Under the pieces are notes generated by a model. The model saw only the letters and a program-made list of their open reading frames with translations. It was not told where the DNA came from and made no database searches. 64,000 bases of DNA. It comes from Frankineae bacterium MT45 (GTDB taxonomy: Bacteria; Actinomycetota; Actinomycetes; Mycobacteriales; Jatrophihabitantaceae). Shown piece by piece: positions 1 to 64,000 of this stretch. The translations under genes and the position numbers were made by a program. Each line of letters starts with the position of its first letter. Positions within the stretch are counted from its first letter, which is position 1. The stretch lies in assembly GCA_900100325.1 (NCBI GenBank), contig LT629697.1, positions 3,469,423-3,533,422 of the forward strand, in the 5' to 3' direction.

Positions 1-2
1 TG

Positions 3-137
3 CACGGCGGTATGGGATACATGCGTGAATGCGAGGTCGAGCGGCAGTACCGCGACATGCGGATCCTCGGCATCGGCGGCGGAACGACCGAGATTCTCAC
101 CGGATTGGCGGCAAAGAGATTGGGATTTACAGCATGA
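3..137 (+). CDS. acyl-CoA dehydrogenase, C-terminal fragment
   Basis: Only the last 44 residues are in the window; the reading frame is open to the left edge and stops with TGA at 135-137. The visible part reads HGGMGYMRECEVERQYRD followed by RILGIGGGTTEILTGLAAK, which is the C-terminal FAD/ETF-contact helix region of acyl-CoA dehydrogenases (the family's G-G-x-G-Y and G-T-x-E-I pattern). It lies 79 bases before the acyl-CoA carboxylase beta gene and probably starts the same operon, as isovaleryl- or citronellyl-CoA dehydrogenases do in leu/atu-type clusters. The substrate cannot be told from this fragment. Confidence 0.85.
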   Translation, partial: HGGMGYMRECEVERQYRDMRILGIGGGTTEILTGLAAKRLGFTA

Positions 138-216
138 GTGAGGATCGCAGCGAGGTACGAGCGAGGACCGGAGCGAATGCAGGGATGAGCGCCAGCGAAG
201 ACCGAGGGAGGCCAAA

Positions 217-1815
217 ATGACGGTTCTGCAGTCGCGGTTGGACACCCGGTCCGCCGAATTCAACGCCAATCGCGAGGCGATGCTGGAGAAACTCGCCGAT
301 CTGGAGAGTGAGCAGGCCAAGGCGGTCGCCGGAGGGGGCGCGAAGTACACCGAGCGCCACCATGCCCGCGGCAAGTTGCTGGCCCGGGAACGGGTAGAAC
401 TGCTCCTCGACCAGGACTCGCCGTTCCTCGAACTCTCCCCGCTCGCCGCGTGGGGCAGCGAATTCACCGTCGGGGCCAGTGTCGTCACCGGCATCGGTGT
501 GGTGAGCGGCGTCGAGTGCATGATCAACGCCAACGACCCGACCGTCCGCGGCGGGGCCAGCAATCCGTGGACGCTGCAGAAGGCCTTCCGGGCGGCCCAG
601 ATCGCCCGCGAGAACCGGCTGCCCACGATCAGCCTCGTCGAGTCCGGTGGCGCGGACCTGCCGACCCAGAAGGAGATCTTCGTCCCCGGTGGCCGCACTT
701 TCCGCGATCTCACCCGCGCCTCGGCGGCCGGCGTCCCGACCGTCGCACTGGTCTTCGGCAACTCGACGGCCGGCGGCGCGTACATCCCCGGCATGAGCGA
801 CCACGTCGTGATGGTGAAGGAGCGGGCCAAGGTCTTCCTGGCCGGGCCACCCCTGGTGAAGATGGCGACCGGAGAGGACTCTGACGACGAGTCGCTGGGC
901 GGCGCCGAGATGCACGCCCGCACCTCTGGCTTGGCCGACTACTTGGCCGCCGACGAGCAGGACGCGATCCGCCTTGGCCGCCAGATCGTGTCGCGACTGA
1001 ACTGGAGCAAGGAGGGTCCGGCGCCCTACCCGGAGGTGATCGCCCCCAAGTACGACGAGGAGGATCTCCTCGGAGTCGTCGGCCCCGACCTCAAGGTCCC
1101 CTTTGACCCGCGCGAAGTCATCGCCCGCATCGTGGACGCCAGCGACTTCGACGAGTTCAAGCCGCTCTACGGCACGAGCCTGGTCACCGGCTGGGCCCGG
1201 CTGCACGGCTACCCGATCGGCATCCTGGCCAACGCCCGTGGCGTCCTCTTCAGCGAGGAGGCACAGAAGGCGACGCAGTTCATCCAGCTCGCCAACCAGA
1301 GCAACACCCCCCTACTTTTCCTGCAGAACACCACCGGCTACATGGTGGGCAAGGAGTATGAACAGGGCGGGATCATCAAGCACGGCGCGATGATGCTCAA
1401 CGCCGTCTCCAACTCGACCGTCCCCCACCTGACCGTCGTCATGGGCGCCTCCTACGGGGCGGGTAACTACGGCATGTGCGGACGGGCCTATGACCCACGC
1501 TTCCTCTTCACCTGGCCGAGCGCGAAGTCGGCCGTGATGGGGCCGGCTCAGCTGGCCGGGGTGATCTCCATCGTGGCCCGGCAGGCCGCGCAGGCGCGCG
1601 GTCAGGAGTACGACGAGGCCGGGGACGCGCAGATGAAGGCCTACGTCGAGGCGCAGATCGAGAGCGAATCGCTGGCCAAGTTCATGTCCGGACGCCTCCT
1701 CGACGACGGCATCATCGACCCGCGCGACACCCGCACGGTGCTCGGGCTCTGCCTGTCGGCCATCCATACCGCACCGGTCGAAGGTGCCCGTCACTACGGG
1801 GTGTTCCGCACATGA
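217..1815 (+). CDS. acyl-CoA carboxylase carboxyltransferase (beta) subunit
   Basis: A 532-residue biotin-dependent carboxyltransferase. It moves the carboxyl group from carboxybiotin to an acyl-CoA; the closest functional types are methylcrotonyl-, geranyl- and propionyl-CoA carboxylases. Two crotonase-like halves are visible: an N-domain with RGGASNPWTLQKAF and GNSTAGGAYIPGMS (about residues 181-194), and a C-domain with GASYGAGNYGMCGRAYDPRF (from about residue 409) forming the second oxyanion turn. Length is normal. A purine-rich site (GAGGGAGG, 207-214) precedes the ATG closely. Its stop overlaps the next start (ATGA), so it is translationally coupled to the biotin subunit. Together with flanking dehydrogenases and a hydratase this suggests leucine/isovalerate or branched terpenoid breakdown; exact substrate is inferred. 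Confidence 0.93.
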   Translation: MTVLQSRLDTRSAEFNANREAMLEKLADLESEQAKAVAGGGAKYTERHHARGKLLARERVELLLDQDSPFLELSPLAAWGSEFTVGASVVTGIGVVSGVECMINANDPTVRGGASNPWTLQKAFRAAQIARENRLPTISLVESGGADLPTQKEIFVPGGRTFRDLTRASAAGVPTVALVFGNSTAGGAYIPGMSDHVVMVKERAKVFLAGPPLVKMATGEDSDDESLGGAEMHARTSGLADYLAADEQDAIRLGRQIVSRLNWSKEGPAPYPEVIAPKYDEEDLLGVVGPDLKVPFDPREVIARIVDASDFDEFKPLYGTSLVTGWARLHGYPIGILANARGVLFSEEAQKATQFIQLANQSNTPLLFLQNTTGYMVGKEYEQGGIIKHGAMMLNAVSNSTVPHLTVVMGASYGAGNYGMCGRAYDPRFLFTWPSAKSAVMGPAQLAGVISIVARQAAQARGQEYDEAGDAQMKAYVEAQIESESLAKFMSGRLLDDGIIDPRDTRTVLGLCLSAIHTAPVEGARHYGVFRT

Positions 1816-3842
1816 TCTCCCGAGTTCTGGTCGCGAACCGCAGTGAGATCGCGGCCCGCGTCTTTCGCACCTGCCGCGGCCTCGGCATCTCCACCGCCGC
1901 CGTCTACTCCGACCCGGACGCCGACGCCGACTACGTCACCGACGCTGACGTCGCCGCCCGCCTGCCGGGTGCGTCGCCGGCGCAGACGTACCTGCGCGGC
2001 GATTTGATCATCGACGCCGCCCGGCGAATGGGCGCTGACGCGATCCACCCCGGGTACGGCTTCCTCTCCGAGAACGCCGACTTCGCGGCCGCCGTCATCG
2101 ACGCCGGCCTCACCTGGATCGGGCCGCCGGTGGCCGCGATCGAGTCGATGGGGAGCAAGATCGAGGCCAAGCTGCTGATGGCCAAGGCCGGTGTCCCGAC
2201 CCTCACGCAACTCGAGCCGAGCGAGATCACCGCGGCCGAACTCCCCGTACTTATCAAGGCATCCGCCGGCGGCGGCGGCCGGGGCATGCGGATCGTCCGG
2301 GACCTCGCGGCGCTTCCCGCAGAACTCGCCGCGGCCCAGAGCGAGGCCCGCTCGGCCTTCGGCGATGACACCGTCTTCTGCGAGCCCTACCTCGCCACCG
2401 GCCACCACATCGAGGTGCAGATCCTGGCTGACTCCCACGGCCGGGTCTGGACAGTCGGCGAGCGCGAGTGCTCCATCCAGCGCCGCCACCAGAAGGTGAT
2501 CGAGGAGGCACCCTCACCACTCGTCGAGCGGACGCCCGGGATGCGCGAGCGTCTCTTCGACGCCGCCCGGCTGGCCGCGGAGGCGATCGGCTACGTCGGC
2601 GCCGGGACGGTCGAGTTCCTGGCCGATGACGAGGGGCGCTTCTACTTCCTGGAGATGAATACCCGCCTGCAGGTCGAGCATCCGGTCACCGAATGCACCA
2701 CCGGCCTGGATCTGGTCGCCTGGCAACTACGGGTCGCCGCCGGCGAACACCTGCCGCCGACACCACCCGCGATCGACGGCCACAGCATCGAGGTGCGTCT
2801 CTACGCCGAGGACCCCGCCGCCGGGTGGCAGCCGCAGAGCGGAGTGGTGCAGCGCTTCGACGTGCCCGACGTGGCGGCGCGCTTCGAACTCCCGACCCGT
2901 CACGGCGTTCGCCTGGACTCCGGGATCGGCAGCCAGAGCACGCTCGTCGGTATCCACTACGACCCGATGCTGGCCAAAGTGATCAGCTGGGCCCCGACCC
3001 GCACCGAGGCGGCGACGATGCTCGCCGCCACCCTCGCCCGCACCCGGCTGCACGGGCTGGTCACCAACCGCGATCTGCTGGTGAATCTCCTCAGGCATCC
3101 GGCGTTCCTGGCCGGGGCCACCGACACCGCGTTCTTCGCGACGCACGGTGGAACGACCGATGGCACCGCCGGAACCCTCGCCGCGCCACTGGCCGACGCG
3201 CAGGCGTTGCAGCTCAGCGCACTCGCCGCGGCCCTGGCCGACGCGGCCGACCGGCGTGAGCGGGCGACAACCCAGCCCGACCTCCCCAGCGGCTGGCGCA
3301 ACGTGGTCTCACAGAGCCAGCGCAGTACCTTCCAGCACGGCCAGCAGCAGTTGCCCGTCGAATACCGCCTCGGCCGGGGAGGGCTGGTCTCCGAGCAATA
3401 CCCCGATGCTCGGCTGCTGAGCCTCACCGCGACCGAGGTGGTCCTGGAGGTGGACGGCGTCCGACAGCGGTTCACCGTCGCCCGCTACCCGGACGATCAG
3501 TCGACCTACGTCGACTCGGCCGGCGGGTCGGTGACCCTGCAGCGGGTGGAGCGCTTCGCCGACCCGAGCAGCCAACTGGCCGAGGGGTCGCTGCTGGCCC
3601 CGATGCCGGGGTCGGTGGTCCGGGTCGAGGTGACCCTGGGCGAGAGCGTCAGCGCCGGCCAGCCACTGCTGACGCTGGAGGCCATGAAGATGCAGCATCA
3701 GATCTGCGCCCCGATCGACGGCGTCATCAGCGAGCTATCCGTCTCCGTCGGCGATCAGGTCGACGTCGGCGCCGTCCTCGCCGTCGTGAATCCGCCAGAT
3801 GAGCAGTCAGCCAACCCATCCATTGAAGGAGAATCAGCGTGA
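1812..3842 (+). CDS. acyl-CoA carboxylase biotin-containing (alpha) subunit
   Basis: A 676-residue fusion of biotin carboxylase and biotin carboxyl carrier domains. It carboxylates its own biotin with ATP and bicarbonate and hands it to the beta subunit encoded just upstream. The ATP-grasp glycine loop SAGGGGRGM is near residues 150-158. EMNTRLQVEHPVTE, with the catalytic/metal residues, is near 281-294. The C-terminal carrier domain holds the biotinylation motif EAMKM with Lys626 as the acceptor. The middle part (about 450-590) is the less conserved BT-like linker that docks to the beta subunit. It overlaps both neighbours by 4 bases, giving a tightly coupled operon. Methylcrotonyl-type is my best guess from context; propionyl- or geranyl-CoA carboxylase cannot be excluded. 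Confidence 0.93.
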   Translation: MISRVLVANRSEIAARVFRTCRGLGISTAAVYSDPDADADYVTDADVAARLPGASPAQTYLRGDLIIDAARRMGADAIHPGYGFLSENADFAAAVIDAGLTWIGPPVAAIESMGSKIEAKLLMAKAGVPTLTQLEPSEITAAELPVLIKASAGGGGRGMRIVRDLAALPAELAAAQSEARSAFGDDTVFCEPYLATGHHIEVQILADSHGRVWTVGERECSIQRRHQKVIEEAPSPLVERTPGMRERLFDAARLAAEAIGYVGAGTVEFLADDEGRFYFLEMNTRLQVEHPVTECTTGLDLVAWQLRVAAGEHLPPTPPAIDGHSIEVRLYAEDPAAGWQPQSGVVQRFDVPDVAARFELPTRHGVRLDSGIGSQSTLVGIHYDPMLAKVISWAPTRTEAATMLAATLARTRLHGLVTNRDLLVNLLRHPAFLAGATDTAFFATHGGTTDGTAGTLAAPLADAQALQLSALAAALADAADRRERATTQPDLPSGWRNVVSQSQRSTFQHGQQQLPVEYRLGRGGLVSEQYPDARLLSLTATEVVLEVDGVRQRFTVARYPDDQSTYVDSAGGSVTLQRVERFADPSSQLAEGSLLAPMPGSVVRVEVTLGESVSAGQPLLTLEAMKMQHQICAPIDGVISELSVSVGDQVDVGAVLAVVNPPDEQSANPSIEGESA

Positions 3843-4996
3843 ACTTCACCGAGACCCAGGAGCAGTCCGCGCTGCGGGCCGCCGTCGCCGAGCTCGGCGC
3901 GAAGTACGGCCACGACTACACGCTGGCCAAGGCTCGCGCCCACGAACCACTCACCGAACTCTGGAGCGAGGCCGGAAAGCTCGGTTTTCTCGGGGTAAAC
4001 CTGCCCGAGGAGTACGGCGGCGGCGGGGCCGGCATGTTCGAACTCGCCCTCGTCCAGGAGGAGCTCGGCGCGTCGGGGAGCGGGCTGCTGATGATGGTCG
4101 TCTCGCCGGCCATCTGCGGAACGGTGATCAGCCGCTTCGGCACCGACGAGCAGAAGCAGCGCTTCCTCCCCGGTCTCAGCGACGGCTCGCAGATCATGGC
4201 CTTCGGGATCACCGAGCCCGACGCCGGCTCGAACTCGCACCGGATCACCACCACCGCCCGCCGCGACGGCGACGACTGGCTGCTCACCGGCCGCAAGATC
4301 TACATCTCCGGCGTCGACCAGGCCGATCACGTGCTGGTCGTCAGCCGCACTGAAGACGCCAAGAGCGGGCGTCTGAAGCCGGTCCTCTTCGCGGTTCCCA
4401 CCGACGCGCCGAGCTTCGAGTTCAACCCGATCGAGATGGACCTGGTGATGCCCGACCGCCAGTTCATGGTCTTCCTCGACGACGTCCGGGTGCCTGCCGA
4501 AGCCCTTATCGGCGAGGAGGACGCGGCGCTGGCCCAGCTCTTCGCCGGCCTCAATCCGGAGCGGATCATGGCCTCGGCGCTGAGCATCGGGACCGGCCGC
4601 TACGCCATGGACAAGGCCACCAAGTACGCCAACGAGCGCTCCGTCTGGGGGAAGCCGATCGGCTCGCACCAGGGCATCGCCCACCCGCTGGCCCAGGCCA
4701 AGATCGAGCTCGAACTGGCCCGGCTGATGATGCAGAAGGCGGCGTCGCTCTATGACAGCGGCGACGATATGGGCGCCGGCGAGTCGGCGAACATGGCCAA
4801 GTACGCCGCGGCCGAAGCGACCGCTCACGTGGTTGATCAGGCCGTGCAGACGCTGGGTGGAAACGGCCTGGCCAGCGAGTACGGGCTGGGGACGCTGCTG
4901 GCCACCTCCCGGGTGAGCCGGATCGCGCCGGTGAGCCGCGAGATGATCCTCAACTTCGTAGCGCAGTTCAGCCTGAACCTCCCGAAGTCGTACTGA
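3839..4996 (+). CDS. acyl-CoA dehydrogenase
   Basis: A full-length (385 residues) FAD-dependent acyl-CoA dehydrogenase with a GTG start that overlaps the stop of the carboxylase subunit (GTGA). The middle beta domain begins with MAFGITEPDAGSNSHRI, the usual FAD/substrate-binding segment. The C-terminal helical domain has QTLGGNGLASEYGLG, where Glu347 (in SEY) matches the catalytic base of the MCAD/SCAD-type enzymes. The usual terminal EGT motif is replaced by RIAPVSREM, a variant seen in many actinobacterial FadE proteins. This is a second dehydrogenase in the operon besides the one cut by the left edge, so the cluster handles at least two oxidation steps or two chain types. Confidence 0.92.
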   Translation: MNFTETQEQSALRAAVAELGAKYGHDYTLAKARAHEPLTELWSEAGKLGFLGVNLPEEYGGGGAGMFELALVQEELGASGSGLLMMVVSPAICGTVISRFGTDEQKQRFLPGLSDGSQIMAFGITEPDAGSNSHRITTTARRDGDDWLLTGRKIYISGVDQADHVLVVSRTEDAKSGRLKPVLFAVPTDAPSFEFNPIEMDLVMPDRQFMVFLDDVRVPAEALIGEEDAALAQLFAGLNPERIMASALSIGTGRYAMDKATKYANERSVWGKPIGSHQGIAHPLAQAKIELELARLMMQKAASLYDSGDDMGAGESANMAKYAAAEATAHVVDQAVQTLGGNGLASEYGLGTLLATSRVSRIAPVSREMILNFVAQFSLNLPKSY

Positions 4997-5024
4997 GCCG
5001 GCGACGCGGAGGTAGGGATACGCC

Positions 5025-5777
5025 GTGAGCGTCGACTACTCACTCGACCGGGGCATCGCCACGATCACCCTTAATTCACCGGAGAATCGCAACGCCCTCA
5101 GTTCGGCGCTGGTCGCCGGGCTCTCGGGTCACCTGGCGACGGCGGCGGCCGATCCGTCGGTGCGGGCGGTGCTGCTGACCCACACCGGATCGACCTTCTG
5201 CGCCGGCGCCGACCTGGCCGAGAGCGCCGCCGAAGGGGGCCCGGCCAAGGGCACCCAGCGGATGGTCGACCTACTGCGCCAGATCATCGAGGGGCCGAAG
5301 CCGGTCCTCGCGGTGATCGACGGGAACGTGCGCGCCGGCGGGCTCGGGCTCGTCGGCGCCTGCGACCTGGCGTTGGCCGGCCCGAGCTCCAGCTTCGCCT
5401 TCACCGAGGTACGGATCGGCGTGGCACCGGCGATCATTTCGCTGACGACGCTGCCGGTGATGCAGCCGCGGGCCGCGGCCCGGTACCTGCTCACCGGCGA
5501 GAAGTTCGACGCGAGGATCGCCGCCGAGATTGGCCTGATCACGGTGGCGGCCGAGGACTTGGCGAGTGCCGTCGACGAGCTCACCGGGGCGCTGCGGCAG
5601 TCCTCACCGCAGGGGCTGGGCGAGACGAAACGCCTGCTCAATAAGGGTCTGCTGGCCCGCTTCGACGGCGACGCCGCCGAGCTCGCCGCCTTGTCGGCCC
5701 GTCTCTTCGAGTCAGACGACGCCCGCGAGGGGATCATGGCGTTCCTGCAGAAGCGGTCACCGAGCTGGGCGCTATGA
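5025..5777 (+). CDS. enoyl-CoA hydratase/isomerase (crotonase) family protein
   Basis: A 250-residue crotonase-fold protein, GTG start with a GGAGG site 11 bases upstream. The oxyanion-hole segment TFCAGADLAES and the second loop (GLGLVGACDLAL) are present. Of the two catalytic glutamates of classical hydratases, the one in TEVRIGVAPA (Glu164 equivalent in the rat enzyme) is kept, but the Glu144 position in the GGGxE segment is Gly/Leu (AGGLGLVG). It may therefore act as an isomerase, a methylglutaconyl-CoA-type hydratase with altered chemistry, or another crotonase reaction. Its place after the carboxylase would fit the hydratase step of leucine breakdown. It overlaps the following regulator gene by 4 bases. 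Confidence 0.85.
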   Translation: MSVDYSLDRGIATITLNSPENRNALSSALVAGLSGHLATAAADPSVRAVLLTHTGSTFCAGADLAESAAEGGPAKGTQRMVDLLRQIIEGPKPVLAVIDGNVRAGGLGLVGACDLALAGPSSSFAFTEVRIGVAPAIISLTTLPVMQPRAAARYLLTGEKFDARIAAEIGLITVAAEDLASAVDELTGALRQSSPQGLGETKRLLNKGLLARFDGDAAELAALSARLFESDDAREGIMAFLQKRSPSWAL

Positions 5778-6430
5778 CGACCACCTCGGGTACGGCGCTC
5801 AACCCTCGCTCCCCCAGCCAGGATCGCAGCCGGTTGACCCGGCAAAATCTCCTCGAAGCCGCCGGAGACTGTCTCTGCGAGATCGGCTGGACCCGCACCA
5901 CGGTCAGCCTGGTCGCGGAGCGGGCCGGGGTCTCCCGAGGCGCGGCCCAGCACCACTTCCCGACCCGGGAGGAGCTCTTCACGGCCGTCGTCGAGTACCT
6001 GGCCGACCAGCGCACCGCGGAGATGGCCGAGGAGGTCACCCAGCTGCCACCGGGAGCCGAACGGACCGAGGCCGTGGTTCAGATGCTGGTCCGCAGCTAC
6101 ACCGGACGGACGTTCCGGGCCGCGCTGCAGATCTGGGTCGCCGCTGCGTCGGATGAGGTGCTGCGGGCCCAGATCGTCCCGCTGGAGGCGCGGATGGGTG
6201 CCGCGGCCCACCAGGCGGCGATCCAGCTGCTGGGGGTGGACGAGCGCCTGCCCGGCGTGCGGGAGACCGTCCAGGGAATCCTTGACATGGCACGGGGCCT
6301 GGCGCTGGCCAACCTGCTCACCGACGATTCCCGCCGACGGGCGCGGGTCGTGCGGCAGTGGTCGAAGCTGCTGCAGGAAGCCCTCCACGACGCGGCGCTG
6401 CCCGACCCACAGCCGGGTGCCGCGTCCTGA
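5774..6430 (+). CDS. TetR family transcriptional regulator
   Basis: A 218-residue regulator. The N-terminal helix-turn-helix is clear (RQNLLEAAGDCLCEIGWTR, then VSLVAERAGVSRGAAQHHFP), and the ligand-binding C-terminal half is diverged as usual. Its ATGA start overlaps the stop of the hydratase gene, so it is the last gene of the acyl-CoA operon and probably controls it, with an acyl-CoA as likely effector (inference). It is followed at once by a convergent gene on the other strand. Confidence 0.88.
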   Translation: MTTTSGTALNPRSPSQDRSRLTRQNLLEAAGDCLCEIGWTRTTVSLVAERAGVSRGAAQHHFPTREELFTAVVEYLADQRTAEMAEEVTQLPPGAERTEAVVQMLVRSYTGRTFRAALQIWVAAASDEVLRAQIVPLEARMGAAAHQAAIQLLGVDERLPGVRETVQGILDMARGLALANLLTDDSRRRARVVRQWSKLLQEALHDAALPDPQPGAAS

Positions 6431-6454
6431 CCAGCTGGGATCGGGCCGAGCGGG

Positions 6455-7315
6455 TCAGAGTCCGTGGTTGCGTAGGAACTGCCGGGTCACCGGCGCCAGC
6501 GTGTCGATGATCGGGTACGCGACGACGGCCAGGAGCAGCACCGCGCTGCCGACGTAGGGCACGAAGTTGCGGCGGCGTGACTTGCGCTTCTTGTTCACCG
6601 CGGGCCGGATTCCATACCGGCGCATCAGCATCGTGCGACGCAGCCCGAGGGCGATCAACGTGATGCCGAACATGGCCGCCGCCTCGTCAATCAGATAGGC
6701 ACTGATCGGGGCGAGGCGCGGCTCGGGCGGCATCGCATAGTCCGACGTCGAGGTCTCCTCCGACTGCACCGGGTCCAGGCAGCGCGCCTCGGGGCGGAAC
6801 GCCGCCGGCACGGAGTGATCCGTCGGCACCCGCAGCACCGAGACCGGGCTCCCGACGCTTGCGCCGGCTCCCGGCATGCAGGTGGCTCCGGCCAGCACAC
6901 TCACCTGGGTTCCGTCCGAGAGCATCACCTGGACCGTGCTGCGCCCGTCGGCCTCGGCGATGACCGAGACGACGGTGCCCGGGTAGGAGCGCTGCCCCGC
7001 GGCGACCTGGCTGAACCAGGTGGCCAGCTGGCGGTTGTAGCCGTCCCGTAGCGCACTGTTGTTGCCGCGGTATGCGGCCGCCTGCTGCACGGAGAAGACG
7101 GTCAGGCCGAGCATCAGCAATGAATAGCTGATGGTCAGGGCCCAGGGCAGTAGGTAGCGGAAGATCACTCGGCGGGGGATGCGCAGGGCGTGCAGGCTGA
7201 TCGCGTAGCGGCGCCCGTCTGCGAAGTGCTGCGGTTGCCGGTCGACATAGGCGATGCGTACGTCACCGGGCGGGGCGTAGAGCGAACGCGGTGGGGCGTC
7301 AGCGGACAGCGTCAT
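6455..7315 (-). CDS. membrane protein of unknown function
   Basis: A 286-residue protein with no family I recognise. Hydrophobic segments lie near residues 50-78 (YLLPWALTISYSLLMLGLTV), 203-222 (AAAMFGITLIALGLRR) and 252-271 (VGSAVLLLAVVAYPIIDTL). Between the first two is a roughly 110-residue region with a beta-rich look (GTVVSVIAEADGRSTVQVML) that probably faces outside and may bind or be modified. A strongly basic patch (NKKRKSRRR) precedes the last segment, which fits the positive-inside rule. It stands alone and convergent to the TetR gene. Confidence 0.6.
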   Translation of the reverse strand: MTLSADAPPRSLYAPPGDVRIAYVDRQPQHFADGRRYAISLHALRIPRRVIFRYLLPWALTISYSLLMLGLTVFSVQQAAAYRGNNSALRDGYNRQLATWFSQVAAGQRSYPGTVVSVIAEADGRSTVQVMLSDGTQVSVLAGATCMPGAGASVGSPVSVLRVPTDHSVPAAFRPEARCLDPVQSEETSTSDYAMPPEPRLAPISAYLIDEAAAMFGITLIALGLRRTMLMRRYGIRPAVNKKRKSRRRNFVPYVGSAVLLLAVVAYPIIDTLAPVTRQFLRNHGL

Positions 7316-7439
7316 TCACTCAGCCGATCTGCTACGACCCCAGGCCGTCAGGAAACTGGTCGAGCACACTCGGATCCCCATCCGTGGTACCTGTGCGTGT
7401 GATCAACCGCGTGAAGCGTAAGTCAAGAATGTCCCGGCG

Positions 7440-7652
7440 TCATGTCGAAGCCGTCATCTCGAAGCGGCGGTACAGACGGCCCGGGGTTGCCTCCGTTTGC
7501 GGTGCGGGGGCAACCCCAGGCCGGCCGCTCTTGCCTTCGCCGACGGACAGGGACCGATCGACGAGCTCAGTACCGGGGTGGTCAGCTACGGAACCGGCTG
7601 ACGCCCCGGACAGCACCGAATTTCTGGCATGACGAACCAAGCTCTCTCGCAT
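7440..7652 (-). CDS. possible small protein, unknown
   Basis: A 70-codon frame starting MRESLVRHARNSVLSGASAG. The ATG has a good purine-rich site (GGAAGGG, spacing about 6) directly upstream, which is the main reason to list it. The protein is Ser/Gly/Pro-rich without hydrophobic segments, and no relative is recognised. The frame lies between two divergent genes and downstream of the inverted repeat at 7725-7752. It may be a chance frame in GC-rich DNA. Confidence 0.25.
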   Translation of the reverse strand: MRESLVRHARNSVLSGASAGSVADHPGTELVDRSLSVGEGKSGRPGVAPAPQTEATPGRLYRRFEMTAST

Positions 7653-7724
7653 GATTTCCCTTCCTACGCCGAGCATTCGGTGCGCCGCGGCTGACGTTAC
7701 ATAAGCCGATAATCGGGATCAATA

Positions 7725-7752
7725 GAATCTGACAACGAATTCTGTCAGATTC
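7725..7752. promoter_or_regulatory. perfect inverted repeat, possible operator
   Basis: Arms GAATCTGACA and TGTCAGATTC are perfect 10-base complements around an 8-base spacer. The site is in AT-rich DNA about 100 bases upstream of the hydrolase gene at 7855 and just upstream of the possible small gene on the other strand. Size and symmetry fit a dimeric regulator site; a hairpin is the alternative. No regulator gene adjoins it. Confidence 0.45.
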
Positions 7753-7854
7753 GCGACAACCGGGTCCAGGGCCCTGATTTCGGGTGGGTATTGCGGGCAA
7801 ACCGGTCCCAAATCGGGTAACGGAGCGCCACCCGCTGCTTGCTAATATCCGCCG

Positions 7855-8676
7855 ATGACCTCGATCAACCGGCGTGAGCCGATGCTGCTGCTCCACGGTG
7901 TGATGGGCTCGGCCGCGATGTGGCGCGAGGTGACGCCCCAACTCGAGGACGACTTCGACCTCCTCGTACCGAACGCGCTCGGCCACGCCGGCGGTCGCCT
8001 TGGTGATTCCGCACCCCGGCCGACGACGATCCGCGCCATCGTCGACGACTTCGAACGCAGCCTGAACGAACGTGGCTGGTCGCAGGCCCACCTGGTCGGC
8101 AACTCGATGGGCGGCTGGGCCGCGCTGGAACTGGCGCGCCGGGGCCGGGCGCTGAGCGTCTGCGCGCTCTCCCCGGCCGGCATGTGGGATGGCGACGCGA
8201 TCAGCAGCACCTCTACTGACAGCGAGACCCGCCGCAAGCTGCGCTCGGCCCGCCGGCGGGGGCGCCTCTTCCGCCCAACCCTGCCGCTGGCCCTCAAGAA
8301 CGCCCGGATCCGCCGCTTCGCGCTGGCCGATCAGTCGGTGCACGGCGACCGGGTGCCCGCTCGCGCCATCGTGCAGGTCGTCGATGACATGCTCGCCTGC
8401 ACGGTCGCCGAGGATCTGCTGGCCACCGACGAGAGCTTTGCTCTGCTCGACCCCCTCCCCTGCCCGGTGCTGGTCGCCTGGTCGGCCCGGGACCGGATCT
8501 TCCCGGTGAAGCACTTCGAGCCGCGCGCCCGTCAGATGCTCCCCGCCGCGCAGTTCCGCCGACTCGAGGACTGCGGGCACGTCCCGATGTTCGACAACCC
8601 GTCGCTGGTCGTCCAGACGATCCGCGACGCCACCCAACTACCGCAGGTCCATCCGATCAAGGGAGATGCCCAATGA
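7855..8676 (+). CDS. alpha/beta hydrolase
   Basis: A 273-residue hydrolase of the alpha/beta fold. The first strand and oxyanion segment read LLLHGVMGSAAMW. The nucleophile elbow is GNSMGG with Ser84, followed by the acid in SARDRIFP (Asp213) and the histidine in DCGHVPMF (His242), so the triad is complete. A lid-like, basic region (about 115-150) lies between. The substrate is not evident. The gene overlaps the following dehydrogenase gene by 4 bases (ATGA), so the two products probably act in one pathway, for example ester or lactone hydrolysis followed by alcohol oxidation (inference). Confidence 0.85.
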   Translation: MTSINRREPMLLLHGVMGSAAMWREVTPQLEDDFDLLVPNALGHAGGRLGDSAPRPTTIRAIVDDFERSLNERGWSQAHLVGNSMGGWAALELARRGRALSVCALSPAGMWDGDAISSTSTDSETRRKLRSARRRGRLFRPTLPLALKNARIRRFALADQSVHGDRVPARAIVQVVDDMLACTVAEDLLATDESFALLDPLPCPVLVAWSARDRIFPVKHFEPRARQMLPAAQFRRLEDCGHVPMFDNPSLVVQTIRDATQLPQVHPIKGDAQ

Positions 8677-9434
8677 GCGTTCTCGAGAGTTTCCGCCTGG
8701 ACGGAAAGGTCGCCATCGTCACCGGCGCCTCGTCGGGACTCGGCGTCGCCTTCGCGCAGGGGCTGGCCGAGGCCGGGGCGAATCTGGTGCTGGCCGCGCG
8801 CCGGGCCGAGAAGCTTGAGCAGACGGCAGAGCTGGTACGAGGAATCGGCAGCAAAACCCTGACCGTCTCGACCGATGTCGCGGATCCGGCGCAGTGCCAG
8901 GCGATGGTCGACGCAGCGATGGCCGAGTTCGGACAGGTCGACGTGCTGGTGAACAACGCGGGCGTGGGCACCGCGGTGCCGGCGACCCGCGAGACCCCCG
9001 AGCAGTTCCGCTCGGTCATCGACATCAACCTCAACGGCTCATACTGGGCGGCGCAGGCCTGCGGACGCATCATGCAGCTGGGCAGTTCGATCATCAACAT
9101 CTCCAGTGTTCTCGGCATCACCACCGGCGGACTGCCGCAGGCCGCCTATGCCGCCAGCAAGGCCGGCATCATCGGACTGACCCGCGATCTGGCCCAGCAG
9201 TGGGGCGGGCGGAAGGGCATCCGGGTCAACGCGATCGCTCCCGGCTTCTTCCAATCCGAGATGACACACCAGTACCCGGACGGGTACCTGGAGTCCCAGT
9301 CCCAGCGCGTGGTGCTCGGGCGCATCGGTGATCCGGCCGAACTCGCGGCCACACTGATCTGGCTGGCCTCACCGGCCGGGGGTTACGTCACCGGGCAGAC
9401 CGTCGTCGTCGACGGCGGCCTCACCATCGCCTGA
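8673..9434 (+). CDS. short-chain dehydrogenase/reductase
   Basis: A 253-residue classical SDR. The cofactor-binding loop is TGASSGLG near the N-terminus, NNAG marks the fourth strand, and the catalytic residues are Ser in INISSVLG and Tyr159/Lys163 in YAASKAG. The C-terminus ends in GGYVTGQTVVVDGGLTIA, typical of the FabG-like group. Arg residues after the second strand (AARRAEK) point to NADP(H). It is co-transcribed with the upstream hydrolase. Substrate unknown. Confidence 0.88.
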   Translation: MSVLESFRLDGKVAIVTGASSGLGVAFAQGLAEAGANLVLAARRAEKLEQTAELVRGIGSKTLTVSTDVADPAQCQAMVDAAMAEFGQVDVLVNNAGVGTAVPATRETPEQFRSVIDINLNGSYWAAQACGRIMQLGSSIINISSVLGITTGGLPQAAYAASKAGIIGLTRDLAQQWGGRKGIRVNAIAPGFFQSEMTHQYPDGYLESQSQRVVLGRIGDPAELAATLIWLASPAGGYVTGQTVVVDGGLTIA

Positions 9435-9466
9435 ACATCACCGTCACGCACAGGCGCCAGCGGCCG

Positions 9467-11299
9467 CTAAGCGGCGTGGATGCCAACGATGGTGGTAGCT
9501 GCCTGCTGCACCGGGTTCGGGCGTCCGAAGTGGTAACCCTGGGCGTGTGAGCAGCCGAGGTCGGTCAGCACCTGGGCCTGGTGGATCGTCTCGACGCCCT
9601 CGGCGACGATGCGCAGCCCGAGCGCCTCGGCCAGCGCGACGATCGAGCGCAGCACCGGAACCTCGGCGCCGTCCTCGGGGATGGCCGAGACAAAGGACCG
9701 GTCAATTTTCAGGACATTCGCCGGGATGTTGTGCAGCCGGCTCAGTGACGAGTATCCGGTGCCGAAGTCGTCGATGGCGATGTCGATACCGAGTTCGCGC
9801 AGCTCGCCGAGCATGGCGATGACGTTCGGGTGGTCGGCGTCGAAGGTCGACTCGGTGACCTCGATGACGAGCATCGACGGGTCGAGGCCAGTCTCGGCCA
9901 GCACGTCGGCCACGTTCTGCGCGTAATCCAGGCGCTTCAGCTCGTGCCCGGAGGCGTTCACCGATACCCGACGGGGTCGGCCGGTCGCCTTGATGTAGTC
10001 GGCCGTGCCGCGGCACGCCTCGCGCAGAATCCAGGCGCCGAGGGCGTGGATCGCGCCGTTCGCCTCGGCCAGCGGGATGAAGTCGTTCGGCGGCACCAGA
10101 CCGCGGGCCGGGTCGTTCCAGCGGATGAGCGCCTCGTCACCGGTGACCAGCCCGAAGCGCAGATCGATGATCGGCTGGTAGTAGACCTCGAACTCGCCGG
10201 CCTCCAGCCCGGAGTGAATCGCCTCGGCCCCCTCGGTGTTGACCACACCGTGCTGGCAGGTCAGGTTGCCACCCCGGCTCTTCGCTTCGTAGAGGGCGAC
10301 GTCGGCGCGGGCCATCAGCATGGCCTTCGAGTCATCGGCCCGAAGCTCGGCGACGCCGGCTGAGCAGGTCGTCTCGTGCAGGATCGAACGGCGCATCGCA
10401 TCGGCGACCTCAGCGGCCCGCGCAGCGGAATACCCCGGCATTATCATGGCAAACTCGTCGCCACCGGGGCGAGCCAGCAGGCAACCGGACGGCACGATCT
10501 TCATCCAGGCGTCGGCCGCGGCGATGAGCACCCGGTCACCCTCGGCGTGGCCGATGGTGTCGTTGATCTGCTTGAAGCGGTCGAAGTCGAGGAAGACGAT
10601 CGACAGCGGTGCCGTGTCGACCTCGGCATCGCCGACCAGATCGCGCAGTCGCTCGTCGAACCAGCGTCGATTGGCCAGGCCGGTCAGCGAGTCCTTCTTG
10701 CTGGCCGCGGCCGCGCGGGTGAGCCACCCGACGGCCAGGCCGACCCCGAGCATCGCGCCCTGCAGGATCAGCACGTCGGTATCCGGGCGCCCCTGGGCCA
10801 TGAAGGCCGTCGCCGCGCAGAACTCGATGAAGACCATGTGACTGAGCGCAGTGATCCAGGAGAAGGAGAAGAAGACCCCGACCATCGGGAACATCAGCAG
10901 CGCCGCGACGTCGATCGCCTGATCGCTCGGCCCGAGGAGGTAGACGGCGACCGAGATGATCACGGTTCCCATCGCGACCAGGAACGAAAAGAGCCGGATC
11001 GTCAGCAGTTTCACCCGCAGATACAGGAACGCCCCGATAGCCATGCAGAGCACCGAGATGCCAGCCAGGATGCCCGGCCGCTGCAATTGGTTGTGAATGA
11101 TGCAGACCCCGATGAGCGACAGCGTGCCACCACCGAAGTACGCGGTACCGGTCATGAACACCAGCACCAGTCGAGTAGCCACCACCGGACGGATACGGGC
11201 CAGTCGCCAAACCGTCTGCAGCTCCGCTTTTGTGGGCAGAATGCCGGAACCGGTGCGACGCACGCGGGGCCGGTAGTCTTCCAGCGGTCTGACGGTCAA
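9467..11299 (-). CDS. membrane-bound GGDEF-EAL cyclic-di-GMP protein
   Basis: A 610-residue protein with about six N-terminal membrane segments (residues 40-195), a GGDEF cyclase domain and an EAL phosphodiesterase domain. The signature GGDEF is intact at 279-283, with the metal-binding FLDFDRFKQIND before it. The EAL domain has EALIRW (Glu389), NASGHELKR, VIEVTES, DDFGTG, LKIDRSF, AEGVET and QGYHFGRP, so both activities look possible. The start is TTG, with GGAG 7 bases upstream. It is divergent to another GGDEF-EAL gene at 11462. The membrane part has no sensor domain I can name. Confidence 0.9.
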   Translation of the reverse strand: MTVRPLEDYRPRVRRTGSGILPTKAELQTVWRLARIRPVVATRLVLVFMTGTAYFGGGTLSLIGVCIIHNQLQRPGILAGISVLCMAIGAFLYLRVKLLTIRLFSFLVAMGTVIISVAVYLLGPSDQAIDVAALLMFPMVGVFFSFSWITALSHMVFIEFCAATAFMAQGRPDTDVLILQGAMLGVGLAVGWLTRAAAASKKDSLTGLANRRWFDERLRDLVGDAEVDTAPLSIVFLDFDRFKQINDTIGHAEGDRVLIAAADAWMKIVPSGCLLARPGGDEFAMIMPGYSAARAAEVADAMRRSILHETTCSAGVAELRADDSKAMLMARADVALYEAKSRGGNLTCQHGVVNTEGAEAIHSGLEAGEFEVYYQPIIDLRFGLVTGDEALIRWNDPARGLVPPNDFIPLAEANGAIHALGAWILREACRGTADYIKATGRPRRVSVNASGHELKRLDYAQNVADVLAETGLDPSMLVIEVTESTFDADHPNVIAMLGELRELGIDIAIDDFGTGYSSLSRLHNIPANVLKIDRSFVSAIPEDGAEVPVLRSIVALAEALGLRIVAEGVETIHQAQVLTDLGCSHAQGYHFGRPNPVQQAATTIVGIHAA

Positions 11300-11461
11300 G
11301 GTGGTACTCCGGGTTGCGGTTTCTGTCGTAAGTTGCCTTACAACGGGGGCAACGAAGTGTTACATCGTTCCCGACTCGTCGCATGTTAAGAGAGAATAAA
11401 GTCAACCCGGACTGCAAGTTGGTGCCGCCGTGAACGGTCCCGAATTGCAGCGTCGCCCCCC

Positions 11462-13516
11462 GTGCGGGCTCAAGTTCGCGGTCATTCGGACGATTCGACT
11501 TCGGTGACGACCGCGAAGCGATCCACCCCCAGACCGGGTTCGGTCCGCCGCCTCTTCGCGATCTATGCCGCCGTCTCGCTGGTTCCGGTGCTGCTGCTCG
11601 GTGCCCTGCTGATGGCCCAGTTGCGGGCCGAGGGGAATGCCCGCGGTTTGGCCGAGGGACGGGCCGAAGCCGACCTCATTGCCCGCAGTGGTATCGCACC
11701 GGTGCTCGATGGGCGCGATCTGCGCCTCGGCCTCAGCGCCGCAGAAGGTGACGCGCTCAGTCGGAGCATCAAATCCGCCGTCGCCGACCACTCCGTACTG
11801 CGCGTCCGGCTGCGCGACCTGGACGGCAATGTCATCTTCTCCGACGACAAGGTGGGCATCCAAGACGGTGAAGGAGCCGACGACGAGTCGCTCGACGCCG
11901 CCGCCGGGCACATCGTCGCCGCCCTCTCCCGCCTCGACGCCGACGAGAACCGGGGAGGTCCCCGGGTCGTCGAGGTGTATCAGCCGCTGCTGGCCGCGCA
12001 GACCGGGAATCGCATCGGCGTGCTGGAGATGTACATCCCGTACTCCCCGATCGAGTCGGATATCGCCAACGGCCAGCGCAGCATCGGCTTTGTGCTGAGT
12101 CTTGGCCTGCTCCTGCTCTGGGTCTGCCTCCTCGGTGTCTCGGCGTCGGTCATCCGCCGGCTGCGCAGCCAGTTCCGGGCCACCGCGTACCTGGCCGCTC
12201 ACGACACCCTCACCGGGCTGCCGAACCGGACCCGATTCACCGCTGCGATCGCCCAGGCGGCGTCCGACCCGTCGATCCCGCTGGCCATCGCACTGCTGAA
12301 TCTCGACCGGTTCCGGGACGTCAACGATGCGCTCGGCCACGACAACGGTGATGAGCTGATCCGGATCGTCGGCCAGCGCCTGAGTGCGTGCGTGCAGCCC
12401 ATCGACACCGTGGCCCGGCTGGCCGGCGACGAGTTCGGCCTTGTTCTGCGGGGAATTCGAGACCCTCTCGCCGTGAGCGTGGCCCTGGCCGATCTCCAGA
12501 CGGCCGCCTTCGCCGAGCACTTCCAGATCGATGGCCTGCCGCTGAGCGTCGAGGCGAGCATCGGCTTCACCGTCGCCGACGAGGAGGGTGAGCCGGAGTC
12601 GCTGCTCCGGGAGGCCGACATCGCCCTTTCGGTCGCCAAGCGCGAACACCGGCGGGTGGTGCGCTACGACCGCACCCAGGACACCTTCGACTCGCTCGCC
12701 CTCACCCTGCTCGCCGAGTTGCCGTCGGCGATGGGCAACGGTCAGCTCGAGCTGAACTACCAGCCGAAGTACGACCTGCACTCCCGAACGGCGGACGCCG
12801 TGGAGGCGCTGGTTCGGTGGCGCCACCCGACGCTCGGCCTGCTCACCCCGCAGGCCTTCCTGGCGGCCGTCGAGCAGACCGATCTCATCGACGACCTGAC
12901 CCGCTGGCTACTGCGCACTGTCGGCACCGCGCTACCCGAGTTGGATCCGAGCGGCCGGCTCTCGGTGGCGCTGAATGTCTCAGCCCGAAATCTACTGCGG
13001 GCTGACTTCGCCGACGAAGCCCTGAAGATTCTGAGGGAAACTGACGCCGACCCGCGTCGCATCATCATGGAGATCACCGAGACGGCGGTCCTGGCTGATC
13101 CGCCCCGGGCGATCAGCACCCTCCAGCGGCTGGCCGAGGCCGGGCTGCGGATCTCCATCGACGACTTCGGCGTCGGGCAGACCAGTCTGGCCTACCTCTC
13201 CTCGATGCCGATCGCCGAATTGAAGATCGATCAGGCCTTCGTCTTCTCGATGTCGAGCAACGCCGGCAACGCCGCGATCGTCGGCTCCGTCATCGAACTC
13301 GGGCACAGCCTCGGGCTCAGTGTGACCGCCGAGGGTGTGGAGACGCTGGAGCACCTGCAGCGCCTGCACCGGTTGGGGTGCGACACGATCCAGGGCTACT
13401 ACATCTCCCGGCCGGTGCCGGCGTCAGAACTCGCCGCTCAACTGGCCACGATCGACGCCACCGACTACGAACTGACCGGCGAGCCGGTTGCGGTCTCCTC
13501 CGCAGTCCCAGAGTGA
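11462..13516 (+). CDS. GGDEF-EAL cyclic-di-GMP protein with extracytoplasmic sensor
   Basis: A 684-residue protein. A membrane segment near residues 32-50 (LFAIYAAVSLVPVLLLGALL) and another near 205-228 bracket a periplasmic-type sensor region of about 150 residues. The cyclase motif is AGDEF (321-325) rather than GGDEF, a variant compatible with activity, and the metal site LNLDRFRDVNDALG is kept. The EAL domain has VEALVRW (Glu448), NVSARN, ITETAV, DDFGVG, LKIDQAF, AEGVET and QGYYISRP, so phosphodiesterase activity is likely. The GTG start is uncertain; another GTG at 11504 would also precede the first membrane segment. Divergent partner: 9467-11299. Confidence 0.88.
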   Translation: MRAQVRGHSDDSTSVTTAKRSTPRPGSVRRLFAIYAAVSLVPVLLLGALLMAQLRAEGNARGLAEGRAEADLIARSGIAPVLDGRDLRLGLSAAEGDALSRSIKSAVADHSVLRVRLRDLDGNVIFSDDKVGIQDGEGADDESLDAAAGHIVAALSRLDADENRGGPRVVEVYQPLLAAQTGNRIGVLEMYIPYSPIESDIANGQRSIGFVLSLGLLLLWVCLLGVSASVIRRLRSQFRATAYLAAHDTLTGLPNRTRFTAAIAQAASDPSIPLAIALLNLDRFRDVNDALGHDNGDELIRIVGQRLSACVQPIDTVARLAGDEFGLVLRGIRDPLAVSVALADLQTAAFAEHFQIDGLPLSVEASIGFTVADEEGEPESLLREADIALSVAKREHRRVVRYDRTQDTFDSLALTLLAELPSAMGNGQLELNYQPKYDLHSRTADAVEALVRWRHPTLGLLTPQAFLAAVEQTDLIDDLTRWLLRTVGTALPELDPSGRLSVALNVSARNLLRADFADEALKILRETDADPRRIIMEITETAVLADPPRAISTLQRLAEAGLRISIDDFGVGQTSLAYLSSMPIAELKIDQAFVFSMSSNAGNAAIVGSVIELGHSLGLSVTAEGVETLEHLQRLHRLGCDTIQGYYISRPVPASELAAQLATIDATDYELTGEPVAVSSAVPE

Positions 13517-13544
13517 CGGCTGACCGAACCCGCTGCGATTCGTG

Positions 13545-14405
13545 CTACTTCGGGCCGAACTCCGCGTAGATGCGCGGCAGGAAACCGGCCAGGTGCGTGA
13601 ACTCGATCTGATCGTGGAGCAACTGCTCATACCCGACGCGGGCGCCGGCCATCCGCCGTTTGATCCCGAGTGCCGTACCCGGCCGATCCACGCCGACCTC
13701 ACGCCCCAGGATTGAGATCGTGTTGCGATCACCCAGCCAGTAGCGGGAACGCAACTCGACACCGTCGTCGGTCTCCCGGATGAGGTGCACCATTGTGGCC
13801 GCTCGTAGTCTGGGGCGCTGCAGGTACACGTCGGCACAGGCATGGGCCTGCACACCGGCGGCCGCGAAGCGGTCGGTCTCGAAGCCCCAGTCGGCCGGAT
13901 CGATGAACCGGATCTCGATATCCATCCGGTCGGGGCCGATGTACTCGGTGACGAAGTGCGTCGAACCGATGTAACGCTCCTCGTCACTGAGGCCGGCGCG
14001 ATGTTCGGTCTGCGGGTCGTCCCGCCGCACCGAGACGTGATTCCACGGGTACCAGAGCGAGTAGCGCTCCGGCTCGAAGGAGTGCCACCACATCCACCAG
14101 CGGAACATCGCCGCCGTGCTACCCGGAAACCTGGTGAGGCTGGCGACGTAGGCGCCGCCGTCGGGGAGCTCACAGTAGCCCGTCTCGACCTCGTGATACC
14201 CCGGCTCCAGCAGTGAATTGAGATCGGTCGCCGAGGTGGTGATGGCATGGCTGGTCTCCATCGGCGCCTGCAGCGCCGGGAGCACCTCCTCCCTCAGGTA
14301 CAGGTCACCGTCGAAGTAGTGCGCGTACGGTTTGCCCTGAATTCGTTGCCGATTCGCCCGATAGGCTCGCTGTGTCGGCACCGGAAAGTAGGTGACCGGG
14401 ATCAA
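13545..14405 (-). CDS. diacetylphloroglucinol/phloretin hydrolase-like protein (PhlG family)
   Basis: A 286-residue protein that I assign to the DAPG hydrolase (PhlG/Phy) family, zinc enzymes that cleave a C-C bond in acylated phloroglucinols. Visible signs are WWMWWHSFEPERYSLWYPWN with a candidate zinc His, FVTEYIGPDRMDIE with a candidate Glu, and the C-terminal H-x3-E pair His264/Glu268 in LLHDQIEFTHLAGF, matching the known PhlG ligand spacing (His270/Glu274). Length fits. The gene overlaps a MarR regulator by 4 bases, and both are transcribed together. The role is probably detoxification or breakdown of a phenolic; DAPG itself is only one candidate. Confidence 0.75.
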   Translation of the reverse strand: MIPVTYFPVPTQRAYRANRQRIQGKPYAHYFDGDLYLREEVLPALQAPMETSHAITTSATDLNSLLEPGYHEVETGYCELPDGGAYVASLTRFPGSTAAMFRWWMWWHSFEPERYSLWYPWNHVSVRRDDPQTEHRAGLSDEERYIGSTHFVTEYIGPDRMDIEIRFIDPADWGFETDRFAAAGVQAHACADVYLQRPRLRAATMVHLIRETDDGVELRSRYWLGDRNTISILGREVGVDRPGTALGIKRRMAGARVGYEQLLHDQIEFTHLAGFLPRIYAEFGPK

Positions 14406-14902
14406 TGAGTGTTCCTTCCTTGCTGCGCGGAGCCGACCGAAGCCTCGGCCGAACGGACGGCCTCAGTGAGTCGCTGCAGCGCCGACCGCAGAGCGAGCAG
14501 GTCAAACCTCTGGTCGGGATTGTCGAGGTGGCGCACCTGCGCCCGATGGGCGACAGACGCGGCGCGGGTGAGGCGCCTGAGGACCGTACGCCCTGGCGGA
14601 AGCAATGTCACGAAGGGCGAACCCTTGTGGGCGGGATTGTCCGAGAAGGTCACCAATCCCTCGCTCTGCAGGTCGTTGACGATGCGCTGGACGTTCTGCC
14701 GGCTCACTCCGAGGCGGCGCGCCGCCTGAGCAACTGTGGTCGGCTCGCCCGACACGACCGAGAGGGTCTGCCAACGGGATTGAGTCTGGCCTTCGGCCGC
14801 CGCGATGCGCTCGCCGCTCTGACGCAGGGCGCCGGCCGCCTCGTACACATCGGCCACGAGGAGCGCCAACTCGTTCGTCGACGAGCGCTCATTTGACACC
14901 AT
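14402..14902 (-). CDS. MarR family transcriptional regulator
   Basis: A 166-residue MarR-type winged-helix protein. The recognition region reads PTTVAQAARRLGVSRQNVQR, followed by the wing (LVTFSDNPAHKGSPFVTL). It is the first gene of a two-gene unit with the PhlG-like hydrolase and likely senses a phenolic ligand. A TTGTCA element ends only two bases before its start codon and further copies follow at 14921-14936, so autorepression and control of the divergent DUF1398 gene are likely (inference). Confidence 0.88.
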   Translation of the reverse strand: MVSNERSSTNELALLVADVYEAAGALRQSGERIAAAEGQTQSRWQTLSVVSGEPTTVAQAARRLGVSRQNVQRIVNDLQSEGLVTFSDNPAHKGSPFVTLLPPGRTVLRRLTRAASVAHRAQVRHLDNPDQRFDLLALRSALQRLTEAVRSAEASVGSAQQGRNTH

Positions 14903-14936
14903 GTTGTCAGTTTCCTAAAGTGACAACTCATTGTCA
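14893..14936. promoter_or_regulatory. divergent promoter/operator region with TTGTCA elements
   Basis: On the plus strand TTGACA (14893-14898), a 17-base spacer and TAAAGT (14916-14921) make a good promoter for the gene at 14963. Within and after it are TTGTCA (14904-14909), TGACAA (14921-14926) and TTGTCA (14931-14936), which can pair as TGACAA-N4-TTGTCA. On the minus strand TTGACA is read at 14937-14932, facing the MarR gene. This layout suits one MarR dimer shutting off both directions. Confidence 0.55.
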
Positions 14937-14962
14937 ATACCACGAAATTCGGAGGATGCACT

Positions 14963-15388
14963 GTGACCCTCACCCAGACGATCGAAGCGGCCCAGCGACG
15001 GGGCACCCAGGTACGACCCGAGGTGGGCGGATTTCCGTACCTGGCCGAAGTGCTGCGTCAGGCCGGCGTCAACCGCTTCCAGTTCACGGTTGCCTCGATG
15101 ACTGCACTCTTCATCACGTCCAACGGCAGCGTGGTCCAGCCGGGGCCCGCCATCCTCAGTGAGTTAACCGAGGTTCCGCCGTACAGCGAGGCCGCACTCA
15201 TCGCAGCGATCAGGACCGACCAGGCCGGCCAGAGCACCTTCGACGAGTTCGTCCGGTCGACCTGGCAGGCCGGGGTCATCTGGTACGAGGTAGATCTGCT
15301 GCTGCGCACCTGCACCTACTTCGCCCCCACCGGCGAGCACTATGTCGAGTCCTATCCAGCCGTCGAAGTGCCGGTGCAGCCGAACTAG
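14963..15388 (+). CDS. DUF1398 family protein
   Basis: A 141-residue protein of the DUF1398 (YbcV-like) group. The family pattern is visible in LAEVLRQAGVNRFQFTV, the SNGSVVQPGPAI segment and YEVDLLLRTCTYFAP near the C-terminus. The function is not known; the E. coli relative is loosely labelled a phage envelope protein. A GGAGG site at 14952-14956 supports the GTG start. It is divergent to the MarR/PhlG-like pair and shares its control region, so it may belong to the same response. Confidence 0.75.
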   Translation: MTLTQTIEAAQRRGTQVRPEVGGFPYLAEVLRQAGVNRFQFTVASMTALFITSNGSVVQPGPAILSELTEVPPYSEAALIAAIRTDQAGQSTFDEFVRSTWQAGVIWYEVDLLLRTCTYFAPTGEHYVESYPAVEVPVQPN

Positions 15389-15431
15389 AAGACCATCCGC
15401 TGCCCGGCCGCGCGTCCGGGCCGCGCCTGCG

Positions 15432-15459
15432 CACCGTAGCGGCGATCGCCGCTACGGTG
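15432..15459. promoter_or_regulatory. 28-bp perfect palindrome
   Basis: A perfectly self-complementary sequence without loop, centred on GCGATCGC (15443... centre between 15445 and 15446) and extending outward through CACCGTAGCG on the left. It lies 43 bases after the DUF1398 stop and 30 bases before the aminopeptidase start. It may be a terminator hairpin or a dimeric protein site; no T-run follows. Confidence 0.5.
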
Positions 15460-15489
15460 GAGAAGGCCAGTTGCACGGGAAGGCACTGC

Positions 15490-16252
15490 ATGATCGAAAT
15501 CCTGAACCCCACCGAACTGGCGCGGGCTCGCGAATCGGGCGCGCTCGTCGCCCGAATTCTGCAGACGGTGAAGAGTCGCTGTGAAGTAGGGACAAATCTC
15601 CTCGACATCGACCGGTGGACCGAGGCCATGATCACCGACGCCGGTGCGGAGTCCTGCTACGTCGACTATGCACCCTCCTTCGGACGCGGCCCGTTCGGTC
15701 ACTACATCTGCACGTCGGTGAACGACGCCGTACTGCACGGGCTCCCCTCGAACTACGCGCTGGCCGACGGCGATCTGCTGACCCTGGACCTGGCGGTCTC
15801 CCTGCGCGGCATCGTGGCCGACTCCGCCATTAGTTTCGTGGTCGGTGCTGCCCAGCCTCCGGAGAGCCTCGCGATGATCGACGCGACCGAGCGCGCCCTG
15901 AGCGCCGGGATCGCTACGGCCCGACCCGGCGCGCGCATCGGGGACATCTCCTTCGCCATCGGCTCGGTGCTGAGTGAGGTATCCGATCAATACCGAGTTC
16001 GGCGGCCACGGCGTCGGGTCGACGATGCATCAGGATCCGCATGTCTCGAATACCGGGCGGGCGGGCCGCGGCTACCGGCTGGTGCCGGGACTGCTGCTGG
16101 CGTTGGAGCCCTGGGTGATGGCCGATACCGCGGAGCTCGTCACCGACGCCGACGGCTGGACGCTGCGCAGCGCGACCGGCTGCCGGACCGCCCACAGCGA
16201 GCACACGATCGCGATCACCGACGGCGCCGCCGAAATCCTCACCCAGCCGTAG
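15490..16252 (+). pseudogene. map: type I methionine aminopeptidase, frame-shifted
   Basis: The first frame (from ATG 15490, GGGAAGG upstream) encodes the N-terminal two thirds of a type I methionine aminopeptidase, including the metal ligands Asp in LLTLDLAVSLRGIVADSA (both aspartates). The rest continues in the next frame (+1) from about 15977, with GGHGVGSTMHQDPHV (His ligands), LLALEPWV (Glu) and SEHTIAI (Glu). All five metal ligands are present across the two frames, and the joined length would be about 253 residues, normal for the family. The shift lies between about 15973 and 15985 and equals one extra base or two lost bases. The enzyme removes the initiator methionine; another copy elsewhere in the genome would be needed if this one is truly broken. 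Confidence 0.85.
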
Positions 16253-16257
16253 CCGGA

Positions 16258-16281
16258 CTGCCGCTACGGCGTTCGCGGCAG
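16258..16281 (+). terminator. hairpin terminator after the aminopeptidase
   Basis: Arms CTGCCGC and GCGGCAG (16258-16264 and 16275-16281) around a 10-base loop, followed by GGCTTTGCT. It starts 6 bases after the stop codon and sits between convergent genes. Confidence 0.5.
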
Positions 16282-16297
16282 GGCTTTGCTGACCACG

Positions 16298-16504
16298 TCA
16301 GCGCCGGTCGCTCGCCTCAGGTGCCGAAGCCGAGCCCAGGAAGCGTCGGAGTTGCCGGACCAGCACAAACGTCCCGGCGATCGCACCGACGAAGAAGAGC
16401 GCCGAGGCGACGGCGTCACTCGCCTCCGAGAGTGCGAAGCAGAAGGCGATCCAGAGCAGCGTCGCGGCGACGCGGCGTAGCTCGGCGCGCTCCGGCAGCT
16501 TCAT
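16298..16504 (-). CDS. small membrane protein
   Basis: 68 residues starting MKLPERAELRRV. The ATG at 16504 is chosen because AAGGAGGG lies just upstream; a longer frame to 16570 lacks such a site. One long or two short hydrophobic segments (LLWIAFCFALSE and ALFFVGAIAGTFVLVRQL) separated by a short polar turn suggest a two-helix hairpin in the membrane. No family recognised. Convergent to the aminopeptidase. Confidence 0.6.
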   Translation of the reverse strand: MKLPERAELRRVAATLLWIAFCFALSEASDAVASALFFVGAIAGTFVLVRQLRRFLGSASAPEASDRR

Positions 16505-16697
16505 CGACCCTCCTTGGTCCGTCCTGGCGGGAGTCGAAGACCGGCGCCTAACGTCGTCGGAATTTAACACGATTCGCCTCTTGGAGCGCGCCGGTTCGGC
16601 GGCAATCGATCAGGATTGAAGAAGCATTCTCGTCCGGGCGCCTTCTACTGTTGCCGGGTAACAACTTGACGCCCCACTGAAGAGGTTAGGAAACAGG

Positions 16698-16934
16698 ATG
16701 AAGAGCATGACGTGTAAGCAACTGGGCGGGCCGTGCGACCTTGCCCTCCGTGGCGAGACCGCCGACGAGGTCATAAAGGCGCAGGACGCCCACCTAAATG
16801 AGATCGTGGCGCAGGGCGACTCGGCCCACGAGCCGGCATTGAAGGAGATGAAGGGTCGTTGGAAGCACCCGATCTCCGGCATGGGTTGGTACCGATCGAC
16901 CAAGAAGGCCTTCGCCGCGCTCCCTAGCGAGTAG
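16698..16934 (+). CDS. DUF1059-like small protein
   Basis: 78 residues beginning MKSMTCKQLGGPCDLALRG. The Cys-x6-Cys start (MTCKQLGGPCD) and the following ETADEVIKAQDAHL resemble DUF1059 proteins, small soluble proteins of unknown role. The C-terminal part (GRWKHPISGMGWYRSTKKAF) is basic and extends beyond the usual domain. A start-proximal purine stretch (TTAGGAAACAGG) supports this ATG. It is convergent to the amidotransferase gene, with only 5 bases between. Confidence 0.65.
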   Translation: MKSMTCKQLGGPCDLALRGETADEVIKAQDAHLNEIVAQGDSAHEPALKEMKGRWKHPISGMGWYRSTKKAFAALPSE

Positions 16935-16939
16935 ACGCG

Positions 16940-17812
16940 CTACGGAACAGCGTGCTGCGAGGCCGCGACGGTGGGCTCCAACTGGGCGAGGGTCAGCGGA
17001 TGGGCCGGCTCCTCCGGGAACGCTTGGCTGCTGTGGACCTGAAGATCGGGGTCGACGCGCAGCAGTTCGCCGGAGTCCAATCGGCGCCAACCCGGATCGG
17101 CGTCCATAGGTTCGCTGGCCACGAGGACGCTGGGGCGCTCGGTGAGTTCGGCTGACCGGGCATGGATGCGGTCGGTTCGGGCCTCCAGGCGTTGCGCCCT
17201 CGCGTCGCCGCCGGCCGCCCGCTCCAGCACCCACAGTTCATTGGCGGCCGGGTAGCGCAGCGCCCACAAATGCATCGGTGTTGTCAGCACGAAGTTCAGT
17301 GAGTACACCGGCAGGTTCGCCGCGATCCAACCGATCGCGTCGAGGATTCCGCGGTGTAGATCGCCTTTGTTTCGTGCGGTTTCGGCAGTGATGAGGGCGA
17401 AGACTCGCTCACTGTCGGTCTCGCCCTCTACCAGTTCACTGGCCTGCAGTTGGGCCAGGCGGGCATCCAACTGGTCGAGTCCTTGCACGACTCCGTTGTG
17501 CGCAAAGAGGCGTCCGCTCTGCTGGAAAGGGTGCGTGTTGGCGATCGTGTGGGCGCCGGTGCTGGCGTGCCGGACGTGGGCCACGAACGTCGTCGCCGTC
17601 AGGTCGCGGGCGGCTGTGGCGAATTCGGTGTCACTCCAGGCGGCGATCGGCTGCTTGTCGATCCTCGGCTGACCGTCGGCGTCGAAGACTCCGATACCGA
17701 CGCCATCGGGGTTGCGGTGGCTCTGGGCGGCGAGGCTGTCGGGTGCGTCGAGCAGCCAGAACGTCGCCGACACCGGTTCGCTCCCGGCATGCAGACCGAA
17801 GAGGCGGCACAT
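16940..17812 (-). CDS. class II glutamine amidotransferase
   Basis: 290 residues with the N-terminal nucleophile Cys2 (MCRLFGLHAGSEPVSATFWL), exposed after methionine removal as in YafJ/EgtC-type Ntn hydrolases. Further family features are SHRNPDGVGIGVFD, FVAHVRHASTGAHTIANTHPF and LFAHNGVVQGLDQL, which form the glutamine site. There is no synthase domain, so it either works with a separate partner or hydrolyses a gamma-glutamyl amide, as EgtC does in ergothioneine synthesis. No ergothioneine genes are nearby, so the specific role is open. Confidence 0.85.
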   Translation of the reverse strand: MCRLFGLHAGSEPVSATFWLLDAPDSLAAQSHRNPDGVGIGVFDADGQPRIDKQPIAAWSDTEFATAARDLTATTFVAHVRHASTGAHTIANTHPFQQSGRLFAHNGVVQGLDQLDARLAQLQASELVEGETDSERVFALITAETARNKGDLHRGILDAIGWIAANLPVYSLNFVLTTPMHLWALRYPAANELWVLERAAGGDARAQRLEARTDRIHARSAELTERPSVLVASEPMDADPGWRRLDSGELLRVDPDLQVHSSQAFPEEPAHPLTLAQLEPTVAASQHAVP

Positions 17813-17842
17813 CAGGGGCGTCGCCGGGTCGGAGTCTCAGCC

Positions 17843-17917
17843 GCAGAATCCCTAGCGACCGAACCCCTAGCGGCAGAATCCCCAGCGGCAGAATCCTTGG
17901 CGGCAGAGGCATTGCCC
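17843..17917. repeat. 15-bp imperfect tandem repeat
   Basis: Five units of 15 bases in a row, typified by GCAGAATCCCTAGCG; the second and last units are the most diverged. They lie just upstream of the amidotransferase start (17812) and in no supported gene. The origin is probably slippage, and an effect on the promoter is possible. Confidence 0.6.
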
Positions 17918-18045
17918 AGACGGGCGAACCGTCGACGTGTCATACCGCGTCACGCTACTCACGATCGCTGAGGTTCTCCTTGGCTTTGCCTGTCCAACTC
18001 ACCTAGCGTTGCCAGCGGGGTTGATCGACCGATCGGAGGCGCGCC

Positions 18046-18765
18046 GTGTCCTTACAGCTCGACGCGCTCTGCATCGATGCGCGGGAACCACGTCGACTCG
18101 CGGACTTCTGGGGCGCGCTGCTGGGGTGGGGTTCGGATGACCACCGCGGAGGAGTCGCTGTGCTCCGCCCCAGCGATGACACCGGCTTCTCGATCCGACT
18201 TCTCCCCACGATTGAGCCGAAAGTTAGTCAGAATCTGATGCACTTCGACCTGACGAGCCGGTCGGACGAGGGGCAGCAGCAGACGGTCGCCCGAGCGCTC
18301 GAACTCGGTGCCCAGCCCATCGATGTTGGACAGCGACCGGAGGAGGGGCACGTCGTGCTGGCCGACCCGGAGGGGAACGAATTCTGCGTGATCGAGGCCG
18401 GCAACCAGTTTCTGGCCGACTGCGGGTTCATCGGTGCCGTCGCCTGCGACGGCTCGCAGGCGGTCGGCTACTTCTGGTCCGCCGCCCTTGAGTGGCCGCT
18501 GGTCTGGGATCAGGACGAGGAGACGGCGATCCGCTCCCCAGCGGGCGGCCCGAAGATCACCTGGGGCGGTCCGCCCCTGATGACGAGGACGGGGAAGAAC
18601 CGGCTGCACTTCGACGTCAGGCCCTCGCCCGGAGATGACCCGCTTGCTGAGGTCGAGCGACTTCTCGCCCTCGGCGCGACATCTATCGAGGCCCGCAGCG
18701 AGTCCGGCGGGATCCTCCTGGCCGATCCGGACGGGAACGAATTCCGTGTCGTGTCGCCGCATTGA
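18046..18765 (+). CDS. VOC superfamily (glyoxalase-like) protein, two domains
   Basis: 239 residues, GTG start. Two glyoxalase-like modules follow each other: residues 1-120 (DAREPRRLADFWGALLGW to VLADPEGNEFCVIEA) and 125-239 (QAVGYFWSAALEW to LLADPDGNEFRVVSP). The repeated ADPxGNEF motif supplies the conserved metal-side Glu, and LMHFDL/RLHFDV supply histidines. Such tandem proteins often act as resistance binders or dioxygenase-like enzymes, but no activity can be assigned. It is followed by an SRPBCC gene on the same strand, 46 bases on. Confidence 0.8.
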   Translation: MSLQLDALCIDAREPRRLADFWGALLGWGSDDHRGGVAVLRPSDDTGFSIRLLPTIEPKVSQNLMHFDLTSRSDEGQQQTVARALELGAQPIDVGQRPEEGHVVLADPEGNEFCVIEAGNQFLADCGFIGAVACDGSQAVGYFWSAALEWPLVWDQDEETAIRSPAGGPKITWGGPPLMTRTGKNRLHFDVRPSPGDDPLAEVERLLALGATSIEARSESGGILLADPDGNEFRVVSPH

Positions 18766-18811
18766 TCGGGCGACAGGTGGATTCGGATCGATCGACGCTG
18801 GGAATGGTTGA

Positions 18812-19288
18812 GTGGTGAACACCTTCTCGGCGACGAACAAGTCCGAAGCAATCGTGCCGGCTTCGCGCGAGGCGATCTGGTCGCTGCTCACCGACCCACA
18901 AGCCTTGGTGAGGATGACCCCTTTGCTGAGTCGGGTAGATGTCGACGGGGAGCACTGGACCTGGCACCTGACGAGGATCGCCGCGCTGGGCGTGCAGATC
19001 AGCCCGGTCTTCACTGAGCAGATGACCTTCGATGCTCCGAACCGGATCGACTACAGCCACCAGCCACCGGAAGGAGTGCGAGAACGCACCGGCGTAGACG
19101 GCCACTATCGACTCAGTGACGTCTCGGGCGGCACCCGGCTTTCGATCCGCCTCACGATCCACACCGAACTCCCGCTACCGAGGGCGACCGGTCCCGCCGT
19201 GGCGGGGGTGATCGCCACGATGATGGCCCGAACGGGCGAGAAGTTCGCGGCGAATCTACTGCGCGAACTCGGAGTTGAGGTGGCTTAG
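18812..19288 (+). CDS. SRPBCC (START/polyketide cyclase-like) family protein
   Basis: 158 residues, GTG start. The pattern of this ligand-binding fold is clear: IVPASREAIWSLLTDPQALV at the start, a beta region (FTEQMTFDAPNRIDYSHQPP), and the long C-terminal helix (GVIATMMARTGEKFAANLLR). Members bind hydrophobic ligands or act as cyclases or aromatases. Its last 4 bases overlap the end of the convergent TetR gene. Role unknown. Confidence 0.75.
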   Translation: MVNTFSATNKSEAIVPASREAIWSLLTDPQALVRMTPLLSRVDVDGEHWTWHLTRIAALGVQISPVFTEQMTFDAPNRIDYSHQPPEGVRERTGVDGHYRLSDVSGGTRLSIRLTIHTELPLPRATGPAVAGVIATMMARTGEKFAANLLRELGVEVA

Positions 19289-19878
19289 CGACCCGGTGAT
19301 GCAGACTTCGGGAAAGTTGACGTGGACTTCGGGAAACCAGTGGTGAGTAGCTCGATGACGGCCCGGTTGCTCTGACCCTTGTCGCCTTCGTCGTACGGAT
19401 GCGTCAACACACCTTCGATCACCAGCGCGCTCATTCGCGTCAGCGCGGGCACGTCCTTCGGTCTGGCTCCGGCCGCGCGAAAACCCTCCTCCATCATCGC
19501 GTCAACCATCGAGTGAAACTGGTTGTGCCAGACCTCGATTGATCGCGAGCTGGCGATCCGGGCGTGCACGACGGTGACCAGTCGTTCGTAGTGCTGCAAG
19601 CGCTGCACCGCCCAGAGCACCCGCTCGCTCCATGCCTGCTCGGGTTGCTCGCCGAGTTCCTCGATTGCCTGAGCCAGAACGCGGTCGAGGACGGCGACCA
19701 GTAGCGCGTCCTTGTCGTCGAAGTACCAGTAGATCGTGTTGGTGGTGACCCCGACCTCGCGGGCCACCCGGACGATCGGCGTCTCGTCGTACCCGGTCGT
19801 GGTGAAGAGTCGTTCGGCCGCGGCGACGATCTCATCCCGCTTCTCGGCGCGGTCGACGGGTGCGCGGTTCCGGGGCAT
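19285..19878 (-). CDS. TetR family transcriptional regulator
   Basis: 197 residues. The N-terminal DNA-binding domain (KRDEIVAAAERLFTTTGYDE, then IVRVAREVGVTTNTIYWYF) is typical, and the C-terminal half is variable. It is divergent to the hydrolase gene at 19971. The 92 bases between carry two copies of a 7-5-7 inverted repeat, so autoregulation and control of the hydrolase are likely. Confidence 0.9.
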   Translation of the reverse strand: MPRNRAPVDRAEKRDEIVAAAERLFTTTGYDETPIVRVAREVGVTTNTIYWYFDDKDALLVAVLDRVLAQAIEELGEQPEQAWSERVLWAVQRLQHYERLVTVVHARIASSRSIEVWHNQFHSMVDAMMEEGFRAAGARPKDVPALTRMSALVIEGVLTHPYDEGDKGQSNRAVIELLTTGFPKSTSTFPKSASPGR

Positions 19879-19890
19879 CGTCCGAGCCTA

Positions 19891-19909
19891 TCTTGATCGA
19901 CGTTCAAGA
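19891..19909. promoter_or_regulatory. TetR operator copy 1
   Basis: TCTTGAT and TTCAAGA arms around a 5-base spacer, one mismatch from perfect symmetry. It is near the start of the TetR gene. Confidence 0.7.
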
Positions 19910-19921
19910 TCATGTATCGTC

Positions 19922-19940
19922 TCTTGAACACCATTCAAGA
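19922..19940. promoter_or_regulatory. TetR operator copy 2
   Basis: Perfect arms TCTTGAA and TTCAAGA with spacer CACCA. Its centre is exactly 31 bases from copy 1, about three helix turns, so both dimers would sit on the same DNA face. Confidence 0.75.
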
Positions 19941-19970
19941 AACCACCTTGACGAGACGCCTGGAGTCCAC

Positions 19971-20900
19971 GTGCCCGAGCTAGCTGACCAGAGTTACAGC
20001 TGGTCCGAGGAGTCATTTCTCTCCGGTGGGACCACGTGCGCGGCCCGGGTGTACCGGCCGCAGTCTGCCGGCTCGCGCCCTGCGCCGGTCGTCGTGATGG
20101 CTCACGGCTTCGGCGCGGTGCGTGCGCTTCGCCTCTACGCCTACGCCGAACACTTCGCGGCCGCCGGCTATCTGGTCGTCGTCTTCGACTACCGAGGCTT
20201 CGGTGAGAGCGACGGAACTCCCCGGCAATTGCTGAATGTTCTTCGTCAGCACGAGGATTGGCGGGCCGCGTTGAACTTCGCCCGCAGTCTCCCCGAGGCC
20301 GATCGCGATCGAGTCGTCGCCTGGGGAACCTCCTTTTCGGGCGGGCACGTCATCAGCCTGGCCGGCCACGGAGAACCGCTGGCCGCGATCATCGCCCAGG
20401 TGCCGCATGTCAGTGGCCCCGCTGCCGTCCGGGCCACTGGTGCCATGGCGGGCCTGCGGGTGGGCGTCGTCGGAGTGCGCGACGCGGCGAGCGCGCTGCT
20501 GCGGCGGGGTCCCGTCTACGCAAGCTCAGTCGGACAGCCCGGAGAGACGGCAGTCATGACCTCACCGGACGCAGAGGCCGGGCTGGAGCGTCTGGCCGCC
20601 GACTCCGGCGTTGAGCCAGACGCCTATCGACGCGATGTCGCCGCCCGCATCGTGCTGACGATCGGGCTCTACTCGCCTGGTCGGGTGGCGTCGAAGGTCA
20701 CGTGCCCGGCCCTTGTGCAGATCGCCGAGCGGGATGCCGTGACACCTCGGGACGTCGCCGTCCGCTCGGCCCGAAAGATGGCTCGGGCGACGGTTCGCCT
20801 CTACGACTGCGGGCACTTCGAACCGTACGTCGAACCGCTCTTCAGTTCGGTGATCGCCGATCAACTCGACTTCCTGCGCCTCAACGTGCCTACTGGCTGA
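19971..20900 (+). CDS. alpha/beta hydrolase
   Basis: 309 residues from the GTG at 19971, chosen because GGAG lies 6-9 bases before it and because the longer frame would run through the operators. Motifs are VVVMAHGFGAVRALRLY (oxyanion loop), FDYRGFGESDG, the nucleophile segment WGTSFSGGH with Ser121, the acid region IAERDAVTP and DCGHFEPYVEP with the histidine. The family resembles dienelactone hydrolase-like or YcjY-type proteins. Control by the divergent TetR protein suggests induction by a xenobiotic or ester substrate (inference). Confidence 0.85.
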   Translation: MPELADQSYSWSEESFLSGGTTCAARVYRPQSAGSRPAPVVVMAHGFGAVRALRLYAYAEHFAAAGYLVVVFDYRGFGESDGTPRQLLNVLRQHEDWRAALNFARSLPEADRDRVVAWGTSFSGGHVISLAGHGEPLAAIIAQVPHVSGPAAVRATGAMAGLRVGVVGVRDAASALLRRGPVYASSVGQPGETAVMTSPDAEAGLERLAADSGVEPDAYRRDVAARIVLTIGLYSPGRVASKVTCPALVQIAERDAVTPRDVAVRSARKMARATVRLYDCGHFEPYVEPLFSSVIADQLDFLRLNVPTG

Positions 20901-21039
20901 CCGGCTGGCTGGCTGGACCTTGGCTGTGACTCGCCTACGCAGGTACCGCCGAACTATATTCGGCCGGAATCTCCCCGATTTTCCTGAGGTTTCGGGATCC
21001 GACCCAATTTTGTCGTAGCTCACTTGTACGATTGGGAGC

Positions 21040-22404
21040 ATGGAGGGGGCATTCGACGCGACACCTGACTCACCCGTCGAGGGTGAGTTCACGGCGCCTG
21101 TGCGGGTGCCGTCGTTCGCGGATGCGGTGATGTGCCCGGATGGTGTGGCGGCGTGGTTGGCGGTGCATGAGCCAGGTCCGGAGACCGGGGCGCTGCTCGG
21201 TGTTCTTGATCCGGAGCGGTTGAGTCATGTCGGTCGGGTGGACATGTTGATCGCGGTCCGCCGGCAGCAGGCCTGGTTCGCGGCGACCGAAGCGTCCCTG
21301 CTCGCCTCAATCAGCGATCACGCTGAGGAGTTGGCCCCGGACCGGCAACTGGCCTGGGAAGCAGCCGAAGCCGACGTCTCCTGCGCGTTGCAGATCCCCT
21401 CGACCCGAGCATCGTGGGCGCTATTTCATGCCAGCACCCTGGTCCAGCGGATCCCGACCACCCACCAACTCCTGGTCGAGGGGCGGACCACGGCGCGGCA
21501 CGCGATGACCCTCGTCGGCGCCGTCACCAACATCCCCGAACCCGACATCGTTCAGCGGGTCGAGGCGGCGGTGCTACCGAAAGTGGAGCATCAGACCCCG
21601 ACCCAGTTCACCAACACCGTCCGCCGCGCCGTCGCGAAATTCAACCCTAAAACCGAAACTCAGAAACACCACGACGCCGTCGCTGAACGCAGGGTGGCCC
21701 GGTTCCCGCACGATGACGGGATGGCCGCGATCTGGGCTTACCTCCCCGCCGACGCCGCCGACGCGGTGATGGTCGCGGTCAACGCGGTCGCCGACCAAAC
21801 GAAAGCTGACTCCCCGGGTGATGAGCGGTCGGCGGACCAGCGCCGGGCCGACGCGTTCCTCGCCATCGCGTTGCAGGCCTTGAATGACCCGGGGCTGCCG
21901 AAAGCCCACGGGATGCGCCCCAGCGTCCAGGTCACCATCGCCGCCACCACACTCCTCAACCTCGATGAGCTGCCGGGTGAGTTGGACGGGTACGGCCCGA
22001 TCCCCGCCGTCCTGGCCCGCAAGATCGCCGCCGACCCGACGGGAACCTGGCGCAGACTCGTCACCGACCCCGTCACCGGCACCCTCCTCGACTACGGCCG
22101 CACCACCTACAAGCCACCACGCAACCTCGCCGATTTCGTCATCACCCGCGACCAAACCTGCGCCTTCCCCACCTGCAGTAGAAGTGCGAGACGCTGCGAC
22201 CTCGACCACCGAATCCCCTACCCCGCCGGCGGCACAAGCGACGCGAATCTCAACGCCCTATGCCGAAAGCACCACCGACTCAAACACCACCTCGGCTGGA
22301 CCCTCACCCACAGAGACACAACCGGCAACCACCACTGGACCACCAAGACAGGCCACCACTACCAATCCACCACCCCACCCGCCAGCGACCCCGACCCACC
22401 CTGA
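21040..22404 (+). CDS. DUF222/HNH endonuclease (13E12-like) protein
   Basis: 454 residues. The N-terminal two thirds is DUF222 (residues about 40-330). The C-terminal HNH nuclease has TCAFPTCSRSARRCDLDHRI with its zinc cysteines, then NLNALCRKHHRLKHHLGW. Such genes are very common, often multicopy, in Actinobacteria (M. tuberculosis REP13E12 members). A GGGAG site precedes the ATG. Only one copy is in this window, and no terminal repeats or integrase accompany it. Its biological role is unsettled. Confidence 0.9.
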   Translation: MEGAFDATPDSPVEGEFTAPVRVPSFADAVMCPDGVAAWLAVHEPGPETGALLGVLDPERLSHVGRVDMLIAVRRQQAWFAATEASLLASISDHAEELAPDRQLAWEAAEADVSCALQIPSTRASWALFHASTLVQRIPTTHQLLVEGRTTARHAMTLVGAVTNIPEPDIVQRVEAAVLPKVEHQTPTQFTNTVRRAVAKFNPKTETQKHHDAVAERRVARFPHDDGMAAIWAYLPADAADAVMVAVNAVADQTKADSPGDERSADQRRADAFLAIALQALNDPGLPKAHGMRPSVQVTIAATTLLNLDELPGELDGYGPIPAVLARKIAADPTGTWRRLVTDPVTGTLLDYGRTTYKPPRNLADFVITRDQTCAFPTCSRSARRCDLDHRIPYPAGGTSDANLNALCRKHHRLKHHLGWTLTHRDTTGNHHWTTKTGHHYQSTTPPASDPDPP

Positions 22405-22410
22405 GTAAAC

Positions 22411-22455
22411 GAGCTCGGAGTGAACTCGCCCGGAGTGAACTAGCTCGGAGTCAAC
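22411..22455. repeat. 15-bp tandem repeat, three units
   Basis: Three units of the type GAGCTCGGAGTGAAC directly after the DUF222/HNH stop. Units two and three differ from the first at four and two positions. The unit length is the same as at 17843-17917, but the sequence is unrelated. Confidence 0.6.
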
Positions 22456-22525
22456 GGCCCAAGGACATGAGGTACTCGCAACGGCAGTAACCACTAGCAG
22501 CGGCTAAGCCTTCAAGCGCACGGAC

Positions 22526-23372
22526 TCACGCGCAGGAAATGTCCACGTTTTGCTGGGCAGCCTGGACCCAGGCTCTCGCTTGGGCGACCTCAACATCAGC
22601 TACGCGGGCTGCTGCGGCTGAGACGGCAAAGTCCAGCTGCAGCTTCGTCTGCTGTTTTCTCTCCCCGACCAGCCGATCGGTCGCGCCCAGGTAGGCCGGC
22701 TGCCCAACCACAAGGTCATGCAGCGGGGAGTAGATCGCCGCGTCAGCCGTCCAGAGATCAGCGGCATTCTGGATGAGAGACGCCGCTGGAACCAGATCGA
22801 GTGAGCTGAGCAGTGGCCTCAGAATCTCGCCCAGAACAACTGCAACTTCGGCCAGCGCCTTTGCATCGAGAAGCGTCGCTGCCGCATAGTCGCCGCTGCC
22901 CAGCTTCACCGCCGCCGATGCCTGCGTCCGGTCAATATCATTCAACTGCGACCGGATCGAGTCTCGCGCCTGGCGACCGAGCGCGGCTGCCGGCAGCTCC
23001 AACAACTCGGTCGTCACCCGCACGATAAAGATCTGAGCGATGTGGGTCGATGCCGCTTGCCGAGGGCCGGCCTGCTTCGCCGCCTCGTTGTACCGCGCCA
23101 CGATCGCCTCGTCACGGGATATCGAGGCATCTATGGCGTCAACCCGCGGAACTCGCAACATCGCGCTGCGCGTCCGCGCTCACCTGGGCCGGCAACACAT
23201 CCGCATAGTGTTGCTGCTGCGCGGCGAGGTCCAATTTCGCCGCCTCGCACCGAGCACTACTAGGATCGCCTGGCGCTGCGGCCAGCGCTGACGGTGCCAC
23301 GATAAACGTTGCTGCGGCAACAACAATTGCACTGGCAATCGCTAGCCGCCGCCTTCTGAAAATACCCCGCAT
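22526..23372 (-). pseudogene. secreted helical protein, frame-shifted
   Basis: From ATG 23372 (GGGGGGATC upstream) the frame encodes a signal peptide (RRRRLAIASAIVVAAATF, cleavage near PSALAA) and then LAAQQQHYADVLPAQVSADA, but stops after 77 residues. The continuing 200 residues (DASISRDEAIVARYNEAAKQ and onward, Ala/Gln-rich and alpha-helical, ending in DISCA) are in another frame, overlapping by 23 bases. Removing one G from the GGG at 23143-23145 would join them into a 281-residue exported protein. A separate second gene starting at 23161 is possible but would have no export signal and no ribosome site. No family recognised. Confidence 0.6.
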
Positions 23373-23464
23373 GATCCCCCCAAATTCATGCCAACACTGC
23401 GCTCTGCTCGTCGTATCTGATCACAAGCTGTAGCGCAGCACAATTACTTTCTGATGTCGGGCGA

Positions 23465-24244
23465 TTACCAGGCACTCGCTTCGACGGTGACGATCGGGAC
23501 GAGGCTGAACTCGTCCCGCAGCGCCTCCAGAAAGGTCACGACCTCAGCGGCAACCGAGCGGTGCTGAAGATCGTTGAGCACGTCGTGATGCCCACCGCGG
23601 ACCACGGAGAGGCGGGCCTGAGGGAGCGCCTTCGCGGCCCGGGAGAGCGCCTCGCGGTCGGCGTAGGGGTCGGAGTCGCCGACCAGCAGCAGGTGCGGCA
23701 GTTCGACTGTGCTCCCGTAGACGGTGTCGAGTAGGGACGCCGGAAGGGCATCATCCAGCGTGCCGCGCTGCACCTGCTCATCCTCGCTGAGCACCGAGCG
23801 ATGCGACGGGCAGCTGGTGCGCCCGGCCAGCTCGTCGTCCCAATCAGCGGACTCGTGCGCGCTGTACCCCGGCAGCCCGGCCAGGACAACGGCCTGCGGC
23901 CACCACGCCAACGTGCTCTCGGCCCGGGTGAGCAACGCGGCGATCGCCGCCGCGCCGCTGTCCGACCCGACGAGCACGAGCGGGTGGGCCAGCGGCCCGG
24001 CCGACTCGAGTTCCGCGATAGCGCCCGTGATCTGCTCGCCAAGAGAATCAAGGGAACCCTCGATCGACTGGGCATCGTCGGAATGGATCTCCGGCGCCTG
24101 AAGGACCCGCACCCGGTAGGCATCTGCCGCGAGCCGTGAGGCGAAACGACCATAAGAATGCGGGGTCTCACCGCGCCCCGGGACGACGAGGACGGTACCG
24201 CGAACACGGAGTCCATGGGGAGCGAAGTAGTCGTGCTGCGTCAT
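23465..24244 (-). CDS. alpha/beta hydrolase, last gene of the monooxygenase operon
   Basis: 259 residues with an alpha/beta hydrolase plan: VLVVPGRGETPHSYGRF, nucleophile segment LVGSDSGAAA (Ser in GSDSG), acid region LLVGDSDPYAD and the histidine in VRGGHHDVLND. It lies 2 bases after the stop of the monooxygenase gene at 24247, so it is co-transcribed. Esters or thioesters made or freed by the operon's oxygenases are plausible substrates (inference). The C-terminus has no extra domain. Confidence 0.8.
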   Translation of the reverse strand: MTQHDYFAPHGLRVRGTVLVVPGRGETPHSYGRFASRLAADAYRVRVLQAPEIHSDDAQSIEGSLDSLGEQITGAIAELESAGPLAHPLVLVGSDSGAAAIAALLTRAESTLAWWPQAVVLAGLPGYSAHESADWDDELAGRTSCPSHRSVLSEDEQVQRGTLDDALPASLLDTVYGSTVELPHLLLVGDSDPYADREALSRAAKALPQARLSVVRGGHHDVLNDLQHRSVAAEVVTFLEALRDEFSLVPIVTVEASAW

Positions 24245-24246
24245 GG

Positions 24247-25350
24247 TCAGACTCCTGCCAATTCGATGGTGGGGACAGCCGGCCGCCAGCCCAGGGCGGG
24301 CGCGACCTCGGTGCTGATGAGTTCCAGAGCGCGGATGGCCGCGTCATGATCCGGCACGGCCGGATTGAACTGGGCGATCAGGTCGGTCGCCACCGGCAGC
24401 ACTCGCTCCTGCTGCAGTTCGGCGACGATCTCATCCGGGTGCCCGTAGAAGGAGTGGAAGCGGCGCAGCGCCTCCTCGACGCTCAACCCGGGCCGGAAGC
24501 CGCCCTTGACGCCGAACTTCTCGGCCGCCCGCTGCACGTCGGCCCCGATCTGCTCAAGCGCGCTGCGCTTGTCGGCCGCCGGGAAGATGAACCGAGACAG
24601 CCCGATTCGCGGCGCCCGCGGCTGATGCCACACCGACAGGAATGCGTCAGCCCACGGCCGCTGCACCTCATCGGTCGGCTGGTCGTACCCGTATGCGGCC
24701 CGGTTCAGCAGCAGATTCGACGCACCGGCCGCCGCATACTCAGCCCCCGGCTGGCTGAAGACGCCCTGCCAGATCCGCTCACTGAAGTCGGCCACCGGCG
24801 GCTGAATGGTGAAACCCGGCGCCCCAACCTCCTTATTGGATAAGGCAGTTCGCAGGACGGCCAACCCCTCGCTGGTGAGCTCTCGTTTGCGTGCAGCGTC
24901 CCGTCCGAACGCCGCGTACTCAAGCTCACTGGCCCCGCTGCCGACACCGATCTCGACGCGTCCACCGCTGAGCGTGTCGACGACGGCCACGTCCTCGGCC
25001 AGGCGCACCGGGTGCTCCAGCGGGAGGATCGTGATCGCCGTGCCGAGCCGGATCCGCTTCGTACGGGCGGCGGCATGAGCCAGGAAGGTCCACGGCGAGG
25101 GGAGGCCGCCGCCGAGGCTGACGTGATGCTGCGCGACCCAGCCGACGTCGAAGCCCAGTTCGTCGGCGGCGACGAAGAGTTCCTGCGCGTTGCGGTAGGT
25201 CTGCCCAAGATCGTCGCCGCGTCCCTGGACGTGAGTGAGGAAGCCCAGCCGGAAGCGGGGCCGGTCAAGCTGGTCCAGCTGGTCAAGCTGGTCCAGCTGG
25301 TCGGGGCGGTCAAGCCGGTCTGGCTGGCCAGGTCGGTCAAATGAGGTCAT
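24247..25350 (-). CDS. luciferase-like (LLM) flavin monooxygenase
   Basis: 367 residues from ATG 25350, chosen for the GGGAG site 8 bases upstream. The first 31 residues are a low-complexity Asp/Gln/Leu/Pro tail coded by 9-bp tandem repeats. The TIM-barrel domain then starts at FRLGFLTHVQGRGDD. Other motifs are GWVAQHHVSLGGGLPSPW, IRLGTAITILPLEHPVRLAED and LSGGRVEIGVGSG. It resembles the 2I7G/KPN_01858-type subgroup of FMN/F420 luciferase-like proteins, distinct from the two NtaA-type enzymes of the same operon. The electron source is FMNH2 or F420; no reductase is encoded nearby. Confidence 0.85.
   Translation of the reverse strand: MTSFDRPGQPDRLDRPDQLDQLDQLDQLDRPRFRLGFLTHVQGRGDDLGQTYRNAQELFVAADELGFDVGWVAQHHVSLGGGLPSPWTFLAHAAARTKRIRLGTAITILPLEHPVRLAEDVAVVDTLSGGRVEIGVGSGASELEYAAFGRDAARKRELTSEGLAVLRTALSNKEVGAPGFTIQPPVADFSERIWQGVFSQPGAEYAAAGASNLLLNRAAYGYDQPTDEVQRPWADAFLSVWHQPRAPRIGLSRFIFPAADKRSALEQIGADVQRAAEKFGVKGGFRPGLSVEEALRRFHSFYGHPDEIVAELQQERVLPVATDLIAQFNPAVPDHDAAIRALELISTEVAPALGWRPAVPTIELAGV
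25267..25338. repeat. 9-bp tandem repeat inside a coding region
   Basis: Eight 9-base units (AAGCTGGTC/CAGCTGGTC alternating four times, then four diverged units). On the coding strand they give the N-terminal DQL/DRP tail of the monooxygenase at 24247-25350. Units one/three and two/four are identical, which points to recent slippage. Confidence 0.8.
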
Positions 25351-25372
25351 GGTTGCGTCTCCCTGTCGCGAA

Positions 25373-27076
25373 TCACGCGACGCTGATGAGTACTGCTCCG
25401 AGAATGAGATCGAGCACCGCTGCGGCCCCACCGTCGGGCAGCTCGTCGCCGCGCCACCCGACGTGCTGGTCCGGACGGATGAGGACGTTCTCGGCCCCGT
25501 AGAGCTCGCGCACAGCGGGATCGTCCAGGTGCACGACGGTGAACGGGATCCCCCGCTGCGCGGTCTCGTGCTGGAACGCCGCCTCCACAACCCGGTCGGG
25601 CGAGAGGACGAGCAGCGCGAAGTTGCTGCCGATTCGGTCGTAGAGCGTTCCGCCGTAGGGGTCGATGACCCCGTCCGGTGCGCGGTGGCCAGGGCGCGGA
25701 TCGTCCTCGTACCGGTCCGCTCTCCACTCCGGTTCCGTCGCTAGCTGACCCTCCTCGTACCAGATGACCGACGAGCGGTCATACCGCTCGTCGAAGGTCA
25801 CTCCGGCGGCGTTCACGTGATCGGCGGCCAGGCGGGAAGAGATGCGAGCCCGTCGCGCAACCGCGTCGTCACTGAGGTCGGCGTCGTCGGGAACCCCGAT
25901 CGCACGGACGTCGGCCAGCGCGAGCTGCGAACGCCGGGACCGGGCCAGCGCGAAGTCGCCGACCCGCCAGTTGTGCGGGCGCCGTTCCTGGTCATAGGAG
26001 TCGAGCAGCGCCTGGGGCGCGTGACCGGAGAGCACAGCGGCGAGCTTCCACCCGAGGTTCACCACGTCCCCGAAGCCCTCGCCCAGATTGCCACCGGGCG
26101 TCCGCACGTGTGCGGCGTCGCCGACGAGAATCACCCGATCCGATCGGAAGGTCTCAGCGATTCGAGTCGCGTGGTAGAACGTCGTCGCTGAGGCGATCTC
26201 CAGCTCGACGTCGAAGCCGAAGGCGGCCTGCGCGATCTCGATGAGCTCGGCGTTGCTCGGCTCGTACTCCAGCGGGTACGGCCCGGCGTAGACGCGCCAC
26301 TCCCGGGTGCTCACCGCGGCCAGGAAGCCAGAGGCTCGATTGTTGAAGACGATGTTGGTACCGCTCGGCGCCGGGCCCACCCGATCGGAGATATCCCCGG
26401 TACGGACGATGAGTCGCAGCCGCTTCTCGTCGGCGTACTGCCCGTCCCTTTCGATGCCGGCCAGCCTCCGGACGCTACTGCTCCCTCCATCGGCACCGAT
26501 GACATAGCGGGCCCGAAGACTGCGGGTTGCCGCGTGGTCGCCCTCATCCAGATCGGCGACGACCCCGTCCGTCTCCTGGCGCAGCGCGGTGAGTCGCCAG
26601 CCGCCGCTGACGCTGACACTGTGCCGGTCCAGGTGCTCGAGAAAGACCTGCTGAAGCGCCGACTGCGGACGCCGCAGTGCCTCCTCCGAGGAGTGCCGAC
26701 CGCTCCCACTCCCGTGGAAGGACACACCGCTCGTCGGCAGCAGCTCATGACCAACCAAGGACGTGACGAGTCGGATCCCGCGGTTCCACTCAGGCGGGAA
26801 CGTCCACTCATCGCGGATCTGCTGCAGCACGCCCCAGCGCCGGAAGTGCTCGACGACCCGCGGGGTGTGCCCCATCGCCCCGGCCCGGATCAGGGTGGCC
26901 GTGCGAGCCTGGTCGACCACGGCCACCTCGACCCCGCGCGCAGTCAACTCGATCGCCGCGGCGAGACCGACCGGGCCGGCCCCGACGATGAGAACGTCGA
27001 CCTCAGCCGGCGGCGTCGCATGCGGGAAGTACACGGTGTGAACGTCGCGGCCACCGGTCGCTGCGTACTCGCTCAT
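25373..27076 (-). CDS. FAD-dependent aromatic-ring-type monooxygenase (PheA/TfdB-like)
   Basis: 567 residues starting MSEYAATGGRDVHTVYF at 27076; a longer upstream frame has no better start. The group A flavoprotein hydroxylase motifs are present: VLIVGAGPVGLAAAIEL (FAD ADP part), VIGADGGSSSVRRLAG (DG motif) and VILVGDAAHVRTPGGNLGEG (GD motif). The C-terminal thioredoxin-like domain (about 400-567, with FALLVLSPDRVVEAAF) is present, as in phenol hydroxylases. It probably uses NADPH and acts on an aromatic or heteroaromatic ring. It sits between two luciferase-like genes, so a sulfur-bearing aromatic could be the joint substrate (inference). Confidence 0.88.
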   Translation of the reverse strand: MSEYAATGGRDVHTVYFPHATPPAEVDVLIVGAGPVGLAAAIELTARGVEVAVVDQARTATLIRAGAMGHTPRVVEHFRRWGVLQQIRDEWTFPPEWNRGIRLVTSLVGHELLPTSGVSFHGSGSGRHSSEEALRRPQSALQQVFLEHLDRHSVSVSGGWRLTALRQETDGVVADLDEGDHAATRSLRARYVIGADGGSSSVRRLAGIERDGQYADEKRLRLIVRTGDISDRVGPAPSGTNIVFNNRASGFLAAVSTREWRVYAGPYPLEYEPSNAELIEIAQAAFGFDVELEIASATTFYHATRIAETFRSDRVILVGDAAHVRTPGGNLGEGFGDVVNLGWKLAAVLSGHAPQALLDSYDQERRPHNWRVGDFALARSRRSQLALADVRAIGVPDDADLSDDAVARRARISSRLAADHVNAAGVTFDERYDRSSVIWYEEGQLATEPEWRADRYEDDPRPGHRAPDGVIDPYGGTLYDRIGSNFALLVLSPDRVVEAAFQHETAQRGIPFTVVHLDDPAVRELYGAENVLIRPDQHVGWRGDELPDGGAAAVLDLILGAVLISVA

Positions 27077-27083
27077 CTGCGGC

Positions 27084-28424
27084 TCAGCCCTGCGATCCGA
27101 CGAGCTCACGGCTGTACCGGTTGGCCGGAATCGGAAGGCCGAGGTGACCGCGCAGCGTATCGGCCTCGTACTCGGTCCGGAAGAGGCCGCGCTGCTGCAG
27201 GATCGGGACGACGCCATCGACGAAGAAATTCAGTTCCTCGTCGGTGCGGAACGCCAGGTTGATGCCGTCAAAGGTCCCGGCCTTGAACCAGCTCTCGATC
27301 GTGTCGGCCACGGTCTGCGGCGACCCGACGAAGGGCGAGCGCTTGAAGTCCGACGCGGAGTCGACGACCTGGCGCAGCGTGAGGTTCTCCCGCCGAGCCC
27401 GCTCGATGATCTTGGTCGCCCCGGTCCGTCCGCCCCGCTCGGCCAGATGCGCGACGTCGGGGAACGGCCCGTCCGGGTCGTACTGGCTGAAGTCGTGGGC
27501 GCCGAAGCCGCGCCCAAGAAGGGCCAGGTTGCTCGCGAAGTCGTTGTCCTCCTCGAAGATCTCGCGCTCCCGGGCCCGGGCGCGTTCGTCGGTGGCCGCG
27601 ACCACCGGGCCGCCATGGATGAAGATCTTGATGTGGTCGGGGTCCCGACCGGCCTCGGCCGTGCGGCGCTTGATATCGCTGTAGTACTCGCGGGCTTGCT
27701 CCAGCGAACCACCAGGGGCGTAGATCCCCTCGGCGACCTGAGCGGCCAGATTCCGCCCCTCCTCCGAGACGCCGGCCTGGAAGATGACCGGCTGTCCCTG
27801 CGGGGAACGCGAAAGGTTCAGCGGGCCGGCGACGCTGAAGTGCTCGCCGACGTGCTCGAGCGCGTGCAGCTTGGACGGGTCCAGGAAGACGCCGCGCTCG
27901 ACATCAGCCGGGAAGGCGTCGTCCTCGTAGGAGTCCCAGAGACCGCGGATCACCTGCACCGACTCCAGAGCCCGTCCGTATCGGCTGGCGTAGTCGAGGT
28001 GTTCGTCCAGCCCGTAGTTCCGTGACGTCCCGGTGTCGAAGCTGGTGACGACGTTCCACCCGGCCCGGCCGCCGCTGATGTGGTCGAGGGAGGCGAAGCG
28101 CCGCGCCAGATTGAAGGGCGAGTTGTAGGTGGAGCTGGCGGTGCCGACCAGCCCGATCCGGTTGGTGTGCACGGCTACCGCCGAGAGGAGGGTCAGCGGC
28201 TCCAGCCGGTTCAGGTAGTGCGACGGGTAGGTGCTGTTGATGAACTGGCTGTCCACGATGAAGAGGGCATCGAAGAGTGCCTGCTCCGCTGTCTGCGCCT
28301 GCTTGATGTAGTAGCGGATGTCGATGCTGGCGTTCTTGGCGACCCGGGGGTCCTTCCACAGGCCGTGCTGGCCGGGGCCACCGACTCCATAGGGATGGAG
28401 GGCGAGATGGAGTTTGGCGGTCAT
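27084..28424 (-). CDS. NtaA/SnaA/DmoA-type flavin monooxygenase
   Basis: 446 residues of the two-component luciferase-like family that includes nitrilotriacetate, EDTA, dibenzothiophene sulfone and dimethyl sulfide monooxygenases. Typical blocks are GGPGQHGLWKDP, DALFIVDSQFINSTYPSHYL, LEPLTLLSAVAVHTNRIGL, DHISGGRAGWNVVTSFD and SRSPQGQPVIFQAGVSEEG. It needs reduced FMN from a separate reductase, and none is in the operon. It is clearly paralogous to 33814-35205, the first gene of the operon, and follows the importer genes closely, so it probably oxidises what the importer brings in. Confidence 0.9.
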   Translation of the reverse strand: MTAKLHLALHPYGVGGPGQHGLWKDPRVAKNASIDIRYYIKQAQTAEQALFDALFIVDSQFINSTYPSHYLNRLEPLTLLSAVAVHTNRIGLVGTASSTYNSPFNLARRFASLDHISGGRAGWNVVTSFDTGTSRNYGLDEHLDYASRYGRALESVQVIRGLWDSYEDDAFPADVERGVFLDPSKLHALEHVGEHFSVAGPLNLSRSPQGQPVIFQAGVSEEGRNLAAQVAEGIYAPGGSLEQAREYYSDIKRRTAEAGRDPDHIKIFIHGGPVVAATDERARAREREIFEEDNDFASNLALLGRGFGAHDFSQYDPDGPFPDVAHLAERGGRTGATKIIERARRENLTLRQVVDSASDFKRSPFVGSPQTVADTIESWFKAGTFDGINLAFRTDEELNFFVDGVVPILQQRGLFRTEYEADTLRGHLGLPIPANRYSRELVGSQG

Positions 28425-28481
28425 CAGTTCTTCCTTTGCGTCGGTACTCTTTGGTCCGTAATTTGCTAGCGAAAGTTCGTG

Positions 28482-29306
28482 TCAGGCATTGAGCTGCGCA
28501 CGCAGGGCGACGCGCTCGGCTCGGCTGGCTGCGCTGGATCGCAGTGTCGGCGCCGAACCGACGAGCAGCCGGGTGTAGACGTGCTGGGGTGCGGTGATGA
28601 TGCTGCGGGTCGGGCCGGTCTCGACCAGCTCGCCGCGGTACATGACGGCGATCCGATCGGTGACTCCGGCGACCGAACCGAGATCGTGGGAGATGAAGAC
28701 GATCGCGACGCCGGTGTCCCGCAATTCCTTGAGGATCTCCAGCACCTCGACCCGGTTGGCCGAATCCAGCGCGCTCACCGGCTCGTCGAGGATGATCAGC
28801 TGCGGTTGCGTGACCAGAGCCCGGGCGACGGCAACCCGCTGCCGCTGGCCGCCCGACAACTCCCCGGGTAGCCGCTCCAGCAGTTCGTCCTCCAGATGCA
28901 CCCGGGTGAGCATCTCCCGCACCCTGCGGTCGGCGTCGGCCCGGTTGAGGCCCTGGATCAGCAGGGGTTCGGACAGCGAGTCGCTGATCGTGACGTCCGG
29001 GTCGAGGCTGCGTAGCGGATCCTGGAAGACGTACTGGATCACCCCGCGGCGCCGCAGCGAGAGCCACTTCCGTCGCCGGTAGCCGCTCACCTCCTCGCCC
29101 GCGATGCGAATCGATCCCGCGGCCGAGGGCACCAACCCGAGGACGGTGCGGGCCAGCGTCGACTTCCCCGACCCCGTCTCACCGATCAGGCCAAGCGTCT
29201 CGCCCGGGCGGATCTCAAGGTGGACCCGATGCAGGGCCTGCCGCCGCCGTCGCCCTTTGCCGTAGTAGACGTCCAGACCATCGATCTGCAGCACCGGATC
29301 GCTCAT
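28482..29306 (-). CDS. ABC importer ATP-binding protein (DppF/OppF type)
   Basis: 274 residues. Walker A is GETGSGKSTL, the signature is LSGGQRQR, and Walker B is LIILDEPVSALD followed by the switch His in FISHDLGSV. The Q-loop segment FQDPLRSLDP is typical of the oligopeptide/dipeptide family. It overlaps the upstream ATPase gene by 4 bases. It pairs with the product of 29303-30223 to power uptake through the two permeases. Confidence 0.93.
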   Translation of the reverse strand: MSDPVLQIDGLDVYYGKGRRRRQALHRVHLEIRPGETLGLIGETGSGKSTLARTVLGLVPSAAGSIRIAGEEVSGYRRRKWLSLRRRGVIQYVFQDPLRSLDPDVTISDSLSEPLLIQGLNRADADRRVREMLTRVHLEDELLERLPGELSGGQRQRVAVARALVTQPQLIILDEPVSALDSANRVEVLEILKELRDTGVAIVFISHDLGSVAGVTDRIAVMYRGELVETGPTRSIITAPQHVYTRLLVGSAPTLRSSAASRAERVALRAQLNA

Positions 29307-30223
29307 CGCTGCGCCCCGTCGGTCAACAGCGCTTCGGAGGCACTCTCCGCTGCAAGGTAGCGATCCAGGCCGTAGAGCTCATGCTCGGCGATCAGCAGTC
29401 TGGTGTACTCATGCTGCGGGTTGTGCAGCACCTCAGCTGTCGGTCCCTGCTCGACCACCTCCCCCTGCCGCATCACCAGCACCTCGTCACAGAGCTGCGC
29501 GACGACGGCGAGATCATGCGAGACGACCAGCAGGGCCAGACCAGTGCGCTCGCGCAGATCGGCCAGCAGATCGAGGATCTCCGCCTGCACGGTGACGTCC
29601 AACGCGGTGGTCGCCTCGTCGGCGATCAACACCTTCGGATCAGCGGCGATCGCGGTGGCGATGAGGACGCGCTGCAGCATCCCGCCGGAGAGCTCGAAGG
29701 GGTACTGCTCGTAGACCAGTGCCGGGTTACGCAGTTGGACGGCGGTGAGCAGTTCCAGCGCCCGCTGCCGAGCCTGGCGCCGGGAGAGCCCCAGCTTTAC
29801 CCGGACGACCTCGGCCACCTGGGCGCCGACCCGGATCGAGGGGTTGAGGTAGGAGGCCGGATCCTGGAAGACGGCGCTGATCGTCGAGCCCCGCAGGCCG
29901 GTCCACTGCTTCGGCGTCAGGCTCGCGATGTCCTGCCCAGTGATCTCGATCGAGCCGGCCGAGACCGCGAAGTGCTCGGGGAGAATCCCCAGCGCCGCCC
30001 GGCACGTCAGCGTCTTACCGCTCCCCGACTCGCCGACGATTCCGATGACCCGCCCGGGGGTCAGTTCGAAGGAGACGCCGTGGACGATCTCGCGGTTGCT
30101 GATGTTGTCCCGTACCCGCACGTCGCGGACGCTCAGCACCGCACGGTCGGCCGCAGCAGCAACGGTACGGACGGGTGACGCGGCGGCGACCGGCTCGGCC
30201 GTGCGCTCGGAGAGGATCGTCAT
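29303..30223 (-). CDS. ABC importer ATP-binding protein (DppD/OppD type)
   Basis: 306 residues. Walker A GESGSGKTLT, Q-loop FQDPASYLNPSI, signature LSGGMLQR, Walker B LIADEATTALD and switch VVSHDLAVV are intact. An N-terminal extension of about 25 residues (AAASPVRTVAAAADRA) is unusual and unstructured. It overlaps both neighbouring genes by 4 bases, so the importer genes are tightly coupled. Confidence 0.93.
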   Translation of the reverse strand: MTILSERTAEPVAAASPVRTVAAAADRAVLSVRDVRVRDNISNREIVHGVSFELTPGRVIGIVGESGSGKTLTCRAALGILPEHFAVSAGSIEITGQDIASLTPKQWTGLRGSTISAVFQDPASYLNPSIRVGAQVAEVVRVKLGLSRRQARQRALELLTAVQLRNPALVYEQYPFELSGGMLQRVLIATAIAADPKVLIADEATTALDVTVQAEILDLLADLRERTGLALLVVSHDLAVVAQLCDEVLVMRQGEVVEQGPTAEVLHNPQHEYTRLLIAEHELYGLDRYLAAESASEALLTDGAQR

Positions 30224-31110
30224 GAGGACCTGCTTTCCACGGGGACGGATTGGGCGCTCGCGGCGTTGGCCCGGGCCTTGCTGGCGTTGATCAGCGCCCG
30301 GCCCGACTCGCCGGAGACGTCACGGATGGCGTCGGCGAGCAGGTTGCAGCCCCAGACCGTCAGCACGATCAATGCGGCCGGCGCGACCGGAGCCCAGGGC
30401 TGGTAGTGCAGGTAGTTGAGGTCGGAGGCGAGCATCCCACCCCAGGTCGGGGCCGGCGGCTGCACTCCGATCCCCAGAAAACTAAGGCTGGAGACGACGA
30501 TGAAGCCGACGCCGATCGTCTGAGCCAGCGCGACGGCGATGGCCGGCAGCACCTTGACCCAGACGTGCCGACGGACGATCCAGGTCACCGAGGCCCCGGC
30601 GATCAGGGCCGCCTCGACGTACTGCGATCGGGCAACGGCGAGGGTGGCCGCCCGCGAAACCCGGTAAAAGACGGGCGAGACGAGGACCCCGACCACCAGC
30701 ATCGCCTGGGTGATCCCGTTGCCGAGCAGCGCGGTGACCGCTACCGCGAAGACCAGAAACGGCAGCGCGATCAGGGTGTCGGCCAGGCGCAGGCTGGTCC
30801 ACTCGAAGGCCCGGCCGAGGTAGACCGAGAGCATCCCCGGGATCACGCCGACCACCAGGGCCACCAGCGCCACCTCGACCGAACCGAGGACGCTGGCCCG
30901 GGAACCCGCCAGAAGTCGGCTGAATGTGTCACGGCCGAGGTAGTCCGTCCCGAGCCAGTACTGCGCAGACGGCGGGGCGAGGGTCTTGGAGGTGGTGGCC
31001 AGCGGGTCATGCGGGGCCAGGATCGGTCCGAGTATGGCCAGCAGCCCGATGAAGAGCAGGATCGCAATCGCCTGGCGCCCGGCCCGCAATGCAAGGACTC
31101 GACGAAGCAT
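30220..31110 (-). CDS. ABC importer permease (DppC type)
   Basis: 296 residues with about six membrane segments: AIAILLFIGLLAILGPILA near the start, then the family's extracellular loop HDPLATTSKTLAPPSAQYWL and GTDYLGRDTFSRLLAGSRAS. The cytoplasmic coupling motif (EAALIAGASVTWIVRRHVW) contacts the ATPases. A C-terminal tail of about 25 residues is polar. It is followed without gap by the ATPase genes. Confidence 0.92.
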   Translation of the reverse strand: MLRRVLALRAGRQAIAILLFIGLLAILGPILAPHDPLATTSKTLAPPSAQYWLGTDYLGRDTFSRLLAGSRASVLGSVEVALVALVVGVIPGMLSVYLGRAFEWTSLRLADTLIALPFLVFAVAVTALLGNGITQAMLVVGVLVSPVFYRVSRAATLAVARSQYVEAALIAGASVTWIVRRHVWVKVLPAIAVALAQTIGVGFIVVSSLSFLGIGVQPPAPTWGGMLASDLNYLHYQPWAPVAPAALIVLTVWGCNLLADAIRDVSGESGRALINASKARANAASAQSVPVESRSS

Positions 31111-31111
31111 C

Positions 31112-32146
31112 TCAGACTCCTCGCTGCGAGGCCGGCGTGACCCGTCCGAGGACGATGTTCACGATCAGGTTGAAGGTGACGACGAGGACGATCGACACCA
31201 CCAGAACCCCCTGCACAGACGGCACATCACCGGCCTGCGCGGCATCGCTGGCGAAGCGCCCGAAGCCCTGCAGGCCGAAGATCCACTCGGTCACCACGGC
31301 ACCGCCGATCAGCGCCGGGAATCGGAGCCCGAGCACGGTGAGGGCGGGACCGGCGCCATTGCGCAACACGTGCCGGTAGAAGATCGGCCGCGGGCTGATC
31401 CCCCGCACCACCGCGCCGATGACGTAGTTCTCCTGATAGGCGCCGATGAGGCCGGAGCGCAACTGGCGGGCCACATCGGCGACGGTGTCGAAGCTCAACG
31501 CCAGCGCCGGAAGCAGTAGGTGGGCAAACCAGGGCGACGCGCCGGCCGCGAAGGGGACGTATCCGCCGGAGGGGAACCACTTCAGCGCCACCGCGAAGAC
31601 CTCGACCAGGATGATCCCGACCACGAACGGCGGCATCACCGAGAAGACGGTGAGAACGCCGGTGATCCCCCGGTCGATCCAGCTGGTCCGGCGCAGCGCG
31701 GCCAGCGTGCCCAGCGCGAAACCGAAGACCACCCCGATCACCAGGGCAATTCCAGCCACCGAGAGGCTGATGGTCAGCCCGTCGCCGATGAGCTGCGAGA
31801 CGCTGACCCCGTTGGACCAGCTCCGTCCCAGGTCGCCGTGCAGGACGCCGTCAAGCCACGTCCAGTACTGGACCAAGAAGGGGCGATCGAGGCCCCACTG
31901 CGACTCGATGCGGTGCACCGCGTCCGGCGTCGCCTCCTCACCCAGTTGGATGCGGGCCGGGCTCAGCCCGCTCAGGGAGCGTAGGGCGAAGGTGATGAAG
32001 GTAGCCAGCAGGAATACCGGCACGAAGATGGCGGCGGAGCGCAGGAGCGTGACCAGGGTGCGGCTACTTGCCCGCCGCACCCTGATCAATCTGATCGCGC
32101 GACGACTGGATACCAAGGTGGGTGCGTATGCAGCTGTGCTAACCAT
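31112..32146 (-). CDS. ABC importer permease (DppB type)
   Basis: 344 residues, about six membrane segments, with the DppB plan: first segment SAAIFVPVFLLATFITFALRS, then the loop with ESQWGLDRPFLVQYWTWLDG and the coupling region YQENYVIGAVVRGISPRPIF. A 30-residue basic N-terminal extension (RRAIRLIRVRRASSRTL) precedes the first segment. One base separates it from the partner permease gene. Confidence 0.92.
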   Translation of the reverse strand: MVSTAAYAPTLVSSRRAIRLIRVRRASSRTLVTLLRSAAIFVPVFLLATFITFALRSLSGLSPARIQLGEEATPDAVHRIESQWGLDRPFLVQYWTWLDGVLHGDLGRSWSNGVSVSQLIGDGLTISLSVAGIALVIGVVFGFALGTLAALRRTSWIDRGITGVLTVFSVMPPFVVGIILVEVFAVALKWFPSGGYVPFAAGASPWFAHLLLPALALSFDTVADVARQLRSGLIGAYQENYVIGAVVRGISPRPIFYRHVLRNGAGPALTVLGLRFPALIGGAVVTEWIFGLQGFGRFASDAAQAGDVPSVQGVLVVSIVLVVTFNLIVNIVLGRVTPASQRGV

Positions 32147-32208
32147 GCGCGATTGCTCCTATCTCAGTTTCTGCCGATATTCTCGGCTGGTTCGTTAGCA
32201 GCTACTCG

Positions 32209-33753
32209 TCAGCTGATGGTGACGCCGGTCCAGTCCACGTGTCCCGGGTTGGCCGGGAGCTGCGAGACGTTCTTCGCCTTGGCGAAGAGGTTCGGCGACG
32301 AGTACGTGAAGACCAGAGCCTGACTCTGCAGCCCGGCCCGGGTCGCCGCCTGAAGCGTGCTCGCGTACTCCGGCGATTCGAGTGGCGTCTGCCGGACCTT
32401 GGACACGGCCGCCTCGAAGCCCGCCGGCTCGTACGGCGAGCTCAGGTTGAGCGGTCCGTGCGGCCCGAAGTGCGCGGTGAGCGTCTGCACCGCCGAGTCG
32501 CGGCCGGTCGTGCCGTAGAGCGAGAAGGCCAGATCCTTGGCGAAGAAGGGCGTCGCCCAGTTCTTGTCGACCTTGATGTCGACGTTGATTCCGACCGCCG
32601 CCAGCTGGGACTTCACGACCTCGGCATCGGCCTGCTGAGTGGGGATGTCCAGGGTCAGCTTGATCTGTCCGGGCTGGTAACCGGCCTCGGCCAGCAGTTG
32701 CTTGGACTTCGCCGGATCGTATGGGTACAGACCGGTGGACTGCGGGTCGTAGGCCACATACCCCGGCGGGAACGGCTGGTTGGTGACCTGGCCGTAGCCG
32801 AAGGTGAGCTTGTCCACGAATTCCTGGCGATTGACGGCGTAGCGGACGGCGTCCACCACCTTCGGGTTGTTGAAGGGCGCCTTGTTCACGTTGATGCTGA
32901 TGTTGTTGGCGTTGAATCCCGGCTGCACGAAGACGTCGAGACCGGCCGACTTGGCCGCGCTCGCCTGGGTCGGCGGAATGTCGGCGAAGTTGTAGACGCC
33001 GGTCTGCAGGCCGGAGACGACGGTCGCCGCGTCCGGAGCCGAGATCAGCTGGACGTCGGTGATGTGAATGTTCTTCGCGTCCCAGTAGTTCGGGTTCTTC
33101 TTGAAGACCGCCTTCGTCCCCGGCACGACGCTCGATGCGATGAACGGGCCGGCACCGACCGGATTCTGGTCCAGCGCGGTGGGGTCGGCCGCCGCCTTGG
33201 GGCTGGCGATCTGCAGTACCCGCTCACCGAAGAGGAGCGGAATCTGGTAGTCCGTCTGGGTGAGGTGGACGTCGACGTCGAGGGCGTTGGGGGTCGAGAC
33301 CGACTTGATCGACGTCAGATCCCCGAAGATTGCTGAGTTCTTCTGGGACTTGGCCCGCTCGATGGCGTCCTTCACTGCGCTCGAGTCCACGGCCGTGCCG
33401 TCGCTGAACGTCAGTCCGGAGCGCAGGTGGAAGGTGATCTCGTCTCCGGTCGAGTTGTACTTCCAGCTCTCGGCGAGGTCGGGAACCGCGTTCCCCTTCT
33501 CATCGGTCCGGGTCAGCGCCGAGTACACCAGCGCCAGTTCGCGGAACTGCGCTCCACTGCCGGAGACCACCGGGTCCCAGTGCGTCGGGAAGTAGGAGGT
33601 CGCCCACTTCAGTGTGGGCGACCCACCGGCGGTGGTAGCGGCGGACCCGCTACCGGTGCAGGCGCTGAGGGCGAGCGCCGGCACGGCCAGGGCGGCCGCG
33701 AGTACGACACTGCGCCGCAGGCGGCGAGCGGGTAGCGAGGGAATTGCGGGCAT
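32209..33753 (-). CDS. ABC importer substrate-binding lipoprotein (family 5)
   Basis: 514 residues of the oligopeptide/nickel-type solute-binding family. The N-terminus is basic (ARRLRRS), then hydrophobic, and ends in the lipobox LSAC, so the mature protein begins at that cysteine and is anchored outside the membrane. Family segments include LVYSALTRTDEKGNAVPDLA, SWKYNSTGDEITFHLRSGL and VDAVRYAVNRQEFVD. The bound compound cannot be read from sequence; with the neighbouring oxygenases an organosulfur compound or sulfur-containing peptide is the best guess. Confidence 0.92.
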   Translation of the reverse strand: MPAIPSLPARRLRRSVVLAAALAVPALALSACTGSGSAATTAGGSPTLKWATSYFPTHWDPVVSGSGAQFRELALVYSALTRTDEKGNAVPDLAESWKYNSTGDEITFHLRSGLTFSDGTAVDSSAVKDAIERAKSQKNSAIFGDLTSIKSVSTPNALDVDVHLTQTDYQIPLLFGERVLQIASPKAAADPTALDQNPVGAGPFIASSVVPGTKAVFKKNPNYWDAKNIHITDVQLISAPDAATVVSGLQTGVYNFADIPPTQASAAKSAGLDVFVQPGFNANNISINVNKAPFNNPKVVDAVRYAVNRQEFVDKLTFGYGQVTNQPFPPGYVAYDPQSTGLYPYDPAKSKQLLAEAGYQPGQIKLTLDIPTQQADAEVVKSQLAAVGINVDIKVDKNWATPFFAKDLAFSLYGTTGRDSAVQTLTAHFGPHGPLNLSSPYEPAGFEAAVSKVRQTPLESPEYASTLQAATRAGLQSQALVFTYSSPNLFAKAKNVSQLPANPGHVDWTGVTIS

Positions 33754-33813
33754 TTTCGTGATCTCTCTTTCGGGTGTGATTCGGTTGGGTGATACGGATC
33801 AGTGCGGCAGCCG

Positions 33814-35205
33814 CTAGGAGACGAGCGCCTCGGCCGGCTGTACGCCTGGGTCGAGGAGTTCGGTCTCCAGCTGGGCCGCCTCCCGGGCCTCGGTGTGGCG
33901 ATTGGGCGGGATGGGCAGCCCGAGGTTGCCGCGCAGGGTCTTCGACTCGTACTCGCTGCGCACGACGCCGCGCTCCCGCAGGATCGGCAGTACCTGCTCG
34001 GTGAAGCGGGCGAATTCGCTGGGGGCGTTGACGCTGATGCTGATGCCGTCGAACCCGCCACCTTCGAACCAGCGCTGGATCTCGTTGGCCACCGTGAGCG
34101 GCGATCCGACGAACGGGGAGCGCCAGGCGACGAGCTGCTCCTGCACCACCTGACGCAGCGTGAGGTTCTTCTCCCGGGCGTTGCGGGTGATCGCCTCGGC
34201 CTGGGTGCGGAAACTACGGGCACCAAGGTGGGCGACGTCCGGGAATGGGGCGTCGAGGTCGTACTGGCTGAAGTCGTGCCAGCCGAACGGGCGCCCGAGT
34301 TCGGCCAGCGCCTTGTCAAAGCTCTTGGCGCCGACGATCGCCGCCTCCTTGGCCAGCGCCTCCTCGTCGGTGTCGGCGATGATCGGGAAGATGCCCGGAA
34401 CGATAAGGACGTTCTCCGGGTCGCGCCCCTTGGCCGCGGCCCGTGCGTGTAGTTCGGTGCGGAAGGCGGCCGCCTGCTCGAGGGTCGGCGCGTGGGTGAA
34501 GATGGCGTCGGCGATGCTGGCGCCGAGGTCGCGCCCCTCCTCCGAGTCGCCGGCCTGGAAGATCACCGGCTGCCCCTGCGGGGAGCGCTCCAGGTTGAGC
34601 GGGCCGACGACCGAGAAGTACTCCCCCTTGTGGTTGAGGGCGTGCTGCTTGCTGCGGTCGAAGAATATGCCGCGCTCCTTGTCCCGCGGGAAAGCATCCG
34701 CCTCGTAGGAGTCCCAGAGTCCCTGCGCGACGAGGACGTGCTCTTTGGCCCGTCCGTAGCGCGTCGGGTAGTCGTAGTGCTCGTCGCGGCTGTAGTTGCC
34801 GGCGGTGCCGGCGTCGCCGCTGGTCACGACGTTCCACCCCGCGCGTCCGCCGCTGATGTGATCGAGCGAGTAGAGGCGCCGGGCCAGGTTGAACGGCTCG
34901 TTGTAGGAGGTGGTGAGTGTGCCGACCAGGCCGATGTTGCTGGTATGCACAGCGATCGCCGAGAGGAGGGTCAGCGGTTCGAGGCGGCTCAGGTAGTGGT
35001 TCGGCGAGTCGGGGGTGATGAACTGGCTGTCGACGATGAAGACGAGGTCGAACTTCGCCGCCTCGGCCTCCTTGGCCCGGTCGATGTACCAGCGGACGTC
35101 GACGCTGGCGTCGGCGGCGACATCTGGGTTCAGCCAGGCGTTGTGCTGGCCGGGGCCACCGGATCCGAGGAGGATGGCGCCGAGCTTGAGGGTGCGGGCG
35201 GACAT
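33814..35205 (-). CDS. NtaA/SnaA/DmoA-type flavin monooxygenase, first gene of the operon
   Basis: 463 residues of the same family as 27084-28424; the two are similar along their whole length (for example VFIVDSQFITPDSPNHYLSR, DHISGGRAGWNVVTSGDAG, ERSPQGQPVIFQAGDSEEG). As the first gene after the leader peptide it should be the most strongly controlled by it. Typical substrates in the family are sulfones, sulfides and aminopolycarboxylates. It needs FMNH2 from an unlinked reductase. Two divergent copies in one operon suggest two successive or two alternative oxidations. Confidence 0.9.
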   Translation of the reverse strand: MSARTLKLGAILLGSGGPGQHNAWLNPDVAADASVDVRWYIDRAKEAEAAKFDLVFIVDSQFITPDSPNHYLSRLEPLTLLSAIAVHTSNIGLVGTLTTSYNEPFNLARRLYSLDHISGGRAGWNVVTSGDAGTAGNYSRDEHYDYPTRYGRAKEHVLVAQGLWDSYEADAFPRDKERGIFFDRSKQHALNHKGEYFSVVGPLNLERSPQGQPVIFQAGDSEEGRDLGASIADAIFTHAPTLEQAAAFRTELHARAAAKGRDPENVLIVPGIFPIIADTDEEALAKEAAIVGAKSFDKALAELGRPFGWHDFSQYDLDAPFPDVAHLGARSFRTQAEAITRNAREKNLTLRQVVQEQLVAWRSPFVGSPLTVANEIQRWFEGGGFDGISISVNAPSEFARFTEQVLPILRERGVVRSEYESKTLRGNLGLPIPPNRHTEAREAAQLETELLDPGVQPAEALVS

Positions 35206-35382
35206 AGGGCTTTGCCTTCCAGATTGAGTTGCGGGTGTACCCGAGGCCGGCCGAGGACCGGACCCGGGCGTTGTTCAGTGCGAAGGTGGTTGGTTTTCCT
35301 GCGCCTTTGGCGCGGAGTCAGCCGCTGCCGCGGCGATCATGCGTCGCTAGCGCGTTGGCTGCGACGGGATCGTCGGCACGCT

Positions 35383-35463
35383 GCTCACGCCAGGCCGGGT
35401 CGGTGTTACCGACACAGCGTGGCGCCCTGGCGGGCATAGTCGAGCCAGCGACAACACGTGAGC
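35383..35463 (-). promoter_or_regulatory. nested hairpin region over the leader peptide (possible attenuator)
   Basis: In the minus-strand transcript three inverted repeats are nested around the leader. GCTCACG (35457-35463) pairs with CGTGAGC (35383-35389), CGCCAGG (35426-35432) pairs with CCTGGCG (35388-35394), and GTCGGT/ACCGAC (35408-35413 with 35399-35404) forms a small hairpin over the last codons and stop of the leader. The two outer stems share two bases, so they can compete. That is the kind of arrangement expected for a ribosome-position switch. Confidence 0.6.
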
Positions 35464-35465
35464 AT
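35406..35465 (-). CDS. cysteine-containing leader peptide (uORF) of the sulfur-type operon
   Basis: A 19-codon frame reads MLTCCRWLDYARQGATLCR and stops with TAA. Its tandem Cys-Cys and the ending LCR, with the DxxRxxA spacing, match the pattern of leader peptides I know from actinobacterial sulfur-assimilation operons (for example ...HVDLxRxxSALCR). A GTG codon directly before the ATG could also start it. It lies about 200 bases before the monooxygenase at 35205 and is enclosed by nested inverted repeats. The likely role is cysteine-dependent attenuation: with little Cys-tRNA the ribosome stalls and the operon is read. Confidence 0.7.
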   Translation of the reverse strand: MLTCCRWLDYARQGATLCR

Positions 35466-35485
35466 CACGTTCGTTGGGCGACTCA

Positions 35486-35506
35486 TGTCTAGTAGTCTGC
35501 TAGACA
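35486..35506. promoter_or_regulatory. 21-bp palindrome, copy 1
   Basis: Perfect arms TGTCTAG and CTAGACA around a 7-base spacer, about 20 bases upstream of the leader peptide start on the minus strand, at the expected promoter position of the operon. A near copy lies at 35565-35585. The likely binder is the LysR protein encoded next to it. Confidence 0.7.
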
Positions 35507-35564
35507 AGATCAAGAATGTCCAATGAGCCTTTCTGATCGTGACCGATCACATCCGCTAATGGAT

Positions 35565-35585
35565 TCTCTAGTAGTCTGGTAGACA
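35565..35585. promoter_or_regulatory. 21-bp palindrome, copy 2
   Basis: Matches copy 1 at 19 of 21 positions and ends on the first base of the LysR start codon. Binding here would block the LysR gene's own expression. The two centres are 79 bases apart. Confidence 0.7.
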
Positions 35586-36499
35586 TGCCCCGCACCCTGG
35601 ACATCGCGCCGCTGCGCAGCTTCGTCGCCGTGGCCGATCAGGGCGGCTTCCAACGCGCAGCCCGTTCGCTGCACCTCAGCCAAGGCGCGGTCAGCCAGCA
35701 CGTGCGCCGCCTGGAGGCGGCCATCGGCCGGCCCTTGGTCGTGCGGCAGGGGCGCGGGTCGAGCTTCACCGCCGATGGTGAGCAGCTCCTCTCCCGGGCC
35801 CGGCGAATCCTCGCACTGCACGACGAGAGCCTGCTCAGCTTCGGGGTCGAGACCGAAGAGACGGTGGTCATCGGCTCGACCGAGCATGCCGCGGCGCAGT
35901 TGCTCCCCGATCTGGCCGCCGCGCTCGAACGGAGCCTCCCCGATCACCGGGCCCGGTTCCGGATCGACCGCGGGACGCAGCTACGCGAAGGACTCTCGGC
36001 CGGACGAATCGACATGGCCCTGCTGCTGGGCAGCACCGACGACCCCCGCGCCGAGCCGGTCGGGGCGCTGGAACTCACCTGGTACGCCGCGCCCGGCTGG
36101 CGGCCTCCGAGCAGCGCGCCGATGCCGCTGGTCGCCTTTGACGATCCATGTGCGCTACGCACGCGGGCGCTGGAGACCCTCGCCGAGCACTCCATCCCGG
36201 CCGAGATCAGCACCGAGGCTCCGCAGCTGGCTGGCGTGCAGGCGGCAGTCGGGGCCCGCCAGGGGGTCGCCCTGATGGCGACCCTCGGCCAGACCCCGGC
36301 CGGCCTCGTCGAACATACTGAGCTGCCGAAGCCCCGCCCGCTTCCGCTGGCGCTCTGGTCCCGTCCGGGCCTGAGCACCGAGGTCGTCCGGGCCACCGCC
36401 GACGCACTCCGCCGGCGACTGCGCAGCGATACTGGCGCCGACGACGAAGTACCCGAACCTGCCACGCGACCAACGATCGAATTAGTCAGAGGTGCCTGA
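35585..36499 (+). CDS. LysR family transcriptional regulator
   Basis: 304 residues. The DNA-binding part reads LDIAPLRSFVAVADQGGFQR, then AARSLHLSQGAVSQHVRRLE, typical for LysR. The effector domain (about 90-290) is diverged and shortened. The C-terminal 25 residues are polar. It is divergent to the monooxygenase/importer operon, with the paired 21-bp palindromes between, so it likely controls that operon and itself. A sulfur metabolite as effector would parallel CysB/Cbl but is not proven. Its stop overlaps the cupin start (TGATG). Confidence 0.9.
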   Translation: MPRTLDIAPLRSFVAVADQGGFQRAARSLHLSQGAVSQHVRRLEAAIGRPLVVRQGRGSSFTADGEQLLSRARRILALHDESLLSFGVETEETVVIGSTEHAAAQLLPDLAAALERSLPDHRARFRIDRGTQLREGLSAGRIDMALLLGSTDDPRAEPVGALELTWYAAPGWRPPSSAPMPLVAFDDPCALRTRALETLAEHSIPAEISTEAPQLAGVQAAVGARQGVALMATLGQTPAGLVEHTELPKPRPLPLALWSRPGLSTEVVRATADALRRRLRSDTGADDEVPEPATRPTIELVRGA

Positions 36500-37041
36500 T
36501 GCCCGCTCTTCACATCCCCGCCGGGTCCGCCGACGCGGAGTTCCGCACACCGAGTGGCGTGCTGCTACCGGCCGACATCGACCCGTTCCACCGTCGGCTG
36601 CACCGGATCGCGCCGTCCGGGCTCATCGGCCAGACGACCCAGACCACCGGCATGCGCCGGCTGGAGGCGGTCAGCGGCAAGACCGTCGGTGCCCAGAACC
36701 TCTGGATGGGACAGACGCACGTCCCGGCCTCGACCAACTCCGGCAACCATCACCATGGCGCCTCGGAGACGGCGATCTACATCGTCTCCGGCACCCCGGC
36801 CTTCGTCTTCGTCGACCTCGAGGGAGATGAACCGGTCGAGACGCGCATCCAGACCGCACCGGGCGACTACATCTTCGTGCCGCCGTTCGTCCCGCACCGT
36901 GAGGAGAACCCTGACCCCGACGTCGAGGCGGTCGTGGTCATCGCCCGCACCACGCAGGACGCCATCGTCGTCAATCTGGACGCCCTCGACTGGGGCGAGG
37001 TCCGCGCCGACGAGACGGGCACGCCCGGCGGCGAGTGCTGA
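36499..37041 (+). CDS. cupin domain protein
   Basis: 180 residues, one cupin. The metal site shows as NSGNHHHGASETAIYIVSG (His and Glu of motif 1) and GDYIFVPPFVPHREENP (motif 2 His). Start and stop overlap the LysR gene, so it is translated with it. It could be a small dioxygenase or a binding protein for a product of the neighbouring operon. No specific enzyme family is recognised. Confidence 0.8.
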   Translation: MPALHIPAGSADAEFRTPSGVLLPADIDPFHRRLHRIAPSGLIGQTTQTTGMRRLEAVSGKTVGAQNLWMGQTHVPASTNSGNHHHGASETAIYIVSGTPAFVFVDLEGDEPVETRIQTAPGDYIFVPPFVPHREENPDPDVEAVVVIARTTQDAIVVNLDALDWGEVRADETGTPGGEC

Positions 37042-37042
37042 C

Positions 37043-37636
37043 TCAGGCCCTGCGGATACCGTCGCTGCGGATACCGTCGAGGAGCATGCTGCAGAAGATG
37101 TCGGCAATCTCCTGCGGCTTCTGCGGCCCATTGGGGTCGAGCCAGAGGTAGGCGTAGTTGAGCATGCCGAGGATGCCCTTGAGGGCGAGCCCGGCCGGCA
37201 GCGGCTCGAATTGGCCAGCGGCGATGCCCTCGGTTATCGCTCGGCGCCAGAGCTGCTCGTAGTCGTCACGCAACTGCCGGATGGCCTCCATCCGGTCGCC
37301 GGTCAGCGCATTGAAATCCTGGTAGTGCACGCTCCACTCCGGGCGGTATTCGGCGATGTTGGCCATGTGTGCCCGGGCCAGCTCGCGAATCCGCTCGACC
37401 GGATCGGGTATCTCAGCGGAGATCGCGGTGGCGACCTCGATCGCCAGCAGCAGCGGCGAACTGCTGATGTCGTAGAGGAGAGCCTCCTTGCTACCGATGT
37501 GGTGGTAGAGCGCCCCGCGCTGGAGTCCGACGGCCGCCTCCAACTGCGCCATGCCCGTCCCGTGGTACCCGTACTCGGCGAAGAGCTCGGCCGACGCCGA
37601 GATGATGCTGGCTTTCTGGCCTGGATCGCGAACCAT
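37043..37636 (-). CDS. TetR family transcriptional regulator
   Basis: 197 residues. The DNA-binding domain is clear: QKASIISASAELFAEYGYHG, then MAQLEAAVGLQRGALYHHIG. The C-terminal part (PEWSVHYQDFNALTGDRMEA) resembles regulators of fatty-acid or steroid breakdown (KstR2-like group). No catabolic target adjoins it. It is convergent to the cupin gene, with one base between. Confidence 0.85.
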   Translation of the reverse strand: MVRDPGQKASIISASAELFAEYGYHGTGMAQLEAAVGLQRGALYHHIGSKEALLYDISSSPLLLAIEVATAISAEIPDPVERIRELARAHMANIAEYRPEWSVHYQDFNALTGDRMEAIRQLRDDYEQLWRRAITEGIAAGQFEPLPAGLALKGILGMLNYAYLWLDPNGPQKPQEIADIFCSMLLDGIRSDGIRRA

Positions 37637-37684
37637 GCACCGACCGATCGTGTGAGGTGTGAAGTTCCAGTCTAGAAGCCAGCT

Positions 37685-38128
37685 TCATTTAGCGGGAGTG
37701 GGCTTCGCCTCCCCGTGTGCGACCCGCCCCAGCAGCGCAATCAGCTGGGCCTGCTCGCCCCGGCTAAGGGGTTTCAGCAGGCTTCGCTGCACCTGGTCGA
37801 CGACCGGCTCCAGGGCGGCCAGCCGCCGGACACCGCGTCGCGTCATGGTGACTACGTTGCGTCGCCGGTCGGCCGGATCCGGGTCGCGCCGGATGCAGCC
37901 GTCCTCGGCCAACTCGTTCAACGCGGCAACCACATCGCTGCGATCGATGCCGGTCGCCCGCCCCAGCTCCGCCTGGCTGGCCGGGCCCTCCTCCTCGAGG
38001 GCCACCAGCAGCCGATAGTGATACCCCCGCGCGCCGGCCTCGGCGAAGGCCTCGGCGAGGAGGCGATGGGACTGCAGGTACAGCTGATTGATGAGCCAGG
38101 TCGGCTTCTGCTCCAGGCGATTGGGCAT
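37685..38128 (-). CDS. MarR family transcriptional regulator
   Basis: 147 residues with a complete MarR winged helix: ASQAELGRATGIDRSDVVAA and the wing DGCIRRDPDPADRRRNVV. It is divergent to the gene at 38212, and the 83 bases between hold two strong inverted repeats. It likely represses itself and the neighbour. Confidence 0.92.
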   Translation of the reverse strand: MPNRLEQKPTWLINQLYLQSHRLLAEAFAEAGARGYHYRLLVALEEEGPASQAELGRATGIDRSDVVAALNELAEDGCIRRDPDPADRRRNVVTMTRRGVRRLAALEPVVDQVQRSLLKPLSRGEQAQLIALLGRVAHGEAKPTPAK

Positions 38129-38150
38129 GGCGCCAGCATACGGCCGAATT

Positions 38151-38167
38151 CGTTGGTGCCGCCAACG
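38151..38167. promoter_or_regulatory. MarR operator copy 1
   Basis: Arms CGTTGG and CCAACG with a 5-base spacer, 22 bases upstream of the MarR start. Confidence 0.75.
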
Positions 38168-38175
38168 TTAGAGGT

Positions 38176-38200
38176 ATATCGTTGGTGGCACCAACGATAT
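38176..38200. promoter_or_regulatory. MarR operator copy 2
   Basis: A 25-bp perfect palindrome with 12-base arms (ATATCGTTGGTG and its complement) and one central base. Its core CGTTGG/CCAACG equals copy 1. Its centre is 29 bases from that of copy 1, and it ends 11 bases before the start at 38212. Confidence 0.85.
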
Positions 38201-38211
38201 TTGGAGGAGCA

Positions 38212-38607
38212 ATGATCGACTTCGGACCTGAACTCGTGGGGCGCACCGAGAAGACCTTCGGCGCGCTCCTGCGGCGCAACCTTGCCGGTACCGGCCTCGA
38301 CGAGCAGCAGTACGTCACCCTGAAGGTCGCCAGCACGCTCACCGAAGACGACGACCTGGCCGCCACACTGCAGGAACGGGCCCACTTCACCGAGGCCCGG
38401 CGGCTCGTGGCAACCCTGACCGAGCGCGGACTACTCGACGGTGGAGGCCTCTCCCCCGCCGGGTCGGCACTCCTCGACCGGATTCTCACCGAGGCGGCCG
38501 GCCAGTCGGCGGCCATCTGGAGCGACCTTCCGGCCGGCGACGTCGCCACGACCGAACGCGTACTCAACACCGTTCTGGCCCGGGCCGAGGCCGTTCTCGC
38601 CGGCTAG
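38212..38607 (+). CDS. small MarR-like helical protein
   Basis: 131 residues from ATG 38212, which has GGAGGAGCA in front; a start 30 bases upstream would lie inside the operator. The sequence (FGPELVGRTEKTFGALLRRN, then TEARRLVATLTERGLLDGGG) has the length and helix pattern of a winged-helix protein but a weak recognition helix. It may be a partner or antagonist of the divergent MarR protein. Function unknown. Confidence 0.7.
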   Translation: MIDFGPELVGRTEKTFGALLRRNLAGTGLDEQQYVTLKVASTLTEDDDLAATLQERAHFTEARRLVATLTERGLLDGGGLSPAGSALLDRILTEAAGQSAAIWSDLPAGDVATTERVLNTVLARAEAVLAG

Positions 38608-38625
38608 CCTGCGGTCAGTCAGCCG

Positions 38626-39174
38626 CTAGTCGGCCGTCTGGTTGGCCTCTCGGGCCACGATGCGATCACGCACCCAGTCGCACCAGTCGAGGTAGGCCTG
38701 GTGGGTCATGATTCCGGCCTGCACCGCCATGCGCCAGCCGTCCTGCCCGGGCGGCAGGCCATCGCGGTCGATCGTGTCGGCGATGGCCTGAAAGATGCCG
38801 AGGCGTTCACGCAGTTGCCCCTGCTGATGTTCGATGAGTTCGAGCGAGATGTCGGCCGGGATGCGGCCGAAGTTGAAGACCCGCAGTTGGAAGGCGTCAC
38901 GAAAGGTCGTGAAAGACGGCAGAGTTGCTATCCAGGAATCCAGCGCCTGCACCCCGGCGTCGGTGATCCGGAAGACGCGCTTGGCCGGGCGACCGTCCTG
39001 ATCGACGCCCTTTCCGGAGAGCAGGCCCTCGGCCTCCAGCTTCTGCAACTCCGGATAGATCTGGTTCTGCCCGGCCGGCCAGACGTAGGTCGTGGTGTTG
39101 TCGAAGACCTTGGAGAGTTCGTAGCCGGTGATCTCTCGGTTGACGGCCAGGGTGAGTATCGCGTAGCGGAGCAT
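38626..39174 (-). CDS. PadR family transcriptional regulator
   Basis: 182 residues. The N-terminal winged helix (LRYAILTLAVNREITGYELS, then QIYPELQKLEAEGLLSGKGV) is typical of PadR, and the C-terminal helical dimerisation domain (FQLRVFNFGRIPADISLELI) is of the long (VirR-like) type. It is divergent to the exported hydrolase gene and shares its upstream region with a palindrome at 39222-39243. The hydrolase is the likely target. Confidence 0.9.
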   Translation of the reverse strand: MLRYAILTLAVNREITGYELSKVFDNTTTYVWPAGQNQIYPELQKLEAEGLLSGKGVDQDGRPAKRVFRITDAGVQALDSWIATLPSFTTFRDAFQLRVFNFGRIPADISLELIEHQQGQLRERLGIFQAIADTIDRDGLPPGQDGWRMAVQAGIMTHQAYLDWCDWVRDRIVAREANQTAD

Positions 39175-39221
39175 CCCAGCAGCATCCCACGTTTCCCTTG
39201 CCTACCCCACTATTGAGGTGC

Positions 39222-39243
39222 TATACCTCCGATATGAGGTATA
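39222..39243. promoter_or_regulatory. PadR operator candidate
   Basis: Arms TATACCTC and GAGGTATA with a 6-base spacer. A further half site GAGGT is at 39215-39219. The palindrome covers an upstream ATG (39234), which is one reason to place the hydrolase start at 39267. Confidence 0.7.
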
Positions 39244-39266
39244 CAAATCATCATCAACGCCTGCTC

Positions 39267-40259
39267 ATGACACCGCGCGGCGCCTCCGGGCGCTGGCGTC
39301 GGTGGGCATGCGTGGGGTCCGCGCTCGCCATCCTGGCCGGGACGCTGATCACCACTACGTCGGGTGCCGGCGCCGTCGACCTACCGGCCGTCACCTCCCG
39401 GACCATCTCGATCCAGGACCCGCAGGTCGGGCCGCTCACCTTCCCGGCGCTGGCCGCGGGCGACCCGTCACTGGCGGCCAAGGGTCGCCTTGTGCTGCTA
39501 CTGCACGGGTTTCCGGAGAGCGGCGAGTCGTTCCGCTCCGAGCTGCCAGCCATCGCGGCCGCCGGCTACTACGCCGTCGCGCCGTTCCAGCGCGGCTACA
39601 GCGCCACCGCTCGGACGACGAGCGTCACCAGTTACAACCTGCTGAACCTCGTCTCGGACGCGGTGAACATGGCCAACGCACTCGGTGCGACCACCTTCCA
39701 CCTAGTCGGGCACGACTGGGGAGGCGCCGTCGCCTGGCTCACCGCGGAGCTCTTCCCGCAGCGCGTCAGCACCCTGACCGTCCTCTCGACTCCCCATCCG
39801 GACGCGCTGGCCGACGCCGTCGCCGACAGCAGCTCGGGGCAGAAGGGGATGCTCTCGTACTTGAATCTGGTGACGATCCCCGGCCTGCAGAACGTCCTGC
39901 TGGCCGCTGGACAGGGTGGTCTCGCCCTCGGCCTCAAGGTCGGTGGCCTACCTGCCTCGTACGCGAACCTCTACGCGGCGAACCTCAACACGACGGATGC
40001 CCTCGGCGCCGCGCTCAAGTGGTACCGGGCCAATCCCGTGCCGTCACCGCTGAAGCTGGGTGTCGTCGCCGTCCCGACGCTCTACATCTGGGGGGCGAAG
40101 GATCCCTTCTTCAGCCAGACCGCGGCCCTGGACACCGCCCACTACGTCTCGGCGCCCTACCGCTTCCTGGAGATCACCGACGGGACGCACTGGCTGCCGG
40201 AGACGCAGTCATCGGTGGTCACGGTAGCGATCCTGGCCGAGCTCGCCGCCGCCGGCTGA
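39267..40259 (+). CDS. exported alpha/beta hydrolase, epoxide hydrolase-like
   Basis: 330 residues from ATG 39267. The N-terminus has a signal peptide (GRWRRWACVGSALAILAGTL, Ala-x-Ala-like cleavage near SGAGA). Motifs follow epoxide hydrolases and haloalkane dehalogenases: LLLHGFPESGESFRSEL, nucleophile Asp in GHDWGGAVAW, acid region IWGAKDPFF and TDGTHWLPE with the histidine. An exported member is uncommon. The initial start could also be 39234, within the operator. A long hairpin terminator follows. Confidence 0.82.
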   Translation: MTPRGASGRWRRWACVGSALAILAGTLITTTSGAGAVDLPAVTSRTISIQDPQVGPLTFPALAAGDPSLAAKGRLVLLLHGFPESGESFRSELPAIAAAGYYAVAPFQRGYSATARTTSVTSYNLLNLVSDAVNMANALGATTFHLVGHDWGGAVAWLTAELFPQRVSTLTVLSTPHPDALADAVADSSSGQKGMLSYLNLVTIPGLQNVLLAAGQGGLALGLKVGGLPASYANLYAANLNTTDALGAALKWYRANPVPSPLKLGVVAVPTLYIWGAKDPFFSQTAALDTAHYVSAPYRFLEITDGTHWLPETQSSVVTVAILAELAAAG

Positions 40260-40272
40260 CCCCTGCTCACCC

Positions 40273-40319
40273 GGCCGGCGCCTTCGCTAGCAGTTCTCAC
40301 TGCAGCGGAGGCGCCGGCC
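40273..40319. terminator. long hairpin terminator between convergent genes
   Basis: A stem of 16 base pairs (one G-U) from GGCCGGCGCC on the left to its complement at the right, loop about 15 bases, followed on the plus strand by TTACTTTTATT. It ends the hydrolase transcript and can also serve the P-type ATPase gene coming from the other side. Confidence 0.85.
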
Positions 40320-40335
40320 TTACTTTTATTGGGCG

Positions 40336-43083
40336 TCAGGCGCTCAGGGTCGGCGCATTCGGCTGCGTCCGACTCTGGCGACGCTGCTGCCAGGCCTTGT
40401 CGACCCCGGCGATCGTCGGTGCGATGAGTGACAGTGCGAGGACGACCACCCACTGCCGACCGCTGAGCGAGACCGTCAGCAGCAGCCGCTGGAACATGCC
40501 CAGTTCGATCGCGGCCCAGGTGAGCAGCCAGCCGACGATGATCCAGCCCATGTACGGGAAGATCGGCGAGGACCACGGGGATTCGCGTTCGCGCCGCATG
40601 ACCACGCCCAGGTTGACTGCGCTGAACGACACAACACCGAAGGCCATCGTCATGGAGACCGACGGGTCGGTGGTGCTTGGATTGCCAGGGCCAAAGGCCA
40701 GCACCAAGAGCGCGGTGACCGAGACCGCGAACCCGGTGACGAACCAGCGCACGATCTGCGGCCGGTTGACGATCTTGGTCCCCGGTCGTCGCGGTGGTCG
40801 CTGCATCACGCTCGGGTCGGGTACATCGGCGATGAACCCGATCACCACCGAGACCACCACGAAGAACTTGCAGAAGAGCAGCTGCATCGGGAAGAGCGCA
40901 ACACCCTGATTTACATTGAAGATCGTCGCGTAGAGCATCAGCTGCAGCACCGACGAGAGAATCGTCAGCTGCAGCTTGATGTAGGAGGAGATGCGGCGGT
41001 AGATGTCGCGGCCGAGGTCCACCGCCCGCACCAGGGTCGCGAAGTTGTCGTCGGTGAGGACGATCTTCGCCGCCTGCTTCGACACCTCCGAACCGCTCCC
41101 CATGGCGACGCCGATATCGGCCTGTTTCAGAGCGGCGGCATCGTTGACGGCGTCGCCGGTCATGGCGACGACCTCGCCGGATTCCTGCATCAGCCGAGCC
41201 AGCCGCAGCTTGTCCTCAGGCGCCACCCGGCCGAAGACGTGCAGGTCTGGGAGGCGCTGCACGACGGTGGCGTCGTCCAGGTGCTGCAACTCGGTGCCGG
41301 TGATGACGCCCGCCCCGAGGCCGAGTTCGTCGGCGATGGCTCGGGCCGTCACGGTGTGATCGCCGGTGATCATGCGGACATCGATGCCGGCGGCGAGGGC
41401 GATCTGCACCGCGTCCTTTGCCTCGGTCCGCAGCGGGTCCATGATGCCGACCAGGGAGACGAGCACCAAGTCGGTGACCGCGGCCATCGGGTCGGCGATC
41501 GCCGCCTCCATCGCGGCGTCGTCGAGCTCGCGGGCGGCGAAGGCCAGTACCCGCAGGCCGCGCTCCGACAGCTGACGGTTGGCGTCCAGGAGCTCGTCCC
41601 GCACCTCGGCCATCGGCACCGTCTTGCCGTGCCACAGCGCCTCGGAGCAGCGATCGATGACCACGTCCGGGGCTCCCTTGACGCACATGACGTGGGGTTC
41701 TTGGACGATTCCGCCGATGAACCAGTCGGGGCAGTCGTGGAAGGTCGCCATGAACTTGTAGTCGGAGTCGAAGGGCACCTCGGCCCGCCGTGGGATGGAG
41801 CGTCGCGTCTCTTCGGCGTCTACTCCCATCTTGGCGGCCAGCACGACGTAGGCCGCCTCGGTCGGGTCCCCGATCACCGTCTGGTCCTCGGCCACGGTGG
41901 CGTCGGTGCAGAGGCAGAGCCCCAGGGCCAGGCGGTTGAAGTCCGGCGTCGCTGCCCCGGCCGCACCCAGGATCGCACCCGTCTTCTGGTACCCCGGCCC
42001 CTCGATGGTGTACCAATCCCCACCGGTGAGCATGGTGGTGGCGGTCATCGCGTTGAGGGTCAGCGTGCCGGTCTTGTCGCTGTTGATCACCGTCGTCCCG
42101 CCGAGCGTCTCGACGTCGGTGAGCGACTTGACGACCGCCTTCGACTCGGCCAGCCGGCGCGCCCCGGAGGAGAGCATCGTCTGCACAAAGGTCGGCAGGC
42201 CGGTGGGGATGGCCGAGATCGCCGTCGAGACGCAGAGGAGCAGCAGCGTGTCGATCGCCTGCCCGCGGGCGATCCCGACGATGGCGATGACGGCGACGGC
42301 CGACCAGGCCAGCAATCCGAAGACGCGGGTCATCGCGTCGAGTTCCTGCTGCAACGGGGATCGGCTTCGCTTGGTGGCCGTCACCATGTTGGCGATCCGG
42401 CCCATCTCGGTCTTCTCGCCGGTACCGGTCACGATGAAGGTCGCACTGCCGCGCGTCACGTCGGTGTTCTGAAAGACCATGTTGGTCCGGTCGCCGAGGG
42501 CCACCTCGCCCTCGGGGAGCTTCGTCCGGTCCTTCGGCACCGGGGCGCTCTCTCCGGTGAGGGCGGCCTCCTGCACCTCCAGCGAGGCCGAGGTGACGAT
42601 GCGCCCGTCGGCCGGCACCACGTCACCGGCCTCGACCAGCACCACGTCTCCGGGTACCAGCTCGACCGACTCCACCTCCTCGAGGCGGCTGGCTCGACGG
42701 ACCCGGGCCCGTGGCACCTGTAAGTGGGCCAGCGCCTCGACGCTCGCCCGCGCCTTCATCTCCTGGTTGGTCCCCATGATGACGTTGAAGCTCACCAGCG
42801 CGAGCACCACTACCCCGGTCGCGACCTGGCTGATGGCGAAGCTGGCCACGCAGACGATCAGCAGCATGATGTTCATCGGGTTCGCGAGCTGGACGCGGGC
42901 GACGGCCCACACCTTGGGTGGCGGCTCGGTGCGCAGCGCGTTGGGACCGAACTGGGTCAGCCGAGTCTGCGCCTCGGCCGCGGCCAGTCCCTGTTCAGGG
43001 TCGACCCCCAGCACGGTGGCCACATCGTCAGGTGACCGCCCGTACCAAGCGACATCCTTGATCTGATCATTGAGGGTCGTCAT
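40336..43083 (-). CDS. P-type cation-transporting ATPase, last gene of the arc operon
   Basis: 915 residues. The phosphorylated aspartate is Asp336 in NSDKTGTLTLNAMT, the actuator has ALTGESAPVP, and the hinge has MTGDAVNDAAALKQADIG. An N-terminal cation-ATPase domain and about ten membrane segments give the P2/P3 architecture. The M4 ion motif is PTGLPTFVQ rather than PEGLP, and the M6 region reads LLFCKFFVVVS without the N-x3-D of calcium pumps. The ion is therefore unclear; protons or a monovalent cation are possible. The gene overlaps the permease gene by 4 bases. Confidence 0.9.
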   Translation of the reverse strand: MTTLNDQIKDVAWYGRSPDDVATVLGVDPEQGLAAAEAQTRLTQFGPNALRTEPPPKVWAVARVQLANPMNIMLLIVCVASFAISQVATGVVVLALVSFNVIMGTNQEMKARASVEALAHLQVPRARVRRASRLEEVESVELVPGDVVLVEAGDVVPADGRIVTSASLEVQEAALTGESAPVPKDRTKLPEGEVALGDRTNMVFQNTDVTRGSATFIVTGTGEKTEMGRIANMVTATKRSRSPLQQELDAMTRVFGLLAWSAVAVIAIVGIARGQAIDTLLLLCVSTAISAIPTGLPTFVQTMLSSGARRLAESKAVVKSLTDVETLGGTTVINSDKTGTLTLNAMTATTMLTGGDWYTIEGPGYQKTGAILGAAGAATPDFNRLALGLCLCTDATVAEDQTVIGDPTEAAYVVLAAKMGVDAEETRRSIPRRAEVPFDSDYKFMATFHDCPDWFIGGIVQEPHVMCVKGAPDVVIDRCSEALWHGKTVPMAEVRDELLDANRQLSERGLRVLAFAARELDDAAMEAAIADPMAAVTDLVLVSLVGIMDPLRTEAKDAVQIALAAGIDVRMITGDHTVTARAIADELGLGAGVITGTELQHLDDATVVQRLPDLHVFGRVAPEDKLRLARLMQESGEVVAMTGDAVNDAAALKQADIGVAMGSGSEVSKQAAKIVLTDDNFATLVRAVDLGRDIYRRISSYIKLQLTILSSVLQLMLYATIFNVNQGVALFPMQLLFCKFFVVVSVVIGFIADVPDPSVMQRPPRRPGTKIVNRPQIVRWFVTGFAVSVTALLVLAFGPGNPSTTDPSVSMTMAFGVVSFSAVNLGVVMRRERESPWSSPIFPYMGWIIVGWLLTWAAIELGMFQRLLLTVSLSGRQWVVVLALSLIAPTIAGVDKAWQQRRQSRTQPNAPTLSA

Positions 43084-44405
43084 GCCAGCGCCTCCCGAGA
43101 TCGACCGCCGCGCTGTGCGGAGCTGCGTCGTTTCCAGATGAAATCAATAGCAATACTCACCAGCACGATCACCACCATGGCGATCGCCGTCCCAGGCTCG
43201 TTGACCAGCGTCGTGAGGGCGAAGGCCACCAGCACGACTGAGGTGCTGGCCACCCCGAGGACCAGGATCCAGGTGCGGGCCCCGGTCTCCGACCGCACCC
43301 GCAGGTGACCGACCGTCACCAGACCGAAGACGATCAGGGCGATCGCGCTGCCGATCGAGGCGATCGAGGAGAGATCGAATCCGACGGCCAGCACGGCGGC
43401 GAGGACCGCCGTGGTGAGCAGGCCGGCTGGGAGACGACCGCCGAGCCGCCGGCCCAGCGGCGGCGGGAAGTGGCCCGTCTTCGCCATCTGCTCACAGAGC
43501 CCGGCGGCTGGATATAGCCCGGCGTTCGTCGCGCCCGAGGTGGCGAAGAGGGCCGTCACGGTCATGAGCCAGTACCCGGCCTGACCGAGCACCGGCTGCG
43601 CCGCCACCGCGAGCGCCGTGCCGCCGGACTCAATCACCTTCTCCACACTGAGCGTTCCGAAGACACCGACCGACACAGCGACGTAGACGATCGTCGCGAT
43701 GCCCAGCGCCAGGAACATCGCCCGCGGCAACTGGCGCTTGGGCTGCGGAAGGTCCTTGGCGGTAAAGGTGATGACGCCGAACCCGAGGAACGCGAAGAAG
43801 GTCAGCGCCACACTCGAGATGATCTTGCGCAGCGGCGGGTAGCCGGAGAAGGCGAGCAGGTGCGGGTGCAGGTGCGAGAGGGTGGCGACGGCGAAGATGG
43901 CGAGAATCCCGATGACGACAAAGACGATGAGCGTCTGTATCCGGGCCACCGCCTGGGACCCGACGACGTTCAGGACGGTCATCACAATGATCACCAGGAG
44001 CGCGAAGATCTTGGGTGGGGCGTCACCGTGAAGGTTCAGCGCACTGCTGGCGTAGCTGCCGAAGGAGACGGCGACCATGCCGGTGACGATGGCGTTGGTG
44101 GCCAGTACCAGCCAGGCGATGATGCCGGTGAAGTGCCCGTCGCCGAAGCCTCTGGCCACATACTCGAGCAGCCCGCCCGCTGACGGGTAGCGCGCACCGA
44201 ACTTGGCGAAGGAGTACCCCTGCAACCCGGCCACCAGCCCGGCCAGCAGAAAGGAGATCCAGACCGCGGCGCCAGCAACCTCGCCGGCCGCCCCGAGGAG
44301 CGAGAAGATGCCCGCGCCAACCATTGCGCCGACCCCGATGAAGGCCGCCTGCCGGATGTTCAGGGTGGTGTCGGGAACGAGTCCCGCCGGATCGGTGGCG
44401 CTCAT
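43080..44405 (-). CDS. APC family amino acid permease
   Basis: 441 residues, about twelve membrane segments. The first helix break is GVGAMVGAGIFSLLG, the substrate-site signature of APC transporters. FFAFLGFGVITFTAKDLPQP is the sixth segment with the family's conserved end. It is located between two P-type ATPase genes, overlapping each by 4 bases, an arrangement that implies coordinated amounts. Its substrate is probably an amino acid or amine; it may be a partner of the arginine pathway (inference). Confidence 0.88.
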   Translation of the reverse strand: MSATDPAGLVPDTTLNIRQAAFIGVGAMVGAGIFSLLGAAGEVAGAAVWISFLLAGLVAGLQGYSFAKFGARYPSAGGLLEYVARGFGDGHFTGIIAWLVLATNAIVTGMVAVSFGSYASSALNLHGDAPPKIFALLVIIVMTVLNVVGSQAVARIQTLIVFVVIGILAIFAVATLSHLHPHLLAFSGYPPLRKIISSVALTFFAFLGFGVITFTAKDLPQPKRQLPRAMFLALGIATIVYVAVSVGVFGTLSVEKVIESGGTALAVAAQPVLGQAGYWLMTVTALFATSGATNAGLYPAAGLCEQMAKTGHFPPPLGRRLGGRLPAGLLTTAVLAAVLAVGFDLSSIASIGSAIALIVFGLVTVGHLRVRSETGARTWILVLGVASTSVVLVAFALTTLVNEPGTAIAMVVIVLVSIAIDFIWKRRSSAQRGGRSREALA

Positions 44406-47128
44406 GGCTGCGCTGCCGGCGTTCCCTGTCGACGCAGGATCACCTTACGAATCTCGGAGATCACGACGACCGAGCAGGCTAGCAGGAAGCAGATCGACCA
44501 GAGCCGCGCGTTCACCGCCGTCGTGTCGAGGAGGGTTCGCAGTGGCTGGAAGACGGTCGCCAGCACCAGGGTGAGGATCGATGCTCCGGTGGAGAGCAGG
44601 AAGGTGCGGTCGGCGAACGTGTCGAGGCTGAAGACGGTCTGGCGTTCGTCCTTGGTGGTGATCGAGAAGAGCAGTGCAAAGAGGGAGAAGGTAATGAATC
44701 CCATGGTGTGCGCGGTCGGGGTGTCGTGAGTGTGCTCGGCCCAACTGATGACTCCGAGCGTGCCGGCGCCCATCAGCAGCCCGACGCAGACCAACCAGAT
44801 GAGCAGGCCGCGGGTCAGGATCGGGCGCTCCGGCGGGCGTGGCTGACGCTTCATCAGGCCGTCGGCGGGCTTGCCGTAGCCGAGCCCGATGGCCTGGAAG
44901 AGCAGGGTGGTGAAGTTGATCCAGAGGGTCTGCAGCGGCAGGAACGGCACGCCGCCGACGATGTTCAGGATGCTCGCGCCCAGGAATGACGTGATAAACC
45001 CGAAGAGTGCGCCCATCTGGAAGCGGATGTACTTGACGAGGTTGTCATAGAGACCGCGGCCGAGTTCGACGGCCTTGATGATCGTCGAGAAGTTGTCGTC
45101 GGTCAGCACCATGACCGCGGCTTCCTTCGTCACCTCGGTGCCGGTGATCCCCATGGCGATACCGATGTCGGCCCGCTTCAAAGCCGGCGCGTCGTTCACG
45201 CCGTCACCGGTCATGGCGACGATCTCGCCCTTCTTCTTCAGCAGGTCGACCAGGCGCACCTTGTGCTCGGGCGTCACCCGGGCGATCACGCCGATGTCGT
45301 CGATGGCCAGGGTCGCCTGCTCATCACTCATCGCGCCGAACTCGGCCCCCGTGATCGCCTTGCCATCGATGCCAAGCTCACGGGCGATGGCCGCCGCGGT
45401 CACCGCATGGTCGCCAGTGATCATGCGGATCCGGATTCCGGCCTCCCGGGCCGTGGCGATCGACGCCTTGGCCGTCGGCCGGGGTGGGTCGACGATCCCG
45501 ACCAGGGCGAGGAGTTCCAGGCCGTCGATCATGGCCAGCAGGTCACCGGTCGGGTCGAAGTCGGCCGGCGCGAAGTCCTTGCGGGCGGTCGCCATCACCC
45601 GCAGACCCTGCTCGCCGAGACGCGCATTCTCCTGCCGGTAGCGCTCCTTGAAGCTCTCGTCGGCCTCGACAGCGCCGGCATCGGCATCGTGGACGCTGGC
45701 CGCGCGGGCCAGCAGCTGATCCGGCGCGCCCTTGATGAAGCAGCGAATCACCGGCCGCCCGGATTCGTCGGTCATGTCGTGGAAGGTCGCCATCAACTTG
45801 TAGTCGGCGTCGAAGGGGAGTTCGGCCACTCGCGGATAGGCGGCCCGCGTCGACGGGGCGTCCACGCCGCCCTTCGCGGCCAGCGCGACGAGCGCCCCCT
45901 CAGTCGGATCGCCGATCAACTCGCCGTCCTTCACGACGGCGTCGGAGGCGAGCACCATCGGCATCAGGAACTGGTCAAGCGACACCGGCGCCTCGCCGGC
46001 GACCCGGGTGATCGCACCGGCGGTGGAGTAGCCACTCCCCTCAATCGCGTACCGGCGGCCGATGAGGACCATCTGCACCGCGGTCATCTGGTTGAGCGTC
46101 AGGGTGCCGGTCTTGTCGGAGTTGATCGCCGACGTGGAGCCAAGCGTCTCCGTCGACTGCAGCCGCTTCATGATCGCGCCGGCCTTGGCCAGCGACTGGG
46201 TGCCGTAGGCGAGGATCGTCGTCACGACCGCCGGTAGGTTCTCCGGCAGCGCTCCAATCGCGAAGGCGATGGCGGCCGTGAAGATCGCACTGAAGCTCCC
46301 CCCGCGCGACATGTTCAACGCCACCGAGACGATCAGGGCGACCCCGGCGATCCAGAGAATCTGCCGGGTGAGCTTGTCCAGTTGCCGGGTGAGCGGTGTC
46401 TTCACCGCCTCCTGCGCCTCGAGCATGTCGGAGATGTGGCCAACCTCGGTGGACATTCCGGTGCCGGTCACCACGAAGTCGCCCGAACCGCGGGTCACGT
46501 TGGTGTTCATGTACACCATGTCGACGCGGTCACCCAACGGTGTGTCCGGCGCGGAGACGGCGGCTGCCGTCTTCGAGGCCGGGAGGCTCTCGCCGGTGAG
46601 CGCCGACTCGGCGATCTCCAGCGTGGCTGCGCGGATCAACCGCCCGTCGGCCGGGATGATGTCGCCGGCCTCGACGGAGACGACGTCGCCGGGTACCAGT
46701 TCGGCGGCCGGGATCTCGGTCAGCGCGCCGTCGCGCATCACCTTCGCCTTGACGATCATCATTCGCTGCAGCGCCTCAACGGCAGCGGCAGCCTTCCCCT
46801 CCTGCTGCAGCCCAAGCACCGCGTTGAAGAGCGTCAACCCGACAAGCACGATGCCGGTCTCGTACTCCTTGAGCGGGTAGAGGCTGATGACGCCGGCCAC
46901 GAAGAGCACGATCTGCATCGGGTCGGCGTACTGCCGCAGGAACGCCCGCCACCGCGGTTCGGTGGCGGCGGCGGCCATGGCGTTAGGGCCGAACTGCTTG
47001 GCCCGGTCCGCGGCCTCCTGCGAGCTCAGCCCTTGCCGGGGATCGACATCCTCGCTCCGCAGTACCTCCTCGACGCTGAGCACGTGCCAGGGTGCCGGCT
47101 CCTGGGTCGGCCTGACGGTCTGGGTCAT
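44402..47128 (-). CDS. P-type cation-transporting ATPase
   Basis: 908 residues. Asp338 in NSDKTGTLTLNQMT is the phosphorylation site, with ALTGESLPAS in the actuator and MTGDGVNDAPALKRADIG at the hinge. M4 has PENLPAVVT, keeping the Glu but with Asn instead of Gly. M6 has WINFTTLLFQ where calcium pumps have N-L-V-T-D, so the key Asp is lost. CtpF-like pumps of this class in mycobacteria are linked to hypoxia. It follows the antiporter gene by 7 bases. Confidence 0.9.
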   Translation of the reverse strand: MTQTVRPTQEPAPWHVLSVEEVLRSEDVDPRQGLSSQEAADRAKQFGPNAMAAAATEPRWRAFLRQYADPMQIVLFVAGVISLYPLKEYETGIVLVGLTLFNAVLGLQQEGKAAAAVEALQRMMIVKAKVMRDGALTEIPAAELVPGDVVSVEAGDIIPADGRLIRAATLEIAESALTGESLPASKTAAAVSAPDTPLGDRVDMVYMNTNVTRGSGDFVVTGTGMSTEVGHISDMLEAQEAVKTPLTRQLDKLTRQILWIAGVALIVSVALNMSRGGSFSAIFTAAIAFAIGALPENLPAVVTTILAYGTQSLAKAGAIMKRLQSTETLGSTSAINSDKTGTLTLNQMTAVQMVLIGRRYAIEGSGYSTAGAITRVAGEAPVSLDQFLMPMVLASDAVVKDGELIGDPTEGALVALAAKGGVDAPSTRAAYPRVAELPFDADYKLMATFHDMTDESGRPVIRCFIKGAPDQLLARAASVHDADAGAVEADESFKERYRQENARLGEQGLRVMATARKDFAPADFDPTGDLLAMIDGLELLALVGIVDPPRPTAKASIATAREAGIRIRMITGDHAVTAAAIARELGIDGKAITGAEFGAMSDEQATLAIDDIGVIARVTPEHKVRLVDLLKKKGEIVAMTGDGVNDAPALKRADIGIAMGITGTEVTKEAAVMVLTDDNFSTIIKAVELGRGLYDNLVKYIRFQMGALFGFITSFLGASILNIVGGVPFLPLQTLWINFTTLLFQAIGLGYGKPADGLMKRQPRPPERPILTRGLLIWLVCVGLLMGAGTLGVISWAEHTHDTPTAHTMGFITFSLFALLFSITTKDERQTVFSLDTFADRTFLLSTGASILTLVLATVFQPLRTLLDTTAVNARLWSICFLLACSVVVISEIRKVILRRQGTPAAQP

Positions 47129-47135
47129 CGTCGAG

Positions 47136-48536
47136 TCACCGGTACTCAGGCACAGGGCCGGGCTCCGTCATGGTCCGGTGCTGGGCCCGGTAGACCGGTA
47201 CCCCCAGCAGCAATGCGACTCCGGCCAGGATGAACGGCGCCCAGTAGACCCAGAAGCTTTGGCCGGTGTTCCGCGAGTAGATGATGAAGAGGATCGAGAA
47301 TATAAGGGAGATCACGGCCACCACGATGTCGCGGACGAAACGTGGTGTCTCAGTCGTCCGGTGGTCGATGAGGCGCCATTTGATCTGGGCGAGCGCCGAG
47401 AAGCCGTACGGGATCGCCGCGGTGATGCCGGTCATCAGCACGAGGGTGGTGAAGACGGTCGCCCCGTTCGCCCCTAGATAGTTGATGATCATCGTGATCG
47501 AGGCGAGTGTGGTGGAGGCGATGATGCCGAAGGCCGGCACCCCGGCCTTGTTGAGCCGCTTGAACTGCTCAGGGAAGAGGCCGTCGTTGGCCGCGGCCAG
47601 CGGCATCTCAGCGCAGATCATCGTCCAGCCGTTCAAGGCTCCGAAGCCGGAGATAATGACCGCAATCGCCATCACGTACCCAGCCCAGGTACCACCGAAG
47701 ATCTGGTTGGCCACGTCGGAGAAGGGCGCGGTCGAGTCCTTCAGGGTCGTGCTCGGCAGGATGCCGAAGACGGCGATGAGCGACAGCATGTATACGACGG
47801 CGGTGGCCAGCGTGCCGAAGATCGTCGCCTTGGGTACGTTGCGGTCGGGATCCTTCACCCGTTCTGCCGCCACGGCGGCGGTCTCGACGCCCAGATAGCT
47901 GAAGAGCGCGATCGCCATCCCCCCACCGATCGCGGAGATCGTGCTCTCGCCGCTGATGTTCCAGGGCGAGAAGTTCGCCCGGTGGATGAAGAAGAGCCCG
48001 ACGGTGGACATGAAGGCTAGTGCGGCGAACTTGACGATCGTGGTGAAGACCTGGACGGCTCCGATGTTCTTCACGCCGGAGAGATTGATGAGCGCCGGAA
48101 TCCATAGCCCGATCAGGACGAGCACGATCGAGGCGAAGCGATTGTGACCCTTGTTGATGAAGACCTCGACGTAGAGCACCCAACCGACCGCGATCGCGGC
48201 ATTCCCGGCCCAGGCCGTGATCCAGTAGGACCAGGCGTTGGCGAAGCCGAGCCCATTGCCGAAGGCGGCTCGGGCGTAGGCGTAAGGGCCGCCGTCGGCC
48301 GGTAGGCGGCGCGACAGCGCAGCGAAGAGCATCGCCAGCGCCAGGGCGCCGAACGTGGTCAACCCCATTGAGACAAGGCTGATCGGGCCGTAGGCCGCCA
48401 GCGACGTCGGGAGGTTGAAGACCCCGACCCCGATGATGCTGCCGACGATGAGGGCGATGGCCGCCGTCAGGCCGAAGCGGCTCTCGGCCTCACCGGTCTG
48501 TTGAGCGCCCTCCGTGGTCTGAGTCGTGTCCGTCAT
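47136..48536 (-). CDS. APC family antiporter, probable arginine/ornithine exchanger
   Basis: 466 residues, about twelve to thirteen membrane segments of the basic amino acid/polyamine antiporter group. The first helix reads IALIVGSIIGVGVFNLPTSL, and FSYLGVETAAVAAERVKDPD is the sixth-segment signature of that group. A GGAGG site is 9 bases before the ATG. As the gene after arcB, it most likely exchanges external arginine for internal ornithine (ArcD role), by context rather than by a diagnostic residue. Confidence 0.85.
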   Translation of the reverse strand: MTDTTQTTEGAQQTGEAESRFGLTAAIALIVGSIIGVGVFNLPTSLAAYGPISLVSMGLTTFGALALAMLFAALSRRLPADGGPYAYARAAFGNGLGFANAWSYWITAWAGNAAIAVGWVLYVEVFINKGHNRFASIVLVLIGLWIPALINLSGVKNIGAVQVFTTIVKFAALAFMSTVGLFFIHRANFSPWNISGESTISAIGGGMAIALFSYLGVETAAVAAERVKDPDRNVPKATIFGTLATAVVYMLSLIAVFGILPSTTLKDSTAPFSDVANQIFGGTWAGYVMAIAVIISGFGALNGWTMICAEMPLAAANDGLFPEQFKRLNKAGVPAFGIIASTTLASITMIINYLGANGATVFTTLVLMTGITAAIPYGFSALAQIKWRLIDHRTTETPRFVRDIVVAVISLIFSILFIIYSRNTGQSFWVYWAPFILAGVALLLGVPVYRAQHRTMTEPGPVPEYR

Positions 48537-48610
48537 CTACATCAGCCTCCGTCAGTTGCTGAGCGAATTCAGTTGTGCCGATCGTTTGCTATGGCGAATC
48601 GAAGCCGAGG

Positions 48611-49615
48611 TCAGTTGCCGAGAGTTGCGACCAGGATCGCCTTGATGGTGTGGAGACGGTTCTCGGCCTGATCGAAGACGATGCTGGCCGGTGAGTCGAA
48701 GACCTCGCCGGTGACCTCAAGGCCGCTCGTCATACCGGTGTGGTCCATGATCTCGCGGCCCACAGTGGTGTTCGGGTCGTGGAAGGCGGGGAGGCAGTGC
48801 ATGAACTTGACCCGCGGATTTCCCGTTGCCTTCAGCAGCGCTGAGTTGACCTGGTACGACTTCAGCTGCGTCACCCGATCGGTCCAGACGTCCTTGGATT
48901 CACCCATGGAGACCCACACATCGGTGTGGATGAAGTCGACCCCGTCCACGGCCTGTGCCGGGTCCTCGGCGATGGTGATGCGAGCGCCGGTGCGACCGGC
49001 GATCCCCTCGGCCAGCTCGACGACGTCCTTCGGCGGGTGCAGCTCCGACGGGCCGGCCAGCCGCACATCGCTGCCCATCAGCGCCCCCATGATCAGCAGC
49101 GACCGCCCCATGTTGAAACGGCAGTCACCGACGTAGGCGTAGCTGATGGCGTCATAGGGCTTGTGGCTCGACTCATGCATGGTCAGGAAATCAGCCAGCA
49201 TCTGAGTCGGGTGCCACTCGTCGGTGAGACCGTTGTAGACCGGCACCCCGGCGTACTGCGCCAGCTCCTCGACCTCAGCCTGCGCGTTGCCGCGGAACTC
49301 GATGCCGTCGTACATCCGTCCGAGGACGCGGGCGGTGTCGGCGATGGACTCCTTGTGGCCCAACTGCGAACCCGTCGGGTCGAGGTAGGTGACGTGTGCG
49401 CCCTGGTCGAAGGCCGCGACCTCGAACGACGAGCGCGTCCGGGTCGAGGACTTCTCGAAGATGAGAGCGATCTCCTTGCCAGCCAGGCGCTGAACCTCGT
49501 TGCCGGCGTACTTGGCCTGCTTGAGGGCGGCGGCCAGTTGCAGCATGAACTGCAGTTCACGAGGCTCGAAGTCGATCTCTTTGATAAAGCTGCGGTTTCT
49601 CAGATTGAAAGACAT
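48611..49615 (-). CDS. arcB: ornithine carbamoyltransferase (catabolic)
   Basis: 334 residues. The carbamoyl phosphate loop is [11 protein letters not shown], the second site [20 protein letters not shown], and the ornithine loop/catalytic part [14 protein letters not shown] with the Cys. It splits citrulline with phosphate into ornithine and carbamoyl phosphate in the deiminase pathway. The place between arcA and the antiporter supports the catabolic rather than biosynthetic role. Confidence 0.95.
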
Positions 49616-49632
49616 AGCTACCCCAGACGGGT

Positions 49633-50853
49633 TCAGAACGCGGCGTCACGTTCGAGCGGACAAGTCATGCAATGCGAACCACCCCGGCCTCGGCCGAGTT
49701 CAAATCCCTGGATCGTGACCACTTCGACACCGGCCTTGCGCAGCGCGGTGTTCGTGCTGACGTTTCGTTCGTAAGCGACGACCACGCCCGGCTCCAGCGC
49801 CACGACGTTGTTGCCGTCGTCCCACTGCTCGCGCTCGGCCTCGAACTCGTCGCCGCCCGTTTCGATGACCCGCATCTTCGGAACATCGAGTGCCTTGGCC
49901 ATGTGTTCGGGGAGCGACCCCTGCTGCTCCTCCACCACCAGGTCATCGGCCGACTCACCCGGACGGATCGACCAGGTGCGCGCGCCACCCAGGACCGGTG
50001 GGAAGAGGGTGACCAGGTCCCGATCGCACATCGTGATCACGGTGTCCAGATGCATGTAGCTTCGCGACTTCGGGAGGCTGACCCCCAGCACTTGTTTGGC
50101 CGAACCGGCTCGGAAGAGTTGACGGGCGATCCAGAGCACGGCCTGCGGTGTCGTCCGCTCGCCCATTCCGATCATCACGGTGCCGTTGCCGATCGGCTGG
50201 ACGTCACCGCCCTCAACGTGGCAGCCGCCCCAGTTCTCGTCCGAGCCACCCAGCCAGATCTCGAACTTCTCTGCCTGGAACATCGGATGGAACTTGTAGA
50301 TCGCCTCGACGATCATCGTCTCCGGTTTGCGGGCCGGCTTGGTCATCGGGTTGATGGTGACCCCGTTGAAGATCCAGCACGACGGATCACGCTGGAAGAG
50401 GAAGTTCGGTAGCGGCGGCAGCAACATGCCGGTCGGATCAGCGGATTCCCAGACCAGCCCGAGATCGCGCTGCACGTCGCTGCGGGTGATTCCGCCGATC
50501 AGGAACTCGGCCACCTGTGCGGTGTCGCCCGTCTCGACCCACTCCCGCGCTCGGTCGGCGGCCGTGATGCCGACCTGACGCTCGCTCAGGATGTGCTCAC
50601 ACACCCAGTCTTTCGCCTCGGGTTTGGCCAGCACGTCAGCGAGAAGTTGCTCCGCCTCGAAGACTTCGACCCCGCGCTCCCGCATCGCCTCGCAGAACAT
50701 ATCGTGCTCTGCCTTGGCCTGACGTACCCAGAGCACATCGTCGAAGAGCAGGTCGGCGGCGTTCGACGGCGTCAGCCGCGAGTGCTCCAAGCCTGGTCGG
50801 TGGACCATGACCTTGCGGAGCTTGCCGACTTCGGAGTACACGCCGAGAGCCAT
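49633..50853 (-). CDS. arcA: arginine deiminase
   Basis: 406 residues. The product hydrolyses arginine to citrulline and ammonia. Visible parts are [20 protein letters not shown] at the start, [30 protein letters not shown] with the active His/Glu pair, and the C-terminal nucleophile Cys398 in CMTCPLERD. Length agrees with the family. It follows arcC by 30 bases and precedes arcB by 17. Confidence 0.96.
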
Positions 50854-50883
50854 GAAACCTTTCCCTTCAGTCTGGTCAATACC

Positions 50884-51834
50884 TCAAGAGTTCGCGGGGC
50901 CAAATTCAGTTGCAGCAACGTCAGTGGAGACACGAGTGCCGGCCGTCCCGGCGAGCATCGCCTCGATGTCGGCCAGCGCGCCGATCGTCGCCGACTTACC
51001 GGTCGCCCGGGCGAAATCGCTGGCCGCCAGCATCTTGGGCAGCATCGACCCAGCGGCGAACTCCGACCGGAACTCCTTCTCGATCGCGTCTGGATGAGCC
51101 GCGCGAATCGCACGCTGGTCGGGTTGGCCGAAGTTAACGAATGCTGCCGGCGCGTCGGTGGCCAGGATCAGCGCGTCGGCGTGGGTATCGCGGGCCAGCA
51201 GGCCACTGGCGTGATCCTTGTCGATGACGGCCTCGACGCCCACCAGCTCACGCCCCTCTCGATAGGCGGTGGGGATACCGCCGCCACCGGCGCAGATCAC
51301 GACGCAGCCGCGTTCCAGCAGCCAGCTGATCGGAAAGCGCTCGAAGATGCGCCGGGGGGCCGGCGACGGGACCACCCGGCGCATGCTCGCGCCGTCCGCT
51401 TTGAAGGCCCAACCCCGCTCGGCGCCGAGCCGCTGCGCCTCCTCCGCGGTGTAGATCGGCCCGATCGGCTTGGTGGGATTGGCGAAGGCCGGGTCATCGG
51501 GGTCGACCTCGATCATCGTCAGCAGGCAGGCCAGGTGCTTGTCGAAGGGAAGGCGGTTCCCGAGCTCCTGCTCGATCAGATACCCAATCATTCCTTGGGT
51601 CTCCGCGCCGAGCACGTCCAGCGGAGACTCCGCCGCGTCCGGATAGGCCGCCTCCTCCAAGGCCAGCAGACCGATCTGCGGACCGTTGCCGTGCGAGATG
51701 ACCAGCTCGTGGTTTTCAGCGATTGGCGCGAGGCGATCGCAGGCTATGCGCACATTCTTTCGCTGGGTCTCCACCGACATCGGCTGCCCGCGCTGCATCA
51801 GCGCGTTCCCGCCCAGCGCCACCACAACTCTCAC
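50884..51834 (-). CDS. arcC: carbamate kinase
   Basis: 316 residues, GTG start. The nucleotide/carbamate site shows as [35 protein letters not shown] and [16 protein letters not shown]. It turns carbamoyl phosphate and ADP into ATP, ammonia and carbon dioxide, the energy-yielding step of the pathway. It is the first gene of the operon here (order arcC-arcA-arcB-antiporter). The upstream region holds short GC-rich palindromes but no convincing promoter. Confidence 0.95.
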
Positions 51835-52146
51835 TGTGACCGCCCGACCTGTGCGCCCATGACGCGTACGCCTCCACGTTTCGACGGCCGAAAGCTGCTG
51901 GCCAACAACACAAGAAGATTGTGGCTACGCCGCCGTCGGCCCGGCATCATCCCGTGAGGATGAAAGGCCGTCATCGGCCCAGGGCCTCCGGCAAGGCGAC
52001 CCCGGGCTGCGGCGACAGGGGGCCTTCCAGCAGACACCCGCAGGGTGAACAGCGGGTTACGAAGGTTCGGAACTGGTGCCGCTGCCCCGGCCCTCTCACC
52101 CGGTGCGCATGATCCATCCCGGGTCCGCGCCGGTGCAGCATGACGT
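51835..52146. other. divergent intergenic region with GC-rich palindromes
   Basis: 312 bases between arcC and the antiporter gene. GGCCG-TCAT-CGGCC (51966-51979) overlaps GGCCC-A-GGGCC (51976-51986). They might be sites for a redox or hypoxia regulator, but I cannot match them to a known consensus. No other gene or RNA is seen. Confidence 0.35.
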
Positions 52147-53424
52147 GTGTCAGTTGCCGCGATCGCCGCCTTCGCCGCCGTCGTGGTGCTTTATGTGATG
52201 GGGTCGGAGGTCCTGGACCGCTGGCACATCAGCCCGCCGATGGTCTTCGTCGCCGCCGGTGCCCTCCTCGGCCTGGTCCTCGAGCACCAGCCCGACCACG
52301 CCATGGTCCGTGGCCTGGCCGAACTGACGCTGGCCCTCGTGCTCTTCCATGATGCCGCCGAGTTACAGCCACGACAGCTCCGCTCCGACGCCGGCGTCTG
52401 CAGCCGGCTGCTCCTGCTCGCACTGCCACTGACGATCGGCGCCGGGTTCCTGCTCGGCGCGGTGATGTTCCCGAGCATCCACGCCTGGTTCATCCTGCTG
52501 CTCGGCGCCGCGCTGGCCCCGACGGATGCCGGACTCGGAGCGGCCACCGTCTTGAATCCGGTGGTGCCGGTGCGGGTGCGCCGAATCCTCAACGTCGAGA
52601 GTGGTCTCAACGACGGGCTCTGCACACCCATCGTGCTCTTCGCGCTGGCCTCCGCCGAGTCGGCCGGGCCGCAGCAGGCCTTCACCACCGCCGCGCGCCA
52701 GATCCTGCTCGGGGCGGTCTTCGGGATCGCGGTCGGGATCGCCGCCGGGATTGCCCTTTCGTGGTGCAGCCGCTCCGGTTATCTGCAGCCCGTCCTGCTA
52801 CCCATCGGTGCCCTGGCGGTGCCCGTCCTCTGCTACTGCGGGGCGGTGGCCGCCGGCGGCAATGGCTTCGTCGCCGCTTTCGTCGCCGGCACCGCCTTCG
52901 CCGCCGCCGCGGTGCACGAGAAGATACTGCACGGGACAGGCGATGCGCTGCACCTGACGGCGTCGGTCTCGACGGTGCTGGGGTACGCCGTCTGGTCGGC
53001 CTTCGGCGTGATCCTGGTGGCCCACCTCGACACCTTCGCGACCTGGACCGGCCTGGGGTATGCGCTGGCGTCGCTGACCGTGCTGCGCATGCTCCCGGTG
53101 GCGCTGGTGCTCCTCGGCACCGGGTTCGCCCGTCCGACCCGCTGGTTCATCGGCTGGTTCGGGCCGCGCGGGCTGGCGTCGGTGATCTTCGGCCTGATCG
53201 CCTTGGAGGATCACCCCGACGATCCGGACGTCCGTCGCGTCGTGGGGACGATTGCGCTCACCGTGCTGCTCAGCGTCGTGCTGCATGGCGCCTCAGCCGG
53301 TGTCGGCGCCGTGCGCTACGGCGCCTGGGCGAACCGGGCCCGCCCGACGGCCGAACTCGGCAGCGCCGTCACCCCGGTGTCGGGTCGCGGGACGAAACGG
53401 AACTGGCAGAGCAGCCGCCAGTGA
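52147..53424 (+). CDS. cation:proton antiporter (NhaP-like, CPA1)
   Basis: 425 residues, GTG start, about twelve membrane segments. The ion-site region LGAALAPTDAGLGAATV carries the conserved Thr-Asp, and LNVESGLNDGLCTPIVLF carries the E-S-G-x-N-D motif of CPA1 exchangers. GWFGPRGLASVIFGLIALED is the later R-G-L motif. It exports Na+ or K+ against protons and is probably linked to pH or salt balance. It is divergent to the arc operon, which makes ammonia and ATP, so a pH link is possible. Confidence 0.88.
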   Translation: MSVAAIAAFAAVVVLYVMGSEVLDRWHISPPMVFVAAGALLGLVLEHQPDHAMVRGLAELTLALVLFHDAAELQPRQLRSDAGVCSRLLLLALPLTIGAGFLLGAVMFPSIHAWFILLLGAALAPTDAGLGAATVLNPVVPVRVRRILNVESGLNDGLCTPIVLFALASAESAGPQQAFTTAARQILLGAVFGIAVGIAAGIALSWCSRSGYLQPVLLPIGALAVPVLCYCGAVAAGGNGFVAAFVAGTAFAAAAVHEKILHGTGDALHLTASVSTVLGYAVWSAFGVILVAHLDTFATWTGLGYALASLTVLRMLPVALVLLGTGFARPTRWFIGWFGPRGLASVIFGLIALEDHPDDPDVRRVVGTIALTVLLSVVLHGASAGVGAVRYGAWANRARPTAELGSAVTPVSGRGTKRNWQSSRQ

Positions 53425-53466
53425 TGCGGGCCCGTCTCGGCCTCCCGTGGGTACCCTTGATGTGCC

Positions 53467-53898
53467 ATGGACGTCCTCTGGCGTAGTGCGGCCGACCTGG
53501 TGATCGCGCTGCACTTCGCATTCCTCGTCTACGTGGTGATCGGCGGATTTGTTGCCTGGCGCTGGCGACGGACGATCGCGCTTCACGTCCTTGCCGCCAC
53601 TTGGGCGCTTCTCATCGTCACCACGAAAGTCGCCTGCCCGTTGACGATCGCCCAGGACGATCTGCGGCGTCGCGTCGGGGAGGGCGCAGACCGGGGTGGC
53701 TTCATCGATACCTACGTTCGCGGCGTCATCTACTCCGAGAATGCCCAGTCGGTGGTCCAGATCGGCGTCGCGATTCTGGTGGCCGGCTCGTGGATCGGCT
53801 TCCTCTGGCTGGCCCGCCGACGTCAACCCGCGGCTCCGCCGTCCCGCCAACTCATTCTGGCTGGACGAGGTGAACGCGGCCGTCGGCGGGAAGGCTGA
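53467..53898 (+). CDS. DUF2784 membrane protein
   Basis: 143 residues with about three to four membrane segments: DLVIALHFAFLVYVVIGGFV, then VLAATWALLIVTTKVACPLT and QIGVAILVAGSWIGFLWLA. The pattern with ACPLT and GFIDTYVRG is that of DUF2784. The C-terminal 25 residues are basic and polar. Function unknown. Confidence 0.85.
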   Translation: MDVLWRSAADLVIALHFAFLVYVVIGGFVAWRWRRTIALHVLAATWALLIVTTKVACPLTIAQDDLRRRVGEGADRGGFIDTYVRGVIYSENAQSVVQIGVAILVAGSWIGFLWLARRRQPAAPPSRQLILAGRGERGRRREG

Positions 53899-53936
53899 AT
53901 GGCAGGGAGCACATCGGCCAGAGCATCAGGAGAATC

Positions 53937-55192
53937 GTGACTGTAGACGGAATTTCGGACGCCATCGCCCGCGACGCGTATATCTACGCCTATTCGATGG
54001 ATGAGGCCTACAAGTTCCTTTACGAGACGACCATCGCCCCCGGCCTGGCGCTGAACGAATTCCAGAAGATTCGTCACCTGGCCGACGACACTTACACCGC
54101 GCACCCGACGATCAACAACGACACCCTGCATGTCATGGGGTGGCTCGACGTGGCGGCCGAGCCGATGGTGATCACAGTCCCCGACTCCGACGAGGGGCGC
54201 TACTGGATCCTGCACACGATGGACATGGGGCACTACACGAACGCGATGATCGGTTCCCGGACCCGAGGCCAGCGCGGGGGCGGTTTCTCTTCGCCGCCAG
54301 GGCCTGGAATGGCACGGTGCCTGAAGACATCACCGAGGTCATCCGCTGCGAGTCCGACATCGTAAAACTCATGGGGCGGATCATGACCGTCGACAAGCCC
54401 GGCGACCTGGAGGCGGCCCAGCAGCTCATGGACGGCTGGGCCCTGCAGACGCTCTCCGGCCACGAAGTCGAGGCCGTCCCGGCTCGGCAACAGCGTGACT
54501 ACCCAGATCCGTCCAAGACCAACTGGCTGCAGCGGGTCAACTTCGTGCTCGGCGAGGGCTCGATGGCCGAGGCGGACCGCCAGTGGTTGGACCAGTACGG
54601 CGTGATCGGGCTCCACCCGGGAGGGCAGGAGTTCACCGACGAGCAGGTAGCGGCCGCCGCTACCGGTGAGCGGCTCGGCTTGGCCCACATCGCCGAACTC
54701 GCCCCCACCCAGACCAACGCCGGGAAGCTACTCGGAACCCGCGAGGATCTCCAGGACGGGGCGCGCGACCTCTTCGCGGTCGGGACCTATCTCGGACAGT
54801 GGGGACTCCCGCCAGTCGAGTCGGTGTACATGCAGGCCGTCACCGGTTCGGACGGGAACCCGATCAACGGCAGTGGCGGGAAGCGGTACCGGATGAGCTT
54901 CCTGGCCCCGGATGTGAGCGAGTTCTGGTCGGTCACCGTCTACGGCTCCGACGACCGATTCATGGCGCACAACGCGATCAACCGGCACAGTCGCGGCGAC
55001 CGCACGCTAACCCCGGACGCCGATGGGATCTTCACCATTGAGCTGAGCGCTGATGTCGAGGCCAATCGCGACGCCCCGAACTTCCTCCCCATTCCCGAGA
55101 AGGACGCCTACCTCATCCTCCGCCTCTACGGCCCGAGCCAGGCCATCCAGGAGGGTGAGTACAGCATGCCCTCGGTCGACGTCGTCGACTGA
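53937..55192 (+). pseudogene. DUF1254/DUF1214 protein, frame-shifted
   Basis: The N-terminal part (SDAIARDAYIYAYSMDEAYK, LHVMGWLDVAAEPMVITVPD) is a DUF1254 domain. The rest (FLFAARAWNGTVPEDITEVI, then GLPPVESVYMQAVTGSDGNP and KDAYLILRLYGPSQAIQEGE) includes DUF1214 and lies in another frame. One base is missing in the five-G run at 54276-54280; six G would restore GQRGGRFLF and a 418-residue protein. The first frame otherwise ends at 54365. A homopolymer sequencing error, a phase-variable site or real decay are all possible. The family's function is unknown. Confidence 0.85.
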
Positions 55193-55211
55193 CGCCGCGC
55201 GCCGCCGGCCG

Positions 55212-55946
55212 CTACAGCTGCCCGGCTGGGCGGAGCAGGATCTCGTTGATCGCGAGCCGCCGCGGCCGGGAGAGGATGAAGGCGATGATCTCGGCGACGT
55301 CCTCGGCGGTCACCTCGGCTTTGTCGTAGAGCTGCTGGACGCCGCGCTTGGTGTCGGCGTGGGTGATGTGGGTGGGGAGTTCGGTCGCCACCACGCCGGG
55401 CTCGACCAGGGTGACCCGCACGTCGGGGAGCAGCTCCTGGCGTAGTGCCTCCGACCAGCCGTTCATGCCCCACTTGGTCGCGGCGTAGACGCCGTTGCCG
55501 GCGCGGGCTGTCCGCCCAGCGACCGACGAGATGTTGATGACGTCCCCGCCTCCGTCCTTGAGCTGATCGAGAAACACCTCGGTGGCGGTGATGGCACCGA
55601 GCAGGTTCACCTCGATCATCTGCCGGTAGTCCTCACGCTGGTCGGAGTCGAACGGGCCAAGCAGCATGACCCCGGCGTTGTTGACCAGCACGTCCGTGCC
55701 GCCGAGCTCGTCGCGGACGCGGGCGGCTGCGGCGAGGAGGCTGTCGCGATCGGTGACGTCGGCCTCCAGCGCGAGGGACCCGTTCCCCAGCTCGTCGGCG
55801 AGTACGTTGATGCGGTCCGCCCGGCGCGCGAGCAGCGCGACGCGGTACCCGTCGGTGGCAACGGCACGAGCAGTGGCGGCGCCGTTGCCCGATGAAGCTC
55901 CGGTGACGACGGCGACTCTCCCCTGATTTTCATTGGTCGCTGTCAT
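55212..55946 (-). CDS. short-chain dehydrogenase/reductase
   Basis: 244 residues from ATG 55946. The cofactor loop is TGASSGNGAATARA (an Asn replaces the common Ile/Leu), ARRADR suggests NADP(H), NNAGVML marks strand four, and the catalytic Tyr/Lys lie in YAATKWG. It is the last gene of a five-gene redox operon; only one base separates it from the preceding gene. Substrate unknown. Confidence 0.88.
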   Translation of the reverse strand: MTATNENQGRVAVVTGASSGNGAATARAVATDGYRVALLARRADRINVLADELGNGSLALEADVTDRDSLLAAAARVRDELGGTDVLVNNAGVMLLGPFDSDQREDYRQMIEVNLLGAITATEVFLDQLKDGGGDVINISSVAGRTARAGNGVYAATKWGMNGWSEALRQELLPDVRVTLVEPGVVATELPTHITHADTKRGVQQLYDKAEVTAEDVAEIIAFILSRPRRLAINEILLRPAGQL

Positions 55947-55947
55947 C

Positions 55948-56838
55948 TCAGGCCTCCGGGATCGGTCGACCGAAGTTGGCCAGCGTGATCGCCTCCGGTT
56001 CCGGGCCACCCCGCTTCCCCGTGTCGAGACCGTCGATGGCGTCGAGCTCGGCGTCGCTCAGGTTGAAGTCGAAGACCGCGAAGTTCTCGGCGATGCGCTG
56101 CGGCTTCGTCGACTTCGGGATGACTGAGCGGCCGCGCTGAAGGTGCCAGCGCAGCATCACCTGGGCCGGGCTCTTGGAGTGGGCGTCGGCGATGGCGACG
56201 ATGGTCGGATCCTCCAGCGTGCTGGAGTGCTCGCTGTCGCGGTAGAAGGTGATCCCGCCGATCGGAGACCAGGCCTGGGTGAGGATGCCGTGCTCGGCAT
56301 TCAGCGCTTGGACCTCTCGCTGCTGAAAGTAGGGATGCAGCTCGATTTGGTTCAGCGACGGCACAGTCTCCGCCTTCTCCAGGAGATCCGTCAGGTGCTC
56401 GACCATGAAGTTGCTGACGCCGATGGCCCGGACCTTGCCGTCCCTTAGCAGCGTCTCCAGTGCGCGGTAGGCCTCCAGCGTCTTGCCGAACTCTGACGGC
56501 AGAGCTTGGTGCAGGATAAGCAGATCGAGCTGGTCCACGCCCAGCTTGGCAGCGCTCTTGTCAAAAGCGTGGATAGTCTCGTCGTAGCCGTAGTCGCTGA
56601 TCCAGACCTTCGTCTCGAGGAAGATCTCGTCGCGGCCGATACTGCTGGCACGGACTGCCTCGCCGACCTCACGTTCGTTGCCGTAGGCGGCTGCGGTGTC
56701 GATGTGCCGGTAGCCGACATCGAGCGCCGCTGCGACTGCACTTCGGGTCTCGTCGGGCGGGGTCTGGAAGACGCCGAGGCCGATCGCCGGCATCTGAACA
56801 CCGTTGTTTAGCTTGATGTTTGGTACGTCGGTTGTCAT
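55948..56838 (-). CDS. aldo/keto reductase
   Basis: 296 residues of the AKR fold. The tetrad is visible: Asp in RHIDTAAAYGNEREVG, Tyr in the same segment, Lys in FLETKVWISDYG and His in LLILHQALPSE. The NADPH site is RGRSVIPKSTKPQRIAEN. The type is close to 2,5-diketogluconate reductases. It follows a second AKR gene of a different subfamily in the same operon. Confidence 0.9.
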   Translation of the reverse strand: MTTDVPNIKLNNGVQMPAIGLGVFQTPPDETRSAVAAALDVGYRHIDTAAAYGNEREVGEAVRASSIGRDEIFLETKVWISDYGYDETIHAFDKSAAKLGVDQLDLLILHQALPSEFGKTLEAYRALETLLRDGKVRAIGVSNFMVEHLTDLLEKAETVPSLNQIELHPYFQQREVQALNAEHGILTQAWSPIGGITFYRDSEHSSTLEDPTIVAIADAHSKSPAQVMLRWHLQRGRSVIPKSTKPQRIAENFAVFDFNLSDAELDAIDGLDTGKRGGPEPEAITLANFGRPIPEA

Positions 56839-56863
56839 TTTCGAACTCCTACGTTGGTGGTCT

Positions 56864-57880
56864 CTAGCGGCGGCGGGCGGCCGGGGTGAGTTCGGCCGCG
56901 CCGTAGCTGTTGTCGTCGGCGTTGAGCGTCACGCCCGGTGCCACGATCTCGTCGATGCGGTCAAGGATTGCGGTGCTGAGGGTGACGTCGGCGGCCGGCA
57001 ACTGGGACTCGAGTTGCTCCATCGTCCGCGGGCCGATGATCGCTGCGGTGACGCCCGGGTGATTGATCGCCCAGGCGAGCGCCAGTTCGATCAACGTCAT
57101 TCCGGACTCCTCGGCCAGTAGCGCGAGCTCCTCGACTACGTCGAGTTTCCGCTGATTCGCCGGGGTACTCATGTCGAACCGGGCGCGGGGGCGAGCGGCC
57201 GAGGTCGGCGCGCCGGGTGCATCGCGGCGCCACCGTCCGGTGAGCCAGCCACCCGACAGCGGGCTGTACACCAGCGTTCCCATGCCGTAGCGCTGCACCG
57301 TCGGGAGGACGTCCGCCTCGATACCGCGGACGAGGATCGAGTACGGCGGCTGCTCGGTGACGAACCGGGCGAGGTTGCGTTCGCGGGAGGTCCACTGCGC
57401 CTCGACGATCTGGCTGGCCGCGTAGGAGGAGGAGCCGATGTAGCGGACCTTGCCCTGACGGACCAGGTCGGTGAGTGCTCTGAGGGTCTCCTCGACGTCG
57501 GTCGTCGGGCTTGGGCGGTGCACCTGGTAAAGGTCGATGTAGTCGGTCTTCAGCCGGCGCAGCGAGTTCTCGACCTCCTGAATGATCCAGCGCCGGGAAG
57601 CGCCACCGTGGTTGGGGCGGTCGTCCATAGGCATGAAGAACTTCGTCGCCAGCACCACCTCGTCGCGCCGGCCGGCCAGCGCGTCGCCGACGATCTCCTC
57701 GGAGACTCCGCCCGAGTAGACGTCCGCCGTGTCGACGAAGTTGATGCCGGAGTCGAGGGCGTGATGGATGATCCGGATCGAGTCGGCGCGGTCATCGTTG
57801 CCCCACGGTCCGAACATCATCGTCCCGAGACATAGCGGGCTGACGGATACTCCGGTGCGGCCGAGCGGTCGGTACTCCAT
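56864..57880 (-). CDS. aldo/keto reductase, larger subfamily
   Basis: 338 residues. MEYRPLGRTGVSVSPLCLGT is the typical start of YajO/Tas-type AKRs; NFVDTADVYSGGVSEEIVGD has the Asp and Tyr, VVLATKFFMPM the Lys, and DLYQVHRPSP the His. The C-terminus has WAINHPGVTAAIIGPRTMEQ for NADPH. The gene lies between the AKR and CMD genes on the same strand. Confidence 0.9.
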   Translation of the reverse strand: MEYRPLGRTGVSVSPLCLGTMMFGPWGNDDRADSIRIIHHALDSGINFVDTADVYSGGVSEEIVGDALAGRRDEVVLATKFFMPMDDRPNHGGASRRWIIQEVENSLRRLKTDYIDLYQVHRPSPTTDVEETLRALTDLVRQGKVRYIGSSSYAASQIVEAQWTSRERNLARFVTEQPPYSILVRGIEADVLPTVQRYGMGTLVYSPLSGGWLTGRWRRDAPGAPTSAARPRARFDMSTPANQRKLDVVEELALLAEESGMTLIELALAWAINHPGVTAAIIGPRTMEQLESQLPAADVTLSTAILDRIDEIVAPGVTLNADDNSYGAAELTPAARRR

Positions 57881-57910
57881 GTGTTGCTCCTTCTCTGCGC
57901 TTTCGGTTCT

Positions 57911-58681
57911 TCAGCGGGTGAGGTCGTTGACGGCGGCGAGGCCGTTGAGCGTGCGGGGGTAGCCGATGTACGGCAGCAGCAGGGTGAGTACCGCCAGCAG
58001 CCGTTCGCGGGTATTGCCGACCTTGAGATTGCCGCTGACGTGCCCGCGCACCTGAGCGTCGGCGCCGCCCAGGGCGACCAGCATCGAGAAGGTCAGCAGC
58101 TCACGCACCGGCAGGTCGATGCCACTCCGCCCGACTGTGTCGCCGAAGCAGTTGGCGGCCAGGTAGCGCTGGAAGTGCACCTCATCGTCCGGGGTGTCGT
58201 TGAGACGGGCGGCTACCGCGTCTGCGCCGATGACGCGCCCCTGCACGGACTTGCCGTGTTCCAGGCGGGTCTGCGAGGTGGAGGTTGACTGCCCGGGCAG
58301 CGGGAGTTCGACTCCGGCGTCGGTGAGGATGTCATTCACCGCGTGCAGGTAGTCGTACGCCCGGGCCATCCCGACGCAGGCCACGGACTGATAGACGATC
58401 TCCTTCAGCTCGACCGGCTTCACGCCACCGTTGACCAGCGCCGCGGCGGCGACCACGCGGAATTCGGCCAGGCCACCGGCGGCCAGGATCGCAGCCAGCT
58501 GCACCATCAGCTGGGTGGGACGGCCGAGGGTCTCGTCCAAGCGGGCGGCGTCGGCGTAGACCTCGTCGAAGGCGAAGTTGTCGAAGTACTCGATCAGCTC
58601 GGGGTCGCTCTGCGCCAGTAGCGAGACACGCTCGCCGAAGAGTTCGTCATGGTTGTGCTTGGCGGTCGGGGTGACGGCCAT
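57911..58681 (-). CDS. carboxymuconolactone decarboxylase (CMD) family protein, two domains
   Basis: 256 residues with two CMD-like helical domains: about 60-130 (AAAALVNGGVKPVELKEIVY) and 165-250 (LLTFSMLVALGGADAQVRGH). The CxxC peroxidase motif of AhpD is absent; a single Cys is in QSVACVGMAR and another in AANCFGDTV. It may be a decarboxylase-like enzyme or a redox helper. It is preceded within 3 bases by the cupin gene, and CMD with cupin is a common pairing. Confidence 0.85.
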   Translation of the reverse strand: MAVTPTAKHNHDELFGERVSLLAQSDPELIEYFDNFAFDEVYADAARLDETLGRPTQLMVQLAAILAAGGLAEFRVVAAAALVNGGVKPVELKEIVYQSVACVGMARAYDYLHAVNDILTDAGVELPLPGQSTSTSQTRLEHGKSVQGRVIGADAVAARLNDTPDDEVHFQRYLAANCFGDTVGRSGIDLPVRELLTFSMLVALGGADAQVRGHVSGNLKVGNTRERLLAVLTLLLPYIGYPRTLNGLAAVNDLTR

Positions 58682-58684
58682 CAG

Positions 58685-59098
58685 TCAGACCCCTGCCGTG
58701 TTGTGGGCCGCCGAGTACTGCTCATCGGTGACCGGCTCGAGCCAGGTGGTGGCCTCGCCGCTGCCCGCCGCGTCGAGGATTGCGTAGTGGCACATCAGGT
58801 TCTCCCGTGTGCCGCCGTGGAAGTGCTCCTCGCCGGCCGGAGTCCAGACGCTCTCCCCGGCGCGGAGCACGACACTCTTTCCGTCGCGCGTTCCAACCAG
58901 CCCGACGCCGTCGGTACAGACCAGCAGCTGCCCGTTGACGTGGCTATGCCAGTTGGTCCGTGCTCCGGGTGTGAACCGGACGAGACCGCAGACCAGTTGG
59001 GAGGTTCCGTCCCCGCTGAAGATCGGGTTCATCCAGACATCGCCGGTGAAGTTCGACGCCGGGGTCTTCACGGTGGCGGTCTTGGGATTCTTCTCCAT
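58685..59098 (-). CDS. cupin protein, first gene of the redox operon
   Basis: 137 residues. Metal-site parts are GARTNWHSHVNGQLLVCTDG (two His) and GESVWTPAGEEHFHGG (His). VCTDGVG and WHSHVNGQ are typical of the small cupins fused to or paired with CMD proteins, some of which act as hydroxynitrile lyases. The start ATG at 59098 is set by the cupin length; the longer upstream frame would run through the shared promoter region. Confidence 0.85.
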   Translation of the reverse strand: MEKNPKTATVKTPASNFTGDVWMNPIFSGDGTSQLVCGLVRFTPGARTNWHSHVNGQLLVCTDGVGLVGTRDGKSVVLRAGESVWTPAGEEHFHGGTRENLMCHYAILDAAGSGEATTWLEPVTDEQYSAAHNTAGV

Positions 59099-59225
59099 GA
59101 GTGGTCCTTCCGTCGACGAGTCCGGTGACACCGGCCCGGATCCGGACACCGCGTCGCCGTGGCGTCCCGAGAACCACTCAACGCTAATCTTGCGGCGCTG
59201 GGGAGGGCCTGCTCTTACGGGTAAC

Positions 59226-59237
59226 GGTGGTACCTCC
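59226..59237. promoter_or_regulatory. possible operator in the cupin/MmyB promoter region
   Basis: GGTGGTACCTCC is a near-palindrome centred on GGTACC, between the divergent cupin and MmyB-type genes (59099-59270). It is short, so only a weak candidate for the MmyB regulator's site. Confidence 0.3.
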
Positions 59238-59270
59238 CAGAGGTCGGTGCTGTGACCTAACGTGGAGAGC

Positions 59271-60182
59271 ATGGACGCCGCCGACCAGCGCACACAGGTT
59301 CGAGAGTTTCTCGCCTCCCGTCGTGCCCGGATCACCCCGGAGCAGGCGGGACTGCCGGCCTTCGGCGGCAATCGGCGAGTGAAGGGACTTCGCCGCGAAG
59401 AGGTTGCCCTGCTGGCCGGGGTGAGCATTGACTACTACATCCGGATGGAGCGCGGGGACCTCGCCGGCGCGTCGGAGTCCGTTCTGGACGGTGTCGCGAA
59501 TGCGCTGCAGCTGGACGAGGCGGAGCGGGAACACCTCTTCGCACTCGCCCGCAGCGCCGGCCACCCGTCGCGTCGTACCCGCCCCGGCCCGAGCACGGTC
59601 CGGCCCGTCATCCAGCAGGTGCTCGACGCGATCACCGAGGCGCCGGCCTGGGTCCGCAATGCCCGCCACGACATCCTGGCCATGAACGCTCTCGCCCGTG
59701 CGCTCTACTCCCCCGTCCTCGACTCGGCCGTAGCCGGCGCGAGCGGCAAACGCGCCGCAAATACCACGAGGTTCGTCTACCTCGACCCGGCTGCTCGCGA
59801 ATTCTTCATCGACTACGACCGCATCGCGATGGATGCTGCGGCGATGCTGCGACTCGAAGCCGGGCGCAACCCGCATGACCGGGATCTGATCACCTTGGTC
59901 GGCGAGCTCTCCACGCAGAGCGAGCTCTTCCGCCAGCACTGGGCCTCGCACAACGTCAAGTTTCACCGCAGTGGCCGCAAACGACTCCGCCACCCCGCGG
60001 TCGGTGAACTCGACCTCTGCTTCGAGGCTCTGGAGCTGCCATCTGAACCTGAGCTCCGGCTCAACATCTATACCGCCGAACCTCATACTCCAACGGCGGA
60101 TGGGCTCAAGTTACTCGCCACCTGGGGCGCCACTCGGGAAGCTGATACCAGAGATTCTCGCGGCGCTCACGACGTACGTTGA
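59271..60182 (+). CDS. helix-turn-helix regulator with MmyB-like ligand domain
   Basis: 303 residues from ATG 59271, with GGAG at 59264-59267. The N-terminal XRE-type helix-turn-helix reads RREEVALLAGVSIDYYIRME, then RGDLAGASESVLDGVANALQ. The rest (about 110-270) is the MmyB-like PAS-type ligand domain (ILAMNALARALYSPVL, FIDYDRIAMDAAAMLRLEAG). In Actinobacteria such regulators usually control a divergent oxidoreductase gene set, as here the cupin-CMD-AKR-AKR-SDR operon. They probably bind a fatty acid or an aromatic. Confidence 0.88.
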   Translation: MDAADQRTQVREFLASRRARITPEQAGLPAFGGNRRVKGLRREEVALLAGVSIDYYIRMERGDLAGASESVLDGVANALQLDEAEREHLFALARSAGHPSRRTRPGPSTVRPVIQQVLDAITEAPAWVRNARHDILAMNALARALYSPVLDSAVAGASGKRAANTTRFVYLDPAAREFFIDYDRIAMDAAAMLRLEAGRNPHDRDLITLVGELSTQSELFRQHWASHNVKFHRSGRKRLRHPAVGELDLCFEALELPSEPELRLNIYTAEPHTPTADGLKLLATWGATREADTRDSRGAHDVR

Positions 60183-60390
60183 TGAACCGCGCCTTTCGAC
60201 TTATGACTCCCACCCTGAAGGGCATTAGGAGTTAACTTGACCTGCCGTTCGTACAATCGCCTGGCGAACGAAAAGCATTGGCATCATCCGTGCTTTAGTC
60301 TGCACGAATTCTGAGAAGTCGCGACGTGGAATTAAGTCAGCGTTCCGGCCCCTACCGAGGCGACAAAGGAGCTGACGCTACTGCCGAGCA
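60183..60390. other. intergenic stretch without recognised gene
   Basis: About 210 bases between the regulator stop and the terminator of the CHAP gene. It is AT-richer around 60220-60320. I see no coding frame, RNA gene or convincing promoter in it. Confidence 0.5.
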
Positions 60391-60428
60391 TGGGGTGCTT
60401 CCTGCGAATTTCGACAGGAAGCACCCCA
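60391..60428. terminator. hairpin terminator of the CHAP gene
   Basis: Fourteen-base perfect arms (GGGGTGCTTCCTG and its complement, plus one flanking pair) around a 10-base loop CGAATTTCGA. It begins 15 bases after the CHAP gene stop on the minus strand. No T-run follows, as often in high-GC bacteria. Confidence 0.8.
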
Positions 60429-60442
60429 ATAGGTGACGATCG

Positions 60443-62011
60443 CTAGTGAGCGGCGATCGAAGGACTCGACGCGGCCGCCATGCCCGCACCCCAGTTCTTG
60501 TTGCCGGAGGAGCCGACCGTCCACAACGAACCCGTGTTCGCCTGGAACGCCACCTCGTAGCCACCCGACACCGCGGCGATCGCGGGACTGGTGCCGGCCA
60601 TCGGCCCAAGCTTCCAATCGACGTTGCCAGCCGTACCCACCGTCCACAAATCGTGGGTGTTGATCTGAATCGCGACCTCGTAACCACCCGCGACCGCCGT
60701 GATCGACGGACTCGACTTCGCATCCATGCCCGCGCCCCAGTTCTTGTTGCCAGCGTTGCCAACCGTCCACAACGAACCCGTGTTCGCCTGGAACGCCACC
60801 TCGTAGCCACCCGACACCGCGGCGATCGCGGGACTGGTGCCGGCCATCGGCCCAAGCTTCCAATCGACGTTGCCAGCCGTACCCACCGTCCACAAATCGT
60901 GGGTGTTGATCTGAATCGCTACCTCGTAACCACCCGCGACCGCCGTGATCGACGGACTCGACTTCGCATCCATGCCCGCGCCCCAGTTCTTGTTGCCAGC
61001 GTTGCCAACCGTCCACAACGAACCCGTGTTCGCCTGGAACGCCACCTCGTAACCACCCGACACCGCAGCGATCGCCGGGCTGGTGCCCGCCTTCATGCCG
61101 AGACCCCAATTCTTGTTCCCGGCAGCGCCCACCGTCCACAGATCACCGGTGTTCGCCTGGAACGCCACCTCGTAACCACCACCCGCCAGTCGGGTGATGC
61201 TGGGACTTGTGCCGGGCATCTGTCCCAGCTTCCAGTCGGTGTCATTTCCGTTGCCTAGCGTCCACAAATCGTGGGTATTGATCTGCAACGCCGTCTCGTA
61301 GCCTCCCGTCGGTGGCGGCGTCGGAGCCGGGCCTGACCCACTGGTGGGCGGCGCGCTCGTACTGAGGCCGATCGGTCGGACGAAGGCGTCGATCGTCTGG
61401 CCCCAAATCGCGGCACCAAGCCGGGCCGGCCCCGAAGAGTAGGTCACAGTTGACGTTCGCGGCGAATCCACGTTGCCCGAATCCCCGTTCACGACGCGCA
61501 TGGTGCCGTCCGAATAGACGTTCGTAACCATACCGACGTGCGATCCTCCGCCTAGCGCATTTGAGCCATGGGATTGGCCGTCCCAGCCAAAGACGACCGC
61601 GTCGCCAACATGGGCGCTGGCGTCGGTCGTACCGTTATTCTTCCCGTACCAGCCGAAACTCGCGGCCCAGGAATTCAGACCGCTCACATTGAAGCCTTCG
61701 CTTTGCCAAAGCCACTTAACAAAGTCGGCGCACCACCAATCATCGTCGGCGCAGCTTGCCTCGAATCCCACTCCGCCGCGACTGTTCGTACTGCAATCGC
61801 CCTTGCCGATGTTCTGCGCCGCGAGCGCGGCGAGGTCGGCGCCCGTTGCTGCGTATGCATCCTCGCTAGTCAGGCCGACAAAGAGTGAGGCAATGAGCGC
61901 GGCTACAGCCACTAGGCTCAGCGAATTCCGCCGATGTCCGGACCGCTTCAACGAACGATTGTTGATACTTGTGCCGTCCTTGATGACGGCACCATTGCAT
62001 GAAGTATCCAT
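60443..62011 (-). CDS. secreted CHAP-domain hydrolase with seven-repeat propeller
   Basis: 522 residues. An export signal with a basic start (LKRSGHRRNS) and a hydrophobic core (LVAVAALIASLFVGL) ends near AYA (residue 54). The CHAP amidase/peptidase domain (55-215) has Cys94 in DDDWWCADFVKW and His158 in GGGSHVGMV, so peptidoglycan cleavage is likely. After a Pro/Thr linker, seven 41-residue repeats (236-522), each with GGYEVAFQANTGSLWTVG-like starts and conserved Trp residues, suggest a seven-bladed PLL-like lectin propeller. Repeats 3-4 and 5-6 are almost identical at the DNA level. GGAGGG just before the ATG sets the start. Confidence 0.88.
   Translation of the reverse strand: MDTSCNGAVIKDGTSINNRSLKRSGHRRNSLSLVAVAALIASLFVGLTSEDAYAATGADLAALAAQNIGKGDCSTNSRGGVGFEASCADDDWWCADFVKWLWQSEGFNVSGLNSWAASFGWYGKNNGTTDASAHVGDAVVFGWDGQSHGSNALGGGSHVGMVTNVYSDGTMRVVNGDSGNVDSPRTSTVTYSSGPARLGAAIWGQTIDAFVRPIGLSTSAPPTSGSGPAPTPPPTGGYETALQINTHDLWTLGNGNDTDWKLGQMPGTSPSITRLAGGGYEVAFQANTGDLWTVGAAGNKNWGLGMKAGTSPAIAAVSGGYEVAFQANTGSLWTVGNAGNKNWGAGMDAKSSPSITAVAGGYEVAIQINTHDLWTVGTAGNVDWKLGPMAGTSPAIAAVSGGYEVAFQANTGSLWTVGNAGNKNWGAGMDAKSSPSITAVAGGYEVAIQINTHDLWTVGTAGNVDWKLGPMAGTSPAIAAVSGGYEVAFQANTGSLWTVGSSGNKNWGAGMAAASSPSIAAH
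60541..61032. repeat. 246-bp near-identical tandem duplication
   Basis: Copy 1 (60541-60786) and copy 2 (60787-61032) differ at only one base (G at 60674, T at 60920), a silent change. Each copy codes for two propeller blades. The surrounding 123-bp repeats are clearly more diverged. Confidence 0.95.
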
Positions 62012-62117
62012 TATCCCTCCCTAGGACACATTCACCCTCTCGCATAAGTCAATTCGCGTCAAGAAGCCGCCGTGGTGATGCTCGCCGATGCGTACCCAGC
62101 GCGTCCATTGTGCAAGC

Positions 62118-62327
62118 TCAGACGGCCATCATCTTGTGGATCGCCTGACGGGAGACATCCAACTCTCGGGCGATATCGCTCTGGGACCAGCCGTCGTCGA
62201 GCAGACTCTGCATGAGGTCACGGCGTTCCAGAGCAAGTCGGCGGGCCTGACGGGTGTGCTCGATGGCTTGGGCCCGAACCTCTTTGATCCGAGCGAGGGT
62301 CTCATCGTGCTTCGCTGACGTTGTCAT
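62118..62327 (-). CDS. small helix-turn-helix protein
   Basis: 69 residues. A charged N-terminal helix (KHDETLARIKEVRAQAIEHT) leads into a helix-turn-helix (LLDDGWSQSDIARELDVSRQ, then AIHKMMAV at the end). It looks like a small Xre/MerR-like DNA-binding protein, complete in itself. It is upstream of the CHAP gene on the same strand, 106 bases away, and may affect it. A short palindrome lies 35-47 bases upstream of its start. Confidence 0.7.
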   Translation of the reverse strand: MTTSAKHDETLARIKEVRAQAIEHTRQARRLALERRDLMQSLLDDGWSQSDIARELDVSRQAIHKMMAV

Positions 62328-62361
62328 GACTTCAACGATGCATCCGTCCGCCTGCCGTTGT

Positions 62362-62374
62362 CAACTACTAGTTG
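62362..62374. promoter_or_regulatory. short palindrome upstream of the small HTH gene
   Basis: CAACTA-C-TAGTTG, a perfect 13-bp palindrome flanked by TTGTCA/GTCAG. It overlaps TTGACA on the minus strand (62364-62359), a possible -35 element of the small HTH gene; the -10 is weak. Confidence 0.4.
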
Positions 62375-62418
62375 TCAGAGGACGCGGGCGGGCTGGCTGG
62401 AGCCATCCGGCATGCGCG

Positions 62419-63108
62419 TCACACATCCGGCAGCTGCAGCGAGGTGAGCAGATCTAGCACCGGCCCGGGACCGGAGGCGAGCACGTTGTGCCTGGTCTGC
62501 CACTGGTGGGTGAGGAAGGTCGCGTCAGCTCGCGCGCGTTCCGCGGCGCCGGCCATCGGTGATTCCCCCGGCCAAGCCATCGCTTCAACGTGAACTTTGA
62601 CCGGCACCTGCTGCCACGCTCCGGTAAGTGCACAGGCCTGGACGAGCGTGGCCAGTGGGTGCGGGCGGGCTCGCTCGTCGAAGAAGGGCAGCGGGTCGAC
62701 GCCGTACCCGGTGCGAGCTGAGCCGTCGATGTACCAGCGGCGCTGCTCGTCGTTGGTCATCGTCCAGCACGAGTCGCCGTCTCGTGGGATGAAGGCGTCC
62801 AGATACACCAGTGCCCGCACCGCCGTCGGTGCCTGGTCGGCGACGGCGGTGATTATGGAACCGGCGTAGCTGTGACCGACCAGTACAACGCCCGCCGCCC
62901 CCTGGTCGGCGGCGAACTCAGCAACGACTTGCCCGACCTGATCGACGTGCGTCTGCAGGGTGATCAGCTGGTCGAGCTTGGGCTCGGGGTCCAACCCGGC
63001 GAGGGTGACGGCGCGCGCCTCGTGCCCGGCGGCGGCCAGCGCGTCGACCAGAGGGTCATACCACCAGCCACCGTGGCACGCTCCCGGCACAAGGATGAAC
63101 TTCGGCAT
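62419..63108 (-). CDS. alpha/beta hydrolase, EstA/methylesterase-like
   Basis: 229 residues from ATG 63108, which has AAGGAGG upstream. The fold signs are KFILVPGACHGGWWYDPLVD at the start and the nucleophile GHSYAGS. The late histidine is probably in QTRHNVLAS, and the acid in the usual region before it is less clear. The WWYDPLVDALAAAGHEARAV pattern is that of the plant-methylesterase/PIR7-like group found in many bacteria. No operon partners. Confidence 0.8.
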   Translation of the reverse strand: MPKFILVPGACHGGWWYDPLVDALAAAGHEARAVTLAGLDPEPKLDQLITLQTHVDQVGQVVAEFAADQGAAGVVLVGHSYAGSIITAVADQAPTAVRALVYLDAFIPRDGDSCWTMTNDEQRRWYIDGSARTGYGVDPLPFFDERARPHPLATLVQACALTGAWQQVPVKVHVEAMAWPGESPMAGAAERARADATFLTHQWQTRHNVLASGPGPVLDLLTSLQLPDV

Positions 63109-63149
63109 CGCCGCCTCCTTCGCTTCTGTCTTGCCAGCGGACGGCATGA

Positions 63150-63500
63150 CTACGAGGTGAGCTTGTCGAGATACTGAAGCAACTCGTGCGCGGCCAATTC
63201 GATGTCCTTGTGGCGCCACTCCGACGCCCGATAGACGCACGCTATGAGGCCCGTCCGATGGACGCGTCGGAAGTCCCCGTAAACGAACGCGTACCGGGCC
63301 TTCGTCTCATCGGCAGCCCCGTCGGTGAGGCCGAGATGCCAACTGGAGTACTCAGACCAGTCATGGCGTTCGAGGTAGGCGTTCTGCGCATCTGCCTTGG
63401 GTTGGACCTCGCCCCAGTCGCTATCCAGCACATACTGCCGCGCGTCGATCAGTTCTCGCGCATGCGAGACGGCCGAGGAGTTCAGCGCGTAAGACGCCAT
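63150..63500 (-). CDS. conserved hypothetical protein
   Basis: 116 residues starting MASYALNSSAVSHARELIDA, with GAAGGTGG before the ATG. It contains DWSEYSSWHLGLTDGAADET and AFVYGDFRRVHRTGLIACVY, and looks like a compact soluble alpha/beta protein. I think similar proteins occur in other Actinobacteria but know no function. Confidence 0.65.
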   Translation of the reverse strand: MASYALNSSAVSHARELIDARQYVLDSDWGEVQPKADAQNAYLERHDWSEYSSWHLGLTDGAADETKARYAFVYGDFRRVHRTGLIACVYRASEWRHKDIELAAHELLQYLDKLTS

Positions 63501-63593
63501 GTGTCCACCTTCGCACAATCGGCGCCCCTCGCCGAGGGAGATCGCCGGTCCCTCCCCGTCGAGACGTCGGCGGACACGACGAGCTCCCGGGGT

Positions 63594-64000
63594 TCACAGG
63601 CCGACGGCCGATCGGAGCTGTCTACGTAGCGCCGATACGTTCCCGGTCGGGTTGGTATCGGCGCGGACGGACCACAGGTAGGAATGGTTCGAGTTGTCGC
63701 GAGCCTGCTGCTTCTTCCGCATACCTCGGTACACCTCGGCCAGGCCGAGCGCAGCGCCGGCGGCCGCCCCAACGACGCTGTGCTCAAACACCGAGACACC
63801 CGCCAGCAACGACGGCGTCTGGACCTTCAGGTTCATCACCCCTTCGGCGACATCCATGCCGATGTCCCGCAGATCGCGGCGGGCGTCGCGAAGTGTCGTC
63901 TCCGTGTACTCGTGCGCCTGGTCGGTCAGATAGCGGGTCATCAACTCCGGGGACTCCATCGTCGCGACCGTGCTCGCGACCGTGTCGGCCAGAACGTCGA
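63594..64000 (-). CDS. hypothetical protein, 5' end beyond the window
   Basis: The frame is open to the right edge, so the start is outside or at the ATG 63959. Visible residues include LTDQAHEYTETTLRDARRDL, a Gly/Ala hydrophobic stretch (SVVGAAAGAALGLAEVYRG) and a basic segment (RKKQQARD). The C-terminus is NVSALRRQLRSAVGL. No family recognised. The Ala/Gly stretch may be a membrane-associated helix. Confidence 0.5.
   Translation of the reverse strand, partial: DVLADTVASTVATMESPELMTRYLTDQAHEYTETTLRDARRDLRDIGMDVAEGVMNLKVQTPSLLAGVSVFEHSVVGAAAGAALGLAEVYRGMRKKQQARDNSNHSYLWSVRADTNPTGNVSALRRQLRSAVGL

Follow-up and report, generated by a model that had tools for sequence, protein, structure and literature searches.

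In Mycobacterium smegmatis, leaderless ORFs containing cysteine codons reportedly attenuate their downstream genes (Canestrari 2020, PMC8764745), and texts citing this mycobacterial work describe it as translation attenuation, not as a Rho-dependent process. For the mycobacterial cys leaders of Seliverstov 2005 (PMC1262725), Rho was suggested in a prediction that its authors called weak. That study (PMC1262725) did not settle how actinobacterial cysteine leaders lacking terminator hairpins work, and the question appears to have been answered since for mycobacteria only. Ribosome-mediated attenuation has also been proposed for an upstream Cys-codon frame before Rhodobacterales cysS, the uORFC-8-2 motif (PMC8632094). 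Leaders of the actinobacterial kind are represented in NCBIfam by NF042934 (cis_reg_atten; cut-off 27 bits) and NF042933 (Ms5788A; cut-off 45 bits).

The window (the whole 64,000-nucleotide stretch of Frankineae bacterium MT45 DNA that was analyzed) carries a short cysteine-codon frame on its minus strand. It encodes a 26-residue leader peptide that is conserved among soil actinobacteria and precedes a probable sulfur-scavenging operon. The leader shares with the mycobacterial polycysteine short ORFs, as citing texts present them (Canestrari 2020), a probably leaderless Cys-codon frame before cysteine-related operons, but it lacks a long run of Cys, has a single steady UGU, and shows no folding support for start-site sequestration. 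With the candidate leaders of Seliverstov 2005 it has in common that terminator hairpins are unconserved and that Rho is suggested; those leaders differ in having Cys-codon runs near the stop and in preceding cys operons and cbs (PMC1262725). In contrast to the window leader, uORFC-8-2 is described with tandem Cys, dominant UGC, two stems, and a U run (PMC8632094). We consider it slightly better than an even bet (probability about 0.55), by analogy with such systems, that 35486-35406 is a leader gene through which the monooxygenase/importer operon would respond to the supply of cysteine (sulfur). The features of the locus are collected in Table 1.

Table 1. Features of the leader, its operon, and the promoter region (window positions)
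Feature	Position	Strand	Basis
Gene of the leader peptide (26 codons and a stop), MSRPTNVMLTCCRWLDYARQGATLCR	35406..35486	-	Sequence; frame and start kept in relatives
UGU codon of Cys25, proposed control codon	35412..35414	-	TGT in 38/38 window-type leaders; canonical leaders
Cys11-Cys12 codons, tandem pair, not conserved	35451..35456	-	Cys at 11 in 21/38, at 12 in 22/38
Gap of 200 bases from leader to monooxygenase, with 78 C and 58 G; candidate region for Rho loading	35206..35405	-	Composition
First operon gene, NtaA/DmoA-family FMN monooxygenase (LLM)	33814..35205	-	TIGR03860, 484 bits (cut-off 280)
Substrate-binding protein, peptide/nickel-type importer	32209..33753	-	Nearest models, below cut-offs
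Importer permease 1	31112..32146	-	Nearest models, below cut-offs
Importer permease 2	30220..31110	-	Nearest models, below cut-offs
Importer ATPase 1	29303..30223	-	Nearest models, below cut-offs
Importer ATPase 2	28482..29306	-	Nearest models, below cut-offs
Second NtaA/DmoA-family monooxygenase	27084..28424	-	TIGR03860, 491 bits (cut-off 280)
Third luciferase-like monooxygenase, start approximate	24247..25350	-	Nearest TIGR04027, 265 bits, below cut-off 413 (scanned from 25341)
TTGGAC, probable -35 element, 31 bases before leader ATG	35518..35523	-	Spacing kept in relatives
CAGACT, probable -10 position, 7 bases before ATG	35494..35499	-	Aligned by eye
TGATCGGTCACGATCA, inverted repeat, candidate LysR-family operator	35534..35549	-	Sequence; similar blocks in relatives by eye
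Divergent LysR-family regulator	35585..36499	+	Family search

An earlier note on this DNA had read the minus strand from 35465 to 35406 as MLTCCRWLDYARQGATLCR plus stop, and the sequence agrees. The frame is real and conserved, but the start at 35465 was too short by 21 bases: the conserved start is the in-frame ATG at 35484-35486, which yields the 26-residue peptide. A true start at 35465 was dropped because the ATG at 35486 and its distance from TTGGAC are conserved. The spacing between TTGGAC and ATG was 31 bases in 25 of the 38 leaders described below and 32 in another 10 (35/38 together); the exceptions were L069, without TTGGAC, and L095 and L098, without an in-frame ATG at that distance. 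By eye, the -10 place held CATGCT, CATACT, or CAGTCT in relatives. Given TTGGAC at 31 or 32 bases and a probable -10 position at 7 bases from the ATG, the leader transcript is probably leaderless, starting at the ATG itself. The 11-mer AGACTACTAGA occurs twice on the minus strand, at 35488-35498 beside the leader start and at 35567-35577 near the LysR start codon; the two copies look like two regulator sites.

Family searches confirmed that the operon combines three luciferase-like monooxygenases with an importer, as had been noted before; a FAD monooxygenase sits between the second NtaA/DmoA-family and the third luciferase-like enzyme. In the titles and abstract openings searched, with subscription papers mostly outside their reach, no report was found of a cysteine leader before a luciferase-like monooxygenase operon. 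Elsewhere in the window, the plus-strand ORF at 21040-22404 has a C-terminal part that we take, from its motif, to be HNH nuclease-like.

The upstream regions of homologous monooxygenase genes were compared using the best 80 of 123 homologue loci from a scan of species genomes. The 81 regions comprised the window, L007, and 79 loci; L092, with one base upstream, was left out. A search expression demanding R19, C25, and their spacing, with R or C at position 13, V, L, or I at 15, and D or E at 16, found the leader motif on the coding strand in 38/81 regions and on the reverse complement in 0/81, so the frame is beyond chance. A profile built from the 38 leaders refound all of them and added six, giving 44/82 regions; in this genome, it had a single match at E ≤ 0.001 (E 6.6e-17). 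Because 43/81 regions lacked a leader by the search expression, the operon can do without one. All these counts include related, and not independent, sequences.

L9, R13, D16, R19, and C25 were invariant in the 38 leaders, and T10 (36/38), W14 (33/38), and L15 (32/38) were nearly so; L9, T10, and W14 alone are fully independent of the search expression, which demands R19 and C25 and partly sets R13, L15, and D16. Position 13 was Leu in five profile-only relatives. The codons changed synonymously, with R13 encoded by CGC in 25, CGT in 8, CGG in 4, and CGA in 1 and D16 by GAC in 28 and GAT in 10, indicating selection on the peptide. The alignment of upstream regions that the note had proposed thus shows what it anticipated, a peptide kept (in 38/81) with synonymous codon changes. 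Among 24 genomes, seven, including this one, had a monooxygenase match at E ≤ 1e-120. An orthologue with 78-93% identity was present in five other genomes; four kept the 26-codon frame and its ATG, and the fifth had a different Cys-rich frame in its place. Carriers of the leader include Frankia, Parafrankia, Kineosporia, Actinokineospora, Amycolatopsis, Nocardioides, Asanoa, and Phytohabitans, as well as Pseudonocardia, in which the leader form is more canonical.

The divergent LysR gene was present in all 42 leader-bearing loci tested. Among 38 loci without a profile match, LysR lay within about 180 bases in 9, was absent in 21, and was elsewhere in one (L090); the remaining 7 had room for a leader. 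Five of these roomy loci had another Cys-containing frame (L068, L084, L089, L097, and L110, that of L089 being broken), and two Kineosporia loci (L056 and L062) had neither TTGGAC nor a leader despite the room. In L084, a Hamadaea bin, the nine-residue frame MSRATFCCC (Cys codons TGT TGT TGC) begins 32 bases after TTGGAC, and this short Cys run possibly replaces the motif leader. L089, from Actinokineospora auranticolor, has LTCRRWL 32 bases after TTGGAC and then loses the motif; it is probably a decaying leader. Upstream of the monooxygenase of Protofrankia coriariae (L055), MTQSATVLLTCCRWLDLAR is kept and followed by an early, frame-shift-like end (SHC stop), with no Cys at the expected place.

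The steady element of these leaders is the cysteine nine residues after Asp, which is encoded by UGU in every intact leader examined. TGT was found at Cys25 in 38/38 window-type leaders and at the same cysteine in the 5/5 intact profile-only relatives; the frame-shifted L055 lacks that Cys. The background frequency of TGT was 15% (413/2690 Cys codons in long open frames of genic base composition, taken from 80 loci and the window), and the difference from Cys25 gave a Fisher value of 5e-31, which is nominal since the sequences are related. At the other cysteines of window-type leaders (codons 1-24), TGT was used in 35/56 cases; C25 alone is absolute.

Canonical leaders were collected with NF042934 from 24 family genomes, 23 of which had a match at E ≤ 0.01, and from 118 class genomes, at least 80 of which had a match at E ≤ 1e-4. 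From these, 117 loci were taken: each search supplied 30, and the 57 rows that came next in the class list were added. Their own profile refound 110/117 loci with 116 matches, 112 of them distinct. The motif Cys was TGT in 112/112, and the other cysteines were TGC in 79 cases and TGT in 10 (Fisher 3e-45). The seven loci missed by the profile all had TGT on direct inspection, as did three further leaders from the A2 loci below (10/10 in total). A first, cruder count of 60 canonical loci (TGT 51, TGC 6, 3 not found) was superseded by the profile count; its six TGC were wrong picks, with L020, L026, L033, and L137 off frame and L129 and L136 at a neighboring Cys, and one of its TGT (L028) was likewise off frame. 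Matches to NF042933 at E ≤ 0.001 occurred in 55/61 order genomes, and the Ms5788A-type leaders had TGT in 20/20 loci. Of the 20 A2 loci, 17 entered the aligned set (L237, which is the window, L238, and L256 were left out); 13 of these aligned, all with TGT, and the four unaligned ones, one of window type and three already counted above, likewise had TGT. The 33 aligned Ms5788A-type and A2 leaders contributed 20 with new distinct DNA.

In the union of canonical leaders, TGT was thus found in 132/132 distinct sequences, whereas the other cysteines were TGC in 103 of 114 and TGT in 11, and the Asp codon was GAC in 93 and GAT in 38. The codon is locked while the Asp codon and the other cysteines vary, and descent alone is therefore insufficient to account for it. 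The search expression and the profiles score translated protein, and no codon bias of the selection was seen; within Cys runs the motif Cys was set by the profile alone, the preceding position being Cys in 5/112 and the following one in 9/112. The base after UGU was C in 83, T in 24, A in 4, and G in 1 of the 112 canonical leaders and C in 26, T in 8, A in 4, and G in 0 of the 38 window-type leaders; L241 and L253 have Ala, hence G, at this place. In the literature searched (titles and abstract openings, subscription papers mostly outside), no report of such a UGU lock was found.

The genome had 46 Rfam tRNA matches, and ARAGORN run on all of them identified one tRNA-Cys, with anticodon GCA; UGU is therefore presumably read by wobble. 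Wobble reading would be slower, and a pyrimidine after the codon would weaken decoding. For tRNA-Cys, a modification of A37 that depends on sulfur would also be relevant. In Mycobacterium tuberculosis, miaA/miaB and a predicted ms2i6A are reported (PMC10531406). Tentatively, and at somewhat less than even odds, we propose that these leaders use one control codon, always UGU, placed at a fixed nine residues after Asp in a conserved Arg/Asp nascent chain, rather than a count of cysteine codons; read by wobble by the sole tRNA-Cys, it may sense both lost charging and lost sulfur-dependent modification, for example, of 2-methylthio at A37.

In the E. coli tnaC system, a paused leader ribosome denies a site to Rho. 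The window leader may resemble it, by analogy, in a pause at the leader end that shields a Rho site; tnaC differs in its tryptophan-induced arrest, and no relationship is claimed. We envisage that the transcript would begin at the leader ATG. A shortage of charged or fully modified tRNA-Cys would, with help from the nascent chain, slow the ribosome at the wobble-read UGU close to the frame's end. By pausing there, the ribosome would leave the operon switched on, most likely because it shields from Rho the C-rich stretch that comes next; with plentiful cysteine, it would leave, and transcription would stop early. The LysR-family regulator would provide a second input at the promoter, and the tie of the leader to cysteine itself is drawn by analogy. 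The excess of C over G in the gap was positive in 38/38 leaders (mean 0.21), compared with 35/36 (mean 0.08) in the gene and 0.03-0.04 upstream; after the canonical leaders it was 0.18 (positive in 103/111), against 0.00 before them. By its base composition the C-rich gap would suit Rho loading. Against the Rho step stand the slightly positive skew of the gene itself, the weakness that Seliverstov 2005 ascribed to its own prediction, and the translational terms in which the mycobacterial work is summarized.

The same leader could instead work at the level of translation, with the leader or downstream RNA covering the monooxygenase ribosome-binding site until a ribosome stalled on the leader frees it. 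The M. smegmatis leaders reportedly act in this manner, a stalled ribosome opening the ribosome-binding site, and they are the nearest experimentally studied precedent, called attenuation of downstream translation in citing texts; moreover, the monooxygenase start has a GAAGG-type site 14 bases upstream. In folding, however, a ribosome blocking codon 25 changed the openness of the site by a mean of 0.002, compared with -0.001 for shuffled gaps (36 of the 38 leaders had a site, and 8/36 assumed starts were not ATG). Blocking the tandem Cys changed it by 0.010, compared with 0.002 for shuffled gaps (36 leaders). A rise above 0.1 was seen in 1/36 leaders (8/36 starts misplaced), against 0 for the null mean. 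Start-site sequestration thus showed no effect in folding, which is a weak test, and the leader-to-gene distance varied from 38 to 370 bases in the folding set. Translational control of this kind appears rather unlikely to us. The earlier note favored a different arrangement, in which a stall at the tandem cysteines toggles two nested stems. In this genome both 7-base pairings (GCTCACG/CGTGAGC and CGCCAGG/CCTGGCG) hold exactly, but within 40 bases after the stop and allowing G-U pairs, the first was possible in 1/38 leaders and the second in 0/38, where shuffling expects 0.6 and 1.1. Three perfect 7-bp pairs were observed, against 0.58 expected, and 5.2% of 1000 shuffles reached three, so the stems are hardly beyond chance. 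Nested stems were ruled out by this lack of conservation across the 38 leaders, and the marks of a classical hairpin attenuator are missing, since the 200-base gap also has, by eye, no T run such as an intrinsic terminator would need. Control by competing hairpins was likewise not borne out, as the stems are unconserved and blocking the leader did not open the monooxygenase start region in folding, within the limits of that test. A known structured RNA was ruled out in the window, where Rfam gave no match at gathering scores. The tandem cysteines did not hold as the key sensor, for Cys is present at position 11 in 21/38 and at position 12 in 22/38, with R or S in many relatives, and they were rejected as a conserved sensor in spite of their UGU preference where present (14 at position 11 and 16 at position 12, 30/43 together versus the 15% background). 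They may be helper control codons. The toggling of nested stems is therefore improbable.

The UGU might also be fixed by an RNA-level need, such as pairing or recognition by a protein or nuclease, and not by decoding. The next base is C or T in 107/112 canonical and 34/38 window-type leaders, so the constraint may exceed the codon; however, the flanking bases are mostly variable, and canonical leaders write their other cysteines mainly as UGC. In the 38 folds, the U of UGU was paired less than its neighbors (0.47 versus 0.64), and a common RNA partner was ruled out, none being shared across them. We regard this reading as quite unlikely. That the frame yields a small protein with a function of its own, and not a cis-acting leader, would fit the conservation at the amino acid level, but the peptide is short, its end varies from 0 to 15 codons past the last motif Cys in the 112 canonical leaders, sulfur-type genes follow where checked, and a protein has no need of a locked codon; we give this very little credence. 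A leader gene conferring cysteine (sulfur) responsiveness on the operon remains our preferred reading.

Like an attenuator, the window leader is, by sequence, a conserved short Cys-codon frame upstream of sulfur-type genes. Its resemblance to the leaders of the two NCBIfam families lies in its length, the R and D motif, and the UGU Cys nine residues after Asp. The NF042934 pattern of Asp, Arg three residues later, and Cys nine later is present in 38/38 window-type leaders, although the search expression demanded it, and at the same ungapped spacing canonical leaders have Asp in 111/112 and Cys in 112/112. The window type differs in its TCCRWLDYAR core, and the peptide had no match to any NCBIfam model: none to NF042934 at E ≤ 10 (0/22 relatives at E ≤ 1) and none to NF042933, which 4/22 relatives matched (best E 5e-4). 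We therefore call it a putative divergent variant of the actinobacterial Cys-rich leaders, outside NF042934 and NF042933 by model test.

At E ≤ 0.01, NF042934 matched four leaders in this genome, three of them over the cut-off and all ending in TGT. In nearest-model scans, the genes following the four leaders were of sulfur type, and in this the window leader is alike. One leader precedes a monooxygenase that narrowly misses the TIGR03860 cut-off; one, an importer whose nearest models, with cut-offs it does not reach, are those of cystine importers; and one, a gene whose nearest model, likewise below cut-off, is 3-mercaptopyruvate sulfurtransferase. CysD and CysN, over their subfamily cut-offs, lie about 0.8 kb downstream of another. 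A second monooxygenase-like cluster of this genome (L157, 476-5482), whose first gene was scanned, carries the leader FSRRHIDLQRVCAALCPAGH, which falls under the NF042934 cut-off. The idea of an actinobacterial-type cysteine leader peptide before a sulfur-type operon is supported by the conserved frame, the likeness to known leaders, and the operon content.

These results suggest that the LysR-flanked monooxygenase/importer operon is part of a cysteine regulon, and they reveal a leader variant of Frankia, Kineosporia, Actinokineospora, and their kin that the NCBIfam models left unrecognized in these searches. The locked UGU, together with its fixed spacing in the peptide, narrows the question of mechanism to one codon and a single silent base, and the lock may be a hint at how such leaders sense sulfur shortage. 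If the proposal is true, the leader would be a sulfur sensor built from decoding speed and nascent-chain geometry.
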